From Dyella silvae (GTDB lineage: Bacteria; Pseudomonadota; Gammaproteobacteria; Xanthomonadales; Rhodanobacteraceae): DNA of 64,000 bases. The stretch spans positions 682,001-746,000 of the forward strand of contig NZ_JAPJBQ010000002.1 of the NCBI RefSeq assembly GCF_026421305.1, read 5' to 3'. Below, piece after piece: positions 1-64,000 of the stretch (the first letter of the stretch is position 1; every line of letters begins with the position of its first letter). The notes beneath the pieces were generated by a model that was not told where the DNA came from, did not search any database, and saw only the letters and a list, made by a program, of their open reading frames with translations. Both the position numbers and the translations under genes were made by a program.

Positions 1-31
1 GATCGACGCCGAAGTCGCCAGCGCGGGCTAA
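1..31 (+). CDS. 3' end of an upstream gene, possibly ribosomal silencing factor RsfS (partial)
   Basis: Nine codons (IDAEVASAG) run in frame to a TAA at 29-31. The only reason to suggest RsfS is position: rlmH is usually directly downstream of rsfS in Gammaproteobacteria. The residues themselves identify nothing. A hairpin (CGCGGGC at 22-28, loop TAAA, GCCCGCG at 33-39) overlaps the stop codon and may act as a 3' stem. It is followed by a T-rich stretch only about 50 bases later. Confidence 0.3.
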   Translation, partial: IDAEVASAG

Positions 32-115
32 AGCCCGCGTCATGGTGGCGTGTGCCGCGCGCTCATCGATGCGCGTGGTCCTTCTTTTCGTTTCCCTTTT
101 TTTTGGCAGTGACCC

Positions 116-586
116 ATGCGTGCCCGCCTGATTGCCGTTGGTGAACGCATGCCCGCCTGGGTGGCAGAAGGTTTTGCCGAATATCGCAAGCGGTTGTCGC
201 ACGAGCTGCCGCTGGAACTGATCGAGCTGAAGCCCGGCGTGCGCGGCAAAGGGCGCGATGACGCGCGAGCGATCCAGGACGAAGGTGCAGCGATACTCGC
301 GGCCCTGCCTCGTGATATTCACGTCGTGGCGCTCGATGGTCGCGGCAAGACCTGGTCCAGCGAAGATCTCGCTGCGCAACTGGCGAAGTGGCGCATGTCA
401 GGACGCGATCTGGCATTTCTCATCGGCGGACCCGACGGCCATGCGCCGGACGTGTTGGCGCGTGCGGACCAGACGTGGTCACTGGGACCGCTCACCTTGC
501 CGCACATGTTGGTGCGGCTGGTGCTGGCCGAACAACTTTATCGCGCCACGACCTTGCTGGCAGGGCATCCCTACCATCGCGCCTGA
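116..586 (+). CDS. rlmH: 23S rRNA (pseudouridine1915-N3)-methyltransferase RlmH
   Basis: SPOUT-class methyltransferase that uses SAM to methylate pseudouridine 1915 in helix 69 of 23S rRNA on assembled 70S ribosomes. The 156 residues match the family length (E. coli 155). Visible signatures are LDGRGK near residue 74, the SAM-loop IGGPDG near 103, and the C-terminal knot LPHMLVRLVLAEQLYRA ending in GHPYHRA. The last motif is usually NHPYHR. In most relatives maf follows closely; here two other genes lie between them. Confidence 0.95.
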   Translation: MRARLIAVGERMPAWVAEGFAEYRKRLSHELPLELIELKPGVRGKGRDDARAIQDEGAAILAALPRDIHVVALDGRGKTWSSEDLAAQLAKWRMSGRDLAFLIGGPDGHAPDVLARADQTWSLGPLTLPHMLVRLVLAEQLYRATTLLAGHPYHRA

Positions 587-749
587 AAACACGGTACCTG
601 CGGATGTACTGGCCGAGTGATTGTTGCGGGCTCGCTACGCGGACGTGCTATCGCACCAAAGTGGTTTCGTTTCTTTGAAAAGTGGTCATGTCCCGGCATG
701 AGGGTGCTACCGCATACTGGGTGCACCTCGTCATTCCAAGGAATCGGGC

Positions 750-1199
750 ATGTCCGTTACGGTGCGCCAGGCCACCATTCACGATCTCGATCTCGTGGCT
801 CCGCTGTTTGACGCCTATCGGCAGTTCTATGGTCAGCCAGCGGATGGGGAGCGCTCACGGCGTTTCTTGTGCGAGCGTTTTCAGCACAACGAGTCGGTCG
901 TACTGCTGGCGCTCGACCAGGACGGCGGGGGCGTGGGTTTCGTTCAGTTGTACCCGCTGTTCTCCTCCGTGCGTGCTGCGCGCACTTATCTGCTCAACGA
1001 TCTCTTTGTCGCACCCAGCGCCCGGCGTCATGGCGTGGCTGCGGCACTGATGCATGAGGCGGAAGCTTTTGCCCGTGCGATCGGCGCGGTGGGTATGTCG
1101 CTGACGACGGCGCACACCAATGAACCTGCGCAACGGCTCTATGAATCGCTGGGCTGGAAGCGGGAAGCGCAATTTCGCGAGTACGCCATCGCCTTTTGA
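750..1199 (+). CDS. GNAT family N-acetyltransferase
   Basis: A single-domain GNAT protein of 149 residues. An AAGGA Shine-Dalgarno lies about 9 bases before the ATG. The acetyl-CoA loop region reads RRHGVAAALM near residue 90, followed by the typical C-terminal NEPAQRLYESLGWKRE, where the side chains before LGW usually line the acceptor pocket. The acceptor substrate cannot be read from sequence; it could be a small amine, an antibiotic or a protein N-terminus. It sits alone between rlmH and the CoA-transferase gene, with about 160 bases of non-coding DNA in front. Confidence 0.85.
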   Translation: MSVTVRQATIHDLDLVAPLFDAYRQFYGQPADGERSRRFLCERFQHNESVVLLALDQDGGGVGFVQLYPLFSSVRAARTYLLNDLFVAPSARRHGVAAALMHEAEAFARAIGAVGMSLTTAHTNEPAQRLYESLGWKREAQFREYAIAF

Positions 1200-1292
1200 G
1201 ACGATTCTCGCATCCGACCATCGTCTAGCTTGCCAATTGTTTGACGTGGCGCCGCGTTACCATGAGCAGATTGCAGCTCAGGAGTTTTCAAC

Positions 1293-2804
1293 GTGGACAA
1301 GCGCATTCGCCATGCGGGATTGGCCAGCAAAGTCATGACGGCGGCCCAGGCTGCGGATCTGATCGATCACGGTATGACGATCGGCATGAGCGGTTTCACC
1401 GGCGCGGGTTATCCCAAATCGGTGCCGCAAGCCCTGGCCGAGCGAATGACCGCCTCGCACGGGCAGGGTGAACCGTTCCGCGTGCGTGTGCTCACCGGGG
1501 CTTCGACCGCGCCAGAGCTCGATGGCGCGCTGGCTCGCGCCGACGGTATCGACCTGCGATTGCCCTATCAGTCCGATCCGGAGTTGCGCGCACGCATCAA
1601 TCGCGGCGAGATGAATTATCTCGACATCCATCTCAGCCATGTGGCGCAGTACGCATGGTTCGGTTTCTTCGGAAAAATCGATCTGGCCATTATCGAGGCC
1701 ACGGCGATCATGCCTGATGGCAGCCTGTTACCTTCCTCGTCGGTGGGCAACAACAAGACGTGGCTCGATCTCGCTGACAAGGTGATCGTTGAGGTCAACC
1801 ATTGGCAGCCGATGGAAATGGATGGCATGCACGATGTCTATTACGGCACGGCGCTGCCCCCGAACCGCAAGCCGATTCCGCTGCTGAAGCCGGACGATCG
1901 CATTGGTCAGCCGTACCTGCGACTGGATCCGGACAAAGTCATCGCCGTGGTGGAAACCAACGCGCCGGATCGCAACAGTGCGTTTGCGCCGCCGGATGAA
2001 ACCTCGCGCGAGATCGCTGGCCATCTCATCGACTTCTTCCGTCACGAGATCGCCCATGGCCGCCTTGGGCCGCAGCTGCTGCCGTTGCAGTCGGGCGTCG
2101 GCAACATTGCCAACGCTGTGCTCACCGGGCTGCGCGAGGGTGGCTTCAAGGGGCTGACCGCGTTTACCGAGGTGATTCAGGACGGCATGCTCGACCTGCT
2201 CGCCAATGGCGTGCTGTCGGTGGCATCGGCCACGTCGTTCTCATTGAGCCCGGCAGGTATCGAGCGCTTCCTTGCCGATATCGACTTCTTCCGCAAACGC
2301 ATCATTCTGCGCACGCAGGAAATCTCCAATCATCCGGAGCTCGTGCGCCGACTCGGTTGCATTGCGATGAACGGCATGGTGGAGGCCGATATCTACGGCA
2401 ACATCAACTCCACGCACGTGGCGGGCACCAGCATCATCAACGGCATCGGCGGTTCCGGCGACTTCGCACGCAATGGTTTCATGTCGTGCTTCCTCACGCC
2501 CAGCACGGCCAAGAATGGTGCGATCTCCTGCATCGTGCCGATGGTCAGCCATGTGGATCACACCGAGCACGACGTGGCGGTGGTGGTCACCGAGCAAGGC
2601 CTTGCCGACCTGCGTGGCCTGTCACCACGGCAGCGCGCCAAGGTCATCATCGAGCGCTGCGCGCATCCGACCTATCGTCCGATGTTGCAGGACTATTTCG
2701 ATCGCGCCTTGCATGACAGCCGTGGCAAGCACACGCCGCACCTGTTGAGCGAAGCGCTTTCCTGGCATCAACGTTTCCTTGATACCGGGGATATGCGACC
2801 GTAA
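1293..2804 (+). CDS. Acetyl-CoA hydrolase/CoA-transferase family protein (AarC/Ach1-like succinate:acetate CoA-transferase)
   Basis: The 503 residues closely match succinyl-CoA:acetate CoA-transferases (Acetobacter AarC, yeast Ach1), which move CoA between succinyl-CoA and acetate or other short acids. The catalytic glutamate is E293 in TEVIQDGMLDLL, which forms the glutamyl-CoA intermediate. The glycine-rich QSGVGNIANAVLTGL and NGIGGSGDFARN, and HDVAVVVTEQGLADLRGL, are family blocks. The start is GTG at 1293, supported by GGAG 8 bases upstream. It is probably cytosolic and involved in acetate handling or a bypass of succinyl-CoA synthetase. The exact acyl pair is inferred from family resemblance. 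Confidence 0.9.
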   Translation: MDKRIRHAGLASKVMTAAQAADLIDHGMTIGMSGFTGAGYPKSVPQALAERMTASHGQGEPFRVRVLTGASTAPELDGALARADGIDLRLPYQSDPELRARINRGEMNYLDIHLSHVAQYAWFGFFGKIDLAIIEATAIMPDGSLLPSSSVGNNKTWLDLADKVIVEVNHWQPMEMDGMHDVYYGTALPPNRKPIPLLKPDDRIGQPYLRLDPDKVIAVVETNAPDRNSAFAPPDETSREIAGHLIDFFRHEIAHGRLGPQLLPLQSGVGNIANAVLTGLREGGFKGLTAFTEVIQDGMLDLLANGVLSVASATSFSLSPAGIERFLADIDFFRKRIILRTQEISNHPELVRRLGCIAMNGMVEADIYGNINSTHVAGTSIINGIGGSGDFARNGFMSCFLTPSTAKNGAISCIVPMVSHVDHTEHDVAVVVTEQGLADLRGLSPRQRAKVIIERCAHPTYRPMLQDYFDRALHDSRGKHTPHLLSEALSWHQRFLDTGDMRP

Positions 2805-2833
2805 GCGCTCCCGCCGCTACCGAATGCATCCCC

Positions 2834-3403
2834 ATGCTCTATCTCGCCTCACAGTCGCCGCGTCGCCGCCAGCTGCTCGAACAGATCGGAGTGACGTTTC
2901 GCATCGTCGATGTCGATGTGCCTGAGCAGCGTGCGCTGGCGGAGTCGCCGCGTGAGTATGTGAGCCGCGTGGCGCGCGAGAAAGCGCGTGCGGGGCTTGC
3001 TGCTCTGGAGGGCCCGGGCGCCGTGGTACTAGGCGCGGATACTGAAGTGGTGCTTGACGATGAAGTGTTCGGCAAACCGGTGGACGCTGCCGATGCAGCA
3101 GTCATGTTGCGGCGTTTATCGGGGCGCGTACATGACGTGATCTCCACCGTATGGCTGGTGAGCCGGGCGGGTGAGTGGACAGACACCAGCCTGTCGCGCG
3201 TGCGCATGGCCGAGCTGAATGACGCTGCGATCGCTGCCTATATCGGCACCGGCGAGCCCTTTGGCAAGGCGGGTGCGTATGCCATCCAGGGCCACGGGGC
3301 GACGTTGATTGAGCATCTCGATGGCAGTCATTCCGGCGTGATGGGCCTGCCGGTGTTCGAGACGGCGCGGTTGTTGCGCGCGCGTTCGTTGATTCACGCT
3401 TAA
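2834..3403 (+). CDS. maf: Maf family nucleotide pyrophosphatase (YhdE type, dTTP/UTP)
   Basis: Maf proteins hydrolyse non-canonical or excess nucleoside triphosphates to monophosphates and pyrophosphate. The N-terminal LYLASQSPRRRQLL, VLGADTEVVLDD with FGKPVD, KARAG and KAGAYAIQGHGA resemble E. coli YhdE more than YceF, so dTTP/UTP/m5UTP specificity is likely. The length of 189 aa is typical. The gene starts 29 bases after the CoA-transferase stop, so it may be co-transcribed. The usual downstream rng gene is absent; the next gene is on the other strand. Confidence 0.92.
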   Translation: MLYLASQSPRRRQLLEQIGVTFRIVDVDVPEQRALAESPREYVSRVAREKARAGLAALEGPGAVVLGADTEVVLDDEVFGKPVDAADAAVMLRRLSGRVHDVISTVWLVSRAGEWTDTSLSRVRMAELNDAAIAAYIGTGEPFGKAGAYAIQGHGATLIEHLDGSHSGVMGLPVFETARLLRARSLIHA

Positions 3404-3429
3404 GCGCTCGCTTGGTGGCCCATGTCGAG

Positions 3430-3443
3430 GCGCACCTGTGCGC
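3430..3443. repeat. Short REP-like palindrome (GCGCAC-CT-GTGCGC)
   Basis: A small inverted repeat in the convergent gap between maf and the CPBP protease gene. It is flanked by sequence resembling the TGTAGGAGCGCAC repeats common in gammaproteobacteria. A related copy lies downstream of radA near 42691. It may act as a weak bidirectional 3' hairpin. Confidence 0.5.
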
Positions 3444-3467
3444 TCCTACATGTGAACCGGGGCGTGG

Positions 3468-4274
3468 CTAGTGACTCACCATGAACCAGGAAACCACGGC
3501 AAGCAGGTTGTTCATGCCGTGCGCGATCACCGAAGGCCAGATCGAGCCCGACTGCACGCGCAGCCAGCCGAGGATCAGGCCGAGCAACGCCAGATTGGGT
3601 AGTGCGTACCAGAGGAAGCCCAGATCCGGCAGATGGACACAGGCGAACAACAGGCCGGTCAGTGCGACGGCCCAGCCATTGCCAACGTGACGTGCGACGG
3701 CCGAAAGCAGCACGCCGCGAAACAGCAGCTCTTCTATCAGCGGCCCTACGCTGACCACCAGCAGCGCCAGCGGCAGACGCACCAGTAGCGACGTATTCGC
3801 CCCGAGTTGCTTGATGTCCTGACTTACCTGATGACCATGGGCCAGCCATTGCGTGAGCGCGCCGCCGACGAAGGGCATCATGGTGCCCAGGGCGATCGCA
3901 ACGACATAGATGACGATTTGGTTCGAACGGGTAAAGCCGAATCCAGGCAAATCGCTCTGCGACCACAGTGCCGGCCACCAGCGATGTGCCTGGTAGAAGA
4001 TCAGCGCAGCGGAAGCCAGCAGGGTCGCCATCACGGCGATGGCACTGCTATCGGAATGAGCCAGCCAGTGCCGCCCTTGTGTGATGACCTCATTGATGTC
4101 GCCGCCGTGCTGGATCACGGCAAACAGACCGGCCGTGAGGCTGATCAGACCGCCTATCGTCAGCTGTAGTGCGAAGTACAGCGCGATCAGACCGAAGGCC
4201 TGCCACAAAGTGGGCGCCTGCGGCGTCAGGGCGAAGGGCGAAACGTGGGGAATTGTCGGGCGGTTCGCATCCAT
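3468..4274 (-). CDS. CPBP family intramembrane glutamic endopeptidase
   Basis: A polytopic membrane protein of the CPBP (Abi/Rce1) family. Motif 1 is EELLFRG, motif 2 is HLPDLGF and motif 3 is HGMNNLL; these carry the Glu-Glu, His and His/Asn residues that position the catalytic water in the membrane. At least seven hydrophobic segments are visible. I chose the ATG at 4274 (MDANRPTIPH), giving 268 aa. An in-frame GTG at 4319 would add 15 residues, and neither start has a strong Shine-Dalgarno. The substrate is unknown; roles in prenyl-protein processing or bacteriocin immunity are known for relatives. Confidence 0.85.
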   Translation of the reverse strand: MDANRPTIPHVSPFALTPQAPTLWQAFGLIALYFALQLTIGGLISLTAGLFAVIQHGGDINEVITQGRHWLAHSDSSAIAVMATLLASAALIFYQAHRWWPALWSQSDLPGFGFTRSNQIVIYVVAIALGTMMPFVGGALTQWLAHGHQVSQDIKQLGANTSLLVRLPLALLVVSVGPLIEELLFRGVLLSAVARHVGNGWAVALTGLLFACVHLPDLGFLWYALPNLALLGLILGWLRVQSGSIWPSVIAHGMNNLLAVVSWFMVSH

Positions 4275-4461
4275 CAAAACGGTCCAGCGGGCGCGCGAGC
4301 AGGGCAGGTTCGCCAGCACGCATCGCGCTCGTTGGCTGACGTGATCACGCTAGCCCTTGCTATCACGCCCGCGCAATCCTGCCCTTTGGCATGGTTGGAG
4401 CAAAGGCGCTTCGGCTTTCACGGCTTTCACAAGGTCGCGCTGTATAGTGTGCGGACGTTCC

Positions 4462-4495
4462 AAGGAGGAAAACGGCGCTTCGGTGCCCACTCATG
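4462..4495 (+). promoter_or_regulatory. Unusual translation initiation region: strong Shine-Dalgarno, UUCG hairpin, then AUG
   Basis: AAGGAGG at 4462-4468 lies 24 bases from the TerC-gene ATG at 4493, too far for normal use. Between them GGCGC (4474-4478), loop TTCG (4479-4482) and GTGCC (4483-4487) can form a 5-bp UUCG-capped hairpin with one G-U pair. Folding removes 14 bases and leaves about 10 bases of effective spacing. This resembles the hairpin-bridged start of phage T4 gene 38. The base pairing is visible; the function is inferred. Confidence 0.5.
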
Positions 4496-6052
4496 TTCGC
4501 ATTCGACTGGCTGGCCGACCCTACGGCATGGGCAGGTCTCCTCACCCTGGTGGTGCTGGAGATCGTGCTCGGCATCGACAATCTCGTCTTCATCGCGATT
4601 CTTGCCGACAAGCTCCAGGCAAAGGAGCGCGACCGGGCCCGTGTGCTTGGCCTGTCGCTCGCGCTTGTGATGCGACTGGCCCTGCTTGGGGCTATGTCGT
4701 GGATGGTGAAGCTCACGGCACCCATCCTCGTCCTGGGTACGGTGTCGTTCTCCTGGCGCGACATCATTCTGCTGCTGGGCGGCGCCTTTCTGTTGTTCAA
4801 GGCTACCGTGGAGCTGCACGAGCGGCTGGAGCCGGATGACGATCACGACACCGCCAAGCGCGTACCCGCGCGCTTCTGGCTGGTGGTGGTGCAGATCGTG
4901 GCGCTGGATGCGGTGTTCTCGATCGATTCGGTCATCACCGCCGTTGGCATGGTCGATCACCTGTCGTTGATGATGATCGCGGTGGTCATCGCGATGATCC
5001 TGATGATCTGCGCCAGCAAGCCGCTGACGAACTTCGTCAATGCGCGACCGACCGTGGTGATCCTGTGTCTGTCGTTCCTGTTGATGATCGGCTTCAGCCT
5101 GATGGCAGAAGGTTTCGGTTTTCATATTCCGAAGGGCTATCTGTACGCGGCCATCGGTTTCTCGATCATGATCGAGGTCTTTAACCAGACCATGCGCCAC
5201 AACCGTCGGCGCAGCCTGTTCAGTAGTACGCGTACGCTGCGCGACCGCACCGCCGTGGCGGTGTTGAACTTGCTGGGCGGTGCGGGCAGCGATGACGAAG
5301 CCGATGCTGTGAAGACGACGGCTGACAGCACCGATTCCGGCATGGCGGTGTTCGGCAAGGATGAGCTAGCCATGGTGCGTGGCGTGCTGGATCTGGCACA
5401 CCGTCCGGTGCGTTCCATCATGACGCCGCGTCCTGAAATCAACTGGATCGATCCGCGCGAAGGCGCCGAGCAGTTGCGTGCCGAAGTGAGCGCATCCAGT
5501 CATGCGTGGCTGCCGGTGGCAGGTGACGATCTGGATCAGCTGGTGGGCGTGGCGTCCTCGCGCGATCTGCTGGCAAGCCTGCTGGAGCACGGTCGCATCG
5601 ACGTCGAGCAAGTGGTGCGCAAGCCGCTCACCGTGCTGGAATCACTGAGCGTGCTGCGCCTGATCGACGAGTTTCGACGCTCACCGCTACAGGTGGCGTT
5701 GATTGTCGATGAGTACGGCAGCGTGCTCGGCCTGGTGACACCTACGGATGTGCTCGAGGTGATCGCGGGCGAGTTCCCTGACGAAGACAGTGGCGACCCT
5801 TCTGCCGTGCAAGAGAGCGATGGCAGCTGGACACTGGACGCCAGCCTGGATCTGCGCCGAGTCGAACACCTGCTTGGATACCAGCTGAGCAGCGACGACA
5901 GCTTCTCGACGCTGGCAGGCTATGTGTTGCAGCAACTCGGCCGCCTGCCCAACGTTGGCGACACGTTCATCAGCGAAGGCCTGCGCTTCGAGGTCGTGGC
6001 GATGGACGGTGCGCGCATCGAACGGCTAAAGGTTCATCCGGTCGAGGAGTGA
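4493..6052 (+). CDS. TerC-family membrane protein fused to CBS pair and CorC/HlyC transporter-associated domain (YoaE/YegH-like)
   Basis: At 519 aa it matches E. coli YoaE (518 aa). Residues 1-235 are a TerC/LysE-superfamily membrane unit: [20 protein letters not shown] with the conserved Asp, a second [13 protein letters not shown], and [19 protein letters not shown]. Residues about 300-420 form a CBS pair beginning [10 protein letters not shown]. Residues about 430-515 form the CorC_HlyC domain. TerC proteins are implicated in manganese/calcium export and metalation of secreted proteins. I looked for a yybP-ykoY manganese riboswitch upstream and did not see its conserved loop. The specific ion is unknown. 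Confidence 0.9.
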
Positions 6053-6053
6053 C

Positions 6054-6077
6054 GGGTCGCGCATAAGTGCGCGACCC
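6054..6077. terminator. Hairpin downstream of the TerC-family gene
   Basis: A perfect 10-bp stem: GGGTCGCGCA (6054-6063), loop TAAG, TGCGCGACCC (6068-6077). It begins one base after the TerC-gene stop and lies between convergent genes. No T-run follows, so it could be a REP-type 3' stem rather than a classical intrinsic terminator. Confidence 0.55.
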
Positions 6078-6085
6078 ATGACATC

Positions 6086-6481
6086 TCATCCGATGAAGAG
6101 CGCGCGGACCAGCCCCACCACCCCGAGCACGAGCACCACACCCCAGCCAGCCGATGACACCATGTAGCCCGGGCCACGCTTGGCCGGATCCTTCAGGTAA
6201 GCCACCGCGTACCACACGCGGCCGAACACCCAGACCAGACCGGCCAGGCCGCCCCACAGCGAAAATCCGTACTGCACGGCCAGCCATAGCGTCGGCAGGA
6301 AGATGGCGGTGGATTCCAGCGTGTTCATCTGAACGCGCCAGGCGCGCTCAAAACCGGGATGACCGCTGATGGCTGGCGCCTTGACGCCGTACTTCTCGCG
6401 CGCATGGCCAGTGGCCCAGACCGTGCCGAACTGCAGCAGGATGGTGAGCAGAACGACGATGGCGGGCAGGTGCTGGGTCAT
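6086..6481 (-). CDS. MAPEG family membrane protein
   Basis: A small four-helix membrane protein of 131 aa related to microsomal glutathione transferases and eicosanoid enzymes. The signature is RAWRVQMNTLESTAIFLP near residues 50-67, followed by VFGRVWYAVAYLKDP. Arg and Asn of the first block normally contact glutathione in active members. I start at ATG 6481 (MTQHLPAIVV), with GAGAG upstream, rather than the TTG five codons earlier. Bacterial members are mostly uncharacterised, so catalysis is not assured. Confidence 0.88.
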   Translation of the reverse strand: MTQHLPAIVVLLTILLQFGTVWATGHAREKYGVKAPAISGHPGFERAWRVQMNTLESTAIFLPTLWLAVQYGFSLWGGLAGLVWVFGRVWYAVAYLKDPAKRGPGYMVSSAGWGVVLVLGVVGLVRALFIG

Positions 6482-6596
6482 GGCGGGCTCTCGCAAAAAA
6501 GGTGGCTCACTTTAGCCATCACCGGCACGTGGCGGGAGGGGGCGGGAGGGGTTATCGTTTTGCGACCGCCGGTGCGATGCGAGTGAGGGGCGTCCT

Positions 6597-7469
6597 ATGG
6601 ATTGGCAGAAAGGCGAGCGCAGTCAGAATGTCGAAGTCGACAGCGGCGACGGCGGCGGTGGTGGTCCGCGCTTTGGTGGCGGGCGCGGCCTGGGGTTGGG
6701 CGGCATCATCATCCTGGCCATCCTGGGCCTGGTGTTCTTCAAAGACCCGACCGCACTGTTCAGCCAGGTGGATACCGGCGGGCAGCAGCAGGTAGCCGCG
6801 CCAAGCGGCCGTCAGGCGGCGGTCGACCCTCAGACCAAGGATTTCGTGAGCGCGATACTGGGCTCCACCGAAAAGACCTGGGGCGACATCTTCACCGCGC
6901 ATGGCCGGCAGTATGTCGACCCCAAACTGGATCTCTTCAGCGGTGGCGTAAACACCGCCTGTGGCGCCGCGTCGACCGCGGTGGGGCCGTTCTACTGTCC
7001 TGGGGACCAGAAGGTTTACCTGGACGTGGCGTTCTTCCAGGAACTGGCGACCCGGTTTCAGGCATCGGGCGACTTTGCCCGCGCCTATGTGATTGCGCAT
7101 GAGGTGGGTCATCACGTGCAGAAGCTGCTCGGCATCTTCGACCAGGTGGAGCAGGCTCGCCGCCGCGGCGCCCGCATGGAAGGCGCTGACGGTTTGTCGG
7201 TACGGCAGGAGTTGCAGGCTGACTGCTTTGCTGGCGTATGGGCCAATCACAGCCAGCAGCGCCTGCAGTGGCTACAGCCGGGCGACATCGAATCGGCGCT
7301 CAACGCGGCTAGCAAGATCGGCGACGACGCGCTGCAACAGCAGGCGCAAGGCCGGGTGGTGCCCGACTCGTTCACGCATGGCACCTCGGCGCAGCGCGTG
7401 AAATGGTTCCGCGCCGGCTTTGACAGTGGCGACATGGCGAGTTGCAACACGTTCCAGGGCGAGCCCTGA
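6597..7469 (+). CDS. Neutral zinc metallopeptidase (YpfJ family)
   Basis: A 290-aa protein with a Gly-rich N-terminus (residues about 18-35), one membrane anchor (GLGGIIILAILGLVFF), and a periplasmic or cytoplasmic zinc-peptidase domain. The zinc site HEVGHH is at residues 168-173, with the third ligand region ELQADCFAG near 205. The block KTWGDIF near residue 95 and CPGDQKVYLD near 135 are typical of PF04228. The peptidase substrate is unknown in this family. It is monocistronic on visible spacing. Confidence 0.9.
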   Translation: MDWQKGERSQNVEVDSGDGGGGGPRFGGGRGLGLGGIIILAILGLVFFKDPTALFSQVDTGGQQQVAAPSGRQAAVDPQTKDFVSAILGSTEKTWGDIFTAHGRQYVDPKLDLFSGGVNTACGAASTAVGPFYCPGDQKVYLDVAFFQELATRFQASGDFARAYVIAHEVGHHVQKLLGIFDQVEQARRRGARMEGADGLSVRQELQADCFAGVWANHSQQRLQWLQPGDIESALNAASKIGDDALQQQAQGRVVPDSFTHGTSAQRVKWFRAGFDSGDMASCNTFQGEP

Positions 7470-7642
7470 GCAAGGTCTATGTTTGGCCGTAGTCCCGGCG
7501 TGCCCCGCCTTTGGCTGTCGAAAGGCGCCGGGGCTCGATGACAAGCAAGTGAAGCCAGCGGCCATCCCTGCGTCGTGTGTGGGATAACCGTTCTAAAATG
7601 GTGGTCTGCGCGCCTCGGGGTGCGTTACTCAGACGTCTCTGC

Positions 7643-8002
7643 ATGCTGCATCCCTGCCTAAGTTGCGGTGCCTGTTGCGCCTATTTTCGCGTGGCCTTCC
7701 ATTGGTCAGAGGCCGACGCAGCCCTGGGCGGCGTGGTGCCGCCCGAGCTCACCGAGACACTCGACCCGCATCGCCTCGTCATGCGCGGGACGCAAGCGTC
7801 CAGGCCGCGTTGCGTGGCGTTGCAGGGTACCGTGGGCGAGGCCGCCCATTGCGGCGTCTATGAGCGGCGTCCTTCGGTGTGCCGCGAAGTGGAACCCTCC
7901 TGGGAGTTTGGCCGTCCGAGCCCCCAATGTGACAAGGCGCGCCTTGGACACGGTCTGCCGGCATTGACGCCTGCGGATTGGGCCAGCTCCTCGGCGGCCT
8001 GA
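7643..8002 (+). CDS. YkgJ family cysteine-cluster protein
   Basis: A small protein (119 aa from ATG 7643, MLHPCLSCGACC) with the CxxCGACC motif at the N-terminus and further Cys residues (CVALQ, HCGVYERRPSVCR, CDKARLGHGL). These form the metal-binding (iron or zinc) cysteine cluster of YkgJ proteins. A longer reading from 7577 exists, but family members begin just before the Cys motif. The biochemical role is not established; some relatives are called Fe-S oxidoreductases without evidence. Confidence 0.85.
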   Translation: MLHPCLSCGACCAYFRVAFHWSEADAALGGVVPPELTETLDPHRLVMRGTQASRPRCVALQGTVGEAAHCGVYERRPSVCREVEPSWEFGRPSPQCDKARLGHGLPALTPADWASSSAA

Positions 8003-8011
8003 GCCTTCCGG

Positions 8012-8788
8012 TCAGTGTGCTGGGGGAGCGCCAGCCTCATTCTGGAACGCGAGCACAAACTGCTTCAGATCACCCTCGTTAACGTCGGAGATGGCGATAT
8101 AGCGCATGCCGTCGGCGTTCCAACGGATGACCGTATAGCCATGCTCCTGTGTCACCGCTTGCGCAGACGCCGCGCCTTCCATCGGCCATTGGTACAGGTT
8201 GATCACATGCAGGCGGCGTTTGTACACCAGCGCCGCGACGCTGTGGCCGTCGATGGCGTCCAGCCGGCCACCAACCAGCGGAAAACCTTCGCTCGCCAGA
8301 TCCTTCACGCGTGGCGAAAAATCGAGCTTGCCTTCGAACCAGGGTTTGACCGTGTGCTGGTCGGTCGACACCACGTCCATCAGATGCTGGTCTTGCAACG
8401 AGCGCACGTGGCCTGAAATCACCTGGGCCACGATGGGGTCGGCTCCGCCATGCGGACGCAGCAGCTGGAACCATGCCGGGCCGGAAAGCAGCAGTGCGCC
8501 GGCGAACCCCGCCGCCATGGCCACTGCAACAGGGGCTTTGCGCCTTGGCGGAACGTGCGTGTAGGCACTGGTCGGCGACGCGGCATGCCAATGTTGGCGT
8601 AGCGCATCGGGCGCACGGTGATACAGCGTCGGCTGCGCCAATGCTTTGTGCATCGTCGTGTACGTATCGTAACGCGCCTTGCAAGTGGCGCAGGTGTCGA
8701 GATGGCGGGCCATTGCCGCACTATTGGCGGCATCCAGTTCGTCATCGAGATAGGCGTGCAGAAGCAGCCCGGCGTCATCGCACATCAT
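8012..8788 (-). CDS. Anti-sigma factor with N-terminal zinc-finger (zf-HC2) and one membrane segment
   Basis: Residues 1-45 carry the ZAS/HC2 motif: LHAYLDDELD, then HLDTCATC (His-x3-Cys-x2-Cys), which binds the cognate ECF sigma. A transmembrane segment lies near residues 92-112. The C-terminal ~145 residues are probably periplasmic and sense the signal. The start ATG at 8788 is fixed by GGAGG at 8798-8802. The first 14 bases overlap the 3' end of the sigma gene, so the two are translationally coupled. The inducing signal is unknown; the divergent cupredoxin and phosphoesterase suggest envelope redox or metal stress (inference). Confidence 0.88.
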   Translation of the reverse strand: MMCDDAGLLLHAYLDDELDAANSAAMARHLDTCATCKARYDTYTTMHKALAQPTLYHRAPDALRQHWHAASPTSAYTHVPPRRKAPVAVAMAAGFAGALLLSGPAWFQLLRPHGGADPIVAQVISGHVRSLQDQHLMDVVSTDQHTVKPWFEGKLDFSPRVKDLASEGFPLVGGRLDAIDGHSVAALVYKRRLHVINLYQWPMEGAASAQAVTQEHGYTVIRWNADGMRYIAISDVNEGDLKQFVLAFQNEAGAPPAH

Positions 8789-9344
8789 GGCGACGTACCT
8801 CCTTGGGCCGGCAGGTTAGTTCGGTTTTCAGGCGCTCGCGTGCGCGCGCGAGACGGGACATCACGGTGCCGATTTTCTGTCCGGTGATGGTGGCGATCTC
8901 CTTGTACGAACACTCTTCAAGTTCACGCAGCACGATCATTTCGCGAAGCGGTGACGGCAGACGTTCCAGTGCTGCCTGCAAGGCGCCGACATCGACGGCG
9001 AGCAAGGTAAGCGCCTCGGGCGAGGGGCCTTCATCCACCAGGGGATGCGCTTCGTCATCCCAGTCGTCGCGCAGCGTTTCCTGCGGCGCGCGGTTACGCA
9101 TCGTGTAGTAGGTGTTGCGCACGATGGCCAGCAGCCACACGCGTGCATCGCCACCGTGGAAACTTTCGAAGTAGCGCAATGCGCGGAGCATGGCTTCCTG
9201 CACGACGTCCTGCGCATCCGTTGGGTTGCGTGCAAGCCAGAACGCCAGGTTGTAGGCGGCGTCGAGGTACGGCAGCACCTGCGTCTCGAAACGCACGCTA
9301 CGTGGTGTGTCGTCCCGCAGGCTGGCGTTCGACTCGGTCGGCAT
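8775..9344 (-). CDS. ECF-type RNA polymerase sigma factor
   Basis: A 189-aa group IV sigma factor. Region 2 spans about residues 28-95 (YNLAFWLARNPTDAQDVVQE, then DARVWLLAIVRN). Region 4 spans about 125-180 (LPSPLREMIVLRELEECSY with the helix-turn-helix KEIATITGQKIGTVMSRLAR). I start at ATG 9344 (MPTESNASLR); a much longer frame from 9539 would run over the divergent promoter region. The co-encoded anti-sigma overlaps its 3' end. A promoter-like GGAATA-N17-GTATCC ends only 6 bases before this ATG, so the mRNA may be nearly leaderless. Confidence 0.92.
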   Translation of the reverse strand: MPTESNASLRDDTPRSVRFETQVLPYLDAAYNLAFWLARNPTDAQDVVQEAMLRALRYFESFHGGDARVWLLAIVRNTYYTMRNRAPQETLRDDWDDEAHPLVDEGPSPEALTLLAVDVGALQAALERLPSPLREMIVLRELEECSYKEIATITGQKIGTVMSRLARARERLKTELTCRPKEVRRHDVR

Positions 9345-9350
9345 AAGAGG

Positions 9351-9379
9351 GGATACCTCGGCTGACGACACTTTATTCC
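9351..9379 (-). promoter_or_regulatory. Candidate ECF promoter for the sigma/anti-sigma operon (GGAATA-N17-GTATCC)
   Basis: Read on the minus strand, GGAATA (9379-9374), a 17-base spacer and GTATCC (9356-9351) match the general ECF pattern of a GGAA(C/T) -35 element. The same GGAATA-N17-GTA arrangement occurs divergently at 9416-9444, which argues for autoregulation of the operon. Confidence 0.5.
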
Positions 9380-9415
9380 AACCGCCGTGGGCAAAGTGTC
9401 TCGGCGTGGCCCGTG

Positions 9416-9444
9416 GGAATAGAGGAGCCGCCAGGCCGGTAATC
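9416..9444 (+). promoter_or_regulatory. Candidate ECF promoter for the phosphoesterase-cupredoxin operon (GGAATA-N17-GTAATC)
   Basis: GGAATA at 9416-9421, 17-base spacer, GTAATC at 9439-9444, about 53 bases before the phosphoesterase ATG. It is the divergent partner of the element at 9351-9379, with identical -35 hexamer and spacer length. Confidence 0.5.
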
Positions 9445-9497
9445 AAGGTAAGGGCAGCGGGTGCCGTACCCGTTGCCAATACCCGGAGATGACGACG

Positions 9498-10439
9498 ATG
9501 CGCGATACCGATGAACAACCGATCGATGGCCGCCGCCAATTTCTCAAATGCATGGCATGGGCGGGGGCCGGCACGCTGTGGCTGATGAACGGAGGCGTGT
9601 TGAGCGCCAAGCCGCTGACCTCAGCGGGCAGCGCCGCGGCGGCAGACGCCACCTTTAGCTTCGTGCAGATCAGCGACTCGCATATCGGCTTCCACAAGGC
9701 GCCGAATATGGACGTGGCTGCAACCTTGCGTGCGTCGCTGGCCATGGTGAATGCGCAGTCGACACGACCCGATTTCCTCCTGCATACCGGCGATCTCACC
9801 CATCTTTCACGGCCCGAGGAATTCGACACGCTGACCGGCCTCATGCAGGACGCACACCCCAGCAAGGTGTTTTACGTGCCGGGTGAACACGACGTCATCG
9901 GCGACAACGGCGCCGAGTTCTTCCGCCGCTTCGGCGAGCGTCAGCAAAATGGTGGTTGGTACAGCTTCGATCATCGCGGCGTGCATTTCGTAGGGTTGAT
10001 CAATGTGCTCAACCTGAAGGCGGGTGGTCTGGGTTCGCTGGGCAGCGATCAGCTTGCGTGGTTGAAGAAGGATCTCGCCAGCCTTTCCGCCGACACCCCG
10101 TTGGTGGTGTTCGCGCACATGCCGTTGTGGTCGTTGTATCCGCAGTGGGGCTGGGGCACAGACGACGGTGATGAAGCGGTCAGCTATATGCGGCGCTTTG
10201 GATCGGTAAGCGTGCTGAACGGGCATATTCACCAGATTCAGCAAAAGGTGGAGGGCACGATCACGTTCTACACCGCGCGCTCCACGGCGTACCCACAGCC
10301 GGCTCCCGGCGTCGGTCCTGGACCAGGGCCAATGAAGGACGTGGCACCCTCGGATCTGCATCGCCATCTGGGCATTCGTGACGTACGCCATGTGCAGGGC
10401 AATCACCTGCTGGCCATCACCGACGAGGTCATGTCATGA
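9498..10439 (+). CDS. Metallophosphoesterase with Tat-type signal peptide
   Basis: A calcineurin-like phosphoesterase. Metal-binding blocks in order: QISDSHIGF, HTGDLTHLS, VPGEHDVIGD (Glu in place of the usual Asn of GNHD), FAHMPLW and NGHIHQ. The N-terminus has a twin-arginine motif (GRRQFLKC) followed by a hydrophobic stretch, so export of a folded protein is likely. GGAG at 9485-9488 abuts the ATG at 9489 but is 9 bases from the ATG at 9498, which decides the start at 9498 (MRDTDEQPID). The natural phosphoester is unknown. It overlaps the cupredoxin gene by four bases (ATGA). Confidence 0.88.
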   Translation: MRDTDEQPIDGRRQFLKCMAWAGAGTLWLMNGGVLSAKPLTSAGSAAAADATFSFVQISDSHIGFHKAPNMDVAATLRASLAMVNAQSTRPDFLLHTGDLTHLSRPEEFDTLTGLMQDAHPSKVFYVPGEHDVIGDNGAEFFRRFGERQQNGGWYSFDHRGVHFVGLINVLNLKAGGLGSLGSDQLAWLKKDLASLSADTPLVVFAHMPLWSLYPQWGWGTDDGDEAVSYMRRFGSVSVLNGHIHQIQQKVEGTITFYTARSTAYPQPAPGVGPGPGPMKDVAPSDLHRHLGIRDVRHVQGNHLLAITDEVMS

Positions 10440-10789
10440 GCGTGTTACGTATCCTGCAAACGCTGGCGCTGAGTGCGGCCTTGAGTGCGACGGCGCCGCT
10501 CGCCTTCGCGGCGAATACAACGAGCGTTGCGCCGGCGAAATCCTATGCCGTGGATATTCGGAACTTCGCATTCTCGCCGCGCACGCTTACCGTGCCGGCT
10601 GGCGCCCGCGTGGTGTGGACCAATCGTGACGACGAACCCCACGTCGTCACGAGTGCGGGCGGTCAGTTCACGATGTCGAAAGCACTCGATACCAGTGACA
10701 GTTATGCGGTCACCTTCACTCACGCGGGTACGTATGGCTACTTTTGTTCCATCCATCCGATGATGGTGGGCACCATCATTGTGCAGTGA
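10436..10789 (+). CDS. Periplasmic cupredoxin (plastocyanin/amicyanin-like)
   Basis: A 117-aa type-1 copper protein. A signal peptide covers residues 1-27 with an AFA cleavage site. The copper ligands are visible: His in DEPHVV near residue 73, then Cys in YFCSIHP near 103, His two residues later and Met in HPMM. The core fold motif NFAFSPRTLTVPAGARVVWTN is also present. It is translationally coupled to the phosphoesterase by an ATGA overlap. It is probably an electron carrier or copper-responsive protein under ECF control. Its last 14 bases overlap the convergent dioxygenase gene. Confidence 0.9.
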   Translation: MSVLRILQTLALSAALSATAPLAFAANTTSVAPAKSYAVDIRNFAFSPRTLTVPAGARVVWTNRDDEPHVVTSAGGQFTMSKALDTSDSYAVTFTHAGTYGYFCSIHPMMVGTIIVQ

Positions 10790-11576
10790 CGACGTGGTCG
10801 AAGCGGTAGGTGTCCATGGCGAGCAAGCCATAGTCGATACCTGCATCGATGCGCGTGGCGCGCGAATCTTCGCCCGCTGCGCCGAGGGCCACGAATAACG
10901 GCAACAAGTGCTCGTCGGTGGGATGCGCGCGTTCGGCGAATGGTGCCTGGCGCCGGTAGTCGAGCAGGGCAGGAACATCACCCTCGGCGAGTTTGCGCTC
11001 GATCCACTCGATGAAGGGACGCACGTAGGGTGCTTCGCGCTCCTCGCTGTAGCCGGCGCGAAAATCGTGCAGGTTGTGCGTGATGCTGCCAGAGCCGATC
11101 ACGAGGACGCCTTCGTCGCGCAACGGCGCGAGTGCGCGGCCTAAGGTGTACTGATGGATGGGTCCGAGTTGTGGCTGGATCGACAGCGGCACTACCGGGA
11201 TATCGGCCTTGGGGTAGAGCAGTCGAAGCGGTACCCAGGCACCGTGATCAAGTCCCTGTGTGGGATCGAGCGTGGTGGGCAAACCCGCCTTGTCCAAGAG
11301 TTCGGTGACCTGCGCCGCCAGCGAGGGATCGCCCTTGGCGGGATACTGGATATCGAACAGCGCCTGAGGGAATCCGTAGAAATCGTGGATAGTCTCCGGC
11401 CGCGCTGCGCCACCGACGTGCGGCTGGCGCGCCAACCAGTGCGCGGTAGCGATCACGATTGCTTTGGGGCGCGGCAATTGCTGCGCCAGTTCGGCCAGGC
11501 GTTCACCCACGAGCCCGGGCTGGATGGCCGTCATCGGCGATCCGTGGGAGATATACAGGCTGGGCAGGGCAGTCAT
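10776..11576 (-). CDS. DODA-type extradiol ring-cleavage dioxygenase (YgiD-like 4,5-DOPA dioxygenase)
   Basis: A class III extradiol dioxygenase of 266 aa. The metal site combines His in LYISHGSP near residue 11, His in TAHW near 46, and His in SITHNLHDFR near 170. The block LDHGAWVPLRLLYP carries the acid-base His. E. coli YgiD converts L-DOPA to 4,5-seco-DOPA, and this protein has the same architecture. The physiological substrate is unknown. It is convergent with, and overlaps by 14 bases, the cupredoxin gene. Confidence 0.9.
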   Translation of the reverse strand: MTALPSLYISHGSPMTAIQPGLVGERLAELAQQLPRPKAIVIATAHWLARQPHVGGAARPETIHDFYGFPQALFDIQYPAKGDPSLAAQVTELLDKAGLPTTLDPTQGLDHGAWVPLRLLYPKADIPVVPLSIQPQLGPIHQYTLGRALAPLRDEGVLVIGSGSITHNLHDFRAGYSEEREAPYVRPFIEWIERKLAEGDVPALLDYRRQAPFAERAHPTDEHLLPLFVALGAAGEDSRATRIDAGIDYGLLAMDTYRFDHVVTAQ

Positions 11577-11712
11577 GGCGGTTACCTCGGGGGACCGCCA
11601 TAGGGTAGAAGTTTCGCGCGAAATTGCAGCGTTCGTGGGGTGAACAATGCGTCACCGGAATGGAACGATGGAGATGACGCCGTCATCTCTCTGGTGCGCG
11701 GCGACTTTCATC

Positions 11713-11740
11713 CGTCATTCCGGCGCGGGCCGGAATGACG
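11713..11740. repeat. REP-type palindrome downstream of deaD
   Basis: CGTCATTCCGGC (11713-11724), 4-base loop, GCCGGAATGACG (11729-11740): a perfect 12-bp stem of the GTCATTCC...GGAATGAC class scattered through proteobacterial genomes. Related copies in this window are near 21237, 48891, 49650 and 53681. It lies between the DODA gene start and the deaD 3' end. Confidence 0.7.
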
Positions 11741-11776
11741 GGTAGAACGTGGCGAGGGCGCTGCCGCGCCTCGCGA

Positions 11777-13657
<1,881 letters not shown>

Positions 13658-13776
13658 GGGGAACCTCGACATGGCATGCACGGCGGCATGCGGGAGAATG
13701 TCGCTATTGTAGCAGGCTGACCCGCTTAAACCGGGGCTTTTGTTACGCCTGATCGTGAATTTACCGAGGAAATGTC

Positions 13777-14526
13777 ATGTCTGGACGTCTTGATGGTCGT
13801 GTCGCGCTGGTGACCGGTGCTTCGTCGGGAATTGGGGAGGCCACCGCGCTGGCGTTGGCCGAGGCGGGTGCCAAGGTCGCAGTTGCGGCCCGTCGGCGCG
13901 ACCGGCTCGAAGCGCTGGCGCTAAAACTGGAGGCGCTGGGTGCCGAGCCCACCTTGCTGGTGGCCGATCTGAGCTCCGAGCACGAGGCCCAGCGCATCGT
14001 TGCCGAGACGGAAGCACACTACGGCCGCCTGGACATTCTCGTGAACAATGCCGGCGTCATGTACCTCGAGCCCGTCGAGGAAGCAGATCTCGGACGCTGG
14101 CGACGCATGCTGGAGCTCAACGTGCTCAGCCTGATCGCTTCCACGCAAGCCGCGTTGCCCGGCATGCGCCAGCGGCGCGATGGCCACATCGTCAACATTT
14201 CGTCGACGGCGGGGCGCGTGGCCAATCCCAATGCGGCCGCCTATTCGGCCACCAAGTTCGGTGTGGTGGCGTTTTCCGAAGCGCTGCGCCGCGAGGTGTA
14301 TCAGCACAACATCCGCGTCAGCGTGATCGAACCCGGCGTGGTGGAGACCGAACTGCGCGATCACATCGGCCATGCCACCACCAAAGATGCGCTCAATGCC
14401 TGGGCCGACAGCATGCGTCAGCTGCAATCGACGGATGTGGCGGATGCCATCGTGTTTTGCGTGTCGCGGCCGTCGCACGTCAACATCAACGAAGTGCTGA
14501 TGCGCCCCACAGATCAGGAGCGTTAA
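13777..14526 (+). CDS. SDR family NAD(P)-dependent oxidoreductase (YdfG-like clan)
   Basis: A classical short-chain dehydrogenase of 249 aa. The cofactor motif TGASSGIGEA is near residue 12, NNAG near 91, catalytic Ser in NISSTAGRV near 147 and YSATK near 160. Arginines following the first strand (AARRRDRL) suggest NADP(H). AGG(AA) precedes the ATG. The substrate is not evident; relatives reduce serine-type hydroxy acids or carbonyls. Its stop codon lies inside the left arm of the inverted-repeat element at 14523-14814. Confidence 0.9.
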   Translation: MSGRLDGRVALVTGASSGIGEATALALAEAGAKVAVAARRRDRLEALALKLEALGAEPTLLVADLSSEHEAQRIVAETEAHYGRLDILVNNAGVMYLEPVEEADLGRWRRMLELNVLSLIASTQAALPGMRQRRDGHIVNISSTAGRVANPNAAAYSATKFGVVAFSEALRREVYQHNIRVSVIEPGVVETELRDHIGHATTKDALNAWADSMRQLQSTDVADAIVFCVSRPSHVNINEVLMRPTDQER

Positions 14527-14814
14527 GGCGACACTGACCACGTCTCGCCGTCGTCACCGTCCCTGTCTGCCTGCAGATCACAGGGGCGTCGGCGAAGGCA
14601 GGCTGGCCGCCTGTCGAGTCGACGCCCCGAAGAGATGCGGGCAGACAGGGACGGCCCCTCATATAAATTTCAATGGAAGAGGTGATGTCTGGAAGGCCCG
14701 CAGGCACAGCCGCGTGGCTTGGCAAGACGGCCAGTCTTCCCTGCGCCACGCGCCTGCACCTGCGAACCTTCCAGACATCATGACGACGGCGAGACTTGGT
14801 CAGTGTCGCCTTAA
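14523..14814. repeat. 292-bp three-armed inverted-repeat element (MITE-like or structured RNA)
   Basis: The outer arms 14523-14556 and 14781-14814 pair over 34 bp with one mismatch and begin/end in TTAA. Directly inside are two long hairpins. Arm A (14557-14654) has a perfect 15-bp base stem and an inner 9-bp stem (14583-14591/14620-14628). Arm B (14683-14780) has a 14-bp base stem and inner stems ending in AAGAC/GTCTT. A 28-base AT-rich linker at 14655-14682 separates them and may itself pair CCTC/GAGG. There is no credible ORF. The element starts one base before the SDR stop and ends 47 bases before fghA. A 31-bp version is at 33019-33049. Confidence 0.8.
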
Positions 14815-14861
14815 GTGCTTCCGCTATCATGGCGGCTAGCGTCCTGACAGGGAAAGCGACG

Positions 14862-15710
14862 ATGACAGGGATTGAAACCATCTCCGAGCAGCGCTGCCAC
14901 GGTGGCGTGCAGGGCTTCTATCGGCATTACTCCGAAAGCTGCGGCGGACCGATGCGGTTTGCGCTTTTTCAGCCGCCGCAGGCCGCGAGCGAACGCTGTC
15001 CGGTCCTGTACTTTCTTGCCGGGCTCACTTGCACCGAAGAAACCGCCACGATCAAGGCCGGCGCGCAGCGTATGGCTGCAGAGCTGGGCCTGATACTGGT
15101 GATGCCGGACACCAGCCCGCGCCATACCGGGATTGACGGTGCCACCGGCGACTGGGAGTTTGGTGAAGGCGCGGGCTTTTACGTCGATGCCACGCAGTCG
15201 CCGTGGTCGTCGCGTTTTTGCATGCACAGCTACGTCGTCGACGAACTGCCGGCGATGCTTGCGCGGCATTTTCCGGTCGATACCGGGCATAGCGGTATCA
15301 CCGGCCACTCCATGGGCGGGCATGGCGCGTTGACCATCGCCTTGCGTCATCCGGAGCACTATCGCTCGGTATCCGCGTTTGCGCCCATCGTCGCGCCCAG
15401 TCAGGTGCCGTGGGGGCAGAAAGCCTTTTCGCGCTATCTCGGTGACGACCGGTCTGCGTGGGCGTCGTATGACGCGTGCGAACTGGTTCGCCGGCGGACT
15501 TTCGACGGCACCATCCTGATCGATCAGGGCGAAGCGGATGCGTTTCTTTCTACGCAGCTGAAGCCTGAGCTGTTCGATCAGGCCTGTGCCGAGGGCGGGC
15601 AGTCGTTGCTGCTACGCCGGCATGCAGGCTACGACCACAGCTATTACTTCATCACCAGCTTCATCGACGATCATCTGCGCCACCACGCCAGGGCGCTGGG
15701 CCGGTTGTGA
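14862..15710 (+). CDS. fghA: S-formylglutathione hydrolase
   Basis: Hydrolyses S-formylglutathione to formate and glutathione, the second step of glutathione-dependent formaldehyde detoxification. An alpha/beta-hydrolase of the esterase D family. The nucleophile elbow is GHSMGGHGAL; family blocks FLAGLTCTEE near residue 55 and APIVAPSQVPWGQKA follow. The catalytic Asp region is DQGEADAFL and the His is in YDHSYYFI near the C-terminus. Start ATG 14862 (MTGIETISEQ) follows AGGGAAA; 282 aa is the family length. The usual neighbour frmA is not in the window. Confidence 0.93.
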   Translation: MTGIETISEQRCHGGVQGFYRHYSESCGGPMRFALFQPPQAASERCPVLYFLAGLTCTEETATIKAGAQRMAAELGLILVMPDTSPRHTGIDGATGDWEFGEGAGFYVDATQSPWSSRFCMHSYVVDELPAMLARHFPVDTGHSGITGHSMGGHGALTIALRHPEHYRSVSAFAPIVAPSQVPWGQKAFSRYLGDDRSAWASYDACELVRRRTFDGTILIDQGEADAFLSTQLKPELFDQACAEGGQSLLLRRHAGYDHSYYFITSFIDDHLRHHARALGRL

Positions 15711-16258
15711 ACCTGCTGCATCCCATCACGACACCCCGCGCGCTCATCCGGCTGGCCGAAGCGGGCGATGCGTCGCGGCTGTTGCGTTATCGGGTGCAGA
15801 ACCGAGAGCATCTGGCCCCGTGGGAGCCGCTACGCGAAACCGCGTACTTCACGCTGGACCATTGCACGCAGACTCTGGCCGAGGCGCGTGAGGTGGTTCG
15901 TCTCGACCGAGCCTATCCGTTCTTCGCGTTGGATTTGGCTGGCGAAGAGATCCTCGCTACTTTCACGTTCTCTAACGTAGTGCGCGGTGCCTTTCAGGCC
16001 TGCCATCTTGGCTACAGCATCGCTGCTTGCCGGCAGGGTCAGGGGTTGATGCATGAAGTGCTCGGTGCTGTGCTGCCGTGCGCTTTCCATCAACTCGCCA
16101 TGCATCGTGTAATGGCCAGCTACATGCCGCGCAACGAGCGCAGCGGCCGCCTGCTCGAACGCCTTGGGTTCGAGCGCGAAGGCTACGCCAAGCGCTACTT
16201 GCAGATTGCTGGCGTGTGGGAAGACCACGTGCTGACGGCGCGCATTTGCGATTCGTAA
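15707..16258 (+). CDS. GNAT acetyltransferase, RimJ/RimL-like
   Basis: Starts with GTG overlapping the fghA stop (GTGA at 15707-15710), so it is translationally coupled. The 183 residues follow the ribosomal-protein-alanine acetyltransferase pattern: TPRALIRLAEAGDASRLLRY, LGYSIAACRQGQGLMHEVL, and HRVMASYMPRNERSGRLLERLGFEREGYAKRYL written in overlapping parts of the C-terminal acetyl-CoA fold. RimJ acetylates the N-terminus of S5. Substrate assignment here is by family only. Confidence 0.85.
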   Translation: MNLLHPITTPRALIRLAEAGDASRLLRYRVQNREHLAPWEPLRETAYFTLDHCTQTLAEAREVVRLDRAYPFFALDLAGEEILATFTFSNVVRGAFQACHLGYSIAACRQGQGLMHEVLGAVLPCAFHQLAMHRVMASYMPRNERSGRLLERLGFEREGYAKRYLQIAGVWEDHVLTARICDS

Positions 16259-16303
16259 CGTCTTCGCGACGCCGCCCTGTCTACACCGGTTCTGCGGGGC
16301 TGC

Positions 16304-16792
16304 TCAGCTCTTGGCGCTTGCCGCGGTTGCCGGCGTGGCCGGTGGAGGTGTGGCGGGACGCGCGCAGCGTTGCGGCATCCACTGAGGATTGCCGGCGATC
16401 AGATCGCAACTCCAGATCAGTGGTGAGCCACCGGCACCGGCGCTGTTGTCCAGCGGCGTAAGCAGAAACACGGGATCCGGCGAAGCACCGGTGTCCCGGG
16501 TCGTGATGGTGATGCGTCCGCTCTCGGAGATATCGACCCGCGATGCGTACGGGTTGAGCGACGACTGGGCATTGAACACGAGGTCGCCAGGCTTGAGCTG
16601 ATTCAAACCGCCGCGTGTGGTCACTGCCTCCATCACCACCAGCTTGGCGGCTTCGCCGGCTTGCAGTGCTTCGTCCAGACGCTGGGTAATGTGGCTGCTA
16701 CGCCACGCGGGGATCGCGATGGTGGCGATCACTGCCGCGATGGCAAGCAAGGCAAGGCCGGTGATAAGCGGAACGGACTTCGGGCGCTGCAT
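16304..16792 (-). CDS. Pilin-like membrane-anchored protein without a canonical prepilin cleavage site
   Basis: The 162 aa have one N-terminal hydrophobic helix (LITGLALLAIAAVIATIAIP) followed by a region resembling the alpha-1 spine of type IV pilins (EALQAGEAAKLVVMEAVTTRGG). The C-terminal part has two cysteines, WSCDLIAGNPQW and MPQRCAR, reminiscent of the pilin D-region disulfide. The normal G-FTLIE cleavage motif is missing, so processing by PilD is doubtful. The tail is Ala/Pro/Thr rich. No pilus genes adjoin. It could be an unprocessed minor-pilin relative or a convergent fold. Confidence 0.6.
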   Translation of the reverse strand: MQRPKSVPLITGLALLAIAAVIATIAIPAWRSSHITQRLDEALQAGEAAKLVVMEAVTTRGGLNQLKPGDLVFNAQSSLNPYASRVDISESGRITITTRDTGASPDPVFLLTPLDNSAGAGGSPLIWSCDLIAGNPQWMPQRCARPATPPPATPATAASAKS

Positions 16793-16910
16793 GCCGGTAC
16801 TCCGCTGGGGCGTTGTTGTAACCGGTAATGTCGCGCCGCGCAGATGAGCGGCCCGTTAACGCGGCCGGGTGGCCGCGTTGAACTCGGGAATCGGCCGGGA
16901 GGGGCGTCCC

Positions 16911-18245
16911 TCAGGCCTTGCTGGCGGCCGGGCGACGGCGGCGCTGGCGATTGCGGTTGCCTTCTGCGGGGCGATCGCCGCCGTAGCCCTGGCCGGCATG
17001 GCCATGCGGACGGTGCGAACCCTGCGGGCGACCACCCTGCGGACGAGCCGCCGGGCGCGGCTGACGCTGGCCCTGCACAGGGCGGGGCGCGGCAGCGTCG
17101 GTGCGCAGCGGATGCGACGGCTCGAAACCCGGCACGTCGCTGACCGCGATGTCCTGCTTGAGCAGTTTGCGGATGTCGCGCAGCAGGCCCGATTCATCGT
17201 GGCTCACCAGCGACACGGCCATGCCGTCGGCACCGGCGCGACCCGTGCGGCCAATGCGATGCACGTAGTCTTCCGCCACCATCGGCAGATCGAAGTTGAT
17301 CACGATGGGCAACTGATCGATGTCGATGCCGCGCGCGGCGATATCGGTCGCCACCAGCACCGTCACGCGGCCGGTCTTGAAGTCGCTCAGTGCACGCGTA
17401 CGTGCATTCTGGCTCTTGTTGCCGTGGATGGCGGCGGCACGCATGCCGGCGGCTCCCAGGAACGTCACCAACTTGTCGGCGCCGTGCTTGGTGCGGCTGA
17501 ACACCAGCGTCTGGCGGCGGCTGTCCTGCGACAGCACGTGCAGCAGCAGGTCGCGCTTCTTACCCGCATCCACCGGATGCACGTGATGCGTCACGGTGGT
17601 GGCGACCGTGTTGGCGGGCGTCACCGACACTTCGCGCGGCTGATGCATGAACTGCATGGCCAGCGCCTTGATCGGGCCTGCGAACGTTGCCGAGAACAGC
17701 AACGTCTGACGACGCTTCGGCAGCGCGGCGAGGATGCGCTTGAGCGCCGGCAGGAAGCCCATGTCGAGCATGCGGTCGGCTTCGTCCAGGATCAGCACTT
17801 CAATGCCGGACAGATCCAGAGAGCGCTGTTGCATGTGATCGATCAGGCGACCCGGCGTGGCAATGACCACGTCCACACCGCGACGAAGCGCCTGCATCTG
17901 CGGGCCCATGCTGACGCCGCCAAAGATGGTGGTGCTGCTGACGCGCAGGTACTTGCCGTAGTCGCGCAGGTTGTCGTTCACCTGGGCGGCCAGCTCGCGC
18001 GTCGGCGTGAGCACGAGAGCGCGGGGACGGCGTGTCATGGTGGCGCCGGCATTGGACAGGTGCTGCAAAAGCGGCAGCGCGAACGCTGCAGTCTTGCCGG
18101 TACCGGTTTGTGCGGCAGCAAGCAGGTCGCCGCCTTCCAGAACAACCGGAATGGCCTGGGCCTGGATGGGAGTGGGTTCGGCGTAGCCTTGTTCGGCAAG
18201 CGCACGCAGCAACGCGGGCGCGAGGCCCAGCGATTCGAAAGACAT
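16911..18245 (-). CDS. rhlE: DEAD-box RNA helicase RhlE
   Basis: A 444-aa helicase of the RhlE group: [16 protein letters not shown] at the start, Q-motif EPTPIQ, motif [33 protein letters not shown]. The C-terminus is short, basic and rich in Gly, Arg, Pro and Gln instead of carrying a DbpA domain, as usual for RhlE. Relatives act in ribosome maturation and RNA degradation. It is a second DEAD-box gene within 5 kb of deaD on the same strand. It is monocistronic, with a repeat region upstream. Confidence 0.93.
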
Positions 18246-18360
18246 GGAAGCTCCAGAGCAACCCGGAGCGTTCGTCGAACCGCGTTGCAGAATTCAAAAT
18301 GAGGGGGGGCGGCGTGAGGCCGTGCCGCGGAGTATAGCTGAAAAGCGGTTGATCTGCTTG

Positions 18361-18450
18361 AAAGAGTAAGTGCAGGGGCGAGAGACGTGAGAGAAAGCAA
18401 AGTGAAAGCCAGCTCTCACTCCTCACTTCTCTTCACTCACTCCTCGCTTT
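18361..18450. repeat. GTGAGTGAAGAG-type dispersed inverted repeat, copy 1
   Basis: The right arm (18413-18448) contains CTCACTTCTCTTCACTCACT; the left arm (about 18366-18393) is a diverged complement. The right arm forms the last codons and TGA of the methyltransferase gene on the minus strand. Sister copies are at 28141, 29525 and 63173. Confidence 0.75.
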
Positions 18451-19103
18451 TCAGCCACAAGCAGGTAGCAGTCGAACGGCGTTTTGCCATGAAGTGAACG
18501 GACGCTGACTCTGAGGCCTGCAGCCTCCAGCGGAGCACGCAATTCATCGATGCTTGGATAGTGCTGTGCACCCACCTGCATCCACCCGCTCAAGCGAAGA
18601 AAGAACTCCGACATCCGCGTAAAGGCATAGCGCCAACTCCGCTCACGCATGACGTTGCGCACGATCAGCAGGCCGCCAGGCGCCAGGTGGGCGACGGCGT
18701 TCTCCAGCATGGCGCGCTGACCGGTGGCGGGCAGGTAGTGCAGTACGTCGAGCAGGGCGACGTGGCCTTGCAGCGGCTGTCGGGCGAGGCCGTCGACGTG
18801 GCGCAAGGGCAGGGTCTGTTCCAGTCCGGCAAGGCGAAAGGCACGCAGGCCGGCTTCGATTTTGCGCGGGTCATTGTCGATGCCGAGATAGCCGGTGATG
18901 ACGCCTCGTGCGTGCAGGTATCGCCCCAGCAGGCCGATGCCGCAACCGATATCCAGCAATGGCATGGGACGCTCAGCGATCAACGCGGCCGTCGCGGCGT
19001 AAGCGGGGTCGGTGGCCAGCTTGCCTTTGACATAGCGGCGCTGGAACCAGTGATCGTACGAATCGGCAATGCGATAAAGCGCGGTGGCATCCATGTCTGG
19101 CAT
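18423..19103 (-). CDS. Class I SAM-dependent methyltransferase
   Basis: A Rossmann-fold methyltransferase of 226 aa. Motif I is LLDIGCGIGLLGRYL near residue 49, motif II about LGIDNDPRKIEAG, and a later VALLDVLHYLP. The acceptor is unknown; the sequence resembles lipid/polyketide-type methyltransferases such as those near DUF genes rather than RNA enzymes. I start at ATG 19103 (MPDMDATALY), with GGAG about 10 bases upstream. Its C-terminal residues RGVSEEK and the stop codon come from the dispersed repeat at 18413-18448. Confidence 0.85.
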   Translation of the reverse strand: MPDMDATALYRIADSYDHWFQRRYVKGKLATDPAYAATAALIAERPMPLLDIGCGIGLLGRYLHARGVITGYLGIDNDPRKIEAGLRAFRLAGLEQTLPLRHVDGLARQPLQGHVALLDVLHYLPATGQRAMLENAVAHLAPGGLLIVRNVMRERSWRYAFTRMSEFFLRLSGWMQVGAQHYPSIDELRAPLEAAGLRVSVRSLHGKTPFDCYLLVAEKRGVSEEK

Positions 19104-19261
19104 GTCAGCCGACTCCGTGACTGCATAACGTGAAGAGGAGTTTGCGCCTCTGCGCCCGCCGATGCACATTCCGCCATGGCCGCCCTTGCGTTGTGCCGGA
19201 CATGATGGTTCGCTTGGCGCCTTGCGTGCCGCATGGGGGCGGACACGATCAACCTGTGGAA

Positions 19262-20542
19262 ATGGCCATGTCGTTGTTCGCGCCGCTGAGAGAACTGACC
19301 ACCACCCAGCGCCACACGGTGCTGGCCAGCTTTCTCGGCTGGACTTTGGATGCGTTCGATTACTTCCTGCTCACCTTTGTGATTCTTGGCGTGGCCAAGG
19401 AGTTCCAGGTCGGCAAGGAGGAGGTGACTTACGGCTTGTTTCTGACCCTGGCGGCGCGACCGCTCGGTGCACTGCTGTTTGGACGGCTGGCTGACCGCTA
19501 TGGCCGGCGCCCGATTCTGATGCTCGACGTCGTTCTCTTCTCGCTATTTGAGCTGGCGACGGCGTTTTCCACGTCGCTCACCATGTTGCTGGTGCTGCGC
19601 TTCCTGTTTGGCATTGCGATGGGCGGCGAGTGGGGTATCGGTGCGTCGCTGGCGATGGAGTCGATACCGCCGAAGGCACGCGGCCTGGTGTCGGGACTGC
19701 TCCAGAGCGGCTATCCCTGCGGCTTCTTCCTGGGCGCGCTGGCGAACTGGTTGCTGGTGGACCACATCGGCTGGCGCGGGCTATTTGTGGTGGGTGCATT
19801 GCCGGCGTTGCTGGTGCTGTATATCCGCCGCACCGTGCCCGAGTCCGAGGTGTGGCAGGAAGGCCAAAAGGCCGGCAACAAGAAAGGGCTGCTCGAATCC
19901 ATGCGGGGGCGCTGGAAGCTGGCGATCTACCTGATGCTGCTCATGATGGCCTTCAACATGTTCAGCCATGGCTCGCAGGACCTGTACCACACCTTCGAAG
20001 AGGAGAGCCTGCATTTGCCGACCGGGTCGGGCACGGCGTTCATGCTGGTGGCCATGCTCAATCTTGGGGCGCTGGTGGGAGGTTTGTTCTTTGGTGCGTT
20101 GTCCGAACGTATAGGGCGTCGCCGCGCCATCATCGGCGCTGCACTGCTGGCGATCCCCGTCGTTCCGTTGTGGACTCACGGCGGCTCGCTGTGGGCCCTG
20201 GCATTGGGCGCCTTCCTGGTGCAGGTGATGGTGCAGGGCGCCTGGGGCGTGGTGCCCACCCATTTGAACGAACTGTCGCCGGACGAGGTGCGCGGCACCC
20301 TGCCAGGTTTTGCCTACCAGACCGGCAACCTGCTGGCCGCGGTGACCGCCAATGCCCAGCTGTGGATCGCCAAATGGCATGGCGGTGACCTGGCCTTCGC
20401 CATGTCGGCCTGGATCATCGGCGTCGCCCTGCTGCTAGCCGTGCTGGCCTGGCTTGGGCCGGAGGCGCACGGGGTGCGCTTTGGCAAGGCCCGGCCCGGC
20501 ACGGGCAGCCAGCCGGAGGGGCTGCTAGAATCCCGGGTTTGA
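19262..20542 (+). CDS. MFS transporter, sialate/lactate:H+ symporter (SHS) type
   Basis: A 12-helix permease of 426 aa. The loop-2 signature GRLADRYGRRP and the helix-1 GWTLDAFDYFLLTFV are typical of MFS carboxylate symporters. SHGSQDLYHTF in the middle is a near match to the SHGSQDLYPT block of the SHS family, which includes Jen1 and NanT-like carriers. A monocarboxylate such as lactate or pyruvate, or sialic acid, is therefore a likely substrate. The start at ATG 19262 (MAMSLF) has only a weak ribosome site; ATG 19268 is equally possible. Confidence 0.85.
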   Translation: MAMSLFAPLRELTTTQRHTVLASFLGWTLDAFDYFLLTFVILGVAKEFQVGKEEVTYGLFLTLAARPLGALLFGRLADRYGRRPILMLDVVLFSLFELATAFSTSLTMLLVLRFLFGIAMGGEWGIGASLAMESIPPKARGLVSGLLQSGYPCGFFLGALANWLLVDHIGWRGLFVVGALPALLVLYIRRTVPESEVWQEGQKAGNKKGLLESMRGRWKLAIYLMLLMMAFNMFSHGSQDLYHTFEEESLHLPTGSGTAFMLVAMLNLGALVGGLFFGALSERIGRRRAIIGAALLAIPVVPLWTHGGSLWALALGAFLVQVMVQGAWGVVPTHLNELSPDEVRGTLPGFAYQTGNLLAAVTANAQLWIAKWHGGDLAFAMSAWIIGVALLLAVLAWLGPEAHGVRFGKARPGTGSQPEGLLESRV

Positions 20543-20560
20543 TCCATCACGAGACATGCA

Positions 20561-21046
20561 ATGAAGGCTGGCAAGGACAAGGTCATCTCGCTCCACTACA
20601 CGCTGACGGTGGACGGGGAGAAGGTCGAGAGCTCCCTCGATCGCAACGAACCGCTGTGGGTGCTGCTTGGCCATGGCCAGCTGATCCCCGGTCTGGAGAA
20701 GGCGCTGGAAGGCCGCGAGGCCGGCGAGCAGCTGCAGGCGCACATCGCTCCGGCTGAAGGCTACGGCGAGCGTCAGGAAGGTATGACGCAGCGCGTGCCG
20801 AAGAAGTACTTCCAGCAGGCAGCCAAGCTCAAGCCGGGCATGACCACGGTGTTGGCGCTGAAGGAAGGCGGCCACCGCGTGGTGGTGGTGCAGAAGGTGG
20901 GCATGAGCACGGTCGACGTGGATCTGAACCATCCGATGGCTGGCAAGACGCTGAGTTTCGACGTGACGCTCAATGAAGTGCGTGACGGTACTGAAGAAGA
21001 AATCGCTCATGGCCACGCGCATCCGCCGGGTGCCGAGGCGCACTGA
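20561..21046 (+). CDS. slyD: FKBP-type peptidyl-prolyl cis-trans isomerase, SlyD-like
   Basis: A 161-aa two-domain SlyD-type prolyl isomerase and chaperone. Residues 1-70 plus 125-150 form the FKBP part (ISLHYTLTVDGEKVESS and LIPGLEKALEGREAGE). The insert-in-flap chaperone domain covers about residues 73-125 (EGYGERQEGMTQRVPKKYF). The tail HGHAHPPGAEAH is His-rich but shorter than the nickel-binding tail of E. coli SlyD. It starts 18 bases after the MFS stop. An intrinsic terminator follows at 21085. Confidence 0.9.
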   Translation: MKAGKDKVISLHYTLTVDGEKVESSLDRNEPLWVLLGHGQLIPGLEKALEGREAGEQLQAHIAPAEGYGERQEGMTQRVPKKYFQQAAKLKPGMTTVLALKEGGHRVVVVQKVGMSTVDVDLNHPMAGKTLSFDVTLNEVRDGTEEEIAHGHAHPPGAEAH

Positions 21047-21084
21047 TAGCGTTGGTTTTCCCTCTCTATGGGAGGGAACTCCGC

Positions 21085-21113
21085 AAAGCCGCTCCGATTG
21101 GGGCGGCTTTTTT
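21085..21113 (+). terminator. Intrinsic terminator after the SlyD-like gene
   Basis: AAAGCCGCTCC (21085-21095), loop GATT, GGGGCGGCTTT (21100-21110): an 11-bp stem with one T-G wobble, followed by a T-run to 21113. Confidence 0.85.
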
Positions 21114-21228
21114 GTTGGTGGTTGGTTGAGGTTGATGTTCGCGGAGCTTTTGCTCGTCGTTCCGGTGCAGGCCGGGCATGCGCGAAGCGCGCAGAACGCC
21201 CATTGGGTGCTCGCGACACCGTTGAACC

Positions 21229-22107
21229 CCCTCACCGTCATCCCTGCGAAGGCAGGACAAGCGCGAAGCGCGCAGAACGCCCGCAGGGCGGCCCCGAAGG
21301 GGCGAGCGTAGCGAGTCATCCAGTGACTTTGCTCTTCTGCGGTGATGTAGCGCTTCTGCGACCGGGCTCGCCTGCCGCGGGCTTCCGACCTCCTGCCGGA
21401 GGCCGGGTCACTTTTCTTTGCTTGCCCAAAGAAAAGTAACCAAAAGAAACGGCACCCCGGATGAGGCGCCTTCCGGGCTTCGCCCTTCAGGTTCGCGTGC
21501 GGGTTCCGGGCTTTTCGACGGGGCATCCTGCCCCGACGAAAAGTGGCTGGCATCCATGCCAGCCACCCCTGCGGGGCCTGATCTCCACCCGCCCGCCGCC
21601 TCATACGGGGACCCGGTAGATCAAAAGCCAAAGCCAAAGCCAAAGCCAAAGCCAAAGCCAAAGCCAAAGCCAAAGCCAAAGCCAAAGCGAGAGCGAGAGC
21701 GAGGCTCCGCTTTAAGTCCTCATGGCTACGGCGCGTTGCGAAGCGCTTGGAAGTACCCGCTGTGTAGCGGCGGAGGTTGCCAAGCAACAACGCACATCGA
21801 GCGTTCGAGCTTATCCCTGCGCAATGCTGCCAGCTCTTAAGGCCATTTTCTTTGGGTTACTTTTCTTTGACTCCGGGCATCCTGCCCTCCGCCCTTCGGG
21901 CCGGCTTCGCCGTTCGCACGCGCTCCTGCGCGTGCGTGGGCCAGCAAAAGAAAAGTGACTCGGCCTCCGGCAGGAGGTCGAAACGCCCGCCGCGTAGGCG
22001 GCACCCTGGCGGGAACGCCATGTTCAGAGCCAAGAGCAAAGTCGCTGGATGACCAGCCTGCGACTGTTGTGAAGCGCCTCCCGCCTTCGCGGGGATGACG
22101 GTGAGGG
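21229..22107. repeat. ~880-bp nested-palindromic non-coding element, copy 1
   Basis: No credible gene lies between 21114 and 22313. The stretch is a set of nested inverted repeats. The outermost pair is 21229-21253 with 22083-22107. The next is 21316-21337 with 22030-22051 (GTCATCCAGTGACTTTGCTC type). The inner pair is about 63 bp: 21387-21449 with 21847-21868 plus 21938-21979, where the right arm is split by a 69-base GC-rich insertion. The core holds the AAAGCC microsatellite. A second copy at 48888-49680 is nearly identical over 21358-21617 versus 48938-49195. Confidence 0.8.
21624..21683 (+). repeat. Hexanucleotide microsatellite (AAAGCC)x10
   Basis: Ten perfect AAAGCC units, then AAAGCG and two AGAGCG variants. 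The sister element at 48888-49680 lacks the array at the equivalent place (about 49205). In one frame it would encode Lys-Pro repeats, but no plausible gene surrounds it. Confidence 0.95.
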
Positions 22108-22132
22108 AAACCGACATTGTCGCGAGCACCCG

Positions 22133-22172
22133 CCCCTCACCCCAGCCCTCTCCCCGGAGGGGAGAGGGAGCA
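22133..22172. repeat. CCCTCTCCCC-type palindromic repeat, copy 1
   Basis: CCCTCTCCCC, short loop GGA, GGGGAGAGGG with the flanking CCCTCACCCCAGC of this very common intergenic repeat. Other copies in the window: 48811, 59366 and 63720. Confidence 0.8.
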
Positions 22173-22249
22173 GAACTAACGGGTTCCGCGCACGCCGAGC
22201 GTCGCTCAACCCCAATGCATCGAAGCGGCAATCAAAGCGAATCCGATCG

Positions 22250-22286
22250 TCCACCACAAACAACAACGGCGCCCATCGGGGCGCCG
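22250..22286 (-). terminator. Intrinsic terminator for ohr (minus strand)
   Basis: On the minus strand CGGCGCCC, loop CGAT, GGGCGCCG (plus coordinates 22286-22267) is followed by TTGTTGTTTG. The stem is a perfect 8 bp. It lies 28 bases past the ohr stop codon. Confidence 0.8.
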
Positions 22287-22313
22287 CCATTGCTTTCATC
22301 AAGCGAAATCCGC

Positions 22314-22742
22314 TTACACCAGCGTGATTTCCACATCCACATTGCCACGCGTGGCATGCGAGTACGGGCAGATATCGCGATGTGCGGTGTCGACCAGCTC
22401 CTGCGCCACGGCGCGATCGATGCCCGGCAGGCTCACGTCCAGCTTCACCGCGATGCCAAAGCCGGTCGGTTCGCGCGGGCCAATGCCAACGTGCGCAGTC
22501 ACCGAGGCGCTCTTGAGAGCGACGTTCTGCTGACGAGCGACGAAGCGCACCGCACCTTCGAAACAGGCGGCATAACCGGCGGCAAACAGCTGCTCCGGAT
22601 TGCTGCCGGCGCCACCCGGGCCACCCAGGCCCTTGGGCACAACCAACTGCAGATCAAGCACGCCGTCGTCGCTCTTGGCGTGACCTTCGCGGCCGCCGGT
22701 GACGGTGGCATTGGCGGTATAGAGAATCTTGCTGATGTTCAT
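22314..22742 (-). CDS. ohr: Organic hydroperoxide resistance protein Ohr
   Basis: A thiol peroxidase that reduces organic and fatty-acid hydroperoxides using lipoyl-protein electrons. The 142 aa carry peroxidatic Cys60 in YAACFEGA and resolving Cys125 in CPYSHATRGN, plus the GG(P)GGAGSNPEQLF block with conserved Glu50. Ohr starts three bases after the ohrR stop, so ohrR-ohr is an operon. It is cytosolic. Confidence 0.96.
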   Translation of the reverse strand: MNISKILYTANATVTGGREGHAKSDDGVLDLQLVVPKGLGGPGGAGSNPEQLFAAGYAACFEGAVRFVARQQNVALKSASVTAHVGIGPREPTGFGIAVKLDVSLPGIDRAVAQELVDTAHRDICPYSHATRGNVDVEITLV

Positions 22743-22745
22743 GGA

Positions 22746-23198
22746 TCAATCCTCGGTGGGGGAGAGTTGCCGGGTGAGTTGCTTCAGTTCATCGCGCAGC
22801 GTTCGCATCTGATCAGGTGCCAGTTGCAGGCGCTGCGCCATGCATTTCGGTACATCTTCAGCCTGGTCACGCAGGGCCAGACCCGCTTCGGTGAGGCGGA
22901 TGTCCACCTCGCGCTCGTCTTCCTGGCGGCGTTGGCGGCTGATCAGACCAGCGGCCTGTAGTCGCTTCAGCAGGGGCGTGAGCGTTCCCGAATCCAGCTG
23001 CAGCCGTTGGCCCAGCTCGCGGACGGTGAGGCCGTCCTGCTCCCATAGCACCAGCATCACCAGGTATTGCGGGTAGGTCAGCCCCAGTGGGTCGAGCAGC
23101 GGCCGGTAGATGCCGGTGACGGACCGCGAGGCGGCATACAACGCAAAACAAAGTTGCTGGTCCAGCAGCAGGTGGTCGGGGGTGGGCTTCCGTTTCAT
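22746..23198 (-). CDS. ohrR: Organic hydroperoxide-sensing MarR-type repressor OhrR
   Basis: A winged-helix MarR regulator (150 aa from ATG 23198, MKRKPTPDHL). The peroxide-sensing Cys17 is in LDQQLCFALY, and a second Cys119 (VPKCMAQ) fits the 2-Cys Xanthomonas-type OhrR that forms an intersubunit disulfide. The wing helix region is VRELGQRLQLDSGTLTPLLK. Tyr residues that hold the sensing Cys are in YPQYLVMLV. AGGAT precedes the start. An ATTGT-N2-ACAAT operator lies 27 bases upstream. Confidence 0.95.
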   Translation of the reverse strand: MKRKPTPDHLLLDQQLCFALYAASRSVTGIYRPLLDPLGLTYPQYLVMLVLWEQDGLTVRELGQRLQLDSGTLTPLLKRLQAAGLISRQRRQEDEREVDIRLTEAGLALRDQAEDVPKCMAQRLQLAPDQMRTLRDELKQLTRQLSPTED

Positions 23199-23224
23199 GG
23201 AGCAAATCCTAAGTGCAAAATTAG

Positions 23225-23236
23225 ATTGTGTACAAT
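23225..23236. promoter_or_regulatory. OhrR operator
   Basis: ATTGT-GT-ACAAT, a palindrome within GATTGTGTACAATTC, closely resembles known OhrR boxes (TTGTACAATT type). It sits 27 bases upstream of the ohrR ATG in otherwise AT-rich promoter DNA, so autorepression of ohrR-ohr is likely. The following stretch to 23400 shows no gene. Confidence 0.75.
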
Positions 23237-23400
23237 TCAATTTTTCGATCGAAGCGATAGGCGGAGCCTAAGGGCGAGGGTGGCGGTGGCTGCCGGATCC
23301 GTCGGTCGCCTGGGAAAGAGCCAGAGGCTGCGCCCGGCCTGGTGAAACGACGGTCTAAAGGGTGCGGAAACCCTTCATGGCTTGGGGGCAAAAACGCGGG

Positions 23401-23976
23401 TCAGTCGAGCAAACGCTTGCCGAAGGCGAAGTGATCGCGCCAGTAGGGGCCGTCGATGTCGTCCAGCCGCACGGTGCCGCCGCTGTTGGGGGCATGTACG
23501 AAGCGGCCCTTGCCTACGTAGACACCCACGTGGCTGATGCCGCTGTTTCCACCGAAAAACACCAGGTCGCCGCTGACCAGGTCGCTCATCTGGCGCACCT
23601 GTGGGCCATTCAATTGGGACATCTCGCGGGAGCTGTGCGGCAGCATGAGGCCGGCGGCGTTGCGGTAGATGTAATCGACCAGACCGCTGCAATCGAAGCC
23701 GCCATCAGGGGTATTGCCTCCCCAGCGATACGGTGTGCCGACGAGCGCGATGGCGCGAAACAGCACATCGTTCGCCGTGCCCGTGGCGCCTGATGGCGCC
23801 CGTGCCGGCAGGTTGGCCAGGGAAGAGCGGGAGTCCTTGTAGGTAGCCTCAGGCCGGCGCGTGTTGCTGGCACAGGCAGCCAACAGCAGGATCGCCGCTC
23901 CCAGTAACGCGCCACGCGCCACGCGCCAGGCCGCGGCCGAGCGCAAGGATGGTTCGGCGGGGTCCAGGTACATCAC
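23401..23976 (-). CDS. NlpC/P60 family lipoprotein peptidase
   Basis: A 191-aa cell-wall hydrolase. The N-terminus has a lipobox-type LLLAAC after a hydrophobic stretch (cleavage near Cys35), predicting an outer-membrane lipoprotein. The NlpC/P60 domain covers residues about 72-190: catalytic Cys in DCSGLVDYIY, catalytic His in SHVGVYVG, third polar residue in FVHAPN. Relatives are D,L-endopeptidases (MepS/Spr type) that cleave peptide crosslinks during growth. GAGGGG precedes the double ATG. Confidence 0.9.
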   Translation of the reverse strand: MMYLDPAEPSLRSAAAWRVARGALLGAAILLLAACASNTRRPEATYKDSRSSLANLPARAPSGATGTANDVLFRAIALVGTPYRWGGNTPDGGFDCSGLVDYIYRNAAGLMLPHSSREMSQLNGPQVRQMSDLVSGDLVFFGGNSGISHVGVYVGKGRFVHAPNSGGTVRLDDIDGPYWRDHFAFGKRLLD

Positions 23977-24067
23977 GCTTCCCCTCGGGCATGAGACGGC
24001 GCCGAGGGTATCAAATCAATAACTTGGAGGGAAGTTTTAAGTGATTACTCGAGCCGGGCTCAGCCAC

Positions 24068-25417
24068 TCATGAGCTCGGCTTTTCCACCGTGATATTGCG
24101 TTCGCTTACCTTGCGGCCTTCCCGGTCATGTGCCGTGATCTTGAACTCGCCGGGCCAGAGATAGATCGAGTTGATGTTGTTGTCGGCGGTGAACACATAG
24201 CGGTCGACCGGGATGGCATCGTCGCTCTCGTTGGCATAGCGTGCTTCGATCACGCAGGGCAGCTGACGCTGGCACATCTCGCTTGAGATCACACGGGTCT
24301 GGCGGGTGTCGTCCAGGCTTAGCCAGTGAGGCCGGCGCTGATGGCCGGAGGGCGGCAAGATGACATCGACATCGTGGCGCACCGGGTCGGATGCCCACAC
24401 GCTGCCGTTCTGGCGGCTGATCAGCACCGACGGCCGCTCCACCGGGAACAGCGCTGAGAGCTGGTTGTAGAGATCCTTCTTGGGCATCGGCCCGATGTCG
24501 CGCCAACGCGTCTGGTCGATGGAGAGCGGATCGAACCCGGAGAGTTGCTTGAGCTGCATGGCCATCGGCTTGATGGTGCCGCCCAGGTTGCCCGGCGCCT
24601 TGTCGATGTGGGCATATCCCGCGTGTACGAACAGCTTCGCCTTCGGGTCCTTGGCGAATACCTGCTCATAGAGCAGGCGGGCCTGGCCCGCTTCGCGATC
24701 GGCAAGCACGTCGGCTTCCGATTCATACGCCACGACCTTGAAGCCAAGCCGGATCGCCTCGCGAATGATCTGCCCATACAGCGGCTCATGCAGGTACTCG
24801 CTGCCACTGGTGGCCACGGGGTAGCCGCGGCGCATCAGTTCTTTGTCGTTGTTGCCCAGGGCCTCGGCCGCAAAGTAGGTGAAGCCCTCGGCGCGCAACT
24901 TGGGCAACAGCGCAAGCGTCAATTCGCGGGTGTGTGCATCGTGATGCGCCTCGTTGATCATCACGATGTGCCGGTCGGTGGCGAGCTTGGCAATTTCGGT
25001 TGCCGCATCGGCGATTTGCCAGTCGGCGGGCGCGGGCAATGGCACCGGCGTCTGCACGCGGTTGTCGAATGGAAAGTCGTTGATGGCTTCGTCGTAAAGC
25101 CCAAGCTCGTCATCGACGGTGGACAACAACTGCTGGTCGATCAACCGATCGTCCCTGGTTAACTGCGGCATGACGTCACGCAGATAGAGGTAACGCTTCA
25201 GGTCGTTCTTGATATGCGCCGTTTCGCTAAACAGATCGCGCGAGACCTGCATGGCCGAGGATGCCGTAGCTGGCCGCTCCGGCGGCGGCGGTTGCTGCTG
25301 CTGTTGCTGCTGGTTCCCGGCGAAAGCCGGGGAGGTAAAGACCATCGCTGCTGCAGCCGCGGCAGCGAAACGCCACGCGTACACCATCCTGCCGGACTTC
25401 AGTTCTGACGTATCCAT
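24068..25417 (-). CDS. Secreted protein with ChaN/Tiki-like domain, function unknown
   Basis: 449 aa with a signal peptide (residues about 11-33, ending AFAG), then a Gln7-Pro4 tract and a large domain. The segment MINEAHHDAHTRELTLALL near residue 150, followed by FTYFAAEALG, and a later LFVHAGYAH, resembles the E-x-H signatures of the ChaN/TIKI/erythromycin-esterase-like superfamily. Clear catalytic assignment is not possible. The C-terminal ~90 residues look like a beta-rich domain. AGGA lies about 9 bases before the start. There is no operon partner on either side. Confidence 0.7.
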   Translation of the reverse strand: MDTSELKSGRMVYAWRFAAAAAAAMVFTSPAFAGNQQQQQQQPPPPERPATASSAMQVSRDLFSETAHIKNDLKRYLYLRDVMPQLTRDDRLIDQQLLSTVDDELGLYDEAINDFPFDNRVQTPVPLPAPADWQIADAATEIAKLATDRHIVMINEAHHDAHTRELTLALLPKLRAEGFTYFAAEALGNNDKELMRRGYPVATSGSEYLHEPLYGQIIREAIRLGFKVVAYESEADVLADREAGQARLLYEQVFAKDPKAKLFVHAGYAHIDKAPGNLGGTIKPMAMQLKQLSGFDPLSIDQTRWRDIGPMPKKDLYNQLSALFPVERPSVLISRQNGSVWASDPVRHDVDVILPPSGHQRRPHWLSLDDTRQTRVISSEMCQRQLPCVIEARYANESDDAIPVDRYVFTADNNINSIYLWPGEFKITAHDREGRKVSERNITVEKPSS

Positions 25418-25470
25418 CGCACAGATCCTGTGGGGTTAGGGCCGGGCCATTGCGACGCTACAATAACCGG

Positions 25471-26730
25471 ATGGATGCTTCACGCAGCGATGTGTTGATT
25501 CTTGGCGGCGGCGTTATCGGCCTGGCCTGCGCGTACTACCTGCTGAAGTCCGGGGCTACCGTGCGAATTTTGGAGCAGGGTACCCCGGGCTGCGGCAGTT
25601 CGCACGGGAATTGTGGAACGATCACCCCCAGTCATGCCGCTCCCCTGGCGATGCCCGGCATGCTCGGCGTGGCGTTGCGCTCGATGCTGCGAGCCGATGC
25701 GCCGCTCTACCTCAATCCCCGTTTCGACGGCCCACGCCTGCGCTGGCTGCTTGGCTTCGCCCGGCACTGCAACTGGCGCGATTTTGAGCACGCGGCACAT
25801 GCTCGCTCGGCCATCCTGCAACGATCGCGAGCCTTACTGGCGACACTGGTGCGTGATGAGCAGTTCGACTGTGAGTTTGGTCAGGAAGGCGAGCTGTATG
25901 TCTATCGCACCGGTAAGGCGCTGAAGGCCGATGAAGTGCATCACGCTCAGGTACTCGATCGCCTTGGCGTGGTCGTGGAGCGGCTGCGCGGCGATGAAGT
26001 GGAAGCCCGCGAACCCGCATTGAAGCCGGGCGTGGCGGGCGGCCTGTTTCATCCGGGCGATGCACGGCTCCGGCCAGATCGCTACGCCGCCGAGCTGGCG
26101 CGTCGCGTGACGGAGCTCGGCGGCACCATCGAGACTGGCGCGCGCATCGAAGGCTTCGGCACGCAGAGCGGCCGCATCGATCACGTGCGCACGACGCGTG
26201 GTGAATTTCATGCCGATCGTGTGGTGATGGCGCTGGGCGCATGGTCACCCTTGACCGCCTCACTGCTGGATCTGCGCCTGCCCATGCAACCGGGCAAGGG
26301 ATACTCCCTGACCTATACACGTCCGTCGCTGGTGCCGCGTCATGCGTTGGTATTGCGCGAGGCCGCCGTGTGCGTCACCACCTGGGAAAGCGGTTTTCGT
26401 CTGGGCAGCACCATGGAATTCTCCGGGTACGCGGAAGGACTCAACCGCACCCGCCTTGACGCGCTGCGCCGCGGGGCGGCCGAAGGCTTACACGTACCTG
26501 AAGGACCGCAACTGCTGGAGGAATGGTGGGGCTGGCGTCCGATGAGCGTGGATGAAGTGCCGATCATCGGTCCGAGTACGCGTTGGTCCAATCTGATGCT
26601 GGCCACTGCGCATGGCATGCTGGGCGTCAGCATGTCGGCAGCGACCGGTGAGCTGGTGGCCTCCCTTATGAATGGCCAGACGCCGGCGATCGATCCCACG
26701 CCCTACGCGCCGGCACGCTTTGGCGTGTGA
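25471..26730 (+). CDS. FAD-dependent D-amino-acid dehydrogenase-like oxidoreductase (DadA family)
   Basis: A DAO-fold flavoprotein of 419 aa. The FAD-binding dinucleotide motif VLILGGGVIGLACAYYL is at the N-terminus, with GSSHGNCGTITPSHA typical of DadA/D-hydroxyproline dehydrogenases, and GHG-like AHGMLGVSMSAATGEL at the C-terminal FAD site. It probably oxidises a D-amino acid or D-hydroxyproline to the imino acid. The neighbours (gor) do not fix the substrate. I prefer ATG 25471 over a TTG 21 bases upstream. Confidence 0.88.
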   Translation: MDASRSDVLILGGGVIGLACAYYLLKSGATVRILEQGTPGCGSSHGNCGTITPSHAAPLAMPGMLGVALRSMLRADAPLYLNPRFDGPRLRWLLGFARHCNWRDFEHAAHARSAILQRSRALLATLVRDEQFDCEFGQEGELYVYRTGKALKADEVHHAQVLDRLGVVVERLRGDEVEAREPALKPGVAGGLFHPGDARLRPDRYAAELARRVTELGGTIETGARIEGFGTQSGRIDHVRTTRGEFHADRVVMALGAWSPLTASLLDLRLPMQPGKGYSLTYTRPSLVPRHALVLREAAVCVTTWESGFRLGSTMEFSGYAEGLNRTRLDALRRGAAEGLHVPEGPQLLEEWWGWRPMSVDEVPIIGPSTRWSNLMLATAHGMLGVSMSAATGELVASLMNGQTPAIDPTPYAPARFGV

Positions 26731-26789
26731 CTTATACGCAACCTGCTCATCACCTCATTTAGGGTGAGGAGCAGGGACAGGAGAAGTGC

Positions 26790-28136
26790 ATGGCTGAAAG
26801 TTTCGACTTGATCGTGATCGGCGGTGGATCGGGTGGATTGGCTACGGCGTTTCGCGCAGCGCGTCACGGCGCGCGCGTTGCCTTGCTAGAACCGGGTGCC
26901 ATGGGCGGCACGTGCGTGAACGTGGGGTGCGTACCCAAAAAGGCGCTGTGGTTTGCCGCGCAGTTGGCGCAGGAGCAACGTCTCGCGCTGGACTACGGTT
27001 TTGCCTCCTCACCCGGCGCATTGGACTGGGAGCACTTTCGCCAGCTGCGCCACAACTACATCGACGGCATTCGTCAGCGTTACTTCGCGCGCTTGTCCGA
27101 GGCGGGCATCCAGGTGTTCGCCGAGACCGGCCGGTTTGTCTCGGCGGATACCATCGCTACCTCGAGTGGCGCGGAATTGCGCGCCACGCAAATCGTCATC
27201 GCCACGGGCGGGCGGCCGCGCCGCATCGACGTGCCAGGTTTCGAACTGGGGATGGTGTCCGACGACATTTTTGATCTGCGAACCTTGCCGCGCCGCATCG
27301 CGGTAATTGGCGGCAGCTACATTGCAGTTGAGTTTGCCGGGCTGTTGAACGCATTGGGTAGCGAGGTGACCTTGCACCTGCGTCGTCGCCTGCTGACCGA
27401 CTTCGACGCGGAGCTCGCGGATGCGCTGCAAACGCGCATGCAAGAGCAGGGCGTTGAAGTGCGTCACGGGTTGCAGGTGAAAGGCCTGCACCGTGAGGGT
27501 GACGCCATCATGATCGACGATGCCGCGCAGGGCGCCTATGGCCCCTACGATGCGGTGCTATGGGCCATCGGCCGTGTGCCGAACAGTGACCGTCTGGATC
27601 TGGAGGCGGCTGGCGTCGAGGTGGATGGCGAAGGGCATGTGATCACCGATGGCTGGCAAAACAGCAACGTGACCGGTATCTGCGCCGTGGGTGATGTCAC
27701 CGGACGCGCCGAGCTGACGCCAGTGGCCGTGGCGGCAGGCCGCCGATTGGCAGACAGGCTGTTCGGCGGGCAGCCGGAGAGCCGGCTCAACTACGACACG
27801 ATCCCCAGCGTGGTGTTTGCCGAACCGCCGCTCGCGATGGTGGGGCTCACCGAAGAGCAAGCCCGGGACGTACACGGCGATCAACTGCGCGTCTATCGCA
27901 GCCGCTTCACACCGCTGCAATACGCCGTCACCGGCAAGTCTTCCAAGACGTTGATGAAAGTGCTCTGTGCCGGCGACGACGAGCGCGTGGTGGGCATGCA
28001 TGTGCTTGGCCCCGGCGCAGACGAAATGCTGCAGGGCTTTGCTGTAGCGATGACCATGGGACTGCGCAAGCGCGACCTTGAAGCGACGGTCGCCATTCAT
28101 CCCTCCTCAGCCGAGGAGCTGGTGCTGATTGGGTGA
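26790..28136 (+). CDS. gor: Glutathione-disulfide reductase
   Basis: Reduces GSSG to GSH with NADPH. 448 aa. FAD motif IGGGSGGLA, redox pair Cys42/Cys47 in GGTCVNVGCVPKK (same numbering as E. coli Gor), NAD(P) motif VIGGSYIAVEFAG, and the C-terminal catalytic HPSSAEELVLIG with His-Glu. After the second Gly motif an Arg pair (HLRRRLL) is consistent with NADPH. The ATG at 26790 follows AGGAGAAG. A dispersed repeat begins immediately after the stop. Confidence 0.95.
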   Translation: MAESFDLIVIGGGSGGLATAFRAARHGARVALLEPGAMGGTCVNVGCVPKKALWFAAQLAQEQRLALDYGFASSPGALDWEHFRQLRHNYIDGIRQRYFARLSEAGIQVFAETGRFVSADTIATSSGAELRATQIVIATGGRPRRIDVPGFELGMVSDDIFDLRTLPRRIAVIGGSYIAVEFAGLLNALGSEVTLHLRRRLLTDFDAELADALQTRMQEQGVEVRHGLQVKGLHREGDAIMIDDAAQGAYGPYDAVLWAIGRVPNSDRLDLEAAGVEVDGEGHVITDGWQNSNVTGICAVGDVTGRAELTPVAVAAGRRLADRLFGGQPESRLNYDTIPSVVFAEPPLAMVGLTEEQARDVHGDQLRVYRSRFTPLQYAVTGKSSKTLMKVLCAGDDERVVGMHVLGPGADEMLQGFAVAMTMGLRKRDLEATVAIHPSSAEELVLIG

Positions 28137-28140
28137 AGCG

Positions 28141-28224
28141 AGAAGTGAGTGAAGAAGAGTGAGAAGTGAGAGGGAACAAAGCCCAAGCTCTTCTCTCACT
28201 GCTCACTCCTCTTTACTCACTCCT
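28141..28224. repeat. GTGAGTGAAGAG-type dispersed inverted repeat, copy 2
   Basis: The best-preserved copy: left arm 28141-28172 and right arm 28193-28224 pair with four mismatches in 32. The left arm differs from that of copy 3 (29525-29556) at one base in 32. It lies between gor and hutG. Confidence 0.85.
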
Positions 28225-28249
28225 GCTCCTACCCCGCTAAACTCGCCGC

Positions 28250-29032
28250 ATGACCTCGCCCTACACGCTCCACCAAGGCACCGCGCCGTTGCTGATCAGT
28301 CTGCCGCACGACGGCAGCCATATTCCCGATGCGATCGCCTCTCGCATGCAACCGAATGCGCGGCGGTCAGTCGACACCGACTGGCACGTCGGCCGTTTGT
28401 ACGAACCGTTGGCCAAGGCTTTGGGCGCGAGCGTGATCCGGCCGCTGGCGTCGCGCTATGTGGTCGATCTCAATCGTCCGGCGGACGGTCAGGCTTTGTA
28501 CCCGGGACGTCGCGAAACAGGCTTGGTTTCGACCATCGGCTTCGACGGCGAGCCGCTGTACCTGGAGGGTGAGGAGCCTTCGGCGGAGGAAATTCAACGC
28601 CGAGTGAATGACTTCTGGCGGCCATACCATCAGGCGCTGTCGCAAGAACTTGAGCGTGTGCGTGCAGCGCACGGCCGTGTCGTGTTGTGGGAAGGGCACT
28701 CCATCCGCAGTCGCGTACCGATGCTGTTCGAGGGTCAGTTGCCCGATATCAATATCGGCACCGCCGATGGCGCCAGCTGCTCGACTGCATTGCAGGCGGC
28801 GCTGCAAACCGCGATGGAGAGCCAGTCGCGCTACAGCTTTGTGATCAACGGCCGCTTCAAGGGTGGCTACATCACCCGTCATTACGGAAAGCCGGAAACA
28901 GGCGTGCAGGCCGTGCAGCTGGAGCTGGCGCAGCTCAACTATATGGACGAAGACAGCTTTGCCTACGACGAGGCGAAGGCCTCGCGGCTGCAGGAGATCA
29001 TCGGCCAGCTGCTGCGCTTGTGCGTCGCGTGA
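28250..29032 (+). CDS. hutG: N-formylglutamate amidohydrolase (deformylase)
   Basis: Hydrolyses N-formyl-L-glutamate to glutamate and formate, the last step of the five-step histidine degradation route. The 260 aa show the family blocks SLPHDGSHIP near residue 14, DTDWHVGRLY, SRYVVDLNRP, LWEGHSIRSRVPMLF and GRFKGGYITRHYGKP. No other hut genes lie nearby, so it may serve formylated amino acids more generally. The start is the ATG at 28250, directly after copy 2 of the dispersed repeat; no strong ribosome site is visible. Confidence 0.92.
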   Translation: MTSPYTLHQGTAPLLISLPHDGSHIPDAIASRMQPNARRSVDTDWHVGRLYEPLAKALGASVIRPLASRYVVDLNRPADGQALYPGRRETGLVSTIGFDGEPLYLEGEEPSAEEIQRRVNDFWRPYHQALSQELERVRAAHGRVVLWEGHSIRSRVPMLFEGQLPDINIGTADGASCSTALQAALQTAMESQSRYSFVINGRFKGGYITRHYGKPETGVQAVQLELAQLNYMDEDSFAYDEAKASRLQEIIGQLLRLCVA

Positions 29033-29218
29033 TCGCAAAAAGCTTCGAGCGTTGTTAGGGAGTTGCAATGTCAAGATCCGGGTCGCCGGAATCTTGCATG
29101 CAGGCGGGAAAATTCCAGTTCCGGCATGCATTGAAACATGCGATGTTGTTGCCGTCGCGCCACTCGCGTTGCCGGGTTCCGGCCGGGTCCGCGGCAAACG
29201 ATGTCGAGGTTTATCACC

Positions 29219-29473
29219 ATGCGTAAGTTCGCGATCGCTTCCCTGCTTGTGGCGGGTGTGGCTCTCTCCGGTTCTGTGCTGGCTCAGGATGCTGCCCCGC
29301 AGGCAGCGCCCGCGACCCCTTCAGCTGCAGCCCAGCCGGCCAGTGCTTCGTCGCACCATCACCACAACAAGAAGAGCAACAAGGCCAGCACCGGTCAGCC
29401 CAAGCAGAAGGGCAGCAAGTCCGCCAAGCGTACGGCCAAGTCCACGCTGCCACAGACCGCGCCCAGCCACTGA
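29219..29473 (+). CDS. Small secreted basic protein, unknown
   Basis: 84 aa from ATG 29219 (MRKFAIASLL), chosen because GAGG at 29206-29209 is 9 bases upstream; an ATG at 29201 overlaps that site. A clean signal peptide ends at VLAQ (about residue 22). The mature part is low complexity: Ala/Pro/Gln first, then SSHHHHNKKSNK and a Lys/Ser/Thr-rich tail. Four consecutive His suggest metal binding; the basic tail could bind envelope polyanions or DNA. Both are guesses. A perfect terminator follows. Confidence 0.75.
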   Translation: MRKFAIASLLVAGVALSGSVLAQDAAPQAAPATPSAAAQPASASSHHHHNKKSNKASTGQPKQKGSKSAKRTAKSTLPQTAPSH

Positions 29474-29484
29474 GTCATGATCAC

Positions 29485-29520
29485 AAAAAAGCCCCGGCGC
29501 CTGTGCGCCGGGGCTTTTTT
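29485..29520 (+). terminator. Intrinsic terminator, bidirectional
   Basis: AAAAAAGCCCCGGCGC (29485-29500), loop CTGT, GCGCCGGGGCTTTTTT (29505-29520): a perfect 16-bp stem with A- and T-runs, so it can work from either side. It lies 12 bases after the small secreted protein's stop. Confidence 0.95.
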
Positions 29521-29524
29521 GTGG

Positions 29525-29596
29525 AGAAGTGAGTGAAGAGGAGTGAGAAGTGAGAGAGGGCTTTCTCTCGTTTCACACTACGCGCCATTCACTCCT
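29525..29596. repeat. GTGAGTGAAGAG-type dispersed repeat, copy 3 (degenerate right arm)
   Basis: The left arm 29525-29556 is near identical to copy 2; the right arm 29565-29596 is badly diverged. The right arm supplies the stop codon and last codon of the convergent RidA gene (stop at 29589-29591). Confidence 0.75.
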
Positions 29597-30008
29597 GGAT
29601 CGCAGCGATGCATTTCAGCTCGATCGCAATAGGCGTGGGCAAGGCCGTGATGCCAAGCGTCGTGCGGCAGGCATCGACGCCTGCGAAGTACTCGGCGTAC
29701 AGCTTGTTGTAGGTTGAGAAATCGCGCGCCATGTCGGTGAGAAACACGGTGACGTCGACCAGATCTTCCCAGCGTGCGCCACTCGCTTCGAGCACTGCAC
29801 GCACATTGGCGAACACCTGACGGCATTGCGCCTCGATGTCGTAGCCAGTCAGCTTGCCGCCGTCGTCGTACACGTTGCCGGGAATTGCGTTGCTTCCCGG
29901 CGTGCGCGGACCCACGCCGGACAGAAACAGCAAGTTGCCCACCCGGCGCGCATGCGGATACGCACCCACCGGTGCTGGCGCCTGCTCGGTGCGGACGACA
30001 CCTTTCAT
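29589..30008 (-). CDS. RidA (YjgF/YER057c/UK114) family deaminase, probable 2-aminomuconate deaminase
   Basis: 139 aa with RidA-fold signatures: GAYPHARRVGNLLFLSGVGP, VFANVRAVLEASGARWEDLV, CRTTLGITALP and a C-terminal IAIELKCIAAI. General RidA enzymes hydrolyse reactive enamines. The operon context (AMSDH-type ALDH and carbonic anhydrase) and the resemblance to NbaF-type proteins favour 2-aminomuconate deamination in 3-hydroxyanthranilate breakdown. Its start overlaps the carbonic anhydrase stop by four bases (ATGA). Confidence 0.82.
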   Translation of the reverse strand: MKGVVRTEQAPAPVGAYPHARRVGNLLFLSGVGPRTPGSNAIPGNVYDDGGKLTGYDIEAQCRQVFANVRAVLEASGARWEDLVDVTVFLTDMARDFSTYNKLYAEYFAGVDACRTTLGITALPTPIAIELKCIAAIQE

Positions 30009-30673
30009 CGGTTGAACTCGGGGATGGTGCCCAGGCGCTGCATGGCGCGCTCATAGGCGGGTTTGAGCTGGTCGCGCGAGCTCACGTGCATGCCAAGGTC
30101 ATTAACGTGACCATCGAACAAGCTGTAGCACCAGGCGTGCACCGTCAGTTTCTGGCCGCGCTCCCAGGCGTCCATCACCATGGTGGTGTGGCAGACATTG
30201 ACCACCTGTTCCATCGCATTGAGTTCGCACAGGCGGGCATTGCGCAGGTTCATCATGTCGATGGAGGTGAGTAGCGTCGAGTGCTTCTGGGCGACATCAC
30301 CCACGTGGCGCAGCCAGTTGTCCACGAGCCCGAGGCGGCGATCGTCGAGCACCGCCTGCACGCCACCGCAACCGTAGTGGCCTACCACCAGAATGTGCTC
30401 GACCTTGAGTACGTCGACGGCGAACTGGATGGTGCTGAGGCAGTTGAGGTCGGTATGCGACACCACGTTGGCGACATTGCGCTGAACGAAGATGTCACCC
30501 GGCGGCAGATCCACGATCTGCGTGGCAGGTACGCGCGAGTCAGAGCAGCCGATCCACAGATACTTGGGCGCCTGCTGCTGCGCGAGGCGTTCGAAGAACC
30601 GGGGATCCTGTGCGCGGACGGCGGCGGACCATTCACGGTTGCTGTCGAGCAGGTTCTGCAGAGGGCTTTTCAC
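30005..30673 (-). CDS. can: Beta-class carbonic anhydrase (Can-like)
   Basis: Interconverts CO2 and bicarbonate. 222 aa from GTG 30673 (MKSPLQNLLD), matching E. coli Can (220). Zinc ligands are Cys43 and Asp45 in GCSDSR, and His and Cys in VVGHYGCGG. The GTG is 11 bases after the ALDH stop, and its own stop overlaps the RidA start. A longer open frame from 30937 runs back into the ALDH gene and is not credible. The CO2-releasing step of the neighbouring pathway may explain its place. Confidence 0.93.
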   Translation of the reverse strand: MKSPLQNLLDSNREWSAAVRAQDPRFFERLAQQQAPKYLWIGCSDSRVPATQIVDLPPGDIFVQRNVANVVSHTDLNCLSTIQFAVDVLKVEHILVVGHYGCGGVQAVLDDRRLGLVDNWLRHVGDVAQKHSTLLTSIDMMNLRNARLCELNAMEQVVNVCHTTMVMDAWERGQKLTVHAWCYSLFDGHVNDLGMHVSSRDQLKPAYERAMQRLGTIPEFNR

Positions 30674-30683
30674 GGGGAAGTTC

Positions 30684-32135
30684 TCAGTAGCGAATGCAAA
30701 TGTTTTTCGGCTCGGTAAAGAAGCGCAGTGCTTCCGCGCCGCCTTCGCGGCCGAGGCCGGATTGTTTCGTGCCGCCAAAGGGCGTGCGCAGGTCGCGCAA
30801 CAGCCAGCAGTTGGTCCACACGATGCCGAAATCGAGTTGGGCGCCGAAGCGATGGGCGCGCGCCAGATCGCGCGTCCACACCGAGGCGGCCAGGCCGTAG
30901 CCGGTGCCGTTGGCGATGGCCAGCGCGTCGGATTCATCTTCGAAGGGAATCAGGCTTACCACTGGCCCGAATATTTCGTGCTGGTTGGTGACGGCGTCGC
31001 TGCCCAGCCCCTCGATCACGGTGGGGGCCACGAACCAGCCATCGGCGCATCGCCCGTCGACGGTGATCGCTTCACCGCCGCAAAGCACGCGTCCGCCTTC
31101 ATTGCGCGCCTGTTCGATGCAACCGATCACTTTGTCGAAATGTTCCTGCGAGACCAGTGCGCCAAGATCGCTGCCGTTTTCGCTCGGGTCGCCTACGCGC
31201 AAGGCCTTCACTCGCGCCAGATAGCGTTCGCGAAAGGCGTCGTAGATGGATCGCTGCACCAGCAGGCGCGAGCCGCACAGGCAGATCTCGCCCTGGTTGG
31301 CGAAGCCCGAACGCACGATGGTGTCGAGGTTGGCGTCGCTCAGGTCGGCATCTTCAAACACCACGGCGGGGTTCTTGCCGCCCAGTTCCAGTGACACCTT
31401 TTTGAACTGCGGCGCGGCCACAGCGGCGATATGCGCGCCGGTGCGCGTGCTGCCAGTGAACGACACCGCCTTCACGGCGGTGTGCTCGACGATGGCCTGG
31501 CCCACGGTGGGGCCGCGACCCAGCACGATGTTCAGCACGCCGGGCGGAAACCCGGCCTCGACGCTCAGCTCGCCGAGCAGGGCGGCTGTGCAGGGCGTGA
31601 TCTCCGACGGCTTGGCCACCACGGTGTTGCCGGCCGCAAGGGCAGGGGCGATTTTCCAGGTGAACAAGTACAGCGGCAGGTTCCACGGACTGATGCAGCC
31701 GACGACGCCGAGCGGCTGGCGCAGCGTGTAGTTGATCGCACCGGTTTCCATGGCATGCGATTCGCTGCTCCACCCCATGATGGTGGCCGCGAAAAAGCGC
31801 AGGTTGGAAATGGCGCGTGGAATGTCGAGGTTGCGCGCAAGGCTGAGCGGCTTGCCGCTGTCGCGTGATTCGAGGGCAACAAAATCGTCCAGCCGTGCTT
31901 CGATCCGGTCAGCCAGCTTGTGCAGCAACTGTGCGCGCTGTTCGGCTGGCGTGGATGCCCAGGCGGACGCGGCGCGTTGAGCGGCAGCCACGGCGTCAGC
32001 GACATCATCAGCGGAGGAATCAGGACAGTGTGCGAAGACCTGGCCCGTGGCCGGTTCGAACACATCCAGCCAGCGATCGTTGCGTGGCGCCTGAAGGCGG
32101 CCGTCGATCAGGTTGGCGAGGCGCAGGTTTGGCAT
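30684..32135 (-). CDS. Aldehyde dehydrogenase, probable 2-aminomuconic 6-semialdehyde dehydrogenase (ALDH8-like)
   Basis: NAD-dependent dehydrogenase of 483 aa. Catalytic Cys is in GEICLCGSR, the general-base Glu in LELGGKNPAV, and the NAD loop in SFTGSTRTG. The segments LARNLDIPRAISNLRFFA, ISPWNLPLYLFTWKIAPALA and FGIVWTNCWLLRDLRTPFGG follow human ALDH8A1, the aminomuconic semialdehyde dehydrogenase of the kynurenine route, very closely. I start at ATG 32135 (MPNLRLANLI); an upstream frame to 32261 overlaps the SDR gene. No strong ribosome site is seen. Confidence 0.9.
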   Translation of the reverse strand: MPNLRLANLIDGRLQAPRNDRWLDVFEPATGQVFAHCPDSSADDVADAVAAAQRAASAWASTPAEQRAQLLHKLADRIEARLDDFVALESRDSGKPLSLARNLDIPRAISNLRFFAATIMGWSSESHAMETGAINYTLRQPLGVVGCISPWNLPLYLFTWKIAPALAAGNTVVAKPSEITPCTAALLGELSVEAGFPPGVLNIVLGRGPTVGQAIVEHTAVKAVSFTGSTRTGAHIAAVAAPQFKKVSLELGGKNPAVVFEDADLSDANLDTIVRSGFANQGEICLCGSRLLVQRSIYDAFRERYLARVKALRVGDPSENGSDLGALVSQEHFDKVIGCIEQARNEGGRVLCGGEAITVDGRCADGWFVAPTVIEGLGSDAVTNQHEIFGPVVSLIPFEDESDALAIANGTGYGLAASVWTRDLARAHRFGAQLDFGIVWTNCWLLRDLRTPFGGTKQSGLGREGGAEALRFFTEPKNICIRY

Positions 32136-32211
32136 CCGTGCAAGCTTAAGGCCTGAGCCCGGTAATTGCACCGGACGCAGGCGTATGCCTTTCCCGGCCA
32201 GGCGTAGGGGA

Positions 32212-33000
32212 TTAGCTAAGCGAGCGGGTCCGTCCGCCATCCACCGCAATGCTGACGCCATTCACATAGGCCGCTGCCGGCGTGCACAGGAAAGCCACCA
32301 CCGAGGCCACCTCGGCGGCCTCACCGAAGCGTCGTGCCGGCACCGTGGCGAGCATGCCCTGGGCGATCTCTTCCTCGCTGCGGCCCGTGCTGCGTACCTG
32401 CGCGGCGAGCAGGCCATCCAGTCGTGCGGTGCGGGTATAGCCGGGCAGTACGTTGTTGACCGTAATGCCATCGGCGGCCAGTTCGCTCGAAAGCGTCTTG
32501 GCCCAGCTGGCCACGGCGGCGCGTACGGTGTTGGAAACTCCGAGGCCGGCGATGGGTTCCTTCACCGAGGTGGAGATGATGTTCACGATGCGGCCATAGC
32601 CGCTGGCACGCATGCCCGGTAGCAAGGCCTGTACCAGGGTCTGGCCAGCCAGCAGATGCTGGCGGAACGCGGTTTCGAATGCGTCCGCGCCTGCCGTATG
32701 CGCGGGGCCGCCCGGCGGGCCGCCGGTGTTGTTGATGAGGATTTCGAGCGGGTGGTCATCCACCATGTCGGCCAGTGCTTCCCGCAGTAGCTCGGTCTGC
32801 GACATGTCGACGGCAAACCACCGGTGGTGCTGGCCTTGCCGGCGAGGGAGCGCGTCAGTCGCTGCCTTGAGTGCATCCGCGGAGCGGGATAGCAGGGTGA
32901 CGCTGGCACCCAGTTCGGCAAGCTCGATGGCGCTGGCGCGCCCGATGCCTTGCGAAGCACCGCAAACCAGTGCGTGACGTCCGCTCAGATCCAGCTGCAT
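32212..33000 (-). CDS. SDR family protein with atypical active site
   Basis: 262 aa with the dehydrogenase fold: CGASQGIGRAS near residue 13, NNTGGPPGGPAH in place of the usual NNAG, and IISTSVKEP containing Ser. The position of the catalytic Tyr-x3-Lys reads SNTVR, so both Tyr and Lys are replaced. It resembles the BKR-like SDR subgroup with an imperfect tetrad. It is the first of four closely spaced minus-strand genes that include AMSDH, so a role in aromatic amino-acid breakdown is inferred. AAGGA precedes the ATG. Confidence 0.85.
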   Translation of the reverse strand: MQLDLSGRHALVCGASQGIGRASAIELAELGASVTLLSRSADALKAATDALPRRQGQHHRWFAVDMSQTELLREALADMVDDHPLEILINNTGGPPGGPAHTAGADAFETAFRQHLLAGQTLVQALLPGMRASGYGRIVNIISTSVKEPIAGLGVSNTVRAAVASWAKTLSSELAADGITVNNVLPGYTRTARLDGLLAAQVRSTGRSEEEIAQGMLATVPARRFGEAAEVASVVAFLCTPAAAYVNGVSIAVDGGRTRSLS

Positions 33001-33018
33001 GACGGGTTCCTTGAAAGG

Positions 33019-33049
33019 TTAAGGCGACACTGACGAAGTATCGCCTTAA
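33019..33049. repeat. 31-bp relic of the three-armed element
   Basis: TTAAGGCGA (33019-33027) and TCGCCTTAA (33041-33049) are inverted copies. The left 16 bases equal the terminus of the 292-bp element at 14523. It lies in the leader of the SDR gene, between it and the upstream membrane-protein gene. Confidence 0.7.
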
Positions 33050-33050
33050 A

Positions 33051-33365
33051 TCAGCGCGCGTTGAGCTGAATACCCAGCGCGCCAAACCAGCAAAGCCATG
33101 CGGCCCACAAACTGTAGCGCCAGGCCAGCCGCCAACGGGTGATGGCGCTGTCTTCCAGCGCAGGCAGCACCGGCGAGCGCAATGCCAGTTGCAGGCGCAT
33201 CCAGGTGCGCATCAGATTGGTTGGGCGGCCCTCTGCTTCGGCAATGATCTGCCATTCACGCGGATGATTTCGCTGTAGCAGCGAAGCAACGCGGTACTGC
33301 GCGCCGAAGTGCAGCAGAAAGCAGGCGACGCCGGTCATCAATAGTGATAGGTAGAGCTCGATCAT
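33051..33365 (-). CDS. Small membrane protein, unknown (weakly UspB-like)
   Basis: 104 aa with two hydrophobic segments, residues 3-20 (LYLSLLMTGVACFLLHF) and 82-100 (YSLWAAWLCWFGALGI). Between them is a soluble region with LQRNHPREWQ and RLQLALRSP. The overall plan, an N-terminal helix, a charged middle beginning after a basic-His-Pro-aromatic motif, and a C-terminal helix, recalls universal stress protein B. No firm family assignment is possible. Its stop codon is two bases from the 31-bp palindrome relic. Confidence 0.65.
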   Translation of the reverse strand: MIELYLSLLMTGVACFLLHFGAQYRVASLLQRNHPREWQIIAEAEGRPTNLMRTWMRLQLALRSPVLPALEDSAITRWRLAWRYSLWAAWLCWFGALGIQLNAR

Positions 33366-33401
33366 GCGTGCCTGTCTTTAGTTTGTTGCGGGTGAGCGCG
33401 T

Positions 33402-34277
33402 TCAGTCCTTGGCGGCGCCGCCGGCTGCTGGTGTAGCACCGTTGCTGGCGGCGTTGCCACCGGAGGGCGCCTTAGAGGTATCGCTCTTGCTGCTGTCGCC
33501 GATGGTCGGCAACGGAATGACATCACGCAGCGTGTTCAGTACGCCATCGCCTTGTGGCGCCTTGGCACAGATCGCGTTGTCGACGGCGCCCTGATAAGTC
33601 TTATCCATCATGCCGAGCCAGACCGTGCCGTCGGGACCGTGCGGCACCTTGAATGTGCCGGTGGCCGCCATCTTCACCGGAGCCTCGGCGGAAAACGCCG
33701 CCGGCGACTGCTCCCAGTAGGTGCTGCCCGATTGCTGCTTGGCCGAGCTGTACAGCACCAGATAGCGCGCGCGCTTGTCGGTGACTTCAACGCTGCCGAA
33801 GGCGCCGGTGCTTTCATCCGTCCAGCCCATGTGTTCGCACAGGCCGACATCCTGCGAGCTGATCGGCTGGAACGCGTCATCCAGGATCACTACCGTGGGC
33901 GCGAACAGGTAACTGGCACGCAGCCATCGGCCATTCAGCGCCGCCTTGAAGGCGATGCGATAGGGGAGGGTTGCTTCGCGCGGCAGGCTGAAGCTCAGGA
34001 AATAGCTGCGGTCGCCATTGATGCTGGCCACCAGGCTGCCGGGACCCAGCTCGAACTTCTTCGGCTTCCACGGCAGCGTGTTCTGGAACGAGAGATCGGC
34101 AAAGGTGCTGCAGCAAGGCGTGGCCTGCTGCAGTGCCTGCTTCGCCTGATCGAGGCTGCTACGGCTGTCTTCCGGTCCCCGCAGGTTGGGTGGCACCAGC
34201 GACTTCGCGCTGTGGCAGCCCCCCAGCATGGTGGCGGAAAGGAGAAGTGCAGAAGCAACGATCTGGCGATAACGCAT
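33402..34277 (-). CDS. MalM-like periplasmic lipoprotein
   Basis: 291 aa with a lipoprotein signal (LSATMLGGC, acylated Cys21). The mature N-terminus has CCSTFADLSF near residue 54, then SYFLSFSLP near 92 and APTVVILDDAFQPI, the conserved blocks of the MalM family (maltose operon periplasmic protein). No maltose genes are nearby. The C-terminal ~40 residues are Ser/Gly/Ala-rich and disordered. It begins 14 bases after asnS and is probably co-transcribed with it. The MalM assignment rests on motif resemblance. Confidence 0.65.
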   Translation of the reverse strand: MRYRQIVASALLLSATMLGGCHSAKSLVPPNLRGPEDSRSSLDQAKQALQQATPCCSTFADLSFQNTLPWKPKKFELGPGSLVASINGDRSYFLSFSLPREATLPYRIAFKAALNGRWLRASYLFAPTVVILDDAFQPISSQDVGLCEHMGWTDESTGAFGSVEVTDKRARYLVLYSSAKQQSGSTYWEQSPAAFSAEAPVKMAATGTFKVPHGPDGTVWLGMMDKTYQGAVDNAICAKAPQGDGVLNTLRDVIPLPTIGDSSKSDTSKAPSGGNAASNGATPAAGGAAKD

Positions 34278-34291
34278 GAGTCAACCGTAAA

Positions 34292-35692
34292 TCAGAATTC
34301 AGCCGTTCCCGCCGCACGCGGATAGGGGATGGCATCGCGGATGTTGGAGAGGCCGCACACGTAAACCAGCAGGCGCTCGAAGCCCAGGCCAAAGCCGGCA
34401 TGCGGCACGGTGCCGTAACGGCGCAGATCACGGTACCAGCCATAGGTGGCCGGATCGAGGCCGAACTGCACCATGCGGCGGTCAAGGTAATCCAGACGCT
34501 CTTCGCGCTGGCTGCCGCCGATGATTTCGCCGATGCCCGGCGCCAGCACGTCCATCGCGGCGACGGTTTTGCCATCGTCGTTCAGGCGCATGTAGAAGGC
34601 CTTGATCTGCTCGGGGTAGTTCATCACGACCACCGGGCGACCGACATGCTTTTCGGCGAGATAGCGCTCGTGTTCGGTCTGCAGGTCGATGCCCCAGGCC
34701 ACCGGGAACTCGAATTTCTGTCCCGACTTCTTCAGGATGTCGATTGCATCGGTGTAGTCGATGCGCTCGAACGGTTCGGCAATAAAGGCTTCCAGACGGC
34801 TAATCGCATCCGGTTGCACGCGCTCGGCGAAAAACGCCATGTCATCCGCGCGCTCTTCCAGCACGGCCTTGAAGATGGCCTTGAGGAAACCCTCGGCGCA
34901 ATCGGCGTTGGCGTGGAGGTCGGCAAAGGCGATTTCCGGCTCCACCATCCAGAACTCGGCCAGGTGGCGCGGCGTGTTGGAGTTCTCGGCGCGGAAGGTC
35001 GGGCCAAACGTGTACACCTTGCTCATCGCCAGGCAGTAGGCCTCGACGTTGAGCTGGCCGGACACGGTGAGGAAGGCTTCGCGGCCGAAGAAATCCTTGC
35101 GGAAATCGATCTTGCCCTCCGGCGTGCGCGGCAGGTTCGCCAGGTCCAGCGTGGACAGGCGGAACATATCGCCTGCGCCTTCGGCGTCGGAGGTGGTGAT
35201 GATCGGCGTATTGATCCAGAAGAAGCCCTGCTCGGTGAGCCAGCGATGGATCGCCGTCATCATCGTGTGGCGCACGCGGGTCACCGCGCCAAACAGGTTG
35301 GTGCGCGGGCGCAGATGCGCCACTTCGCGCAGGAACTCCATGGTGTGCGGCTTCGGCTGGATCGGGTAGGTGAGCGGATCGTCCACGAAGCCGGTGACTT
35401 CGACTGTATCCGCCTGGATTTCGAAGCGCTGCCCCTTGCCCTGCGACGGCACCAGCGTGCCGGTGACGATCAGGCCGGCGCCGGTGGTGAGGTGCTTCAC
35501 CTCGTTCTCGTAGTTGGACACCTTGTCGGTGACCACCGCCTGGATCGGGTCGAAGCAGGAACCATCGGTCACATTGACGAAGGACAGTCCGCCCTTCGAA
35601 TCGCGGATCGTGCGCACCCAACCGCGCACCGTGACGACACTGCCGGCTTCGATCGAACCGGAAAGAGCCTGCTTGACGCTTACCACCGCCAT
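34292..35692 (-). CDS. asnS: Asparaginyl-tRNA synthetase
   Basis: Class IIb aminoacyl-tRNA synthetase; 466 aa, the same length as E. coli AsnS. The OB-fold anticodon-binding domain covers residues about 1-105 ([20 protein letters not shown]). Motif 2 is around [20 protein letters not shown] and motif 3 is [15 protein letters not shown]. It charges tRNA-Asn directly. It is divergent from the Fe-S carrier gene; the 126-base gap contains AT-rich TGATAAT near 35744 that could be a -10 element. Confidence 0.97.
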
Positions 35693-35818
35693 GGATTGAA
35701 ACTCCTGCTGGGCGCCGCATATCGGACGCGTAAGTAGAACTAGCCATGATAATGTAGGGATCGTTCAGGTAGCGACCCTTCGCACCCGATTTCCGACCTT
35801 CGGCGTTTTGCATTGCCC

Positions 35819-36145
35819 ATGACCATCACCATCACTCCCGCCGCCAGCGAACGCATGCGGTCCTTCCTTGCCGGTACCCCCGGCGCCGCAGGCGTGCGCT
35901 TCGGCGTCAAGAAGACCGGCTGCTCGGGCTTCGGTTATGTGGTCGACCTTGCACAGTCGGTGGGCGAGGGTGACGAGACGCTGAATGTTGACGGCATTCC
36001 GCTGATCGTCGAAGGCAAGAGCCTGCCGCTGATCGATGGCACGGTAATCGACTTCCAGCGCCAGGGCCTCAACGCCAGCTTCGTGTTCCACAACCCCAAC
36101 GCCACCGGCGAGTGCGGTTGTGGCGAGAGTTTCACCGTCGGCTGA
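35819..36145 (+). CDS. A-type iron-sulfur cluster carrier (SufA/IscA type)
   Basis: 108 aa, HesB-like. The three cluster-binding cysteines are Cys35 (KKTGCSGFGY), Cys99 and Cys101 (GECGCGESF), the same numbering as E. coli IscA. The stretch GCSGFGYVVD and the lack of the GGGCSGFQ motif point to SufA/IscA rather than ErpA. It accepts and delivers 2Fe-2S or 4Fe-4S clusters. The ATG at 35819 is used; a TTG two codons earlier is possible. The gene precedes the rpsF operon promoter. Confidence 0.9.
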   Translation: MTITITPAASERMRSFLAGTPGAAGVRFGVKKTGCSGFGYVVDLAQSVGEGDETLNVDGIPLIVEGKSLPLIDGTVIDFQRQGLNASFVFHNPNATGECGCGESFTVG

Positions 36146-36176
36146 GACGGCCGAAATGAGGCTGGCCGCCATCGGC

Positions 36177-36206
36177 TTGCCCCAAGCTGCTGAATTCCTT
36201 TACACT
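36177..36206 (+). promoter_or_regulatory. Candidate sigma-70 promoter of the rpsF operon
   Basis: TTGCCC (36177-36182), 18-base spacer, TACACT (36201-36206), about 107 bases before rpsF. The leader contains a hairpin (GCCTC at 36247-36251 with GAGGC at 36266-36270, extended by CCGC/GCGG) that might be autoregulatory. Confidence 0.5.
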
Positions 36207-36312
36207 TCCGCTTCTGTCCACGCTCAAAAGGCCTGGGCAGAACCTTGCCTCACCGCATAGGGCGGGAGGCTGCGAGGCCATAACGGCCGCATCCACAAGG
36301 AGTTACCCCACG

Positions 36313-36750
36313 ATGTCCCTGCGACATTACGAAGTCGTGTTTCTGGTCCACCCTGACCAGAGCGAACAGGTCCCGGCCATGATCGAGCGCTACAAGGCGC
36401 TGATCGAAACCGACGGCGGCAAGATCCACCGTCTCGAAGACTGGGGCCGCCGCCAGCTCGCTTACCCGATTGTGAACCTGGCCAAGGCTCACTACGTCAT
36501 GCTCAACATCGAAGTGAGCCAGAACGCGCTGAACGAGCTGGAGTCGGGCTTCCGCTTCAACGACGCCGTGCTGCGCCATCTGGTCATCAAGCGCGATGCC
36601 GCTGATACCGAGCAGTCCTTCATCCTGAAGTCGAAGGAAAAGGACGATGCCAAGTCTTCGCGCCGCCGCGATGACGACAGCGAAGGTGACGAGCGTCCGG
36701 GTCGCCGTGACCGTGACGACAACGACAACGATCGCGACAGCGACGACTGA
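36313..36750 (+). CDS. rpsF: 30S ribosomal protein bS6
   Basis: Binds 16S rRNA with S18 in the platform. 145 aa: [20 protein letters not shown] at the start, then [19 protein letters not shown] and AHYVMLNIE are S6 landmarks. The last ~30 residues are an acidic/basic Asp-Arg-rich tail longer than in many species (E. coli S6 also has an acidic tail, there polyglutamylated by RimK). AAGGAG precedes the ATG. First gene of rpsF-rpsR-rplI; no priB is present between rpsF and rpsR. Confidence 0.97.
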
Positions 36751-36765
36751 GCAGGAGCCTAAGCC

Positions 36766-36996
36766 ATGTCCAAGTTCTTCCGCCGCCGCAAGTTTTGCCG
36801 CTTCACGGCTGAAAAAGTGAAGGAGATCGATTACAAGGATCTCAACACGCTGCGCCAGTACGTCACTGAGAACGGCAAGATCGTTCCGTCCCGCATCACC
36901 GGCACCAAGGCTCGTTACCAGCGCCAGCTGGCAACCGCCATCAAGCGCGCCCGCTTCCTGGCGCTGCTGCCGTACACCGACAACCACGACGTCTGA
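36766..36996 (+). CDS. rpsR: 30S ribosomal protein bS18
   Basis: 76 aa, the usual S18 length. [22 protein letters not shown] at the N-terminus, here shown only in part, is followed by the C-terminal [20 protein letters not shown]. It forms a heterodimer with S6 in the 30S platform. It starts 15 bases after rpsF with AGGAG upstream. Confidence 0.97.
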
Positions 36997-37003
36997 TCGT
37001 GGC

Positions 37004-37031
37004 GTGCGCCGGGTGGTGACACCCGGCGCAC
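37004..37031 (+). other. Strong hairpin between rpsR and rplI
   Basis: GTGCGCCGGGTG (37004-37015), loop GTGA (a GNRA tetraloop), CACCCGGCGCAC (37020-37031): a perfect 12-bp stem with no T-run. It may be a processing or stability element, or a partial attenuator, within the ribosomal-protein operon. Confidence 0.75.
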
Positions 37032-37100
37032 CGTCAAACTCTTCGGACAACCGTCCACGGCTGCGTCGGGCCCATTCGGCGCTAACGAAAAGGAACCATC

Positions 37101-37550
37101 ATGGAACTGATTCTTCTCGAGAAAGTCCGCAACCTCGGTAACCTGGGCGACAAGGTCAAGGTCAAGCCGGGTTACGGTCGTAACTACCTCCTGCCGCAGG
37201 GCAAGGCCGTGCCGGTCAACGCCGCCAACCTCGAAGCTTTCGAGAAGCGCCGCGCCGAGTACGAAGCCAAGGCAGCCTCGCAGCTGTCCGGCGCTGAAGG
37301 CCGCAAGGCCAAGCTGGAGGGCGCTTCGGTGACCATCACCGTCAACGCCAGCCCGGAAGGCAAGCTGTACGGCTCGGTCGGTCCGCGCGAAATCGCCGAG
37401 GCTCTGGAAGCCGCCGGTTACGACGTGCACAAGAACGAAGTGATCCAGGGCGAAGGCCCGATCCGCCACACCGGCGAGTTCGAAGCCGTGATCGCGCTGC
37501 ACGCTGACGTGCAGACCGTGGTCAAGGTGATCGTGATCGGCGAAAAGTAA
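37101..37550 (+). CDS. rplI: 50S ribosomal protein bL9
   Basis: 149 aa. The N-terminal domain [19 protein letters not shown] with [14 protein letters not shown] binds 23S rRNA; a connecting helix (residues about 45-75) leads to the C-terminal domain ([17 protein letters not shown]). The length and both domains are complete. AAAAGGA lies 8 bases before the ATG. A terminator at 37577 closes the operon. Confidence 0.97.
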
Positions 37551-37576
37551 GCCGCTCCATCGCTCGCGATACCCAG

Positions 37577-37606
37577 ACGGGCGCCTCCGGGCGCCCGTTT
37601 GCTTTT
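37577..37606 (+). terminator. Intrinsic terminator of the rpsF-rpsR-rplI operon
   Basis: ACGGGCGCC (37577-37585), loop TCCG, GGCGCCCGT (37590-37598), followed by TTGCTTTT. Confidence 0.85.
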
Positions 37607-37634
37607 GGTCTGGCGCGTGGTTTTACCCACCGCC

Positions 37635-37664
37635 TTATCCACAGATAAACACAGCTTTTCCACA
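37635..37664 (+). promoter_or_regulatory. Pair of DnaA boxes upstream of dnaB
   Basis: TTATCCACA (37635-37643) is the exact consensus DnaA box; TTTTCCACA (37656-37664) is a one-mismatch box in the same orientation, 21 bases (about two helical turns) downstream start to start. They lie 98-127 bases before the dnaB ATG in an AT-rich island of an otherwise GC-rich region. Confidence 0.65.
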
Positions 37665-37761
37665 GAGTTATTGTCTCGAAGCCTGAGATGGCGCCGCGTA
37701 TGCTCTGTGACCATTGCCATGCCGCCGCCGGATTGCCGTCGGTTTTCTCCGAGGAACCGCG

Positions 37762-39198
37762 ATGTCCTTCGTTTCCGACCGTTCCGACGAACCCGGTGGC
37801 CGCCGCCGCCGTTCCGACCGCGAGCGCAAACCGCCGTCGAGCTTCGATGCGCTGCGCATGCCGCCGCATTCGACCGATGCGGAGCAGGCCGTGCTGGGTG
37901 GCCTCATGCTCTCGCCGGATTCGCTGGACAAGGTGGCCGACCGTCTCAGCGAGCAGGACTTCTACCGCAAAGACCACCGCCTGATCTGGCGCGCCATCAC
38001 CGAGCTGGCATCCAAAGGCATGCCTTGCGATGCAGTGACGCTGGGCGACTGGTTCGAAGCCAATGGCCTGGCTGAGATGGTGGGTGGCGCTGCGTACCTG
38101 ATCGAATTGGCCAACACCACGCCCAGCGCGGCAAACATCGCCGCCTACGCTGAGATCGTGCGCGAGAAGTCCGTGCTGCGGCAGCTGATCGACGCGGGCA
38201 CCGGCATCACCGAAGACGGTTATCAGCCCGAAGGCAAAACCGTGCAGGAAGTGCTGGAGCGCGCCGAGCAGGCGGTGTTCAAGATCGCCGAGTCGGGTGC
38301 GCGCGGTAAGAAAGACACAGTGTCCATGCGGGAAGCAGTGAAGGACGCTTTCCGCATTCTCTCCGAGCGTTTCGAAAACAAAGGGCAGCTCACCGGCGTT
38401 TCCACCGGCTTCTCCGATCTGGACGAGCTCACGTCGGGCTTGCAGCCCTCCGACCTGATCATCGTCGCGGCACGTCCCTCCATGGGTAAGACCGCGTTTT
38501 CGGTGAACATGGCCGAAGCGGTGGCGATGCGCGGCAAGAAAGCCGTGGCGATCTTCTCGATGGAAATGTCGGCCTCGCAGCTGGCCTTCCGTATGATCTC
38601 CTCGGTGGGCCGCATCCATGCGCAGCACCTGCGCAATGGCGATCTCGCTGAGGAAGACTGGCCGCGGGTCACCAACGCCATCGCGCTGCTGTCCGAGGCC
38701 AAGATCTTCATCGACGACACGCCGGGCCTTTCGCCGGTGGAAATGCGCTCGCGTTCCCGCCGCTTGCATCGCGAACACGGTGGCCTCGGCCTTATCGTCA
38801 TCGACTACTTGCAGCTGATGCAGGTGCCTGGCATGAAGGAAAACCGCGCGACCGAAATCTCCGAGATTTCGCGCTCGCTGAAAGGCCTGGCGAAAGAACT
38901 CAATTGCCCGGTGATCGCGCTGTCGCAGTTGAACCGCTCGCTGGAACAGCGTGCGGACAAGCGTCCGATGATGTCCGACCTTCGCGAATCCGGCGCTATC
39001 GAGCAGGACGCGGACGTGATCATGTTCATCTACCGCGACGAGTACTACAACAAGGAATCGCCCGATAAGGGACTCGCCGAAATCATCATCGGCAAGCAGC
39101 GTAACGGCCCGACCGATACGGTGAAGCTGACCTTCCTTGGTCACTACACCAAGTTCGAAAATTACGCGCCGGATTCGTTTGTGGGCGCATTCGAGTAA
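37762..39198 (+). CDS. dnaB: Replicative DNA helicase DnaB
   Basis: 478-aa hexameric 5'-3' helicase of the replisome. The N-terminal domain begins near MPPHSTDAEQAVLGGLML; the RecA-like domain has Walker A ARPSMGKTAF near residue 235, Walker B LIVIDYLQLM and the DLRESGAIEQDAD block. No intein is present. The start ATG 37762 (MSFVSDRSDE) follows GAGGAA. It lies downstream of rplI, a common gammaproteobacterial order, and upstream of alr. Confidence 0.97.
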   Translation: MSFVSDRSDEPGGRRRRSDRERKPPSSFDALRMPPHSTDAEQAVLGGLMLSPDSLDKVADRLSEQDFYRKDHRLIWRAITELASKGMPCDAVTLGDWFEANGLAEMVGGAAYLIELANTTPSAANIAAYAEIVREKSVLRQLIDAGTGITEDGYQPEGKTVQEVLERAEQAVFKIAESGARGKKDTVSMREAVKDAFRILSERFENKGQLTGVSTGFSDLDELTSGLQPSDLIIVAARPSMGKTAFSVNMAEAVAMRGKKAVAIFSMEMSASQLAFRMISSVGRIHAQHLRNGDLAEEDWPRVTNAIALLSEAKIFIDDTPGLSPVEMRSRSRRLHREHGGLGLIVIDYLQLMQVPGMKENRATEISEISRSLKGLAKELNCPVIALSQLNRSLEQRADKRPMMSDLRESGAIEQDADVIMFIYRDEYYNKESPDKGLAEIIIGKQRNGPTDTVKLTFLGHYTKFENYAPDSFVGAFE

Positions 39199-39369
39199 CG
39201 CGATTTCCAGCGCGCGTCTCATCGCTGACAAGTTCTTGATTTAGCGAAACCGTCGCTGTACAGCCGGAGGCGTTACGCGCGCGCTGGGCATCTGACCTCG
39301 GCGAGGTTCATGATCATCGGCGCAAGCTTGTGCTCGTGTTCGCGCGGAAGCCTTGGGTGCCTGACTGTC

Positions 39370-39579
39370 ATGAACAAGTCGTTGATACCCGCCCTGATGT
39401 TCGGTTGTTGTGTGCTGCTCGCGGGATGCGGAGGCGGTCCGCGTGTGGTGCAGAACAACAATGAAACGTGCGGTAAGCAGATGACCGATCTGCAGGATGC
39501 ATTGAATTCGGGCGCCATGACCCAGCATGAGTACGACAAAGCCCGGCGCGTCGCCCTTAAGCATTGCGATACGCGCTGA
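39370..39579 (+). CDS. Small lipoprotein with SHOCT-like C-terminus
   Basis: 69 aa from ATG 39370 (MNKSLIPALM). The lipobox LLAGC places the acylated Cys at residue 19. The C-terminal segment DLQDALNSGAMTQHEYDKAR has the spacing of a SHOCT (short C-terminal) domain, a small helical module often at the end of membrane-associated proteins. Two more Cys (ETCGK and KHCDTR) may form a disulfide. Function unknown. Confidence 0.7.
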   Translation: MNKSLIPALMFGCCVLLAGCGGGPRVVQNNNETCGKQMTDLQDALNSGAMTQHEYDKARRVALKHCDTR

Positions 39580-39796
39580 TCGTGGCTGCCCATCGGCCAG
39601 GTAGGGCGGGGTGGCGCCGATTGCCCTGAGAAAGCCATCTGAGTGGCCCCGGGGCGCCGTCCTGCAAGGCTAGGGTGCTTGCCGTGGGCCGCCAGTTCCC
39701 GCAAGGGCTGTTAATCTCTGTCCCGTTCTGGGCCGGCCGGTCCGCATTCCCATCCACCCTTTACATTTCGCGTCGTCGTCACGACGCCAAGCAGGC

Positions 39797-40885
39797 ATGA
39801 GTCGCACTACTGTCGCCACCATTCATCTGGGCGCATTGCGCCACAACCTGGCCCGCATCAAGGCCATGGCCGCGCCCGCGAAAGTGATGGCCGTGGTCAA
39901 GGCCGATGCCTATGGTCATGGGCTGGAGCGCGTGGCGCGCGCTCTGGACGGCGATGCTGATGCTTTCGCGGTGGCAGCCCTGGGGGATGGTCTGCGTTTG
40001 CGCGCAGCCGGGCATCGTCAGCGCATTGTGGTGTTGTCAGGGCCCGATCGCGCCAGCGATATCGCCGAGATGCAGCGCCTTAACCTCGATGCGGCGATCC
40101 ATCACGAAGAACAACTCCAATGGCTGCGTGAAGCGTCGCCTGCACGTGGTCTGCTGCGCGTGTGGCTGAAGGTGGATAGCGGCATGCATCGTCTGGGCTT
40201 TGCGCCTGAAGCGGTGCCGTTCGTGCACGCTCAGTTGGCGGCCATGCCGGGCATCGATCCGGAGATTGGTCTGCTCACCCATTTTGCCGAATCCGAAGTG
40301 TTCGACGGTACGCAGACACCGGCACAGATACGCCGCTTCGCTGAGGCTACGCAGGGGTTGAGCGGGCCTCGTTCGTTGTCCAACTCGGCTGCCCTGCTTG
40401 GCTGGACCGACGCGCGCGGCGACTGGGTGCGTACGGGTGGCCTGCTCTATGGCTTGTCGGTGGTGGACGGCAAGACGGGCGCGGATTTTGGTTTTCGCTC
40501 AGCGATGACGCTAAGCACTCGTCTGATCGCCATCAATCGGATCAGCAAGGGCGAACGCATCGGCTACAACGGCACGTGGACCTGCCCGGAAGATATGTCG
40601 GTGGGTGTTGCTGCCGTGGGTTACGGCGATGGCTATCCACGTAGCGCAGTGGCGGGAACGCCCGTGCTGGTGGGGGATCATCAGGTGCCGCTTATCGGAC
40701 GCGTGTCGATGGATCTGATTACGCTGGATCTTCGCGCCGCGCCGCATGCGAAGGTCGGCGATCGCGTCACCCTGTGGGGTCCGGAGCTGCCGGTGGAGAT
40801 CATCGCTGCCCAGGCGGGCACGATCTCTTATGACCTCACCTGCGGCATGACGAAACGCGTGCTGTTCGTTGAAGACGAGAACTGA
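39797..40885 (+). CDS. alr: Alanine racemase, biosynthetic or catabolic
   Basis: PLP-dependent racemase giving D-alanine for peptidoglycan. 362 aa. The PLP lysine is Lys35 in VVKADAYGHG; the opposite catalytic Tyr is Tyr257 in ERIGYNGTW. The dimer-interface block LIGRVSMDLITLDL and the N-terminal TIHLGALRHNL are conserved. The order dnaB-alr is widespread in Gammaproteobacteria. Confidence 0.96.
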   Translation: MSRTTVATIHLGALRHNLARIKAMAAPAKVMAVVKADAYGHGLERVARALDGDADAFAVAALGDGLRLRAAGHRQRIVVLSGPDRASDIAEMQRLNLDAAIHHEEQLQWLREASPARGLLRVWLKVDSGMHRLGFAPEAVPFVHAQLAAMPGIDPEIGLLTHFAESEVFDGTQTPAQIRRFAEATQGLSGPRSLSNSAALLGWTDARGDWVRTGGLLYGLSVVDGKTGADFGFRSAMTLSTRLIAINRISKGERIGYNGTWTCPEDMSVGVAAVGYGDGYPRSAVAGTPVLVGDHQVPLIGRVSMDLITLDLRAAPHAKVGDRVTLWGPELPVEIIAAQAGTISYDLTCGMTKRVLFVEDEN

Positions 40886-40900
40886 GTAACAGGAAGATGG

Positions 40901-41122
40901 TCAGGGTTCCGTCTTTCCAGCCCGGGCCCTGGCCTTGGCAACCTCGTCCGGATCAAAGCCCCAGTCACCCTGCTCAAGCCAGTCGTCGCCGAGCATCTCG
41001 ATAGGGTGCGGCGTACGGCCCGAGCCATTGCCGCAGGCGAGGGCGTCGGCGGCGCAGTACTTGTCGCAGCCCCAGCAGATACGCTCGGGGTGCTTGGGAA
41101 ATAATGCAATCTTCTTTGCCAT
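40901..41122 (-). CDS. DUF3079 domain-containing protein
   Basis: 73 aa from ATG 41122 (MAKKIALFPKHPERICWGCD). The signature is ICWGCDKYCAADALACGNG with four Cys in a small putative metal site, then HPIEMLGDDWLEQGDWGF. This matches the DUF3079 family, which has no known function. A longer open frame upstream to 41467 crosses the radA start and is not credible. It is convergent with alr, with stops 15 bases apart. Confidence 0.88.
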   Translation of the reverse strand: MAKKIALFPKHPERICWGCDKYCAADALACGNGSGRTPHPIEMLGDDWLEQGDWGFDPDEVAKARARAGKTEP

Positions 41123-41292
41123 GTCCGGGCCGATGGGTAAGGCACCGGGTAGGGAAAGTAGCAAGTTACCTCTGATCGCCTCGTGATCTAGGGCAAAAGC
41201 GCTTCGTAATGTCGTCATCTGCCGGCGTCTCGCGGATTGCGATGCTGCCCCGCTAAGCTTGTCGCTCCTCGCGACGCTTTCAGGAACCACGC

Positions 41293-42675
41293 ATGGCCAA
41301 AGCCAAAACCGCCTATGTCTGCACCGATTGCGGCGCGGAGCACTCCAAGTGGCAGGGCCAGTGCGTGGACTGTGGGGCGTGGAACACCCTGAGTGAAATC
41401 GTGGTGCAGCCGGCAGTGAAGTCGGCGGGCGCAGCGCGCAGCACGGCGGGCTACGCCGGCGCAGCATCCGGTTCGCCGAAGGTGACGCCGCTGACCGCAG
41501 TGGCGCTTCATGCGGAAATGCGTACGCTCACCGGCATCGGCGAGCTCGACCGCGTGCTTGGCGGTGGTCTGGTGGACGGCTCGGTGGTGCTGATCGGCGG
41601 TGATCCGGGTATTGGCAAATCCACCTTGCTGCTCCAGATGCTGGGTACGCTGGGCACCCAGATGAGCAGTGTGTATGTCACTGGCGAAGAGTCGCTGGCT
41701 CAGGTGGCCTCACGTGCGCAACGTCTGGATCTGCCCCTGGCGCCGCTGCATGCGCTGGCGGAAACCTGCATCGAGCGCATCATCGAGCAAGCGCTCAGCA
41801 ACCGACCGCGCGTGCTGGTGATCGATTCCATTCAGACCATCTGGACGGAGCTGCTGACGGCTGCGCCGGGCTCGGTTAGCCAGGTGCGCGAATCGGCCGC
41901 CAAGCTCACGCGCTTTGCCAAAGAAACCGGTACATCGGTATTTCTGGTCGGTCACGTGACGAAAGAGGGCGGTATTGCCGGCCCGCGCGTGCTCGAGCAC
42001 ATGGTGGATGCAGTGCTGTATTTCGAGGGCGAATCGGGCAGCCGCTTTCGTGTGCTGCGCGCGTTCAAGAACCGCTTCGGCGCGGTGAACGAGCTGGGCG
42101 TGTTCGCCATGTCCGAGAAGGGGCTGCGCGAAGTGCCCAATCCCTCGGCGATCTTTCTCTCGACACACAGTGGCCCGACATCCGGTAGTGCGGTGATGGT
42201 GACGCGCGAAGGCACCCGTCCGCTGCTGGTAGAAGTGCAGGCGCTGGTGGATCAATCGTCGCTGGGCAATCCGCGCCGTGTGGCTTTGGGTCTCGAGCAG
42301 AATCGCCTGGCGATGCTGCTGGCGGTGCTGCATCGGCACGGTGGCGTCGCCGCCTACGATCAGGACGTGTTCGTCAACGTCGTGGGCGGCATTCGCGTGC
42401 AGGAAACGGCCGCGGATCTGCCCGTACTGCTATCGGTGCTGTCCAGTTTGCGAGACCGGCCGTTGCCGGAGAAAACCATCACGTTCGGCGAGGTGGGTTT
42501 GTCCGGTGAAATTCGCCCAGTACCAAACGGCGAGGAGCGCCTGAAGGAAGCGGCGCACCACGGCTTTCAGAAGGCTATCGTGCCCAAGGCGAATGCGCCG
42601 AAGAAGGCAAAGGTTGGCGATATGGAAATCGTCCCGGTGGAGCGGCTTTCGCAAGCCATCGACGCCTGCCGTTGA
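41293..42675 (+). CDS. radA: DNA repair protein RadA (Sms)
   Basis: A DnaB-like branch-migration helicase in recombinational repair. 460 aa: N-terminal zinc finger CTDCGAEHSKWQGQCVDCG, RecA-like core with Walker A GGDPGIGKST near residue 98, the RadA-specific KNRFG near 257, and a C-terminal Lon-protease-like domain (residues about 285-455) that lacks catalytic activity. All parts are intact. The start ATG 41293 follows a purine stretch. Confidence 0.96.
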   Translation: MAKAKTAYVCTDCGAEHSKWQGQCVDCGAWNTLSEIVVQPAVKSAGAARSTAGYAGAASGSPKVTPLTAVALHAEMRTLTGIGELDRVLGGGLVDGSVVLIGGDPGIGKSTLLLQMLGTLGTQMSSVYVTGEESLAQVASRAQRLDLPLAPLHALAETCIERIIEQALSNRPRVLVIDSIQTIWTELLTAAPGSVSQVRESAAKLTRFAKETGTSVFLVGHVTKEGGIAGPRVLEHMVDAVLYFEGESGSRFRVLRAFKNRFGAVNELGVFAMSEKGLREVPNPSAIFLSTHSGPTSGSAVMVTREGTRPLLVEVQALVDQSSLGNPRRVALGLEQNRLAMLLAVLHRHGGVAAYDQDVFVNVVGGIRVQETAADLPVLLSVLSSLRDRPLPEKTITFGEVGLSGEIRPVPNGEERLKEAAHHGFQKAIVPKANAPKKAKVGDMEIVPVERLSQAIDACR

Positions 42676-42690
42676 TCGTCAGACGCCACC

Positions 42691-42741
42691 TGTGGGAGCG
42701 CACTTGTGCGCGACCGGCCGCTTCAACTCCGCGGTCGCGCA
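42691..42741. repeat. REP-type repeat downstream of radA
   Basis: TGTGGGAGCGCACTTGTGCG begins the repeat; TGCGCGACC (42707-42715) then pairs with GGTCGCGCA (42733-42741) over 9 bp. It lies between convergent radA and gst and may act as a shared 3' stem. A related motif is at 3430. Confidence 0.65.
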
Positions 42742-42759
42742 CTACAAAAGATGACCTGC

Positions 42760-43368
42760 TCAAGTGGCCGGTAGCGCCGCAAAGTCAGGGTGCTGTTCCG
42801 CGTGCTGCGCAAAAGCGACCAGTCGCGGATAAGCCTTCGCATCAATGGCGTCCGCTACCACCAGTTGGGTGAAGCCCCAGGCTACGGCGAGGGTGATATC
42901 TGCCTGCGTCGGCGTATCGCCGAACAACCAGCCATGGACGCCTTCCAGTTCGCGTTCAAGCAGGTCATAAGCCGAGCGGAGCTGCCCCGTCACGCGCTCC
43001 AGCCAGCCAGCATCACGTTTGTCCGCATCGCGCTTGTGTTCGTAAACGATCTGCACGCTCTTCTCGCTCGCCGCCAGGGCAATACCGGTCAACCGCAATG
43101 CACGCAACCGAGTCTGTGGTTCGCTTGGCATCAGGCTGGGGCGGTCGCTGATGGTTTCGGCCCAGTCGATGATCAGCCCGGACTCGGTAAGCAGCGTGCC
43201 GTCGTCCAACTGCAGCGTGGGCGCCTTCACCAGCGGATTGAGTTGGCGAAACTGGTCGAAGTTGCGGAATACCGACCACGAGCGATGGGTGAACGGTACG
43301 CCCAGCAGGCGCAGCGAGATCGCCGCGCGGCGGACGTAGGGCGAGTCGAGCATGCCGATCAGTTCCAC
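42760..43368 (-). CDS. Glutathione S-transferase family protein
   Basis: 202 aa. The thioredoxin-like N-terminal domain (MELIGMLDSPYVRRAAI, then PLVKAPTLQLDDGTLLTES) contains the cis-Pro loop and the Glu-Ser pair that bind glutathione. The all-helical C-terminal domain ends with WGFTQLVVADAIDAKAYP. The catalytic residue is probably Ser9 in the DSPYVRR loop. Substrate unknown. It is the third gene of ypjD-purU-gst, 12 bases after purU. Confidence 0.9.
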   Translation of the reverse strand: MELIGMLDSPYVRRAAISLRLLGVPFTHRSWSVFRNFDQFRQLNPLVKAPTLQLDDGTLLTESGLIIDWAETISDRPSLMPSEPQTRLRALRLTGIALAASEKSVQIVYEHKRDADKRDAGWLERVTGQLRSAYDLLERELEGVHGWLFGDTPTQADITLAVAWGFTQLVVADAIDAKAYPRLVAFAQHAEQHPDFAALPAT

Positions 43369-43380
43369 GAATGCCTCCGT

Positions 43381-44241
43381 CTAGGAATGGAAAACCACCG
43401 TCTTGCCGCCGTTGAGCAACACGCGGTCGTCGAGATAGAGCCTCAGTGTGCGGGCGAGCACGCGGCGTTCGATATCGCGGCCGATACGGATAAGGTCGTC
43501 CGGCGTATCGGCATGCGACACCCGCTCGATATCCTGCTCGATGATGGGTCCCTCATCGAGATCGGCGGTGACGAAGTGAGCGGTCGCGCCAATCAGTTTG
43601 ACGCCACGTCGGTGCGCCTGATGGTAAGGGCGAGCGCCCTTAAAGCCCGGCAGAAACGAGTGGTGGATGTTGATGCATCGGCCAGCCAGACGCCTGGCAA
43701 AGTCAGGCGACAGCACCTGCATATAACGCGCAAGCACCACCAGTTCAGCGCCGGATTGCTCGATCAGCGACCACAGCGCGGCTTCCTGCTCCGCTTTGTG
43801 TTCCCGGTGCACGGGCAGGTAATGGAACGGAATCGCGTCGAAATCCAGGTGACGATACGTCTCCTGCGGATGGTTGGCGACGATGCCCGCGATATCCATG
43901 GGCAACTCGCCGATGCGCCAGCGATAGAGGATATCCGCCAGGCAGTGATCGAACTTCGACACCAGCAGCATCACCCTTCGGCGTTGTGCGCGGTCACGCA
44001 GGGTCCATTGCATGGCAAGCGAGGGAGCGAACGTGTCGAGGCCGCGCTTCAGCTCATCGAATGAAAGCTGCGCGCTTTCAAACACCAGCCGCATGAAGAA
44101 GCGGCCCGTTTCAGCGTCGCCAAACTGCTGTGCTTCGAGAATGTTGCAGTGATTCGATGCCAGGTGGTTCGACACCGCTGCCACGATGCCGGCGCGATCC
44201 GGACAGGACAGGGTGAGAACAAACTGGCGGGCGGCGGTCAT
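43381..44241 (-). CDS. purU: Formyltetrahydrofolate deformylase
   Basis: Hydrolyses 10-formyl-THF to formate and THF, balancing one-carbon pools. 286 aa: an N-terminal ACT domain ([20 protein letters not shown]) and a formyltransferase-like catalytic domain with [37 protein letters not shown] and [15 protein letters not shown]. The Asn-His-Asp set of this family appears as NH(P) near residue 127, HHS and DEGP. The start ATG 44241 overlaps the ypjD stop (ATGA). Confidence 0.94.
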
Positions 44242-45038
44242 GGGACGCGATGGAGTATCAACTCCAGCACCGCCTTGGTGCCGAAGAAAGCAAGCAACAG
44301 CACGCCCATTCCAACCAGGGTGAGGTTGACGGCGCTGCGGCCGCGCCAGCCATGACGCCAGCGTCCATAGAGCAGGGTACCGAACACCAGCCACGCAATG
44401 ATCGACAGCACCGTCTTGTGGATCAGGTGCTGGCCGAACAAGTTGTCGACAAACAGAATGCCGGTCAGCAGGGTCAGCGTGAGCAACAGAAAACCGGCGC
44501 CGATCAGGCGGAACAGCAGCGTTTCAGTCAGCGTCAACGGCGGCAGTGCACGCAGCCACGGCCCGAACTGGCGGTGACGAAGCGCGCGCTCCTGCACCGC
44601 GAGCAGGATGGCCAGCGCGGCCGCAATCGACAGTACGCTGAAGGCAAGCAGCGCCACGGTGACGTGCAGCTTGATCTGCCACTCCAGTGGCTCAGGCGAG
44701 GTCACCGGTGCCGCAAAGGTATCCACGGCAAGCAGCAGGGCCGTCAGCGGAAAAACGATCACGCCCAAGGCAGCGACCGGGCGCGACAGGTTAACCAAGA
44801 GTGTCAGCGCCGAGACCACGCAGGCGACCAGTGACAGCGCGGCGAAGAAATGAAGGTCAACCGCGCCGCGATGCATGCTCAGCAGAATGCCCGCGTGAAT
44901 CAGTACAGCTGTGCCCGCCAGACTCAGGGCCGTGCGGCTCAGTGGCTGACCGCCGCTCAGCAGCGGCCGCGCCAGGCCTGCGGCGGCGGTGAGGTAGAGC
45001 ACGATGGCAAGCAGGGCGAAGAGGAGGGTGACGGCCAT
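44238..45038 (-). CDS. ypjD: Cytochrome c assembly-type inner-membrane protein (YpjD/CcsA-like)
   Basis: 266 aa with eight hydrophobic helices. The CcsA/CcmF-type haem-handling region appears with a [20 protein letters not shown] block and a later [20 protein letters not shown] containing conserved His. E. coli YpjD, its neighbour ffh and the divergent orientation are conserved here. Precise function is unsettled; a role in haem or cytochrome c handling is suggested by homology. I start at ATG 45038 ([10 protein letters not shown]). Confidence 0.88.
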
Positions 45039-45214
45039 AGCGGGCGAGTGTGGCATAGGGCCGAAAAGCGCGGGAGGGGTGAAGCGACGCGGGTTGACGG
45101 CGGGTGGCGCCCTAGCAACAAAAGGTGGTGGCGGACCAGGGTTCAGGTACGAGGGAGCATCCCTGGAGCACAACCCCCGCTATAATCGGCCGTTTCCGCC
45201 CACCGGCCTGATCC

Positions 45215-46606
45215 ATGTTCGAGTCCCTCAGCCAACGCCTCTCTGCCACCGTCAACCGCTTGCGTGGGCGCGGTCGCCTGACCGAAGAGAACATCCGCGA
45301 ATCGCTGCGCGAAGTACGCATCGCCCTGCTGGAGGCCGATGTGGCCCTGCCGGTGGTGCAGGCGCTGGTCGAGCGCGTAAAGGTGCGCGCGGTGGGCCAG
45401 GAAGTGCTCAAGAGCCTGTCGCCGGGCCAGGCGCTGGTGAAGGTGGTCAGCGATGAGCTGACCGCCCTGATGGGCACCGCCAACACCGAACTCAACCTCG
45501 CGCAGCAGCCGCCGGCCGTTGTGCTGATGGCGGGCCTGCAGGGTGCGGGTAAGACCACCACGGTGGCCAAGCTCGCCCGCTTCCTCACCGAGCGCAAAAA
45601 GAAGAAGGTGATGGTGGTCAGCTGCGACGTGTACCGTCCGGCGGCTATCGAACAGTTGCGCACGCTGGCCGAACAGGTGGGCGTGAAGTTCTTCCCGTCG
45701 GAAGCGGGCCAGAACCCGGTCGACATTGCCAAGAACGCCATCGCTGCCGCGCGCCGCGAAGTGGTCGATGTGTTGCTGGTCGACACCGCCGGCCGTCTGC
45801 ACGTGGACGAAGCCATGATGGCGGAGATCAAGGCGCTGCACGCCGCGATCACGCCGATCGAAACCTTGTTCGTGGTCGACTCCATGACGGGTCAGGACGC
45901 GGCCAATACCGCCAAGGCGTTCGCCGAAGCGCTGCCGCTCACCGGCGTGGTGCTGACCAAGACGGACGGCGATGCGCGTGGCGGCGCGGCGCTGTCGGTA
46001 CGTTACGTCACTGGCCGTCCGATCAAGTTTCTCGGCGCAGGTGAAAAGACCGATGCGCTGGAACCATTCCATCCGGATCGCGTTGCGCAGCGCATCCTCG
46101 GCATGGGCGACGTGCTGTCGCTGGTCGAGGAAGTCGAGCGCAAGGTCGATCAGGAAAAGGCGCAGAAGCTCGCCGAGAAAGTCATCAAGGGCAAGCGCTT
46201 TGATCTCAACGATATGCGCGACCAGCTCGAGCAGATGAACAGCATGGGCGGCCTGGCCGGCCTGATGGACAAGCTGCCGGGTGTGGCAAGCCTGCCCGAA
46301 AATGTGAAATCCAAGGTCAACGATGGCGAGGTCAAGCGCATGATCGCGATCATCCAGTCGATGACCAAAAAGGAACGTCGTCATCCGGATCTGCTCAACG
46401 GCTCGCGCCGTGCCCGCGTGGCACGCGGTTCGGGCACTCAGCCGGCCGACGTGAACCGTCTGCTCAAGCAGTACATGCAGATGGAAAAAATGATGTCCAA
46501 GCTCTCCAAGGGTGGCACCAAGGGCCTGCTGCGGCAGATGCGCGGTGCCATGAAGGGCATGGGCGGCATGGGCGGCATGGGTGGCGGTTTCCCGCCGATG
46601 CGCTGA
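45215..46606 (+). CDS. ffh: Signal recognition particle protein Ffh
   Basis: SRP54 GTPase that binds 4.5S RNA and hydrophobic signal sequences co-translationally. 463 aa. N domain residues 1-90; G domain with G1 GLQGAGKTTTVAK near residue 107, DTAGRLHVD and TKTDGDARGG; M domain from about 300 with the RNA-binding SRRARVARGSG and Met-rich helices ending in Gly-Gly-Met repeats. Complete. A GC stem (CCGGCCG/CGGCCGG) lies just after the stop. Confidence 0.97.
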   Translation: MFESLSQRLSATVNRLRGRGRLTEENIRESLREVRIALLEADVALPVVQALVERVKVRAVGQEVLKSLSPGQALVKVVSDELTALMGTANTELNLAQQPPAVVLMAGLQGAGKTTTVAKLARFLTERKKKKVMVVSCDVYRPAAIEQLRTLAEQVGVKFFPSEAGQNPVDIAKNAIAAARREVVDVLLVDTAGRLHVDEAMMAEIKALHAAITPIETLFVVDSMTGQDAANTAKAFAEALPLTGVVLTKTDGDARGGAALSVRYVTGRPIKFLGAGEKTDALEPFHPDRVAQRILGMGDVLSLVEEVERKVDQEKAQKLAEKVIKGKRFDLNDMRDQLEQMNSMGGLAGLMDKLPGVASLPENVKSKVNDGEVKRMIAIIQSMTKKERRHPDLLNGSRRARVARGSGTQPADVNRLLKQYMQMEKMMSKLSKGGTKGLLRQMRGAMKGMGGMGGMGGGFPPMR

Positions 46607-46747
46607 GTCTGAACGGCCCGGCCGGTGTTTTCGGCCGGATTTGCCTGTCAGCTCTTCCTTTTTCCTCAAAATTCATTAAAATGCCGCGTTTACCGCGCAC
46701 GGCCTCGTGCGTGCTGCCGGCATACGGCAACTCTGGAGCTTTTACTT

Positions 46748-47002
46748 ATGGTCAAGATTCGTCTTTCGCGCGGCGGCGCCAAGGGCCGTCCGTTCTACCA
46801 CATCGTTGTCACCGACCAGCGCAACAAGCGCGACGGTCGCAGCATCGAGAACGTGGGTTTCTACAATCCGGTGGCTTCGGGCAAGGACAAGCGCCTTGAG
46901 CTGAACGTTGCTCGCGTGCAGGAGTGGATTGGCAAGGGTGCGCAGCTGACCGACAAGGTCGCCTCCCTGGTCAAGGAAGCCGGCAAGCAGCAGGCTGCCT
47001 GA
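46748..47002 (+). CDS. rpsP: 30S ribosomal protein bS16
   Basis: 84 aa: [20 protein letters not shown], then [16 protein letters not shown] and [16 protein letters not shown] are S16 hallmarks. First gene of the classic rpsP-rimM-trmD-rplS operon. GGAG lies 9 bases before the ATG. An AT-rich stretch (CAAAATTCATTAAAATG near 46667-46683) upstream may carry the operon promoter. Confidence 0.97.
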
Positions 47003-47004
47003 GT

Positions 47005-47520
47005 ATGACGGCAGCCAGTCGGCGCGTCCTGGTGGGACGCATCGTCGGGCTGTACGGCGTGCAGGGCTGGGTCAAGCTCGAATCCTGGACCGAGCCTCGC
47101 ACGCGGATCTTCACCTACCAGCCCTGGCTGCTGAGTTCGGCGCCGGGTATGGAGACGGAGATCACGGGAGTGAAAGGTCGTCCGCAGGGCAAGGGGCTCA
47201 TCGCCCAGATGCCTGGCGTGGATGACCGAGATGGTGCAGCAGCACTGGTGGGTCAGGACATTTATGTCTCCCGCGAACTGCTGCCACCTCCCGGCAAGGA
47301 CGAGTATTACTGGGTTGATCTCGAAGGTCTCGAGGTCGTCACCACGGAAGGCGTGGCATTGGGTCGGGTCAGTCATCTGTTCGCGACCGGCGCCAACGAT
47401 GTCGTGGTGGTGAAGGACGGCACGCGCGAGCGGCTGATTCCTTTTGTCCAGGGATCTTTTGTGCGTTCGGTGGATTTGTCCGGCGGGCGCATGGTGGTGG
47501 ACTGGGATCCTGAATTCTGA
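47005..47520 (+). CDS. rimM: Ribosome maturation factor RimM
   Basis: 171 aa 30S assembly factor that binds S19 and acts on the head domain. N-terminal beta-barrel [21 protein letters not shown]-terminal PRC-barrel with [12 protein letters not shown] and the linker [10 protein letters not shown]. It starts two bases after the rpsP stop. Confidence 0.95.
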
Positions 47521-47553
47521 GCGCGCCACGCGCTGCTAAATGGGTTGAGGATC

Positions 47554-48321
47554 ATGCGCATCGATGTCGTCACGCTGTTTCCCGACTTCATGCGTCAGTG
47601 CGCTGCGGTAGGTGTGGTAGGACGGGCTCAGCAGCGTGAACTGCTGCAGGTGGAAACCTGGAACCCGCGCGACTACGCCACCGACAATTACCGCACCGTG
47701 GACGGCCGCACATGCGGCGGCGGACCCGGGATGGTGATGCTGATTCAGCCTTTGCGCGATGCTCTCAAGGCAATGCGTGAGGCGGCACCGGAGCCGGTGC
47801 ATGTGATTTATCTCAGCCCGCAAGGTGCGAGGCTGACGCAGGGCAGGGTGGAAGCGCTGGCGAGATTGCCGCGCATTGCATTGCTTTGTGGGCGTTACGA
47901 AGGTGTGGACGAGCGTTTGCTGGCGCACGAAGTCGACGAGGAGCTCTCCATCGGCGATTATGTGTTGTCTGGCGGTGAGTTGGGCGCGGCAGTGATCATT
48001 GACGCCGTGGGCCGCTTGCAGGACGGTGCGTTGAACGACGCGCAGTCGGCGCAGCAGGATTCGTTCTCGGACGGACTGCTGGATTGCCCGCACTATGCAA
48101 AACCGGTGCATGACGCACTGGGTGATGTGCCGGATGTACTGCTTTCCGGCGACCACGCGGCTATCCGCCGCTGGCGCCTGAAGCAATCGCTGGGACGGAC
48201 CTGGTTGCGGCGTCCCGATCTTTTGGCGCAGCGCGCGTTGGATGCGGAATCCCGTGCGCTGTTGGAAGAATTCCGCCGCGAGCATGCTCAGCAGACGCGG
48301 CACGACGATACGGCCCATTAA
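47554..48321 (+). CDS. trmD: tRNA (guanine37-N1)-methyltransferase TrmD
   Basis: SPOUT methyltransferase that makes m1G37 and prevents +1 frameshifting. 255 aa: [26 protein letters not shown], the knot region [13 protein letters not shown], and [13 protein letters not shown]. The catalytic Asp (E. coli D169) corresponds to the DSFSDGLLD block. TGAGG supports ATG 47554 over a TTG three codons earlier. Confidence 0.97.
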
Positions 48322-48348
48322 GGGCACAGTGAACAGACAGGTGTTGCC

Positions 48349-48738
48349 ATGAACAAGATCATCGAACAGTTCGAAGCCGAGCAGATCACCCGCCAGCTGC
48401 CGGAGTTCGGCCCTGGTGACACCGTGGTGGTGAACGTGAAGGTGAAGGAAGGTAACCGCGAGCGCGTCCAGGCGTTCGAGGGTGTCGTCATCGCCAAGCG
48501 CAGCCGCGGTCTGCATTCGGCCTTTACCGTGCGCAAGATTTCGCACGGCACCGGCGTGGAGCGCGTGTTCCAGGCTCACAGCCCGGCCATCGACTCGCTG
48601 GAAGTGAAGCGTAAGGGTAAGGTTCGCGGCGCCAAGCTGTACTACCTGCGCAATCTGGAAGGCAAGGCTGCTCGCATCAAGGAAGACGTCGCCGCTGTCT
48701 CCGCCGCCAAGGCTGCGAAGAAGGCTGCCGCGGAGTAA
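48349..48738 (+). CDS. rplS: 50S ribosomal protein bL19
   Basis: 129 aa at the 30S-50S interface. [36 protein letters not shown] and [18 protein letters not shown] are conserved. The Ala/Lys-rich C-terminal extension ([14 protein letters not shown]) is a little longer than in E. coli. Last gene of the operon; a terminator follows at 48765. Confidence 0.97.
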
Positions 48739-48764
48739 TCCCGGCGTCTTACAGATTTGCCAAG

Positions 48765-48794
48765 AACCCCGCGGAGCGATCCGCGGGGTTTTTG
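48765..48794 (+). terminator. Intrinsic terminator of the rpsP operon
   Basis: AACCCCGCGGA (48765-48775), loop GCGA, TCCGCGGGGTT (48780-48790), followed by a T-run. Perfect 11-bp stem. Confidence 0.93.
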
Positions 48795-48810
48795 TTTGTG
48801 CGTTTGACTT

Positions 48811-48857
48811 GTCTCCCTCTCCCCTTCGGGGAGAGGGTCGGGGTGAGGGGTGGGTAC
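48811..48857. repeat. CCCTCTCCCC-type palindromic repeat, copy 2
   Basis: CCCTCTCCCC (48815-48824), loop TTC, GGGGAGAGGG (48828-48837), then GTCGGGGTGAGGGG. Same family as 22133, 59366 and 63720. Confidence 0.8.
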
Positions 48858-48887
48858 TTGCCTCACCGCTTCATCTTTGTCGTCACC

Positions 48888-49680
48888 CCGGCGCAGGCCG
48901 GGGTCCAGTGACTTTGCACTTGGTTGTCGCGATACGGCGACCGGGCTCGCCTGCCGCGGGCTTCCGACCTCCTGCCGGAGGCCGGGTCACTTTTCTTTGC
49001 TTGCCCAAAGAAAAGTAACCAAAAGAAATGGCACCCCGGATGAGGCGCCTTCCGGGCTTCGCCCTCCAGGTCCGCGGACGGGTTCCGGGCTTTTCGACGG
49101 GGCTCCTGCCCCGACGAAAAGTGGCTGGCATCCATGCCAGCCACCCCTACGGGGCCTGATCTCCACCCGCCCGCCGCCTCATACGGGGACCCGAAGGTCC
49201 AGAGCCTAAAGCCGACGGCTCGTGCAGCTGCGCTGCACATCGCGCCGCCAAGCTTCGATGTTCCTGCTTTCTCGCAGAAGGACCTTGCCGTTACACGGCG
49301 AGTTCTCCACATCGTTCGGGAAGCGTAGCGTCCTCTTTACCCAGCCTGTGCGGTCAGGAAGCGTAGCGACTACCTGCTTTAAGTCCTCTCCGCGATGGCG
49401 CGTTGCGAAGCGCCTGGAAGTACCCGCTGTGTGGCGGCGGAGGTTGCCAAGCAACGACGCGCCTCGCGCGTTCGGGCTTATCCCCGCGCAATGCTGCCAG
49501 CTCTTCAGGCCATTTTCTTTGGGTTACTTTTCTTTTGGGCCAGCAAAAGAAAAGTGACTCGGCCTCCGGCAGGAGGTCGAAACGCCCGCTGCGTAAGCGG
49601 CACGCTGGCGGGAACGCCAGATCAGATCCAAGAGCAAAGTCACTGGATCCCAGCGTTCGCTGGGATGACGGTGAGGGGGA
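48888..49680. repeat. ~790-bp nested-palindromic non-coding element, copy 2
   Basis: No credible gene lies between 48858 and 49779. Outer REP-like arms are at about 48888-48917 and 49636-49674. The inner arms 48966-49028 and 49514-49578 are inverted copies of about 63 bp (each contains CTCCTGCCGGAGGCCG and CACTTTTCTTT). Sequence 48938-49195 is nearly identical to 21358-21617 of copy 1, and 49390-49620 matches 21725-22020. The cores differ: this copy has about 170 bases (about 49205-49375) unlike copy 1, and lacks the AAAGCC array. Confidence 0.8.
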
Positions 49681-49779
49681 GTCAGCGTCGAGGCGAGTAT
49701 CCACCCCTCGCCTCAGCCATCTTCCTAAAAGAAGCGCCCGGGCCACCCCAAGAGAAGCAATCCCTCACGGCGCGAACGA

Positions 49780-51828
49780 TCACATCAACCGCTGCGGCTC
49801 CTGCAGGAAGTTACCCTGCACAAAATCCACGCCGCAGGCGAACAACAGCGACGTGCTGGCAGCGTCTTCCACCCATTCGGCAATCGTCTGCTTCTTCAGC
49901 TCACGCGCCTGGCGACAGATCTCGGCCACCTTCTTTTGACTTTCCTGCTGCTGAGGCAGGTCCGCCATGTAACTGCGGTCGATCTTCAGGAAGTCGGCAT
50001 CGATGTGGTTGAGCAACTGGAACGAGTTGAGGCCGGAACCGAACTGTTCCAGTGCGAACTGACCACCCAGCTTCTTCCAGGAGTTGATGAACTCCTGCGC
50101 CGGGCGCAGCGCCGTCACCACTTTGCTCTCGGTGGTTTCCAGCACCAGCTTGCCGTTGGTGAGGGCGGCCCGCTTGAGGCGCTCTCCCAGCCAAGGCAGC
50201 AGCTCGGTGTCTTCCAGCGAGCCAGAGGTCAGTTTGACGAAGAACGTGGTCTGGGTACCTGAGCGCTCGCGTGTTTTGAGGTGCTCAATCGCCTGGTTCA
50301 GCACCCAGCGGTCAATGGCCGGCGTGAGGTTGTGTTTCTCCGCGATGGGCATGAAGAAGCCGGGCAACACCTCGCCCTGAGGGCCGTTGAGGCGTAGCAG
50401 GATTTCGGAGAATTCGCCTTCGGCGTCCTGCAGGCTGATGGACTGCTGGTGGTAGAGGACGAAATCGTTCTGGATAAGCGCCTGCTTGAGCACGCCGAGC
50501 CAGTAACGCTCGCGTTCCTCGTCGGCCTTCTCGCGGGCGGCCGGGTCGTGCAGGTCGATGCGGTTGCCGCCTTGGCTCTGCGCGTTGCGCAACGCCTGGC
50601 TGGCCTGGTTGAGCAGCAGCTCGGTGTTGGCGTTCTTCTCGCCCATCATGCTGCCGCCGATGCTGGCGGTGACGGTGATGGAGCGGGAGCCCAGGTCAAA
50701 AATGCCGCCGGCGATGGCCTGCTGCAGGCTGGCGATCCAGGTCTTGATGCCTTCGTCGTTGCGGGTGTGCAGCAACACGCCCACGGTGTGCTCGGCCAGC
50801 AGGCCCGCGGTGTCGTGCGCGCCGAGCACGCCTTCCACACGGTTGGCGAACGCGGCCAGCAGCTCGTCCGCCTTGGCCAGGCCAATGCCTGCCACGATGG
50901 ATTGCCAGTTGTCCGGCTCGATCAACAGCAACGACTGGCCCTTGGTGCCCTGGGTCGCGGCGGCCACGGCCTGGTCAATGCACTCGAGCATGCGCGCACG
51001 GTTGAACAGGCCGGTGACCGGATCGCGCTGCAGCTGCTCGATCACATTGGCGTCGATCTTCTGGCGGCGGAACACTACCTGCAGGCAGGGCTCGCCTTCG
51101 AACATCGCGTGGGCGAATTCCACGCTGGCCTTAAAGCTGGATGCATCGGCGCGGCGTGCCTGCAGCTCAATCGGAGCATTGGGTTTCTCGCCGCGGGAAA
51201 GGCCCTTGAGGGTGACCTTGAACTCTTCGGCATCGCTGGGGCCGATCATGTCCAGCACCGGCAAGCCGAGCAGGTCGTCGAATTCGGTGTAGCCGAAGGT
51301 ATCGAGATAGGCCTGGTTGGCGCGAACGTGCATGCCTTCGTGCACATACGCGATGGCGTCGGTGGAGGAATCCAGCAGGGCGTCGCAACGTCGTTCTGAC
51401 TCACGCAATGCCGCTTCAAGGCGCCGCAGCTGGCGGCGGGCATTGAGCGCGTCGAATTCGCGCTGGATCACCGCCATCAGTTGCTTGGGCTGCGGTCGCA
51501 GCGCCACGCTGCGCGCGCCGCCGACGAACAGTTCGGTGATGGTGGTGTTGTCCACCTGGCCAACCAGCGCAATCAGCGAAAGGTCGCGGCCATGGGCATC
51601 GAGCAGGCGCGAGACCTCGCGCAGCTCCAGCGTGCCTATGGCGGGGTCAAACAGAACGATGTCGGGACCGAGTTCGTCGAGTGCGGCCGTGATCTGCTCC
51701 GCACTGGTCGCCCGCGCGGGGCGCACGGCGATGCCGCTATTGCGCAGCAGACTGATGATTTGTTCCGCGTCTTCGACTGACTTCTCAATGAAAAGGATCT
51801 TGATGACCTGGTCAGTTTTTGTGGGCAC
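49780..51828 (-). CDS. fimX: FimX-like c-di-GMP effector (degenerate REC-PAS-GGDEF-EAL)
   Basis: 682 aa, close to Pseudomonas FimX (691). REC-like domain 1-130 lacks the phospho-acceptor pattern (VLFDPAIG). PAS 150-270 includes LDSSTDAIAYVHEGMHV, almost as in FimX. GGDEF 285-425 lacks the catalytic GG(D/E)EF (reads AEHTVGVLL). EAL 440-682 has EILLRL for EALLR, ETTESKV, LEQFGSG for DDFGTG and QGNFLQ, so it should bind but not cleave c-di-GMP. FimX promotes type IV pilus assembly and twitching, in Xanthomonas via PilZ partners. The start is GTG. Confidence 0.88.
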   Translation of the reverse strand: MPTKTDQVIKILFIEKSVEDAEQIISLLRNSGIAVRPARATSAEQITAALDELGPDIVLFDPAIGTLELREVSRLLDAHGRDLSLIALVGQVDNTTITELFVGGARSVALRPQPKQLMAVIQREFDALNARRQLRRLEAALRESERRCDALLDSSTDAIAYVHEGMHVRANQAYLDTFGYTEFDDLLGLPVLDMIGPSDAEEFKVTLKGLSRGEKPNAPIELQARRADASSFKASVEFAHAMFEGEPCLQVVFRRQKIDANVIEQLQRDPVTGLFNRARMLECIDQAVAAATQGTKGQSLLLIEPDNWQSIVAGIGLAKADELLAAFANRVEGVLGAHDTAGLLAEHTVGVLLHTRNDEGIKTWIASLQQAIAGGIFDLGSRSITVTASIGGSMMGEKNANTELLLNQASQALRNAQSQGGNRIDLHDPAAREKADEERERYWLGVLKQALIQNDFVLYHQQSISLQDAEGEFSEILLRLNGPQGEVLPGFFMPIAEKHNLTPAIDRWVLNQAIEHLKTRERSGTQTTFFVKLTSGSLEDTELLPWLGERLKRAALTNGKLVLETTESKVVTALRPAQEFINSWKKLGGQFALEQFGSGLNSFQLLNHIDADFLKIDRSYMADLPQQQESQKKVAEICRQARELKKQTIAEWVEDAASTSLLFACGVDFVQGNFLQEPQRLM

Positions 51829-51975
51829 GTCGAGCTATCCATTGTTCGCGCTGCAGGAGATTGACCTGCCATCGGGGCAGGGCGCGGGCCATCCGTGGTT
51901 TTAGCGGATTCCGCCGGTCACTGCCAGCAGAAATATTCCGGAAGTGACGGGGCCCACAAGTGTGCCGTAGTTCGG

Positions 51976-52986
51976 TTACAGGGGATGCTTCGATGCTTCG
52001 CCACCCACTTCACGCACCAGCTTGGGCACCAGGTACCCAGGCAGGCGATGGCGGACGGCTTCCACTAGCGCCAGGGCGCGGGTGTCGTCCACTTCGAAAT
52101 GGGCTGCACCCTGCACGCGATCGAGCTGGTGCAGGTAGTAGGGCAGTACGCCCGCCGCGAACAGGCGCTCGGACAACGCAGCCAGCGTTTCGGCATCGTC
52201 GTTGATGCCACGCAGCAGCACCGATTGGTTGAGCAGCGTGGCGCCCGCTTCGCGCAGTCGGGCGCAGGCGTCATCGACCTGCGCGTCAAACTCGTTGGCG
52301 TGATTGGCATGAAGCACGACGACTTTCTGCAAGGGCACAGCCGCAAGCCAATCGGTGAACGCCACATCGATCCGCTCGGGCAGCACCACTGGCAGGCGGG
52401 TGTGGATGCGCAGGCGGGTCACATGCGGGATGTCAGCCAGGCCGCGGGTCAGTTCCTCCAGCTTGGCCGTGGCCAGCGACAGCGGGTCCCCGCCGGAAAG
52501 GATGAGTTCGGTGATCGACGTATCCTGCCGCACATGCTCCAGCGCCTTGCGCCACTGGCCGGCGGCGGCCATCTCGTCGCCATAGGGAAAGTGGCGGCGG
52601 AAGCAGTAGCGGCAGTTGATGGCACAGCTGCCACTGGCGATCAGCAGGGCCCGCCCCTCGTACTTATGCAGCACGCCCTGGGCGGATCGGGACGCCATAT
52701 CACCCACGGCATCGGTGCTGTAGCCAGGTGCCACGTCCAGCTCGGCCAGTTGGGGCAGGGCTTGCAGCAGGAGTGGATCCTGCGCATCGCCCAGACGCAT
52801 GCGCGCCACGAAACCCCGTGGTACGCGGACGGCAAAGCCTGCGTGGCCGGGCGGCAGGCGGTCGGCCAGGTGAGCGAGGCCCACCACGTCGAGCAGTTCC
52901 CGGGGATCGGTAATGGCCTCGCGCCACAGCGTGCGCCAGTCGGTCTCGGGCGGCGATAGGCGGGCGGCGTGGCTTGCGGTTATCAT
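51976..52986 (-). CDS. epmB: EF-P beta-lysylation protein EpmB (lysine 2,3-aminomutase-like radical SAM enzyme)
   Basis: 336 aa. Radical-SAM Cys motif in CAINCRYCFRRHFPY (Cys-x3-Cys-x2-Cys), SGGDPLSLAT near residue 173, and PLP/lysine-site features of lysine aminomutases (LHANHANEF, LLNQSVLLRGIND). EpmB converts alpha-lysine to (R)-beta-lysine for modification of EF-P Lys34. It is divergent from efp, with starts 83 bases apart, a conserved pairing. epmA is not in the window. Confidence 0.95.
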   Translation of the reverse strand: MITASHAARLSPPETDWRTLWREAITDPRELLDVVGLAHLADRLPPGHAGFAVRVPRGFVARMRLGDAQDPLLLQALPQLAELDVAPGYSTDAVGDMASRSAQGVLHKYEGRALLIASGSCAINCRYCFRRHFPYGDEMAAAGQWRKALEHVRQDTSITELILSGGDPLSLATAKLEELTRGLADIPHVTRLRIHTRLPVVLPERIDVAFTDWLAAVPLQKVVVLHANHANEFDAQVDDACARLREAGATLLNQSVLLRGINDDAETLAALSERLFAAGVLPYYLHQLDRVQGAAHFEVDDTRALALVEAVRHRLPGYLVPKLVREVGGEASKHPL

Positions 52987-53069
52987 AGTGGGTCTTGAAA
53001 CGGGCTTCGGGCCCGGGAAAGCCCCTATTCTAGCCGCCTCCCGGCGGTCTCACATCTGGAGCGCAATAC

Positions 53070-53639
53070 ATGGCCACCGCCGGTCTCAACGACGTCAAGA
53101 AGGGTATGAAGATCCTTCACAACAATGACCCGTGGGTCATTACGGACGCCGACTTCATCAAGCCCGGCAAGGGGCAGGCGTTCACCCGCATCTTCATCCG
53201 CAACCTGAAGAACGGCCGCACCACCGAGCAGACCATGAAGTCCAGCGACTCCTTCGAAGTCGCCGACGTCGTGGATACCGACATGCAGTACCTGTACTCC
53301 GATGGCGAGTTCTGGCACTTCATGCACCAGGAAAGCTTCGAGCAGCACCAGGCCAGCAAGGCTGGCATGGGCGATGCCGTCAAGTGGCTGAAGGGCGAGG
53401 AAGAGTGCGTGGTCACGCTGTTCAACGGCGAGATCATCACCGTGCAGGCACCGAACTTCGTCGAACTGAAGATCACCGAGACCGATCCGGGCCTGCGTGG
53501 CGATACCTCGGGTGGCGGTGGCAAGCCGGCCACGCTGGAAACCGGCGCCGTGGTGCGCGTCCCGCTGTTCGTCACCACTGACGAAGTGATCAAGGTCGAC
53601 ACCCGCACGGGCGAGTACGTCAGCCGCGTCGGCAAGTGA
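53070..53639 (+). CDS. efp: Elongation factor P
   Basis: 189 aa translation factor that relieves stalling at polyproline. The modified lysine is Lys34 in IKPGKGQAF, consistent with beta-lysylation by EpmA/EpmB. Three OB/KOW-like domains: 1-64, 65-127 and 128-189, the last with the signature ALETGAV-like [14 protein letters not shown] and [15 protein letters not shown] lies about 9 bases before the ATG. A strong hairpin begins two bases after the stop. Confidence 0.97.
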
Positions 53640-53640
53640 C

Positions 53641-53679
53641 GAACCGGCGCGCGGGCTGCGCCCGCGCCTTTGCCGGTTC
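53641..53679 (+). terminator. Terminator-like hairpin of efp
   Basis: GAACCGGC (53641-53648) pairs with GCCGGTTC (53672-53679) and, inside, GCGCGGGC (53649-53656), loop TGC, with GCCCGCGC (53660-53667), leaving CTTT as a bulge. There is no T-run. A REP element follows directly. Confidence 0.75.
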
Positions 53680-53680
53680 G

Positions 53681-53710
53681 TCATCCCTGCGAAAGCAGGG
53701 ATCCAGTGAA
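53681..53710. repeat. REP-type repeat downstream of efp
   Basis: CCCTGC (53685-53690), GAAA, GCAGGG (53695-53700) then ATCCAGTGA: the GTCATCCC...GGATCCAGTGA class also present at the ends of the large palindromic elements. The rest of the 250-base gap to mtaD shows no gene. Confidence 0.75.
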
Positions 53711-53889
53711 GTACGTTGTGCGAAGCACGCAATTCCCGCTTCGCACGCTGCAAGACAAAGTCACCGGATTCCAACTTTCGCTGGAGCGACGATGCCTGAG
53801 TCGTCATGACATCAGGCAACCATGGGGCGGCCACCGCAAGGTGATCCGCCCCATGTCGTATCCAAACATCGAAAAAGAGCGAGCCCAGG

Positions 53890-55230
53890 ATGAGCCAGAC
53901 CGCCCCGCAACCCGTCGACCTGTTGATCGAAGCCCGCTGGATCGTGCCTGTCGAGCCGCATGCTGTCGTGCTCGAGCACCACGCCGTGGCTGTCGACAAA
54001 GGCACCATCGTGGCCCTGCTGCCGATCAGCGAAGCGCGCGCCGCCTACGCGCCGCGTGAGCGCGTCGAGCTGGGCGAGCACGTGCTGATTCCCGGCCTGG
54101 TCAACAGCCACACGCACAATCCCATGACGCTGCTGCGAGGCCTCGCCGACGATCTGCCCCTGATGGTGTGGCTGCAGAAACATATCTGGCCGGTCGAAGG
54201 GCAGGTGATCGGGCCCGAGTTCGTGCGCGACGGTGTCGAGCTGGCGGTGGCGGAGATGATTCGCGGCGGCACCACCTGCACCAACGAAAACTATTTCTTC
54301 CCCGATGTCATCGGCGCCACCTATCGCCGCATGGGTTTTCGTGCCGTGGTGGGTCTGCCGGTCATCGAATTCCCCACCGCGTGGGCGAAGACGCAGGACG
54401 AGTATTTCGACCGCGCCATCGAAGTGCACGACAGCTTCCTCGGCGACGCGCTGGTGGGCACCTCGTTTGCGCCGCACGCGCCGTACACCGTGTCGGACGA
54501 GAGTTTCGAGCGCATTCGCGTGCTGTCCGATCAGCTCGACATCCAGGTGCATCTGCATACGCACGAAACCGCGCACGAAGTGGAAGAGGAGAAGGCCAAG
54601 AGTGGCCTGCGTCCGTTCCAGCGCCTGCAGAAGCTGGGCATCGTCAATGATCGACTGATCGCGGTGCACATGACCCAACTGACCGACGCAGAGATCGCTG
54701 CGTGCGCGGAAGCGGGTGTCTCCGTGGTGCATTGCCCGGAATCCAATCTCAAACTCGCTTCGGGCTTCTGCCCGGCGGAAAAGCTGCGCCAGGCTGGCGT
54801 GAACGTCGCCATCGGTACGGACGGCTGCGCGTCTAACAACGACCTCGATATGTTCGGTGAGATGCGCACGGCGGCGCTGCTGGCGAAGGCGGTGGCGGGT
54901 GATGCGGCGGCCTTCGACGCAGCCTATGCGCTGCGCGCGGCGACGCTCAACGGCGCGCGCGCCATGGGGCTGGAAGATCGCATCGGCTCCATCGAGGCGG
55001 GCAAACAGGCCGACTTCGCCGCCGTGCGCCTGTCGGATCTGGAAACTCAGCCGCTGTTCCACATCGCTTCGCAGCTCGCCTACGCCACCGGCCGTCATCA
55101 GGTCACCGACGTGTGGATCAACGGCGTGCGCAAGCTGGCCGGCCGCGTACTGACTGACATCGATACCGATGCCGTGCTGGCCAAGACGCATGCCTGGCGC
55201 GAGCGCATCGCTGCCATTGATGCGTGCTGA
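53890..55230 (+). CDS. mtaD: 5-methylthioadenosine/S-adenosylhomocysteine deaminase (TRZ/ATZ family)
   Basis: Amidohydrolase of 446 aa that deaminates MTA or SAH in the first step of their salvage. Zinc ligands are in SHTHNPM near residue 74, HTHETAHE near 220 and VHMTQLT, with the metal Asp in IGTDGCASNNDLDMF. The order mtaD-ubiG-phosphatase is conserved in Pseudomonas and Xanthomonads. The start ATG 53890 follows CCCAGGATG with weak spacing. Confidence 0.92.
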   Translation: MSQTAPQPVDLLIEARWIVPVEPHAVVLEHHAVAVDKGTIVALLPISEARAAYAPRERVELGEHVLIPGLVNSHTHNPMTLLRGLADDLPLMVWLQKHIWPVEGQVIGPEFVRDGVELAVAEMIRGGTTCTNENYFFPDVIGATYRRMGFRAVVGLPVIEFPTAWAKTQDEYFDRAIEVHDSFLGDALVGTSFAPHAPYTVSDESFERIRVLSDQLDIQVHLHTHETAHEVEEEKAKSGLRPFQRLQKLGIVNDRLIAVHMTQLTDAEIAACAEAGVSVVHCPESNLKLASGFCPAEKLRQAGVNVAIGTDGCASNNDLDMFGEMRTAALLAKAVAGDAAAFDAAYALRAATLNGARAMGLEDRIGSIEAGKQADFAAVRLSDLETQPLFHIASQLAYATGRHQVTDVWINGVRKLAGRVLTDIDTDAVLAKTHAWRERIAAIDAC

Positions 55231-55240
55231 GGGAACGACG

Positions 55241-55495
55241 ATGAATCGTTATCTCGTCATGGCCATGCGCCGTCCGGATTTCGATCCGGCGGTCGTGCAG
55301 CCCCACAAGGACTTCCTCGAAGGTCTGCGTGCCGGTGGCCGTTTGGAAATGTCCGGTGGTTTCAGCGACCAATCCGGAGGCGCCTACCTGCTGTTCGCCA
55401 ACGACATGGATGAAGCACGCGGTATCGTTCATACAGACCCGGCCTACACCAGTGGCGGCTGGGACATCACGGTCTACGAATGGAACGCGCGTTAA
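55241..55495 (+). CDS. YciI family protein
   Basis: 84 aa (MNRYLVMAMRRPDF). The ferredoxin-like YciI fold shows the conserved His-Asp pair: His in QPHKDFLEGL near residue 24 and Asp in FANDMDEAR. GGSYLLF-like GGAYLLFAND and DPAYTSGGWDITVYEWN complete the family pattern. Biochemical function is undefined in most members; some are dehydrochlorinase-like. The start is 11 bases after mtaD, in the same operon; GGGAACGACG precedes the ATG. Confidence 0.88.
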   Translation: MNRYLVMAMRRPDFDPAVVQPHKDFLEGLRAGGRLEMSGGFSDQSGGAYLLFANDMDEARGIVHTDPAYTSGGWDITVYEWNAR

Positions 55496-55525
55496 GCTGC
55501 GCGCACGTTCCCAAGGATGCTCTCG

Positions 55526-56248
55526 ATGCAAGCCGCAACCAATGTAAGTCCTGAGGAAATCGCCCGCTTCGGCAAGCTCGCCGCGCGCTGGTGGGATCCG
55601 GATGGCGAGTCCCGGCCGTTGCATGACCTTAATCCGGTGCGCGCGGCCTACGTTGCCGATCGCCTGAACCTGCGCGGCGCACGCGTGGCTGACGTCGGCT
55701 GTGGCGGTGGCTTGCTCAGCGAAGCGCTGGCGAAGGCCGGTGCGCACGTCACAGGCATCGATATGGGTGAGAAGGTCATCGAGATCGCGACACTGCATCT
55801 GCACGAAACGCGGTTGGAAACACCGGCGCTCGATGTGGATTACCGCGTGCAGTCATCGGCCAATCTTGCCGCGGCCGAGCCGGAGAGTTTCGATGCGGTC
55901 TGCTGCATGGAGCTGATCGAGCATGTGCCCGATCCCGAAGCGCTGGTGAACGATCTGGCACGCATGGTGAAGCCGGGCGGTATCGTGGTGATGTCCACGC
56001 TCAACCGTACGCCGGCCGCGTTCGGTGCGGCCATTCTCGGCGCGGAATACATCATGAAGATGCTGCCGCGTGGCACGCATCACTATGCGCAGTTCCTCAA
56101 GCCGTCCGAGCTGGGGCGTCTGATGCGTCACGCGGGCCTCGAAGTGGAAGACGTCTCGGGCCTTGGCTACAACCCCATCAACCGCAAGGCGTGGCTCAGC
56201 CGCATCACCGCGGTGAACTACCTGATCAGCGCCCGAAAGCCCGCATGA
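55526..56248 (+). CDS. ubiG: Ubiquinone biosynthesis O-methyltransferase UbiG
   Basis: Carries out both O-methylations in ubiquinone synthesis. 240 aa: FGKLAARWWDPDGESRPLHD at the N-terminus, SAM motif VADVGCGGGLLSEALAK, FDAVCCMELIEHVPDP and KPGGIVVMSTLNRTP. A membrane-binding segment typical of UbiG (YIMKMLPRGTHHY) is present. AAGGA has proper spacing to ATG 55526, not to ATG 55517. Its stop overlaps the next start. Confidence 0.96.
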   Translation: MQAATNVSPEEIARFGKLAARWWDPDGESRPLHDLNPVRAAYVADRLNLRGARVADVGCGGGLLSEALAKAGAHVTGIDMGEKVIEIATLHLHETRLETPALDVDYRVQSSANLAAAEPESFDAVCCMELIEHVPDPEALVNDLARMVKPGGIVVMSTLNRTPAAFGAAILGAEYIMKMLPRGTHHYAQFLKPSELGRLMRHAGLEVEDVSGLGYNPINRKAWLSRITAVNYLISARKPA

Positions 56249-56925
56249 AGCCTTTTCCACAAGCTATCCAGGGCGTGCTGTTCGATCTCGATGGCACCTT
56301 GCTCGACAGCGCCGTCGACTTGTACGGCGCGTTGAAGTTGCAGTGCGAGGAAATGGGTGTGGCCGTGCCGCCATTCGAGCCCGTGCGCGAAGTGGTATCG
56401 CGCGGTTCGCGAGCGATTCTGCGCTGCGCCTTTCCCGACATTGACGAAGCGCAATTGTTGCAGCTGGTGCCACGCTACCTCGCACTGTACGAGGCGGTGA
56501 TGGCGGAGCATACGCGCCCCTTCGAAGGTGTCGACGAATTGCTGGAGACGATCGAGGCGCAGGGCATTCTGTGGGGCATCGTCACCAACAAGCCGGCGTT
56601 TCTCACCGATGAGCTGGTGCAGCGCATCGGCTGGGGACATCGCGCGGCGGCGGTGATCTCGGGCGATACCTTGCCGGTAAAGAAGCCGGATCCGGCGCCG
56701 GTGCTGCTGGCTTGCGAACTCGCGGGGCTGGACCCTGCGCGCTGCCTCTTCGTAGGTGACGACCGGCGCGACATTCTCGCTGGCGGCGCTGCCGGCATGT
56801 ACACCATCGCCGTGCATTGGGGCTATCTGGATGGCGGCGATCCGCATCAGTGGAACGCCGATCTTGTGCTCAACCAGCCGTCTGATCTGACGGCGCGCCT
56901 GCGCCAGTTGCAGGTCACGGCATGA
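56245..56925 (+). CDS. HAD-IA phosphatase, MupP/Gph-like
   Basis: 226 aa. HAD motif I FDLDGTLLDS near residue 14, motif II VTNKP, motif III/IV KKPDPAPVL and VGDDRRDI. The block VVSRGSRAIL and the position directly after ubiG match MupP, the N-acetylmuramic acid 6-phosphate phosphatase of the Pseudomonas cell-wall recycling route; phosphoglycolate phosphatase (Gph) is the alternative. ATGA overlaps on both sides couple it to ubiG and the next gene. Confidence 0.9.
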   Translation: MKPFPQAIQGVLFDLDGTLLDSAVDLYGALKLQCEEMGVAVPPFEPVREVVSRGSRAILRCAFPDIDEAQLLQLVPRYLALYEAVMAEHTRPFEGVDELLETIEAQGILWGIVTNKPAFLTDELVQRIGWGHRAAAVISGDTLPVKKPDPAPVLLACELAGLDPARCLFVGDDRRDILAGGAAGMYTIAVHWGYLDGGDPHQWNADLVLNQPSDLTARLRQLQVTA

Positions 56926-57761
56926 GCGATAGCGCCCTGCAGAGCTATATCGACAAGTGGCTCGCGGTACAGCCACAGCAGCGCATCGCGCTCGCCTTCG
57001 TCGATCAGAACAACTATCCCGGCCATATTGCGCTGGCAGCGCTGGAGCAGGAACTGCTCGCCGCCGCGTACGGCATCCGTGAACCGCAGGTGGCAGCCGG
57101 CAAGTTGAACTGGTGGGCCGAAGAACTCTCGGGCGCGGCGGCCAGCGGCGGACGCCACCCGCTGACCCAGGTGTTGTTTGACGACGACCGTGCCCACGTC
57201 TTGCCGGGCGAGCAATGGGTGGCGCCCGTGCTGGCGGCCATGGCGCAGCTGGAGGAGGGCACGGCAGCCGATTTTCCTGCCCAGCTCGCTGCCAGTTCGT
57301 TGCTGCATGGAGCCATCGCCTCGCTGGAAACCGCGTGGTGGTTTGGTGAGGGCACCGCCAGCGAGCGGGCCGCGAGGGTAGCGACGCTTTCACATCTGTT
57401 GTTTTCGCTGTTGCGTCTGGAAGAGGACGCCGATCGCGATCGCCTCGCGCTGCCCATGTCGCGTCTCGCACGCTATGGCTTGAGCCGCAACGAGCTGCGG
57501 TCTGCCAGCCCTGCGCGCAATGACGCCATTCGCGCCCAGCTGGACGATCTGGACGCTGCCTGGCGCGAAGCCGAGCGCCTGCCCGGGCCGCTCAGTGCCT
57601 TCCGGGGGCTGGAGTCGCGCTACGGACGTGCCCTGGTCGCACAGGCGCGCAAGGCGGCCAACCCGCTGGACGTGCTGCGCAAAGGGCAGGGGCGTCAGGG
57701 TCCTGGCGTGGTCTGGCAGGCCTGGCAGGCGGCCCGTGCATGGCGCCGCGACGCCGCATAA
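56922..57761 (+). CDS. Squalene/phytoene synthase family protein
   Basis: 279 aa all-helical protein of the head-to-head prenyl synthase superfamily. KLNWWAEELSGA near residue 60 recalls the KLQWWRDEL block of NDUFAF6/phytoene synthase relatives. The double DxxxD magnesium motifs of true synthases are not evident: DADRD near 167 is the only candidate. It may therefore be non-catalytic. It is the last gene of the overlapping mtaD-ubiG run. Confidence 0.8.
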   Translation: MSDSALQSYIDKWLAVQPQQRIALAFVDQNNYPGHIALAALEQELLAAAYGIREPQVAAGKLNWWAEELSGAAASGGRHPLTQVLFDDDRAHVLPGEQWVAPVLAAMAQLEEGTAADFPAQLAASSLLHGAIASLETAWWFGEGTASERAARVATLSHLLFSLLRLEEDADRDRLALPMSRLARYGLSRNELRSASPARNDAIRAQLDDLDAAWREAERLPGPLSAFRGLESRYGRALVAQARKAANPLDVLRKGQGRQGPGVVWQAWQAARAWRRDAA

Positions 57762-57874
57762 ACCCATGTGGGGACGCAGCGTTTCCCGGGCGCCACTATT
57801 GTTAGGCCCCCGTGCTGCCCCAAGATTGACGTCTCTCGCGCGGTTTGCCCGCTCGCTGGATCATAGGATTCACC

Positions 57875-58828
57875 ATGTATACCGAGGAAAACACCGCCCG
57901 CCTGCTGCCTGATGTGGCAGTTCACGCCCAGCCGCATCTTGCCGGCGAGCTGGATTGGGTCGGTATGGACGGCATCGAGGTGCCGGTGCGTTTCGATGCG
58001 GGCGACGGCGATGTGCAGCGCGCGAGCGCGCGCGTCGGCGCCTTCGTCAATCTGCGCCGCCCGGACAAGCGTGGCATCCACATGTCGCGCCTGTATCTGC
58101 AGGTGGAGCAGGCGCTCAGCACCCAGACGCTGAGCGCCACATCGCTGCGCGAACTGCTGCGCGGCTTCCTCGACTCGCACAAAGACCTGTCGGACCGCGC
58201 GTGCCTCAGCATTCGCTTCGAGCACCTGGTGCGCCGCCCTGCGCTGCGCAGTGGCAACAGCGGCTGGCGTGCCTATCCGGTGACGATCGAAGCCAGCCTC
58301 GTGGGCGACCAGTTTCTGCTCGAGTTCGGAACAGAGATCGTCTACTCCTCCACCTGTCCCGCATCGGCGGCGCTGTCGCGTCAGCTGATCCAGGATCAGT
58401 TCGCCAAGGACTTTGACGCCTCCCGGCCGATCGATCACGCCGCTGTGTTGGCGTGGCTGGGCAGTGAAAAGGGCATCGTCGCCACGCCCCATGCCCAGCG
58501 CAGCGTGGCCCGTTTACGCGTGCGTCCGGCGGAAGGCGCGGCGTTCGATCTGATCAGCCTGATCGATCGCACTGAGCAAGCCCTGGGTACGCCGGTGCAG
58601 ACTGCCGTGAAGCGCGAGGACGAACAAGCATTCGCGCTTGCCAATGGCGGCAACCTGATGTTCTGCGAAGACGCGGCGCGCCGCATTCAGAAGGCGCTCG
58701 ACGCCGATGCAAGTCTTGGCGATTTCCATATTCGCGTGGAACACCAGGAAAGCCTGCATCCGCACGATGCCGTGGCTTATGCCAGTAAGGGCGTCGAGGG
58801 CGGTTACGCGGGCAAGGGCTGCGCCTGA
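57875..58828 (+). CDS. folE2: GTP cyclohydrolase FolE2 (type IB)
   Basis: Converts GTP to 7,8-dihydroneopterin triphosphate, the first step of folate synthesis, without the strict zinc dependence of FolE. 317 aa from ATG 57875 (MYTEENTARL). Metal/catalytic Cys is in YSSTCPASAALS near residue 168, with catalytic His/Glu in TPHAQRS and SIRFEHLVRRP. AGGATT precedes the ATG. I saw no Zur box in the 113-base upstream gap. Confidence 0.94.
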   Translation: MYTEENTARLLPDVAVHAQPHLAGELDWVGMDGIEVPVRFDAGDGDVQRASARVGAFVNLRRPDKRGIHMSRLYLQVEQALSTQTLSATSLRELLRGFLDSHKDLSDRACLSIRFEHLVRRPALRSGNSGWRAYPVTIEASLVGDQFLLEFGTEIVYSSTCPASAALSRQLIQDQFAKDFDASRPIDHAAVLAWLGSEKGIVATPHAQRSVARLRVRPAEGAAFDLISLIDRTEQALGTPVQTAVKREDEQAFALANGGNLMFCEDAARRIQKALDADASLGDFHIRVEHQESLHPHDAVAYASKGVEGGYAGKGCA

Positions 58829-58895
58829 GCCGCGGTTCAACGGCAGCCTGTTAGCATCGTGGGGTGTCTGTCATCAGGCTCCCCAGGAGTGAAAC

Positions 58896-59360
58896 ATGCT
58901 GTCCCGTCTCTCATTATTGGCCGTCGCCGCGATGGCGCTTTCGGCCTGCTCGATGTTTTCGCATCACGCCAAGACCGATACCTCGTCGGCATCCGTGGCG
59001 CAACCCGCTGCGCCAGTGAACCAGACGTTGATGAAGTCCATCGTCGGCGACATTCGTTACGACTTGCCGCAGCCCGTACCAGCGGATGCCTATCTGCTGG
59101 TGACGCTGGCTGATGTAAGCAAGCAGGATGTGGCGGCACGCACCCTGTCCGAAACGCGTATTCAGCCCGTTGGCGCATCGCCCGTCGATTTCCTGCTGAC
59201 GTACGACCCGGCTGACCTGCGTGACGGCGTGGATTTCGCTATCGGCGTGCGTTTGCAGCAGGGCGACAAGCTACTGGCCATCAACGATACGCGCGTAAGC
59301 GTATTAGGGCGCTCCGGCGAGCATGGTCCGGTGAGCATCACGCTCAAGGCCGTGCCCTAG
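58896..59360 (+). CDS. YbaY family lipoprotein
   Basis: 154 aa. The lipobox (LSACS) gives an acylated Cys18. The mature domain is beta-rich: GDIRYDLPQPVPADAYLLVT, LADVSKQD, and DFLLTYDPADLRDGVDFAIG match the YbaY (PF09619) pattern. Function unknown; relatives are abundant outer-membrane or periplasmic lipoproteins. Confidence 0.82.
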   Translation: MLSRLSLLAVAAMALSACSMFSHHAKTDTSSASVAQPAAPVNQTLMKSIVGDIRYDLPQPVPADAYLLVTLADVSKQDVAARTLSETRIQPVGASPVDFLLTYDPADLRDGVDFAIGVRLQQGDKLLAINDTRVSVLGRSGEHGPVSITLKAVP

Positions 59361-59365
59361 AGAAT

Positions 59366-59456
59366 CTGCTCCCTCTCCCCGGAAAGGGGCACGCGGAGAG
59401 GGGCCATGGATGGCCCCGGCTTTGAGGAGCGAGGAGAGGGTTGGGGTGAGGGGGCA
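59366..59456. repeat. CCCTCTCCCC-type palindromic repeat, copy 3 (extended)
   Basis: CTCCCTCTCCCC on the left and GAGAGGGTTGGGGTGAGGGG on the right are separated by about 55 bases that hold a second palindrome (GGGGCCAT...ATGGCCCC, 59400-59417). It lies between convergent ybaY and the M23 gene. Confidence 0.75.
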
Positions 59457-59474
59457 ATCTTGCGATTTCCCCCA

Positions 59475-60233
59475 TCAGTTCGTGCTCTCGATCCCCGGCA
59501 ACAACAACGGATCCAGGCGCACTTCAAACCAATTGACGCCCCAGTGCACATGCGGCCCCGTCGCGCGTCCGGTCATGCCCGCTGCACCGATGACATCGCC
59601 TTGCTGCACGCGTTGACCCACTTTCACATCCAGGCGTGACAGATGAAGAAAGTTGGAACTGAGCCCGTAGCCATGGTCGATCAGCACGGTGCCGCCGGTG
59701 AGATACAGATCGGGCTTGGCGAATGTCACGACACCTGCTGCAGGCGCTTTGACCGGCGTGCCTTCCGGCACCGCGATATCCATGCCTGGATGCGGTGACT
59801 TGGGAGTCCCGTTGAAAATGCGCTGGCTGCCAAAGCGGCCGCTGATGCGACCCTGTACCGGCCAGATGAAGCCGTGAAGAAAGTCCTCACGGTCATCGTC
59901 GCGGCGGCGGGCGGCAGCAACTTCCGCTTGTTCGCGCTGGATACGTGCAGCGATGTCAGGCGGCGGGTTGACCGTTTTCTGCGGCACACCGTTCACGCGT
60001 TCAACCGGCCAGCTGCGCGGTGTCACCGCAACGCGAGTGGTTTCCCGGTGGCCGTCGCGATAGGCGAGGGCAAGCGTCAGCGGTCCTTTCTCGTCGCGAC
60101 CGGCGGCGAATACCAGGGTGCCATCCTCGCCCACCCGCACGGTCTTGCCATTCACGGTGGCCGTGGCGATGTCAGGCACCGTGACGACCACCAGCCCGCC
60201 TTGCGACACGCTCGAAGGCAGCGTGGCCGCCAT
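59475..60233 (-). CDS. M23 family metallopeptidase (LytM domain), body of an interrupted gene
   Basis: 252 aa from the first ATG after an in-frame stop. An N-terminal beta domain (about 10-75) precedes the LytM domain from about 125. Zinc ligands are His and Asp in SPHPGMDIA, then HxH in GPHVHWG. PVQGRISGRFG and DHGYGLSSNFLHLS are typical. It should cleave peptidoglycan peptides in the periplasm. As read here it lacks a signal peptide, because codons 60234-60293 upstream encode one with a UGA in its middle. A shorter non-exported product, or none, is predicted unless the UGA is an error or is read through. Confidence 0.8.
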   Translation of the reverse strand: MAATLPSSVSQGGLVVVTVPDIATATVNGKTVRVGEDGTLVFAAGRDEKGPLTLALAYRDGHRETTRVAVTPRSWPVERVNGVPQKTVNPPPDIAARIQREQAEVAAARRRDDDREDFLHGFIWPVQGRISGRFGSQRIFNGTPKSPHPGMDIAVPEGTPVKAPAAGVVTFAKPDLYLTGGTVLIDHGYGLSSNFLHLSRLDVKVGQRVQQGDVIGAAGMTGRATGPHVHWGVNWFEVRLDPLLLPGIESTN

Positions 60234-60293
60234 GCCAGGCAGGGCGGCCAGTCAAAGGGCAAGCAGCGTGCTTGCCCTGGTCGTCCAACTCAT
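60234..60293 (-). pseudogene. Signal-peptide segment of the M23 gene interrupted by in-frame UGA
   Basis: Reading in the M23 frame from ATG 60293 gives MSWTTRASTLLAL, then TGA at 60254-60252, then LAALPGMAATLP. Without the stop this is an ideal signal peptide (basic n-region, Leu/Ala core, AxA site near PGMAA). The ATG overlaps the pyrC stop in an ATGA, the usual coupled arrangement. TGG to TGA is a one-base change. The gene start is therefore almost certainly 60293. Confidence 0.75.
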
Positions 60294-61627
60294 CGGGCAA
60301 ATGCCAGACGCTGACCGCGCACGCTCTGGTCGATAACGGAGCCGTCCCACACGCGCTGACCATTGACGAAGGTCGCCGCGATCGAGCTGTTGAAGGTGTA
60401 ACCCTCGAACGGCGACCAGCCGCACTTGGACAGGACTTCTTCGCGGCGCACGGTGTGCGGCTTATTCGGATCCACCAGTACGAGGTCGGCGGCATAGCCT
60501 TCGCGCAGGAAACCGCGCTCCTTCACATCGAACAGCGTGGCTGGTGCATGCGTGACCGATTCCACCACGCGTTCCAGCGTCAGCTTTCCCTCAAATACGC
60601 GTTGCAGCGCGGCCTGCAGCGCGAACTGCACCAGAGGCAGGCCACTCGGCGCCTTGTCGTACAGCTGGGCCTTTTCTTCCAGCAGGTGAGGTGCGTGGTC
60701 GGTAGCCAGCACGTCGATGCGGCCCTCGGCCAGCGCCTTGGTGATGGCCTCGCGATCAGCGGCGGTCTTGACCGCCGGGTTGCACTTGATCAGGAACCGC
60801 AGGCTCTCGTAATCGCGGTCGTCAAAGTGCAGAAAGTGCACGCAGGTTTCGGCAGTAATGCGCTTGCCCTTGAGCGGGCCGGGCTGGAACAGGGCCAGCT
60901 CGTCGGCCGTGGAAATATGCAGCACGTGCAGCCGGCTGTTGTGGCGCTTGGCGAGCTCAATAGCCAGACGGGTGGACTTGATGCACGCCTCGCGCGAACG
61001 GATCAGCGGATGCTCCCACGCAGGGATGTCATCGCCGTACTTCGCATGGGCTATGGCCAGGTTGGCATCGATCATCGGCGTGTCTTCGCAGTGCGTGATG
61101 ATCGGCGTCGGCGCCTCGCGGAAGATGCCATCGAGCACCTCCGGCTTATCCACCAGCATGTTGCCGGTGGAGGCGCCCATGAACACCTTGATGCCGGGGG
61201 CGGCCAGCGGGTCGAGGCGGCGGATGGCTTCCAGGTTGTCGTTGCTGGCGCCCATGTAGAACGCGTAGTTCACCGCCGAGGTTTCCGCGGCGCGGGCGTA
61301 CTTGGCCTCCAGCGTGTCGCGATCCAGTGCCGGGGGCTTGGTGTTGGGCATTTCCATGTAGCTGGTGATGCCGCCGGCGGCACAGGCACGCGATTCGTGG
61401 GCGATGTCGGCTTTCTGCGTCAGGCCCGGCTCACGGAAGTGCACCTGGTCGTCAATCATGCCCGGGAACAGCCACAGGCCACTGGCATCGACCACCTGCT
61501 CACCCGGGCGGGCGTCGAGATCGCCGCCAATGGCGTCGATGCGGCCCTGCTTCACACGCACATCGGCATGGAAACGGCGGCCTTCGTTGACCAGTTCGGC
61601 GTTCTTGATCAGCCAATCAGTGGACAT
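60290..61627 (-). CDS. pyrC: Dihydroorotase
   Basis: Third enzyme of pyrimidine synthesis, cyclising carbamoyl aspartate. 445 aa of the long class (Bacillus PyrC-like) rather than the short E. coli type. Zinc motif DDQVHFREPG near residue 59, a His in ITHCEDTPM, HVLHISTADEL, and the catalytic Asp in LATDHAPH. The first residues overlap the yidD 3' end by 11 bases; its stop overlaps the M23 start. Confidence 0.94.
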   Translation of the reverse strand: MSTDWLIKNAELVNEGRRFHADVRVKQGRIDAIGGDLDARPGEQVVDASGLWLFPGMIDDQVHFREPGLTQKADIAHESRACAAGGITSYMEMPNTKPPALDRDTLEAKYARAAETSAVNYAFYMGASNDNLEAIRRLDPLAAPGIKVFMGASTGNMLVDKPEVLDGIFREAPTPIITHCEDTPMIDANLAIAHAKYGDDIPAWEHPLIRSREACIKSTRLAIELAKRHNSRLHVLHISTADELALFQPGPLKGKRITAETCVHFLHFDDRDYESLRFLIKCNPAVKTAADREAITKALAEGRIDVLATDHAPHLLEEKAQLYDKAPSGLPLVQFALQAALQRVFEGKLTLERVVESVTHAPATLFDVKERGFLREGYAADLVLVDPNKPHTVRREEVLSKCGWSPFEGYTFNSSIAATFVNGQRVWDGSVIDQSVRGQRLAFAR

Positions 61628-61877
61628 GGGGTTCTCCAGGGGGGCAACAGCGGCGGAAAGTAAACTGCTCGGGTACCGGATCTTCGCCGCCCTCGCACAG
61701 CGGCTGGCAGCGCAGCAGGCGCCATCCCGTCAGCATGCCACCCTTGAATGGACCAAAGCGCACGATGGCAATCCGTGCATAATCGGAACAGCTGGGGTGG
61801 AAGCGGCAGCGCTGACCCAGCAGGGGGCTTAGCCAGCGCTTGTAGAAGCCGAGCAGTAGAAGTATTAGTCGTGTCAC
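61617..61877 (-). CDS. yidD: Membrane protein insertion efficiency factor YidD
   Basis: 86 aa from GTG 61877 (MTRLILLLLGFYKRWLSPLL). The family signature CRFHPSCSDYA and GPFKGGMLTGWRLLRCQPL are complete, with the C-terminal Cys pair. It assists YidC/Sec insertion. It is not linked to rnpA/yidC here but is coupled to pyrC by an 11-base overlap. A longer open frame from 63083 is an antisense shadow of dksA. Confidence 0.9.
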   Translation of the reverse strand: MTRLILLLLGFYKRWLSPLLGQRCRFHPSCSDYARIAIVRFGPFKGGMLTGWRLLRCQPLCEGGEDPVPEQFTFRRCCPPGEPHVH

Positions 61878-61997
61878 GACGAGGCTGCCGAAACAGCTTG
61901 CGGCATATAGTTGCGCAAGTATTCCAGAAGCATGGTTGCCGGTGTAAGGTCGTTGGGCTATAACACCCGGCCGCCAAGGCCAAAATGGTGAAGGGAA

Positions 61998-63107
61998 ATG
62001 GCGAAAACTACGCGTAGTGCGACAGCCACCAAGCCGCAGAAGGGAAAGCCTGCCGGCAAGGTGAAGGACGTCAAAGCCGGCAAGAAGACGGCCGCCACAG
62101 GGCGGGCGGCGAAAGCGGTGACCTCCAAGGCGGCCCCGGCCAAGAAGCCGGTCGCCAAGAAAGTCGCCTCCAAGAAGGCTGTAGCAAAGAAGCCGGTCGC
62201 CAAAAAGGCTGCGCCAGCCCCCGCCAAGGCGGCTCCTGCCAAGCACGTTGTAGCCAAGAAAGCCGCTCCCAAGCCACAGGCCAAGAAGGCCGCGCCGGTC
62301 AAGAAGCCGGTGGTTGTAAAGAAAGAGGTAAAGCCGGTCGCCAAGAAAGTGACCGCGCCTGCCAAGAAACAGCCGCCCAAGGTCGTAGCCAAGCCGGTCG
62401 CCGTACCGGAAAAGGCCCCTAAGGCGGCGCCGGCCAAGCCGGTAGCCAAGGCCGTTCCCGCCAAGCAGCCTGCCGCTGCCCGGCAGGTGACGCCGGCACC
62501 GGTTAAGGCGGCATCCATCCCCGCCGCGCCGTCCAAGCCGGCCTCTTCGCCCCTCTCGGGCAAGGTGGCCAGCGCAACGGCTCGTCATACCCCTCTCAAA
62601 ACACAGAAAGCCCAGCAGTCCTCGATGAATAAATCTGCAACTCTCGACAATGGCATCACCCGCGAAGATGGCCGCTATGCGCTGCCTTCGACGACGCTGA
62701 TCGACCTGCCCAAGGGTTACCGCCCCTCGAATAACGAGGAGTACATGAACCCCAAGCACCTCGCCTACTTCCGCAACAAGTTGCGTGAGTGGCGCGAACA
62801 GCTCGTGGAAGAGTCGCGCCAGACGATGGAGAACCTGCGTGACGAGGTGCGTGACGTGGGCGACGAGGCCGAACGCGCCACCCGCGAAACGGAAAACTCG
62901 CTGGAACTGCGTACCCGCGATCGCTACCGCAAGCTGATTTCCAAGATCGACAAGGCATTGCGTCGCATCGAAGAAGGCCGCTACGGCTACTGCGAAGAGA
63001 CCGACGAGGAAATTGGCCTGGAGCGTCTCGACGCCCGTCCGATCGCCACGCTGTCGCTCGATGCGCAGGAGCGTCGCGAGCACCTGCAGAAGCAGATGGG
63101 CGACTGA
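61998..63107 (+). CDS. dksA: DksA RNA polymerase-binding factor with long basic N-terminal extension
   Basis: 369 aa. Residues about 240-369 are DksA: YRPSNNEEYMNPKHLAYFRN, the coiled coil with the DEVRDVGDEADRA-like DEVRDVGDEAERATRE tip, and GYCEETDEEIGLERLDARP. Only one zinc-finger Cys remains (CxxT...LxxD), so zinc is not expected. Residues 1-215 are a Lys/Ala/Pro-rich tail like eukaryotic H1 or Xanthomonad DksA. It binds the RNAP secondary channel and, with ppGpp, represses rRNA promoters. GAAGGGA precedes the ATG. Confidence 0.93.
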   Translation: MAKTTRSATATKPQKGKPAGKVKDVKAGKKTAATGRAAKAVTSKAAPAKKPVAKKVASKKAVAKKPVAKKAAPAPAKAAPAKHVVAKKAAPKPQAKKAAPVKKPVVVKKEVKPVAKKVTAPAKKQPPKVVAKPVAVPEKAPKAAPAKPVAKAVPAKQPAAARQVTPAPVKAASIPAAPSKPASSPLSGKVASATARHTPLKTQKAQQSSMNKSATLDNGITREDGRYALPSTTLIDLPKGYRPSNNEEYMNPKHLAYFRNKLREWREQLVEESRQTMENLRDEVRDVGDEAERATRETENSLELRTRDRYRKLISKIDKALRRIEEGRYGYCEETDEEIGLERLDARPIATLSLDAQERREHLQKQMGD

Positions 63108-63134
63108 GGTCGCTCGTTTAGCGCCGAAGAGATG

Positions 63135-63168
63135 AACAAAGCCCCGCTTCAGGCGGGGCTTTGTTTTT
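63135..63168 (+). terminator. Intrinsic terminator of dksA
   Basis: AACAAAGCCCCGC (63135-63147), loop TTCAG, GCGGGGCTTTGTT (63153-63165), then further T residues. Perfect 13-bp stem. Confidence 0.95.
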
Positions 63169-63172
63169 AGTA

Positions 63173-63255
63173 GTGGGTGAAGAGAAGTGAGGAGTGAGAG
63201 AAAGCACGCCTCGTACAGCTTTCTCTACGTTGCTCACTTCTATTGACTCACTCCC
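63173..63255. repeat. GTGAGTGAAGAG-type dispersed inverted repeat, copy 4
   Basis: Left arm 63173-63200 differs at one base in 28 from the complement of the copy 1 right arm; right arm 63223-63255 is diverged. The right arm supplies the last codons (GVSQ) and TAG of sufE. Confidence 0.75.
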
Positions 63256-63680
63256 AGGCTTGCTGCCGCGTATGCCTTGATCTTCGCCAGCATCGCAGCA
63301 AGGCCGTTCGAACGTGTTGGCGACAGGTGCTTGGCCAGGCCAATGGCCTCGATGAAACTGGGCTCGGTGGCGATGATGGCGCGCGCGGAGTGACCGGAGT
63401 ACACGCGCAGTACCAAGGCAATCAGGCCCGAAACGATCGCCGAATCGCTGGTGGCCTGGAAGTGCATCTGCTCGGCATTGCCGCTGGGTACCAGCCATAC
63501 CATCGATTGGCAGCCGTGCACGCGGTAATCCTCCGTTTTCAAATCTTCGGGGAAATCCGGCAGCTGCTTACCAAGGTCGATCAGGTACTGATAGCGCTCA
63601 GTCCAGTCGCCAAAGAAGGCGAACTCGTCGACGATGTCTTGCTGCGCCTGCGCGGCGCTGGATGTGGCGATGGCATTCAT
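63240..63680 (-). CDS. sufE: Cysteine desulfuration protein SufE
   Basis: 146 aa from ATG 63680 (MNAIATSSAA). It accepts persulfide from SufS. The accepting Cys is in DYRVHGCQSMVWL near residue 57; FEFFGDW-like FAFFGDWTERYQYLIDLGK and HLSPTRSNGLAAML are conserved. The last codons come from a dispersed repeat. No other suf genes are in view; cysS lies upstream on the same strand. Confidence 0.92.
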   Translation of the reverse strand: MNAIATSSAAQAQQDIVDEFAFFGDWTERYQYLIDLGKQLPDFPEDLKTEDYRVHGCQSMVWLVPSGNAEQMHFQATSDSAIVSGLIALVLRVYSGHSARAIIATEPSFIEAIGLAKHLSPTRSNGLAAMLAKIKAYAAASLGVSQ

Positions 63681-63719
63681 GCTGCGTATTATCGCGCGTT
63701 TGGGCGCCCGCCGCTTTTT

Positions 63720-63766
63720 CGCCCTCTCCCCAAAGGGGAGAGGGCTGGGGAGAGGGGTGGGTGCTC
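63720..63766. repeat. CCCTCTCCCC-type palindromic repeat, copy 4
   Basis: CCCTCTCCCC, loop AAA, GGGGAGAGGG, then CTGGGGAGAGGGG. It lies between sufE and cysS, both on the minus strand. Confidence 0.8.
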
Positions 63767-63808
63767 GCGGTAGGGTTGAGCTTGATCGGCAGCTTGCGCT
63801 TCTGCAGC

Positions 63809-64000
63809 TCAACCCTTCACCACGCTCCAGCGCGTACCTTGGGCGCCATCTTCAATCGCAATGCCCATCGCCGTGAGTTCTTCGCGAATGGCATCAGCGC
63901 GCTTGAAGTCTTTTGCGGCGCGAGCGGCGCGGCGTTCTTCCAGCAGTGCCTCGATGCGTGCCTCGTCAATCTCAGCGGCACCGCTGGCGTGCTTGAACCA
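63809..64000 (-). CDS. cysS: Cysteinyl-tRNA synthetase, C-terminal end (partial)
   Basis: 63 codons of the minus-strand frame end at a TGA at 63811-63809. The residues AKDFKRADAIREELTAMGI followed by EDGAQGTRWSVV are the highly characteristic C-terminus of CysS. The rest lies beyond the window edge. The visible part includes an Ala/Glu/Arg-rich helix preceding this motif. Confidence 0.92.
   Translation of the reverse strand, partial: WFKHASGAAEIDEARIEALLEERRAARAAKDFKRADAIREELTAMGIAIEDGAQGTRWSVVKG

Follow-up and report, generated by a model that had tools for sequence, protein, structure and literature searches.

Between an SDR oxidoreductase gene and fghA, the window (the stretch of 64,000 nucleotides from the soil bacterium Dyella silvae that was analysed) holds a 284-bp element that is probably a MITE of the IS5 group, in which two inverted conserved hairpins would be under selection as single strands. 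The main new result is the polarity of these hairpins. As judged from the substitutions among related copies, arm A behaves as a hairpin of the plus strand and arm B as a hairpin of the minus strand, which would place the strong arm at the 5' side of each strand. The features of the element and its surroundings are as follows.

13777..14526, plus strand: SDR oxidoreductase gene, with its stop within the target duplication (ORF, profile matches)
14523..14526, no strand: left target duplication TTAA (sequence; duplication seen at another locus by empty-site comparison)
14527..14556, plus strand: left terminal inverted repeat, 30 nt, starting with GGCGACACTGA
14557..14654, putative active strand plus: hairpin arm A (fold, covariation, wobble polarity)
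14655..14682, no strand: linker of 28 nt with an AT-rich middle part (sequence, fold)
14683..14780, putative active strand minus: hairpin arm B, inverted homologue of arm A (fold, covariation, model match)
14781..14810, minus strand: right terminal inverted repeat (inverted-repeat detection)
14811..14814, no strand: right target duplication TTAA (sequence; empty-site comparison elsewhere)
14862..15710, plus strand: fghA, S-formylglutathione hydrolase, the downstream neighbour (TIGR02821, E 1.3e-138)
33019..33049, no strand: 31-bp scar consisting of TTAA, 23 nt of terminal repeat ending in TCGCC, and TTAA, with the arms gone (27-nt match G000:C15:715019-715045)

The outer arms (14523-14556 and 14781-14814) are 34 nt long and 97% complementary. 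Hairpin A (14557-14654) and hairpin B (14683-14780) adjoin this outer stem with zero spare bases at the junctions. Inverted-repeat and fold analyses confirmed this geometry, including the 28-nt linker, as it had been read from the sequence alone. The RNA fold of positions 14500-14840 had an energy of -237.4 kcal/mol, as against -132.6 +/- 5.8 kcal/mol for 100 dinucleotide shuffles of the same stretch (z -18.2), none of which matched the real fold. A 131-aa ORF spans the element on the minus strand without any other support, in agreement with the earlier view that no ORF is credible. The extent of 292 bp given in the sequence-only reading holds for the repeats, but the TTAA ends are best read as a duplicated target, which leaves 14527-14810 (284 bp) as the element proper. 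The SDR gene ends with the TAA at 14524-14526, inside the left TTAA copy. Many SDR models match this gene, none at its own cut-off, and its closest orthologues are from Dyella.

Copies, insertion sites and the IS5 connection

The search of Rhodanobacteraceae that had been proposed with the sequence-only reading revealed further copies. The 292-bp query gave 28 rows in the own genome, corresponding to 17 distinct places and one 27-nt scar; 10 of the rows are the element matched to the reverse complement of itself or of another copy. Matches were present in 76 of 233 genomes of the family, the own genome included, when the best three candidates per genome were scored. We gathered 97 copies (37 loci from searches and 60 fetched), and both terminal repeats are present in 92 of them. 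Eighty of the 92 could be oriented by motif, and the other 12 were left out of the alignment. Most of the oriented elements (69 of 80) are 285-295 bp long, with a 98-nt arm A in 67 and a 98-nt arm B in 74. A one-arm version of 158 bp (L006) is among the own-genome copies. The ends fall into two subfamilies, AAGGCAACRCTGA and AGGGATGCTCTGA.

Arm A is 143 nt long in four of the 80 elements. In L151, L155 and L158, about 45 extra nucleotides with a CCATGGATGG-like small palindrome lie at one common point of arm A; these may be a REP-like unit that was inserted, or may mark a variant arm. Three whole or partial copies were located within about 5 kb on one own-genome contig (G000:C2:25042-30067).

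The comparison of filled and empty sites, also proposed earlier, gave one clean duplication. Locus L012 (genome G051) reads TTAA, element, TTAA, whereas L256 (genome G060) has a single TTAA, with 97% identity across 228 joined bases. The empty alleles for L014, L128, L009 and L129, which come from other species, have the four bases CTGA, TTGA, TCAG and TTCA, none of them TTAA; these sites show the absence of the element, not duplication proper. Exact 4-bp repeats flank 31 of the 92 copies (25 TTAA, 5 CTAG and 1 TTAG) and are missing at the other 61; the chance level, estimated by shuffling, was 12.7 on average with a maximum of 24 in 5000. The outer bases of the flank are more variable than the inner ones. 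Because the inner bases AAGG...CCTT are steadier, we weighed whether they are part of the element, but the cleanest empty site favours a TTAA duplication.

At the window's own site, the element had no match in the SDR-fghA gap of any of 21 compared loci. In nine of these (L038-L043, L048, L050, L056) fghA begins at most about 100 bp downstream of the SDR stop, and relatives of the site end the SDR gene with TGA stops, not TTAA. Since the element is absent where relatives keep the SDR-fghA pair, its structure is part of a mobile element and not of an fghA leader. The structured-RNA alternative offered from the sequence alone thus loses its fghA leader and keeps its conserved structure, for which covariation and single-strand polarity are described below. 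In related species, L046 and L041 have other inverted repeats with AGAGCCTGT/CAGGCTCTC-like ends directly past the SDR stop, with a larger hairpin between these ends in L046. Elsewhere, L014 (G044) and L128 (G051) carry the element at one genomic site in opposite orientations in two species, which reflects either two independent insertions or an inversion between the terminal repeats.

The 31-bp scar of the window sits between an SDR-like ORF (32212-33000, minus strand) and a small ORF (33051-33365, minus strand). Another short remnant, L263, occupies the site of L012 in G044, another genome of the genus; its break lies some bases within the right flank. Both remnants end at TCGCC. Since TCGCC also precedes the right TTAA of an intact copy, the window scar likely arose by slippage between two TCGCC.

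No match to the whole 292 bp was obtained among plasmids and phages by blastn in distant mode. The terminal repeats gave weak matches in 13, 4 and 4 plasmid records, and the records H10, H17, H19 and H20 were inspected. H10, from Caballeronia, has no transposase alongside the match. On a Rhodanobacter denitrificans plasmid, a 19-nt match of the second terminus is the end of a 1,188-bp IS, whose transposase matches NCBIfam transpos_IS5_4 (E 6.1e-105). The ends of this IS read TTAG, GGATGCTCTGAT...ATCAGAGCATCC, TTAG, with the terminus GGATGCTCTGA. Of 31 IS loci, 12 have an inverted repeat flanked by an exact 4-bp repeat, which is YTAR (TTAG, CTAA, CTAG) in 11 of the 12; at the remaining loci the inverted repeat was absent or spurious, or an exact 4-bp repeat was lacking. 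A YTAR target is a mark of the IS5 group. The terminus GGATGCTCTGA is common to the IS5-family ISs and the AGGGATGCTC subfamily of the element, and the window's own GGCGACACTGA variant agrees with the IS termini in the CTGA block and the spacing only. For the AGGGATGCTCTGA subfamily, mobility of the IS5-group type is well supported by sequence comparison; for the subfamily to which the window's copy belongs it is likely. Our searches found no autonomous IS for the GGCGACACTGA variant. Transposases of the transpos_IS5_4 type occur in 91 of 230 family genomes; in the own genome, neither an IS5 transposase of this type nor an intact IS or longer element with these ends was found.

The element is short, lacks a transposase gene, is present in multiple copies and has terminal inverted repeats, and at locus L012 its target is duplicated relative to an empty site; these are the traits of a MITE, a known kind of element. 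Its IS5-group characters are the termini (GGATGCTCTGA, in the AGGGATGCTC subfamily) and the 4-bp YTAR duplication. The idea of a mobile element with TTAA duplication, raised from the sequence alone, is upheld by the many copies, the empty site with one TTAA and the IS5 partners with YTAR repeats. As related copies suggest, the element would have inserted at a YTAR sequence, duplicating those 4 bp, and an IS5-family transposase supplied in trans, of a type not found in the genome now, would have moved it. It could be asked whether the element is instead a REP/BIME or TIRtron-type repeat moved by a tyrosine (RAYT/TIRYT) transposase. Inverted hairpin pairs look like REP dimers, and RAYT-like genes between long TIRs have been described, for example in Stenotrophomonas maltophilia (PMC3733652). 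However, the 4-bp YTAR repeats and the IS5 termini oppose this reading, and the foot of the consensus arms has no GTAG tag, CGTC being found only inside the paired stem of a subset; we regard it as very improbable.

The interior of the element showed no such connection to ISs. The arm model found nothing credible in the 31 IS loci (best E 4), indicating that the arms are not derived from those ISs.

Conserved hairpins and their strand polarity

A model built from arm A (R1) found arm B of the window on the minus strand (E 2.9e-8), and a model built from arm B on the minus strand (R2) found arm A (E 3.8e-9), both E-values coming from a shortened calibration. These reciprocal matches indicate that A and B are inverted homologues of one hairpin of about 98 nt. 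We aligned 76 arms A, leaving out the four of 143 nt, and 77 arms B, without L004 (83 nt), L006 (no arm B) and L167 (92 nt); a further set consists of 40 of the 77 arms B, hand-chosen for spread. In arm A, substitutions affect both sides of 24 of the 36 pairs and 97.9% of cells are paired; the covariation is 0.359, whereas shuffles give 0.132 and slid versions no more than 0.079. In arm B read on the minus strand, both sides change in 32 of 43 pairs and 96.7% of cells are paired; the covariation is 0.442, compared with 0.175 in shuffles and at most 0.107 in slid versions. For both arms, none of 500 shuffles attained any of the five measures used. The covariance analysis that had been called for thus gave strong covariation in A and B. 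The sequence-only reading had held that the lack of a second copy and of compensatory changes would speak against its proposals, and both exist.

Under the tip, arm A has a small internal loop of the form GGCGAAGG..TCGAG; in arm B read on the minus strand the loop is GCGCAGGG..GCCAAGCC. Similar loop forms (GCGCAGG..TCAAGC) occur in distant elements. One pair of arm A is G-U in 72 of 74 cases. Neither the element nor its arms matched an Rfam family at the gathering score; sub-threshold matches were limited to microRNA precursors, HCV SL588 and snoRNAs.

If only the double-stranded form of the arms counted, or only repeat correction acted on them, G-U and A-C should be equally frequent, since each is the other on the opposite strand. 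Fitch counts on trees, based on one MAFFT alignment of the 80 oriented elements, gave a different result. Arm A on the plus strand gained 76 G-U against 16 A-C (binomial p 1.6e-10), an excess that may be inflated because its structure was fitted by Alifold, whose RNA rules favour G-U. Arm B read on the plus strand gained 13 G-U against 43 A-C (p 7e-5), a result against which the same bias works. The outer stem was balanced, with 24 G-U and 31 A-C gains (p 0.42).

The routes of substitution agreed with these counts. In A on the plus strand, C>T to G-U occurred 54 times and G>A to A-C 12 times, and A>G 16 times against T>C three times. The corresponding numbers for B on the minus strand, a count that the Alifold bias does not work against, were 73 and 11, and 22 and 5. 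Returns to Watson-Crick pairs started from G-U in 31 cases and from A-C in none in arm A, and in 84 cases and one in arm B. In the outer stem, the same count gave 22 changes to G-U and 34 to A-C, with 13 and 16 returns, respectively. A mutation bias towards C>T cannot by itself account for the G-U excess, since A>G outnumbers T>C in A as well as in B. The strand that appears to be active is also the stabler one, by about 12 kcal/mol, in 76 of 76 arms A and 39 of 40 arms B as RNA, and in 75 of 76 and 40 of 40 with DNA parameters.

The polarity rule was extended to 28 further elements, hand-picked from 49 loci (own copies uncounted), 24 of them outside the family and many interrelated. The partner arm had the predicted opposite, inward polarity in 25 of the 28, the partner arms being folded as stretches of 125 nt (27) or 99 nt (one) and not as exact arms. 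Three of 28 partner arms and three of 28 model-found arms (L217, L299, L294) were exceptions. Since G-U is favoured over A-C in A on the plus strand and in B on the minus strand and the outer stem is unbiased, the arms look to be selected as single strands, RNA or single-stranded DNA, with the active strands facing inward. Selection would then act on the single-stranded form of each arm, the plus strand for A and the minus strand for B.

A plain decayed IS5 MITE fits these data poorly. In that view the hairpins, having arisen through inverted duplication and lacking any function, would stay complementary because of template switching. Template switching can correct long inverted repeats, and L133 and L167, two copies with common flanks and 85.5% identity, differ at arm positions, as such decay would allow. 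Yet correction would wipe out the conserved internal loops and G-U pairs, such as the one found in 72 of 74 arms, and cannot favour G-U on opposite strands in the two arms with the outer stem unbiased. Related arms also persist in other families and classes. There is little reason to prefer this explanation.

The stop codon of a neighbour lies exactly within the target on 26 of 71 sides facing a gene 3' end, as judged with a rough, home-made gene caller, which underlies all neighbour-gene and stop-codon counts. At least one such side was found in 24 of 92 elements and both sides in L011 and L172, and the window's own copy is one of these stop-codon insertions. Since YTAR contains TAA or TAG, the element can land in a stop codon and the gene keeps its stop. 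These numbers, together with the stable hairpins directly past stop codons, would suit a host-serving 3'-UTR element, a terminator or mRNA stabiliser kept by the neighbouring genes. Arm A of the window is not followed by a U-tract, however, so that a plain intrinsic terminator is unlikely. The 10 of 75 elements with both neighbours called that sit between convergent genes give no sign of enrichment, and relatives lack the element at this site. Arms into which a neighbouring gene reads were no stabler than the others (A, 30 vs 38, p 0.35; B, 33 vs 38, p 0.18), which counts against a function for the neighbour gene. A host-serving role is therefore improbable. Since arms that are read into are no better kept and L133 and L167 diverge at arm positions, this being one pair only, selection seems to work on the mobile lineage and not on the single site.

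Two ways remain in which the single strands favoured here could act. In the first, which we put forward tentatively, transcription reading in from either flank would let the first arm that it meets fold as an RNA hairpin, acting on the transcript or on a bound protein, with the insertion tolerated or the ends left free. RNA made by read-in transcription is favoured because, whichever side a transcript comes from, the active arm is the one at its 5' side. In the second, the arms would act as single-stranded DNA, each unwound strand exposing one strong hairpin that is bound by protein and aids transposition or replication. This would yield the same polarity as RNA, and both the stability of the active strands with DNA parameters and the apparent selection on the mobile lineage rather than the site are compatible with it. 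IS5-type DDE transposases work on double-stranded ends, which argues against it, and a strong arm at the 5' side of each strand fits folding during transcription. We consider the DNA form possible, though rather unlikely.

Range of the arms and comparison with known systems

Range searches with the arm models covered the order, class and phylum, the best 10-11 candidates or so per genome being scored. With a cut-off of E <= 0.001 per genome, each search should contain fewer than one false genome, subject to a rough calibration. R1 matched 59 of 398 genomes across Xanthomonadales, seven of the 59 outside the family, and eight of 369 across Gammaproteobacteria, own included. R2 matched nine of 349 genomes across Pseudomonadota, own included, four of them in another class. 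Among 27 range loci that were folded, 21 form an outer stem with two arms, including L298 and L299 from genomes of another class. L202, L302 and L303 have one arm each. In L285, L293 and L300 the folded stretch missed the match; the models assign two arms each to L285 and L300. Six loci (L200, L201, L203, L204, L208, L209) combine a B-type arm with a second arm of another hairpin type (GGAAGAAYGAGGG...ACCGAGYGATGACGC).

The ends of the distant two-arm elements vary (GGGCCTGTTAACGC, GAGCCTGTTCATGA, CTAAGACAAACGATA, GGAAACTTTGCACGA). A Variovorax plasmid carries a two-arm element with GGGCCTGTTAACGC ends, and GGGCCTGTTAACGC also forms the end of a Pseudomonas aeruginosa plasmid IS that is annotated as IS5 family and flanked by CTAG on either side. 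On balance, we lean towards the view that the arm is an undescribed family of structured RNA (or single-stranded DNA) that was spread through Pseudomonadota as inward pairs by IS5-type miniature transposons. The pair would have outlived several changes of terminal repeat: in an old lineage of structured non-autonomous transposons, the conserved core would be formed by the arms and not by the ends. The recurrence of related pairs in comparable elements from other bacterial families suggests that the element gains something from its hairpins.

Bacterial MITEs are mostly viewed as leftovers of ISs. Here, the interior and not just the ends appears to be under selection, and the single-strand polarity can be read from the substitutions. 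With related arms from Dyella to another class of Pseudomonadota, this offers a testable case of a functional RNA or single-stranded DNA module in miniature transposons. We found no description of the element or its arms in the open-licence literature, which omits most subscription papers.

The element resembles IS5-group ISs and MITEs in the GGATGCTCTGA terminal motif of one subfamily and in its 4-bp YTAR repeats. It differs from IS5-group ISs in that it has no transposase and its interior consists of two conserved hairpins, which are not IS-derived as far as tested. As far as the available parts of the sources go, NEMIS, ERIC, RUP and the Coxiella QMITE1/2 share with it a non-coding sequence, multiple copies, terminal repeats and a stable folded transcript, the last being predicted for the element. 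QMITEs are also sources of sRNAs, and sequences like QMITE2 have been found in further bacteria (PMC5896051). An inverted pair of strand-polarised arms behind varied ends is not described for known MITEs in the accessible portions of PMC10969869 and PMC5896051, and by these descriptions it sets the element apart. The nearest in look are REP/BIME and TIRtrons (PMC3733652), likewise intergenic inverted hairpin pairs; unlike these, the element has no GTAG tag and combines longer hairpins with 4-bp YTAR repeats.
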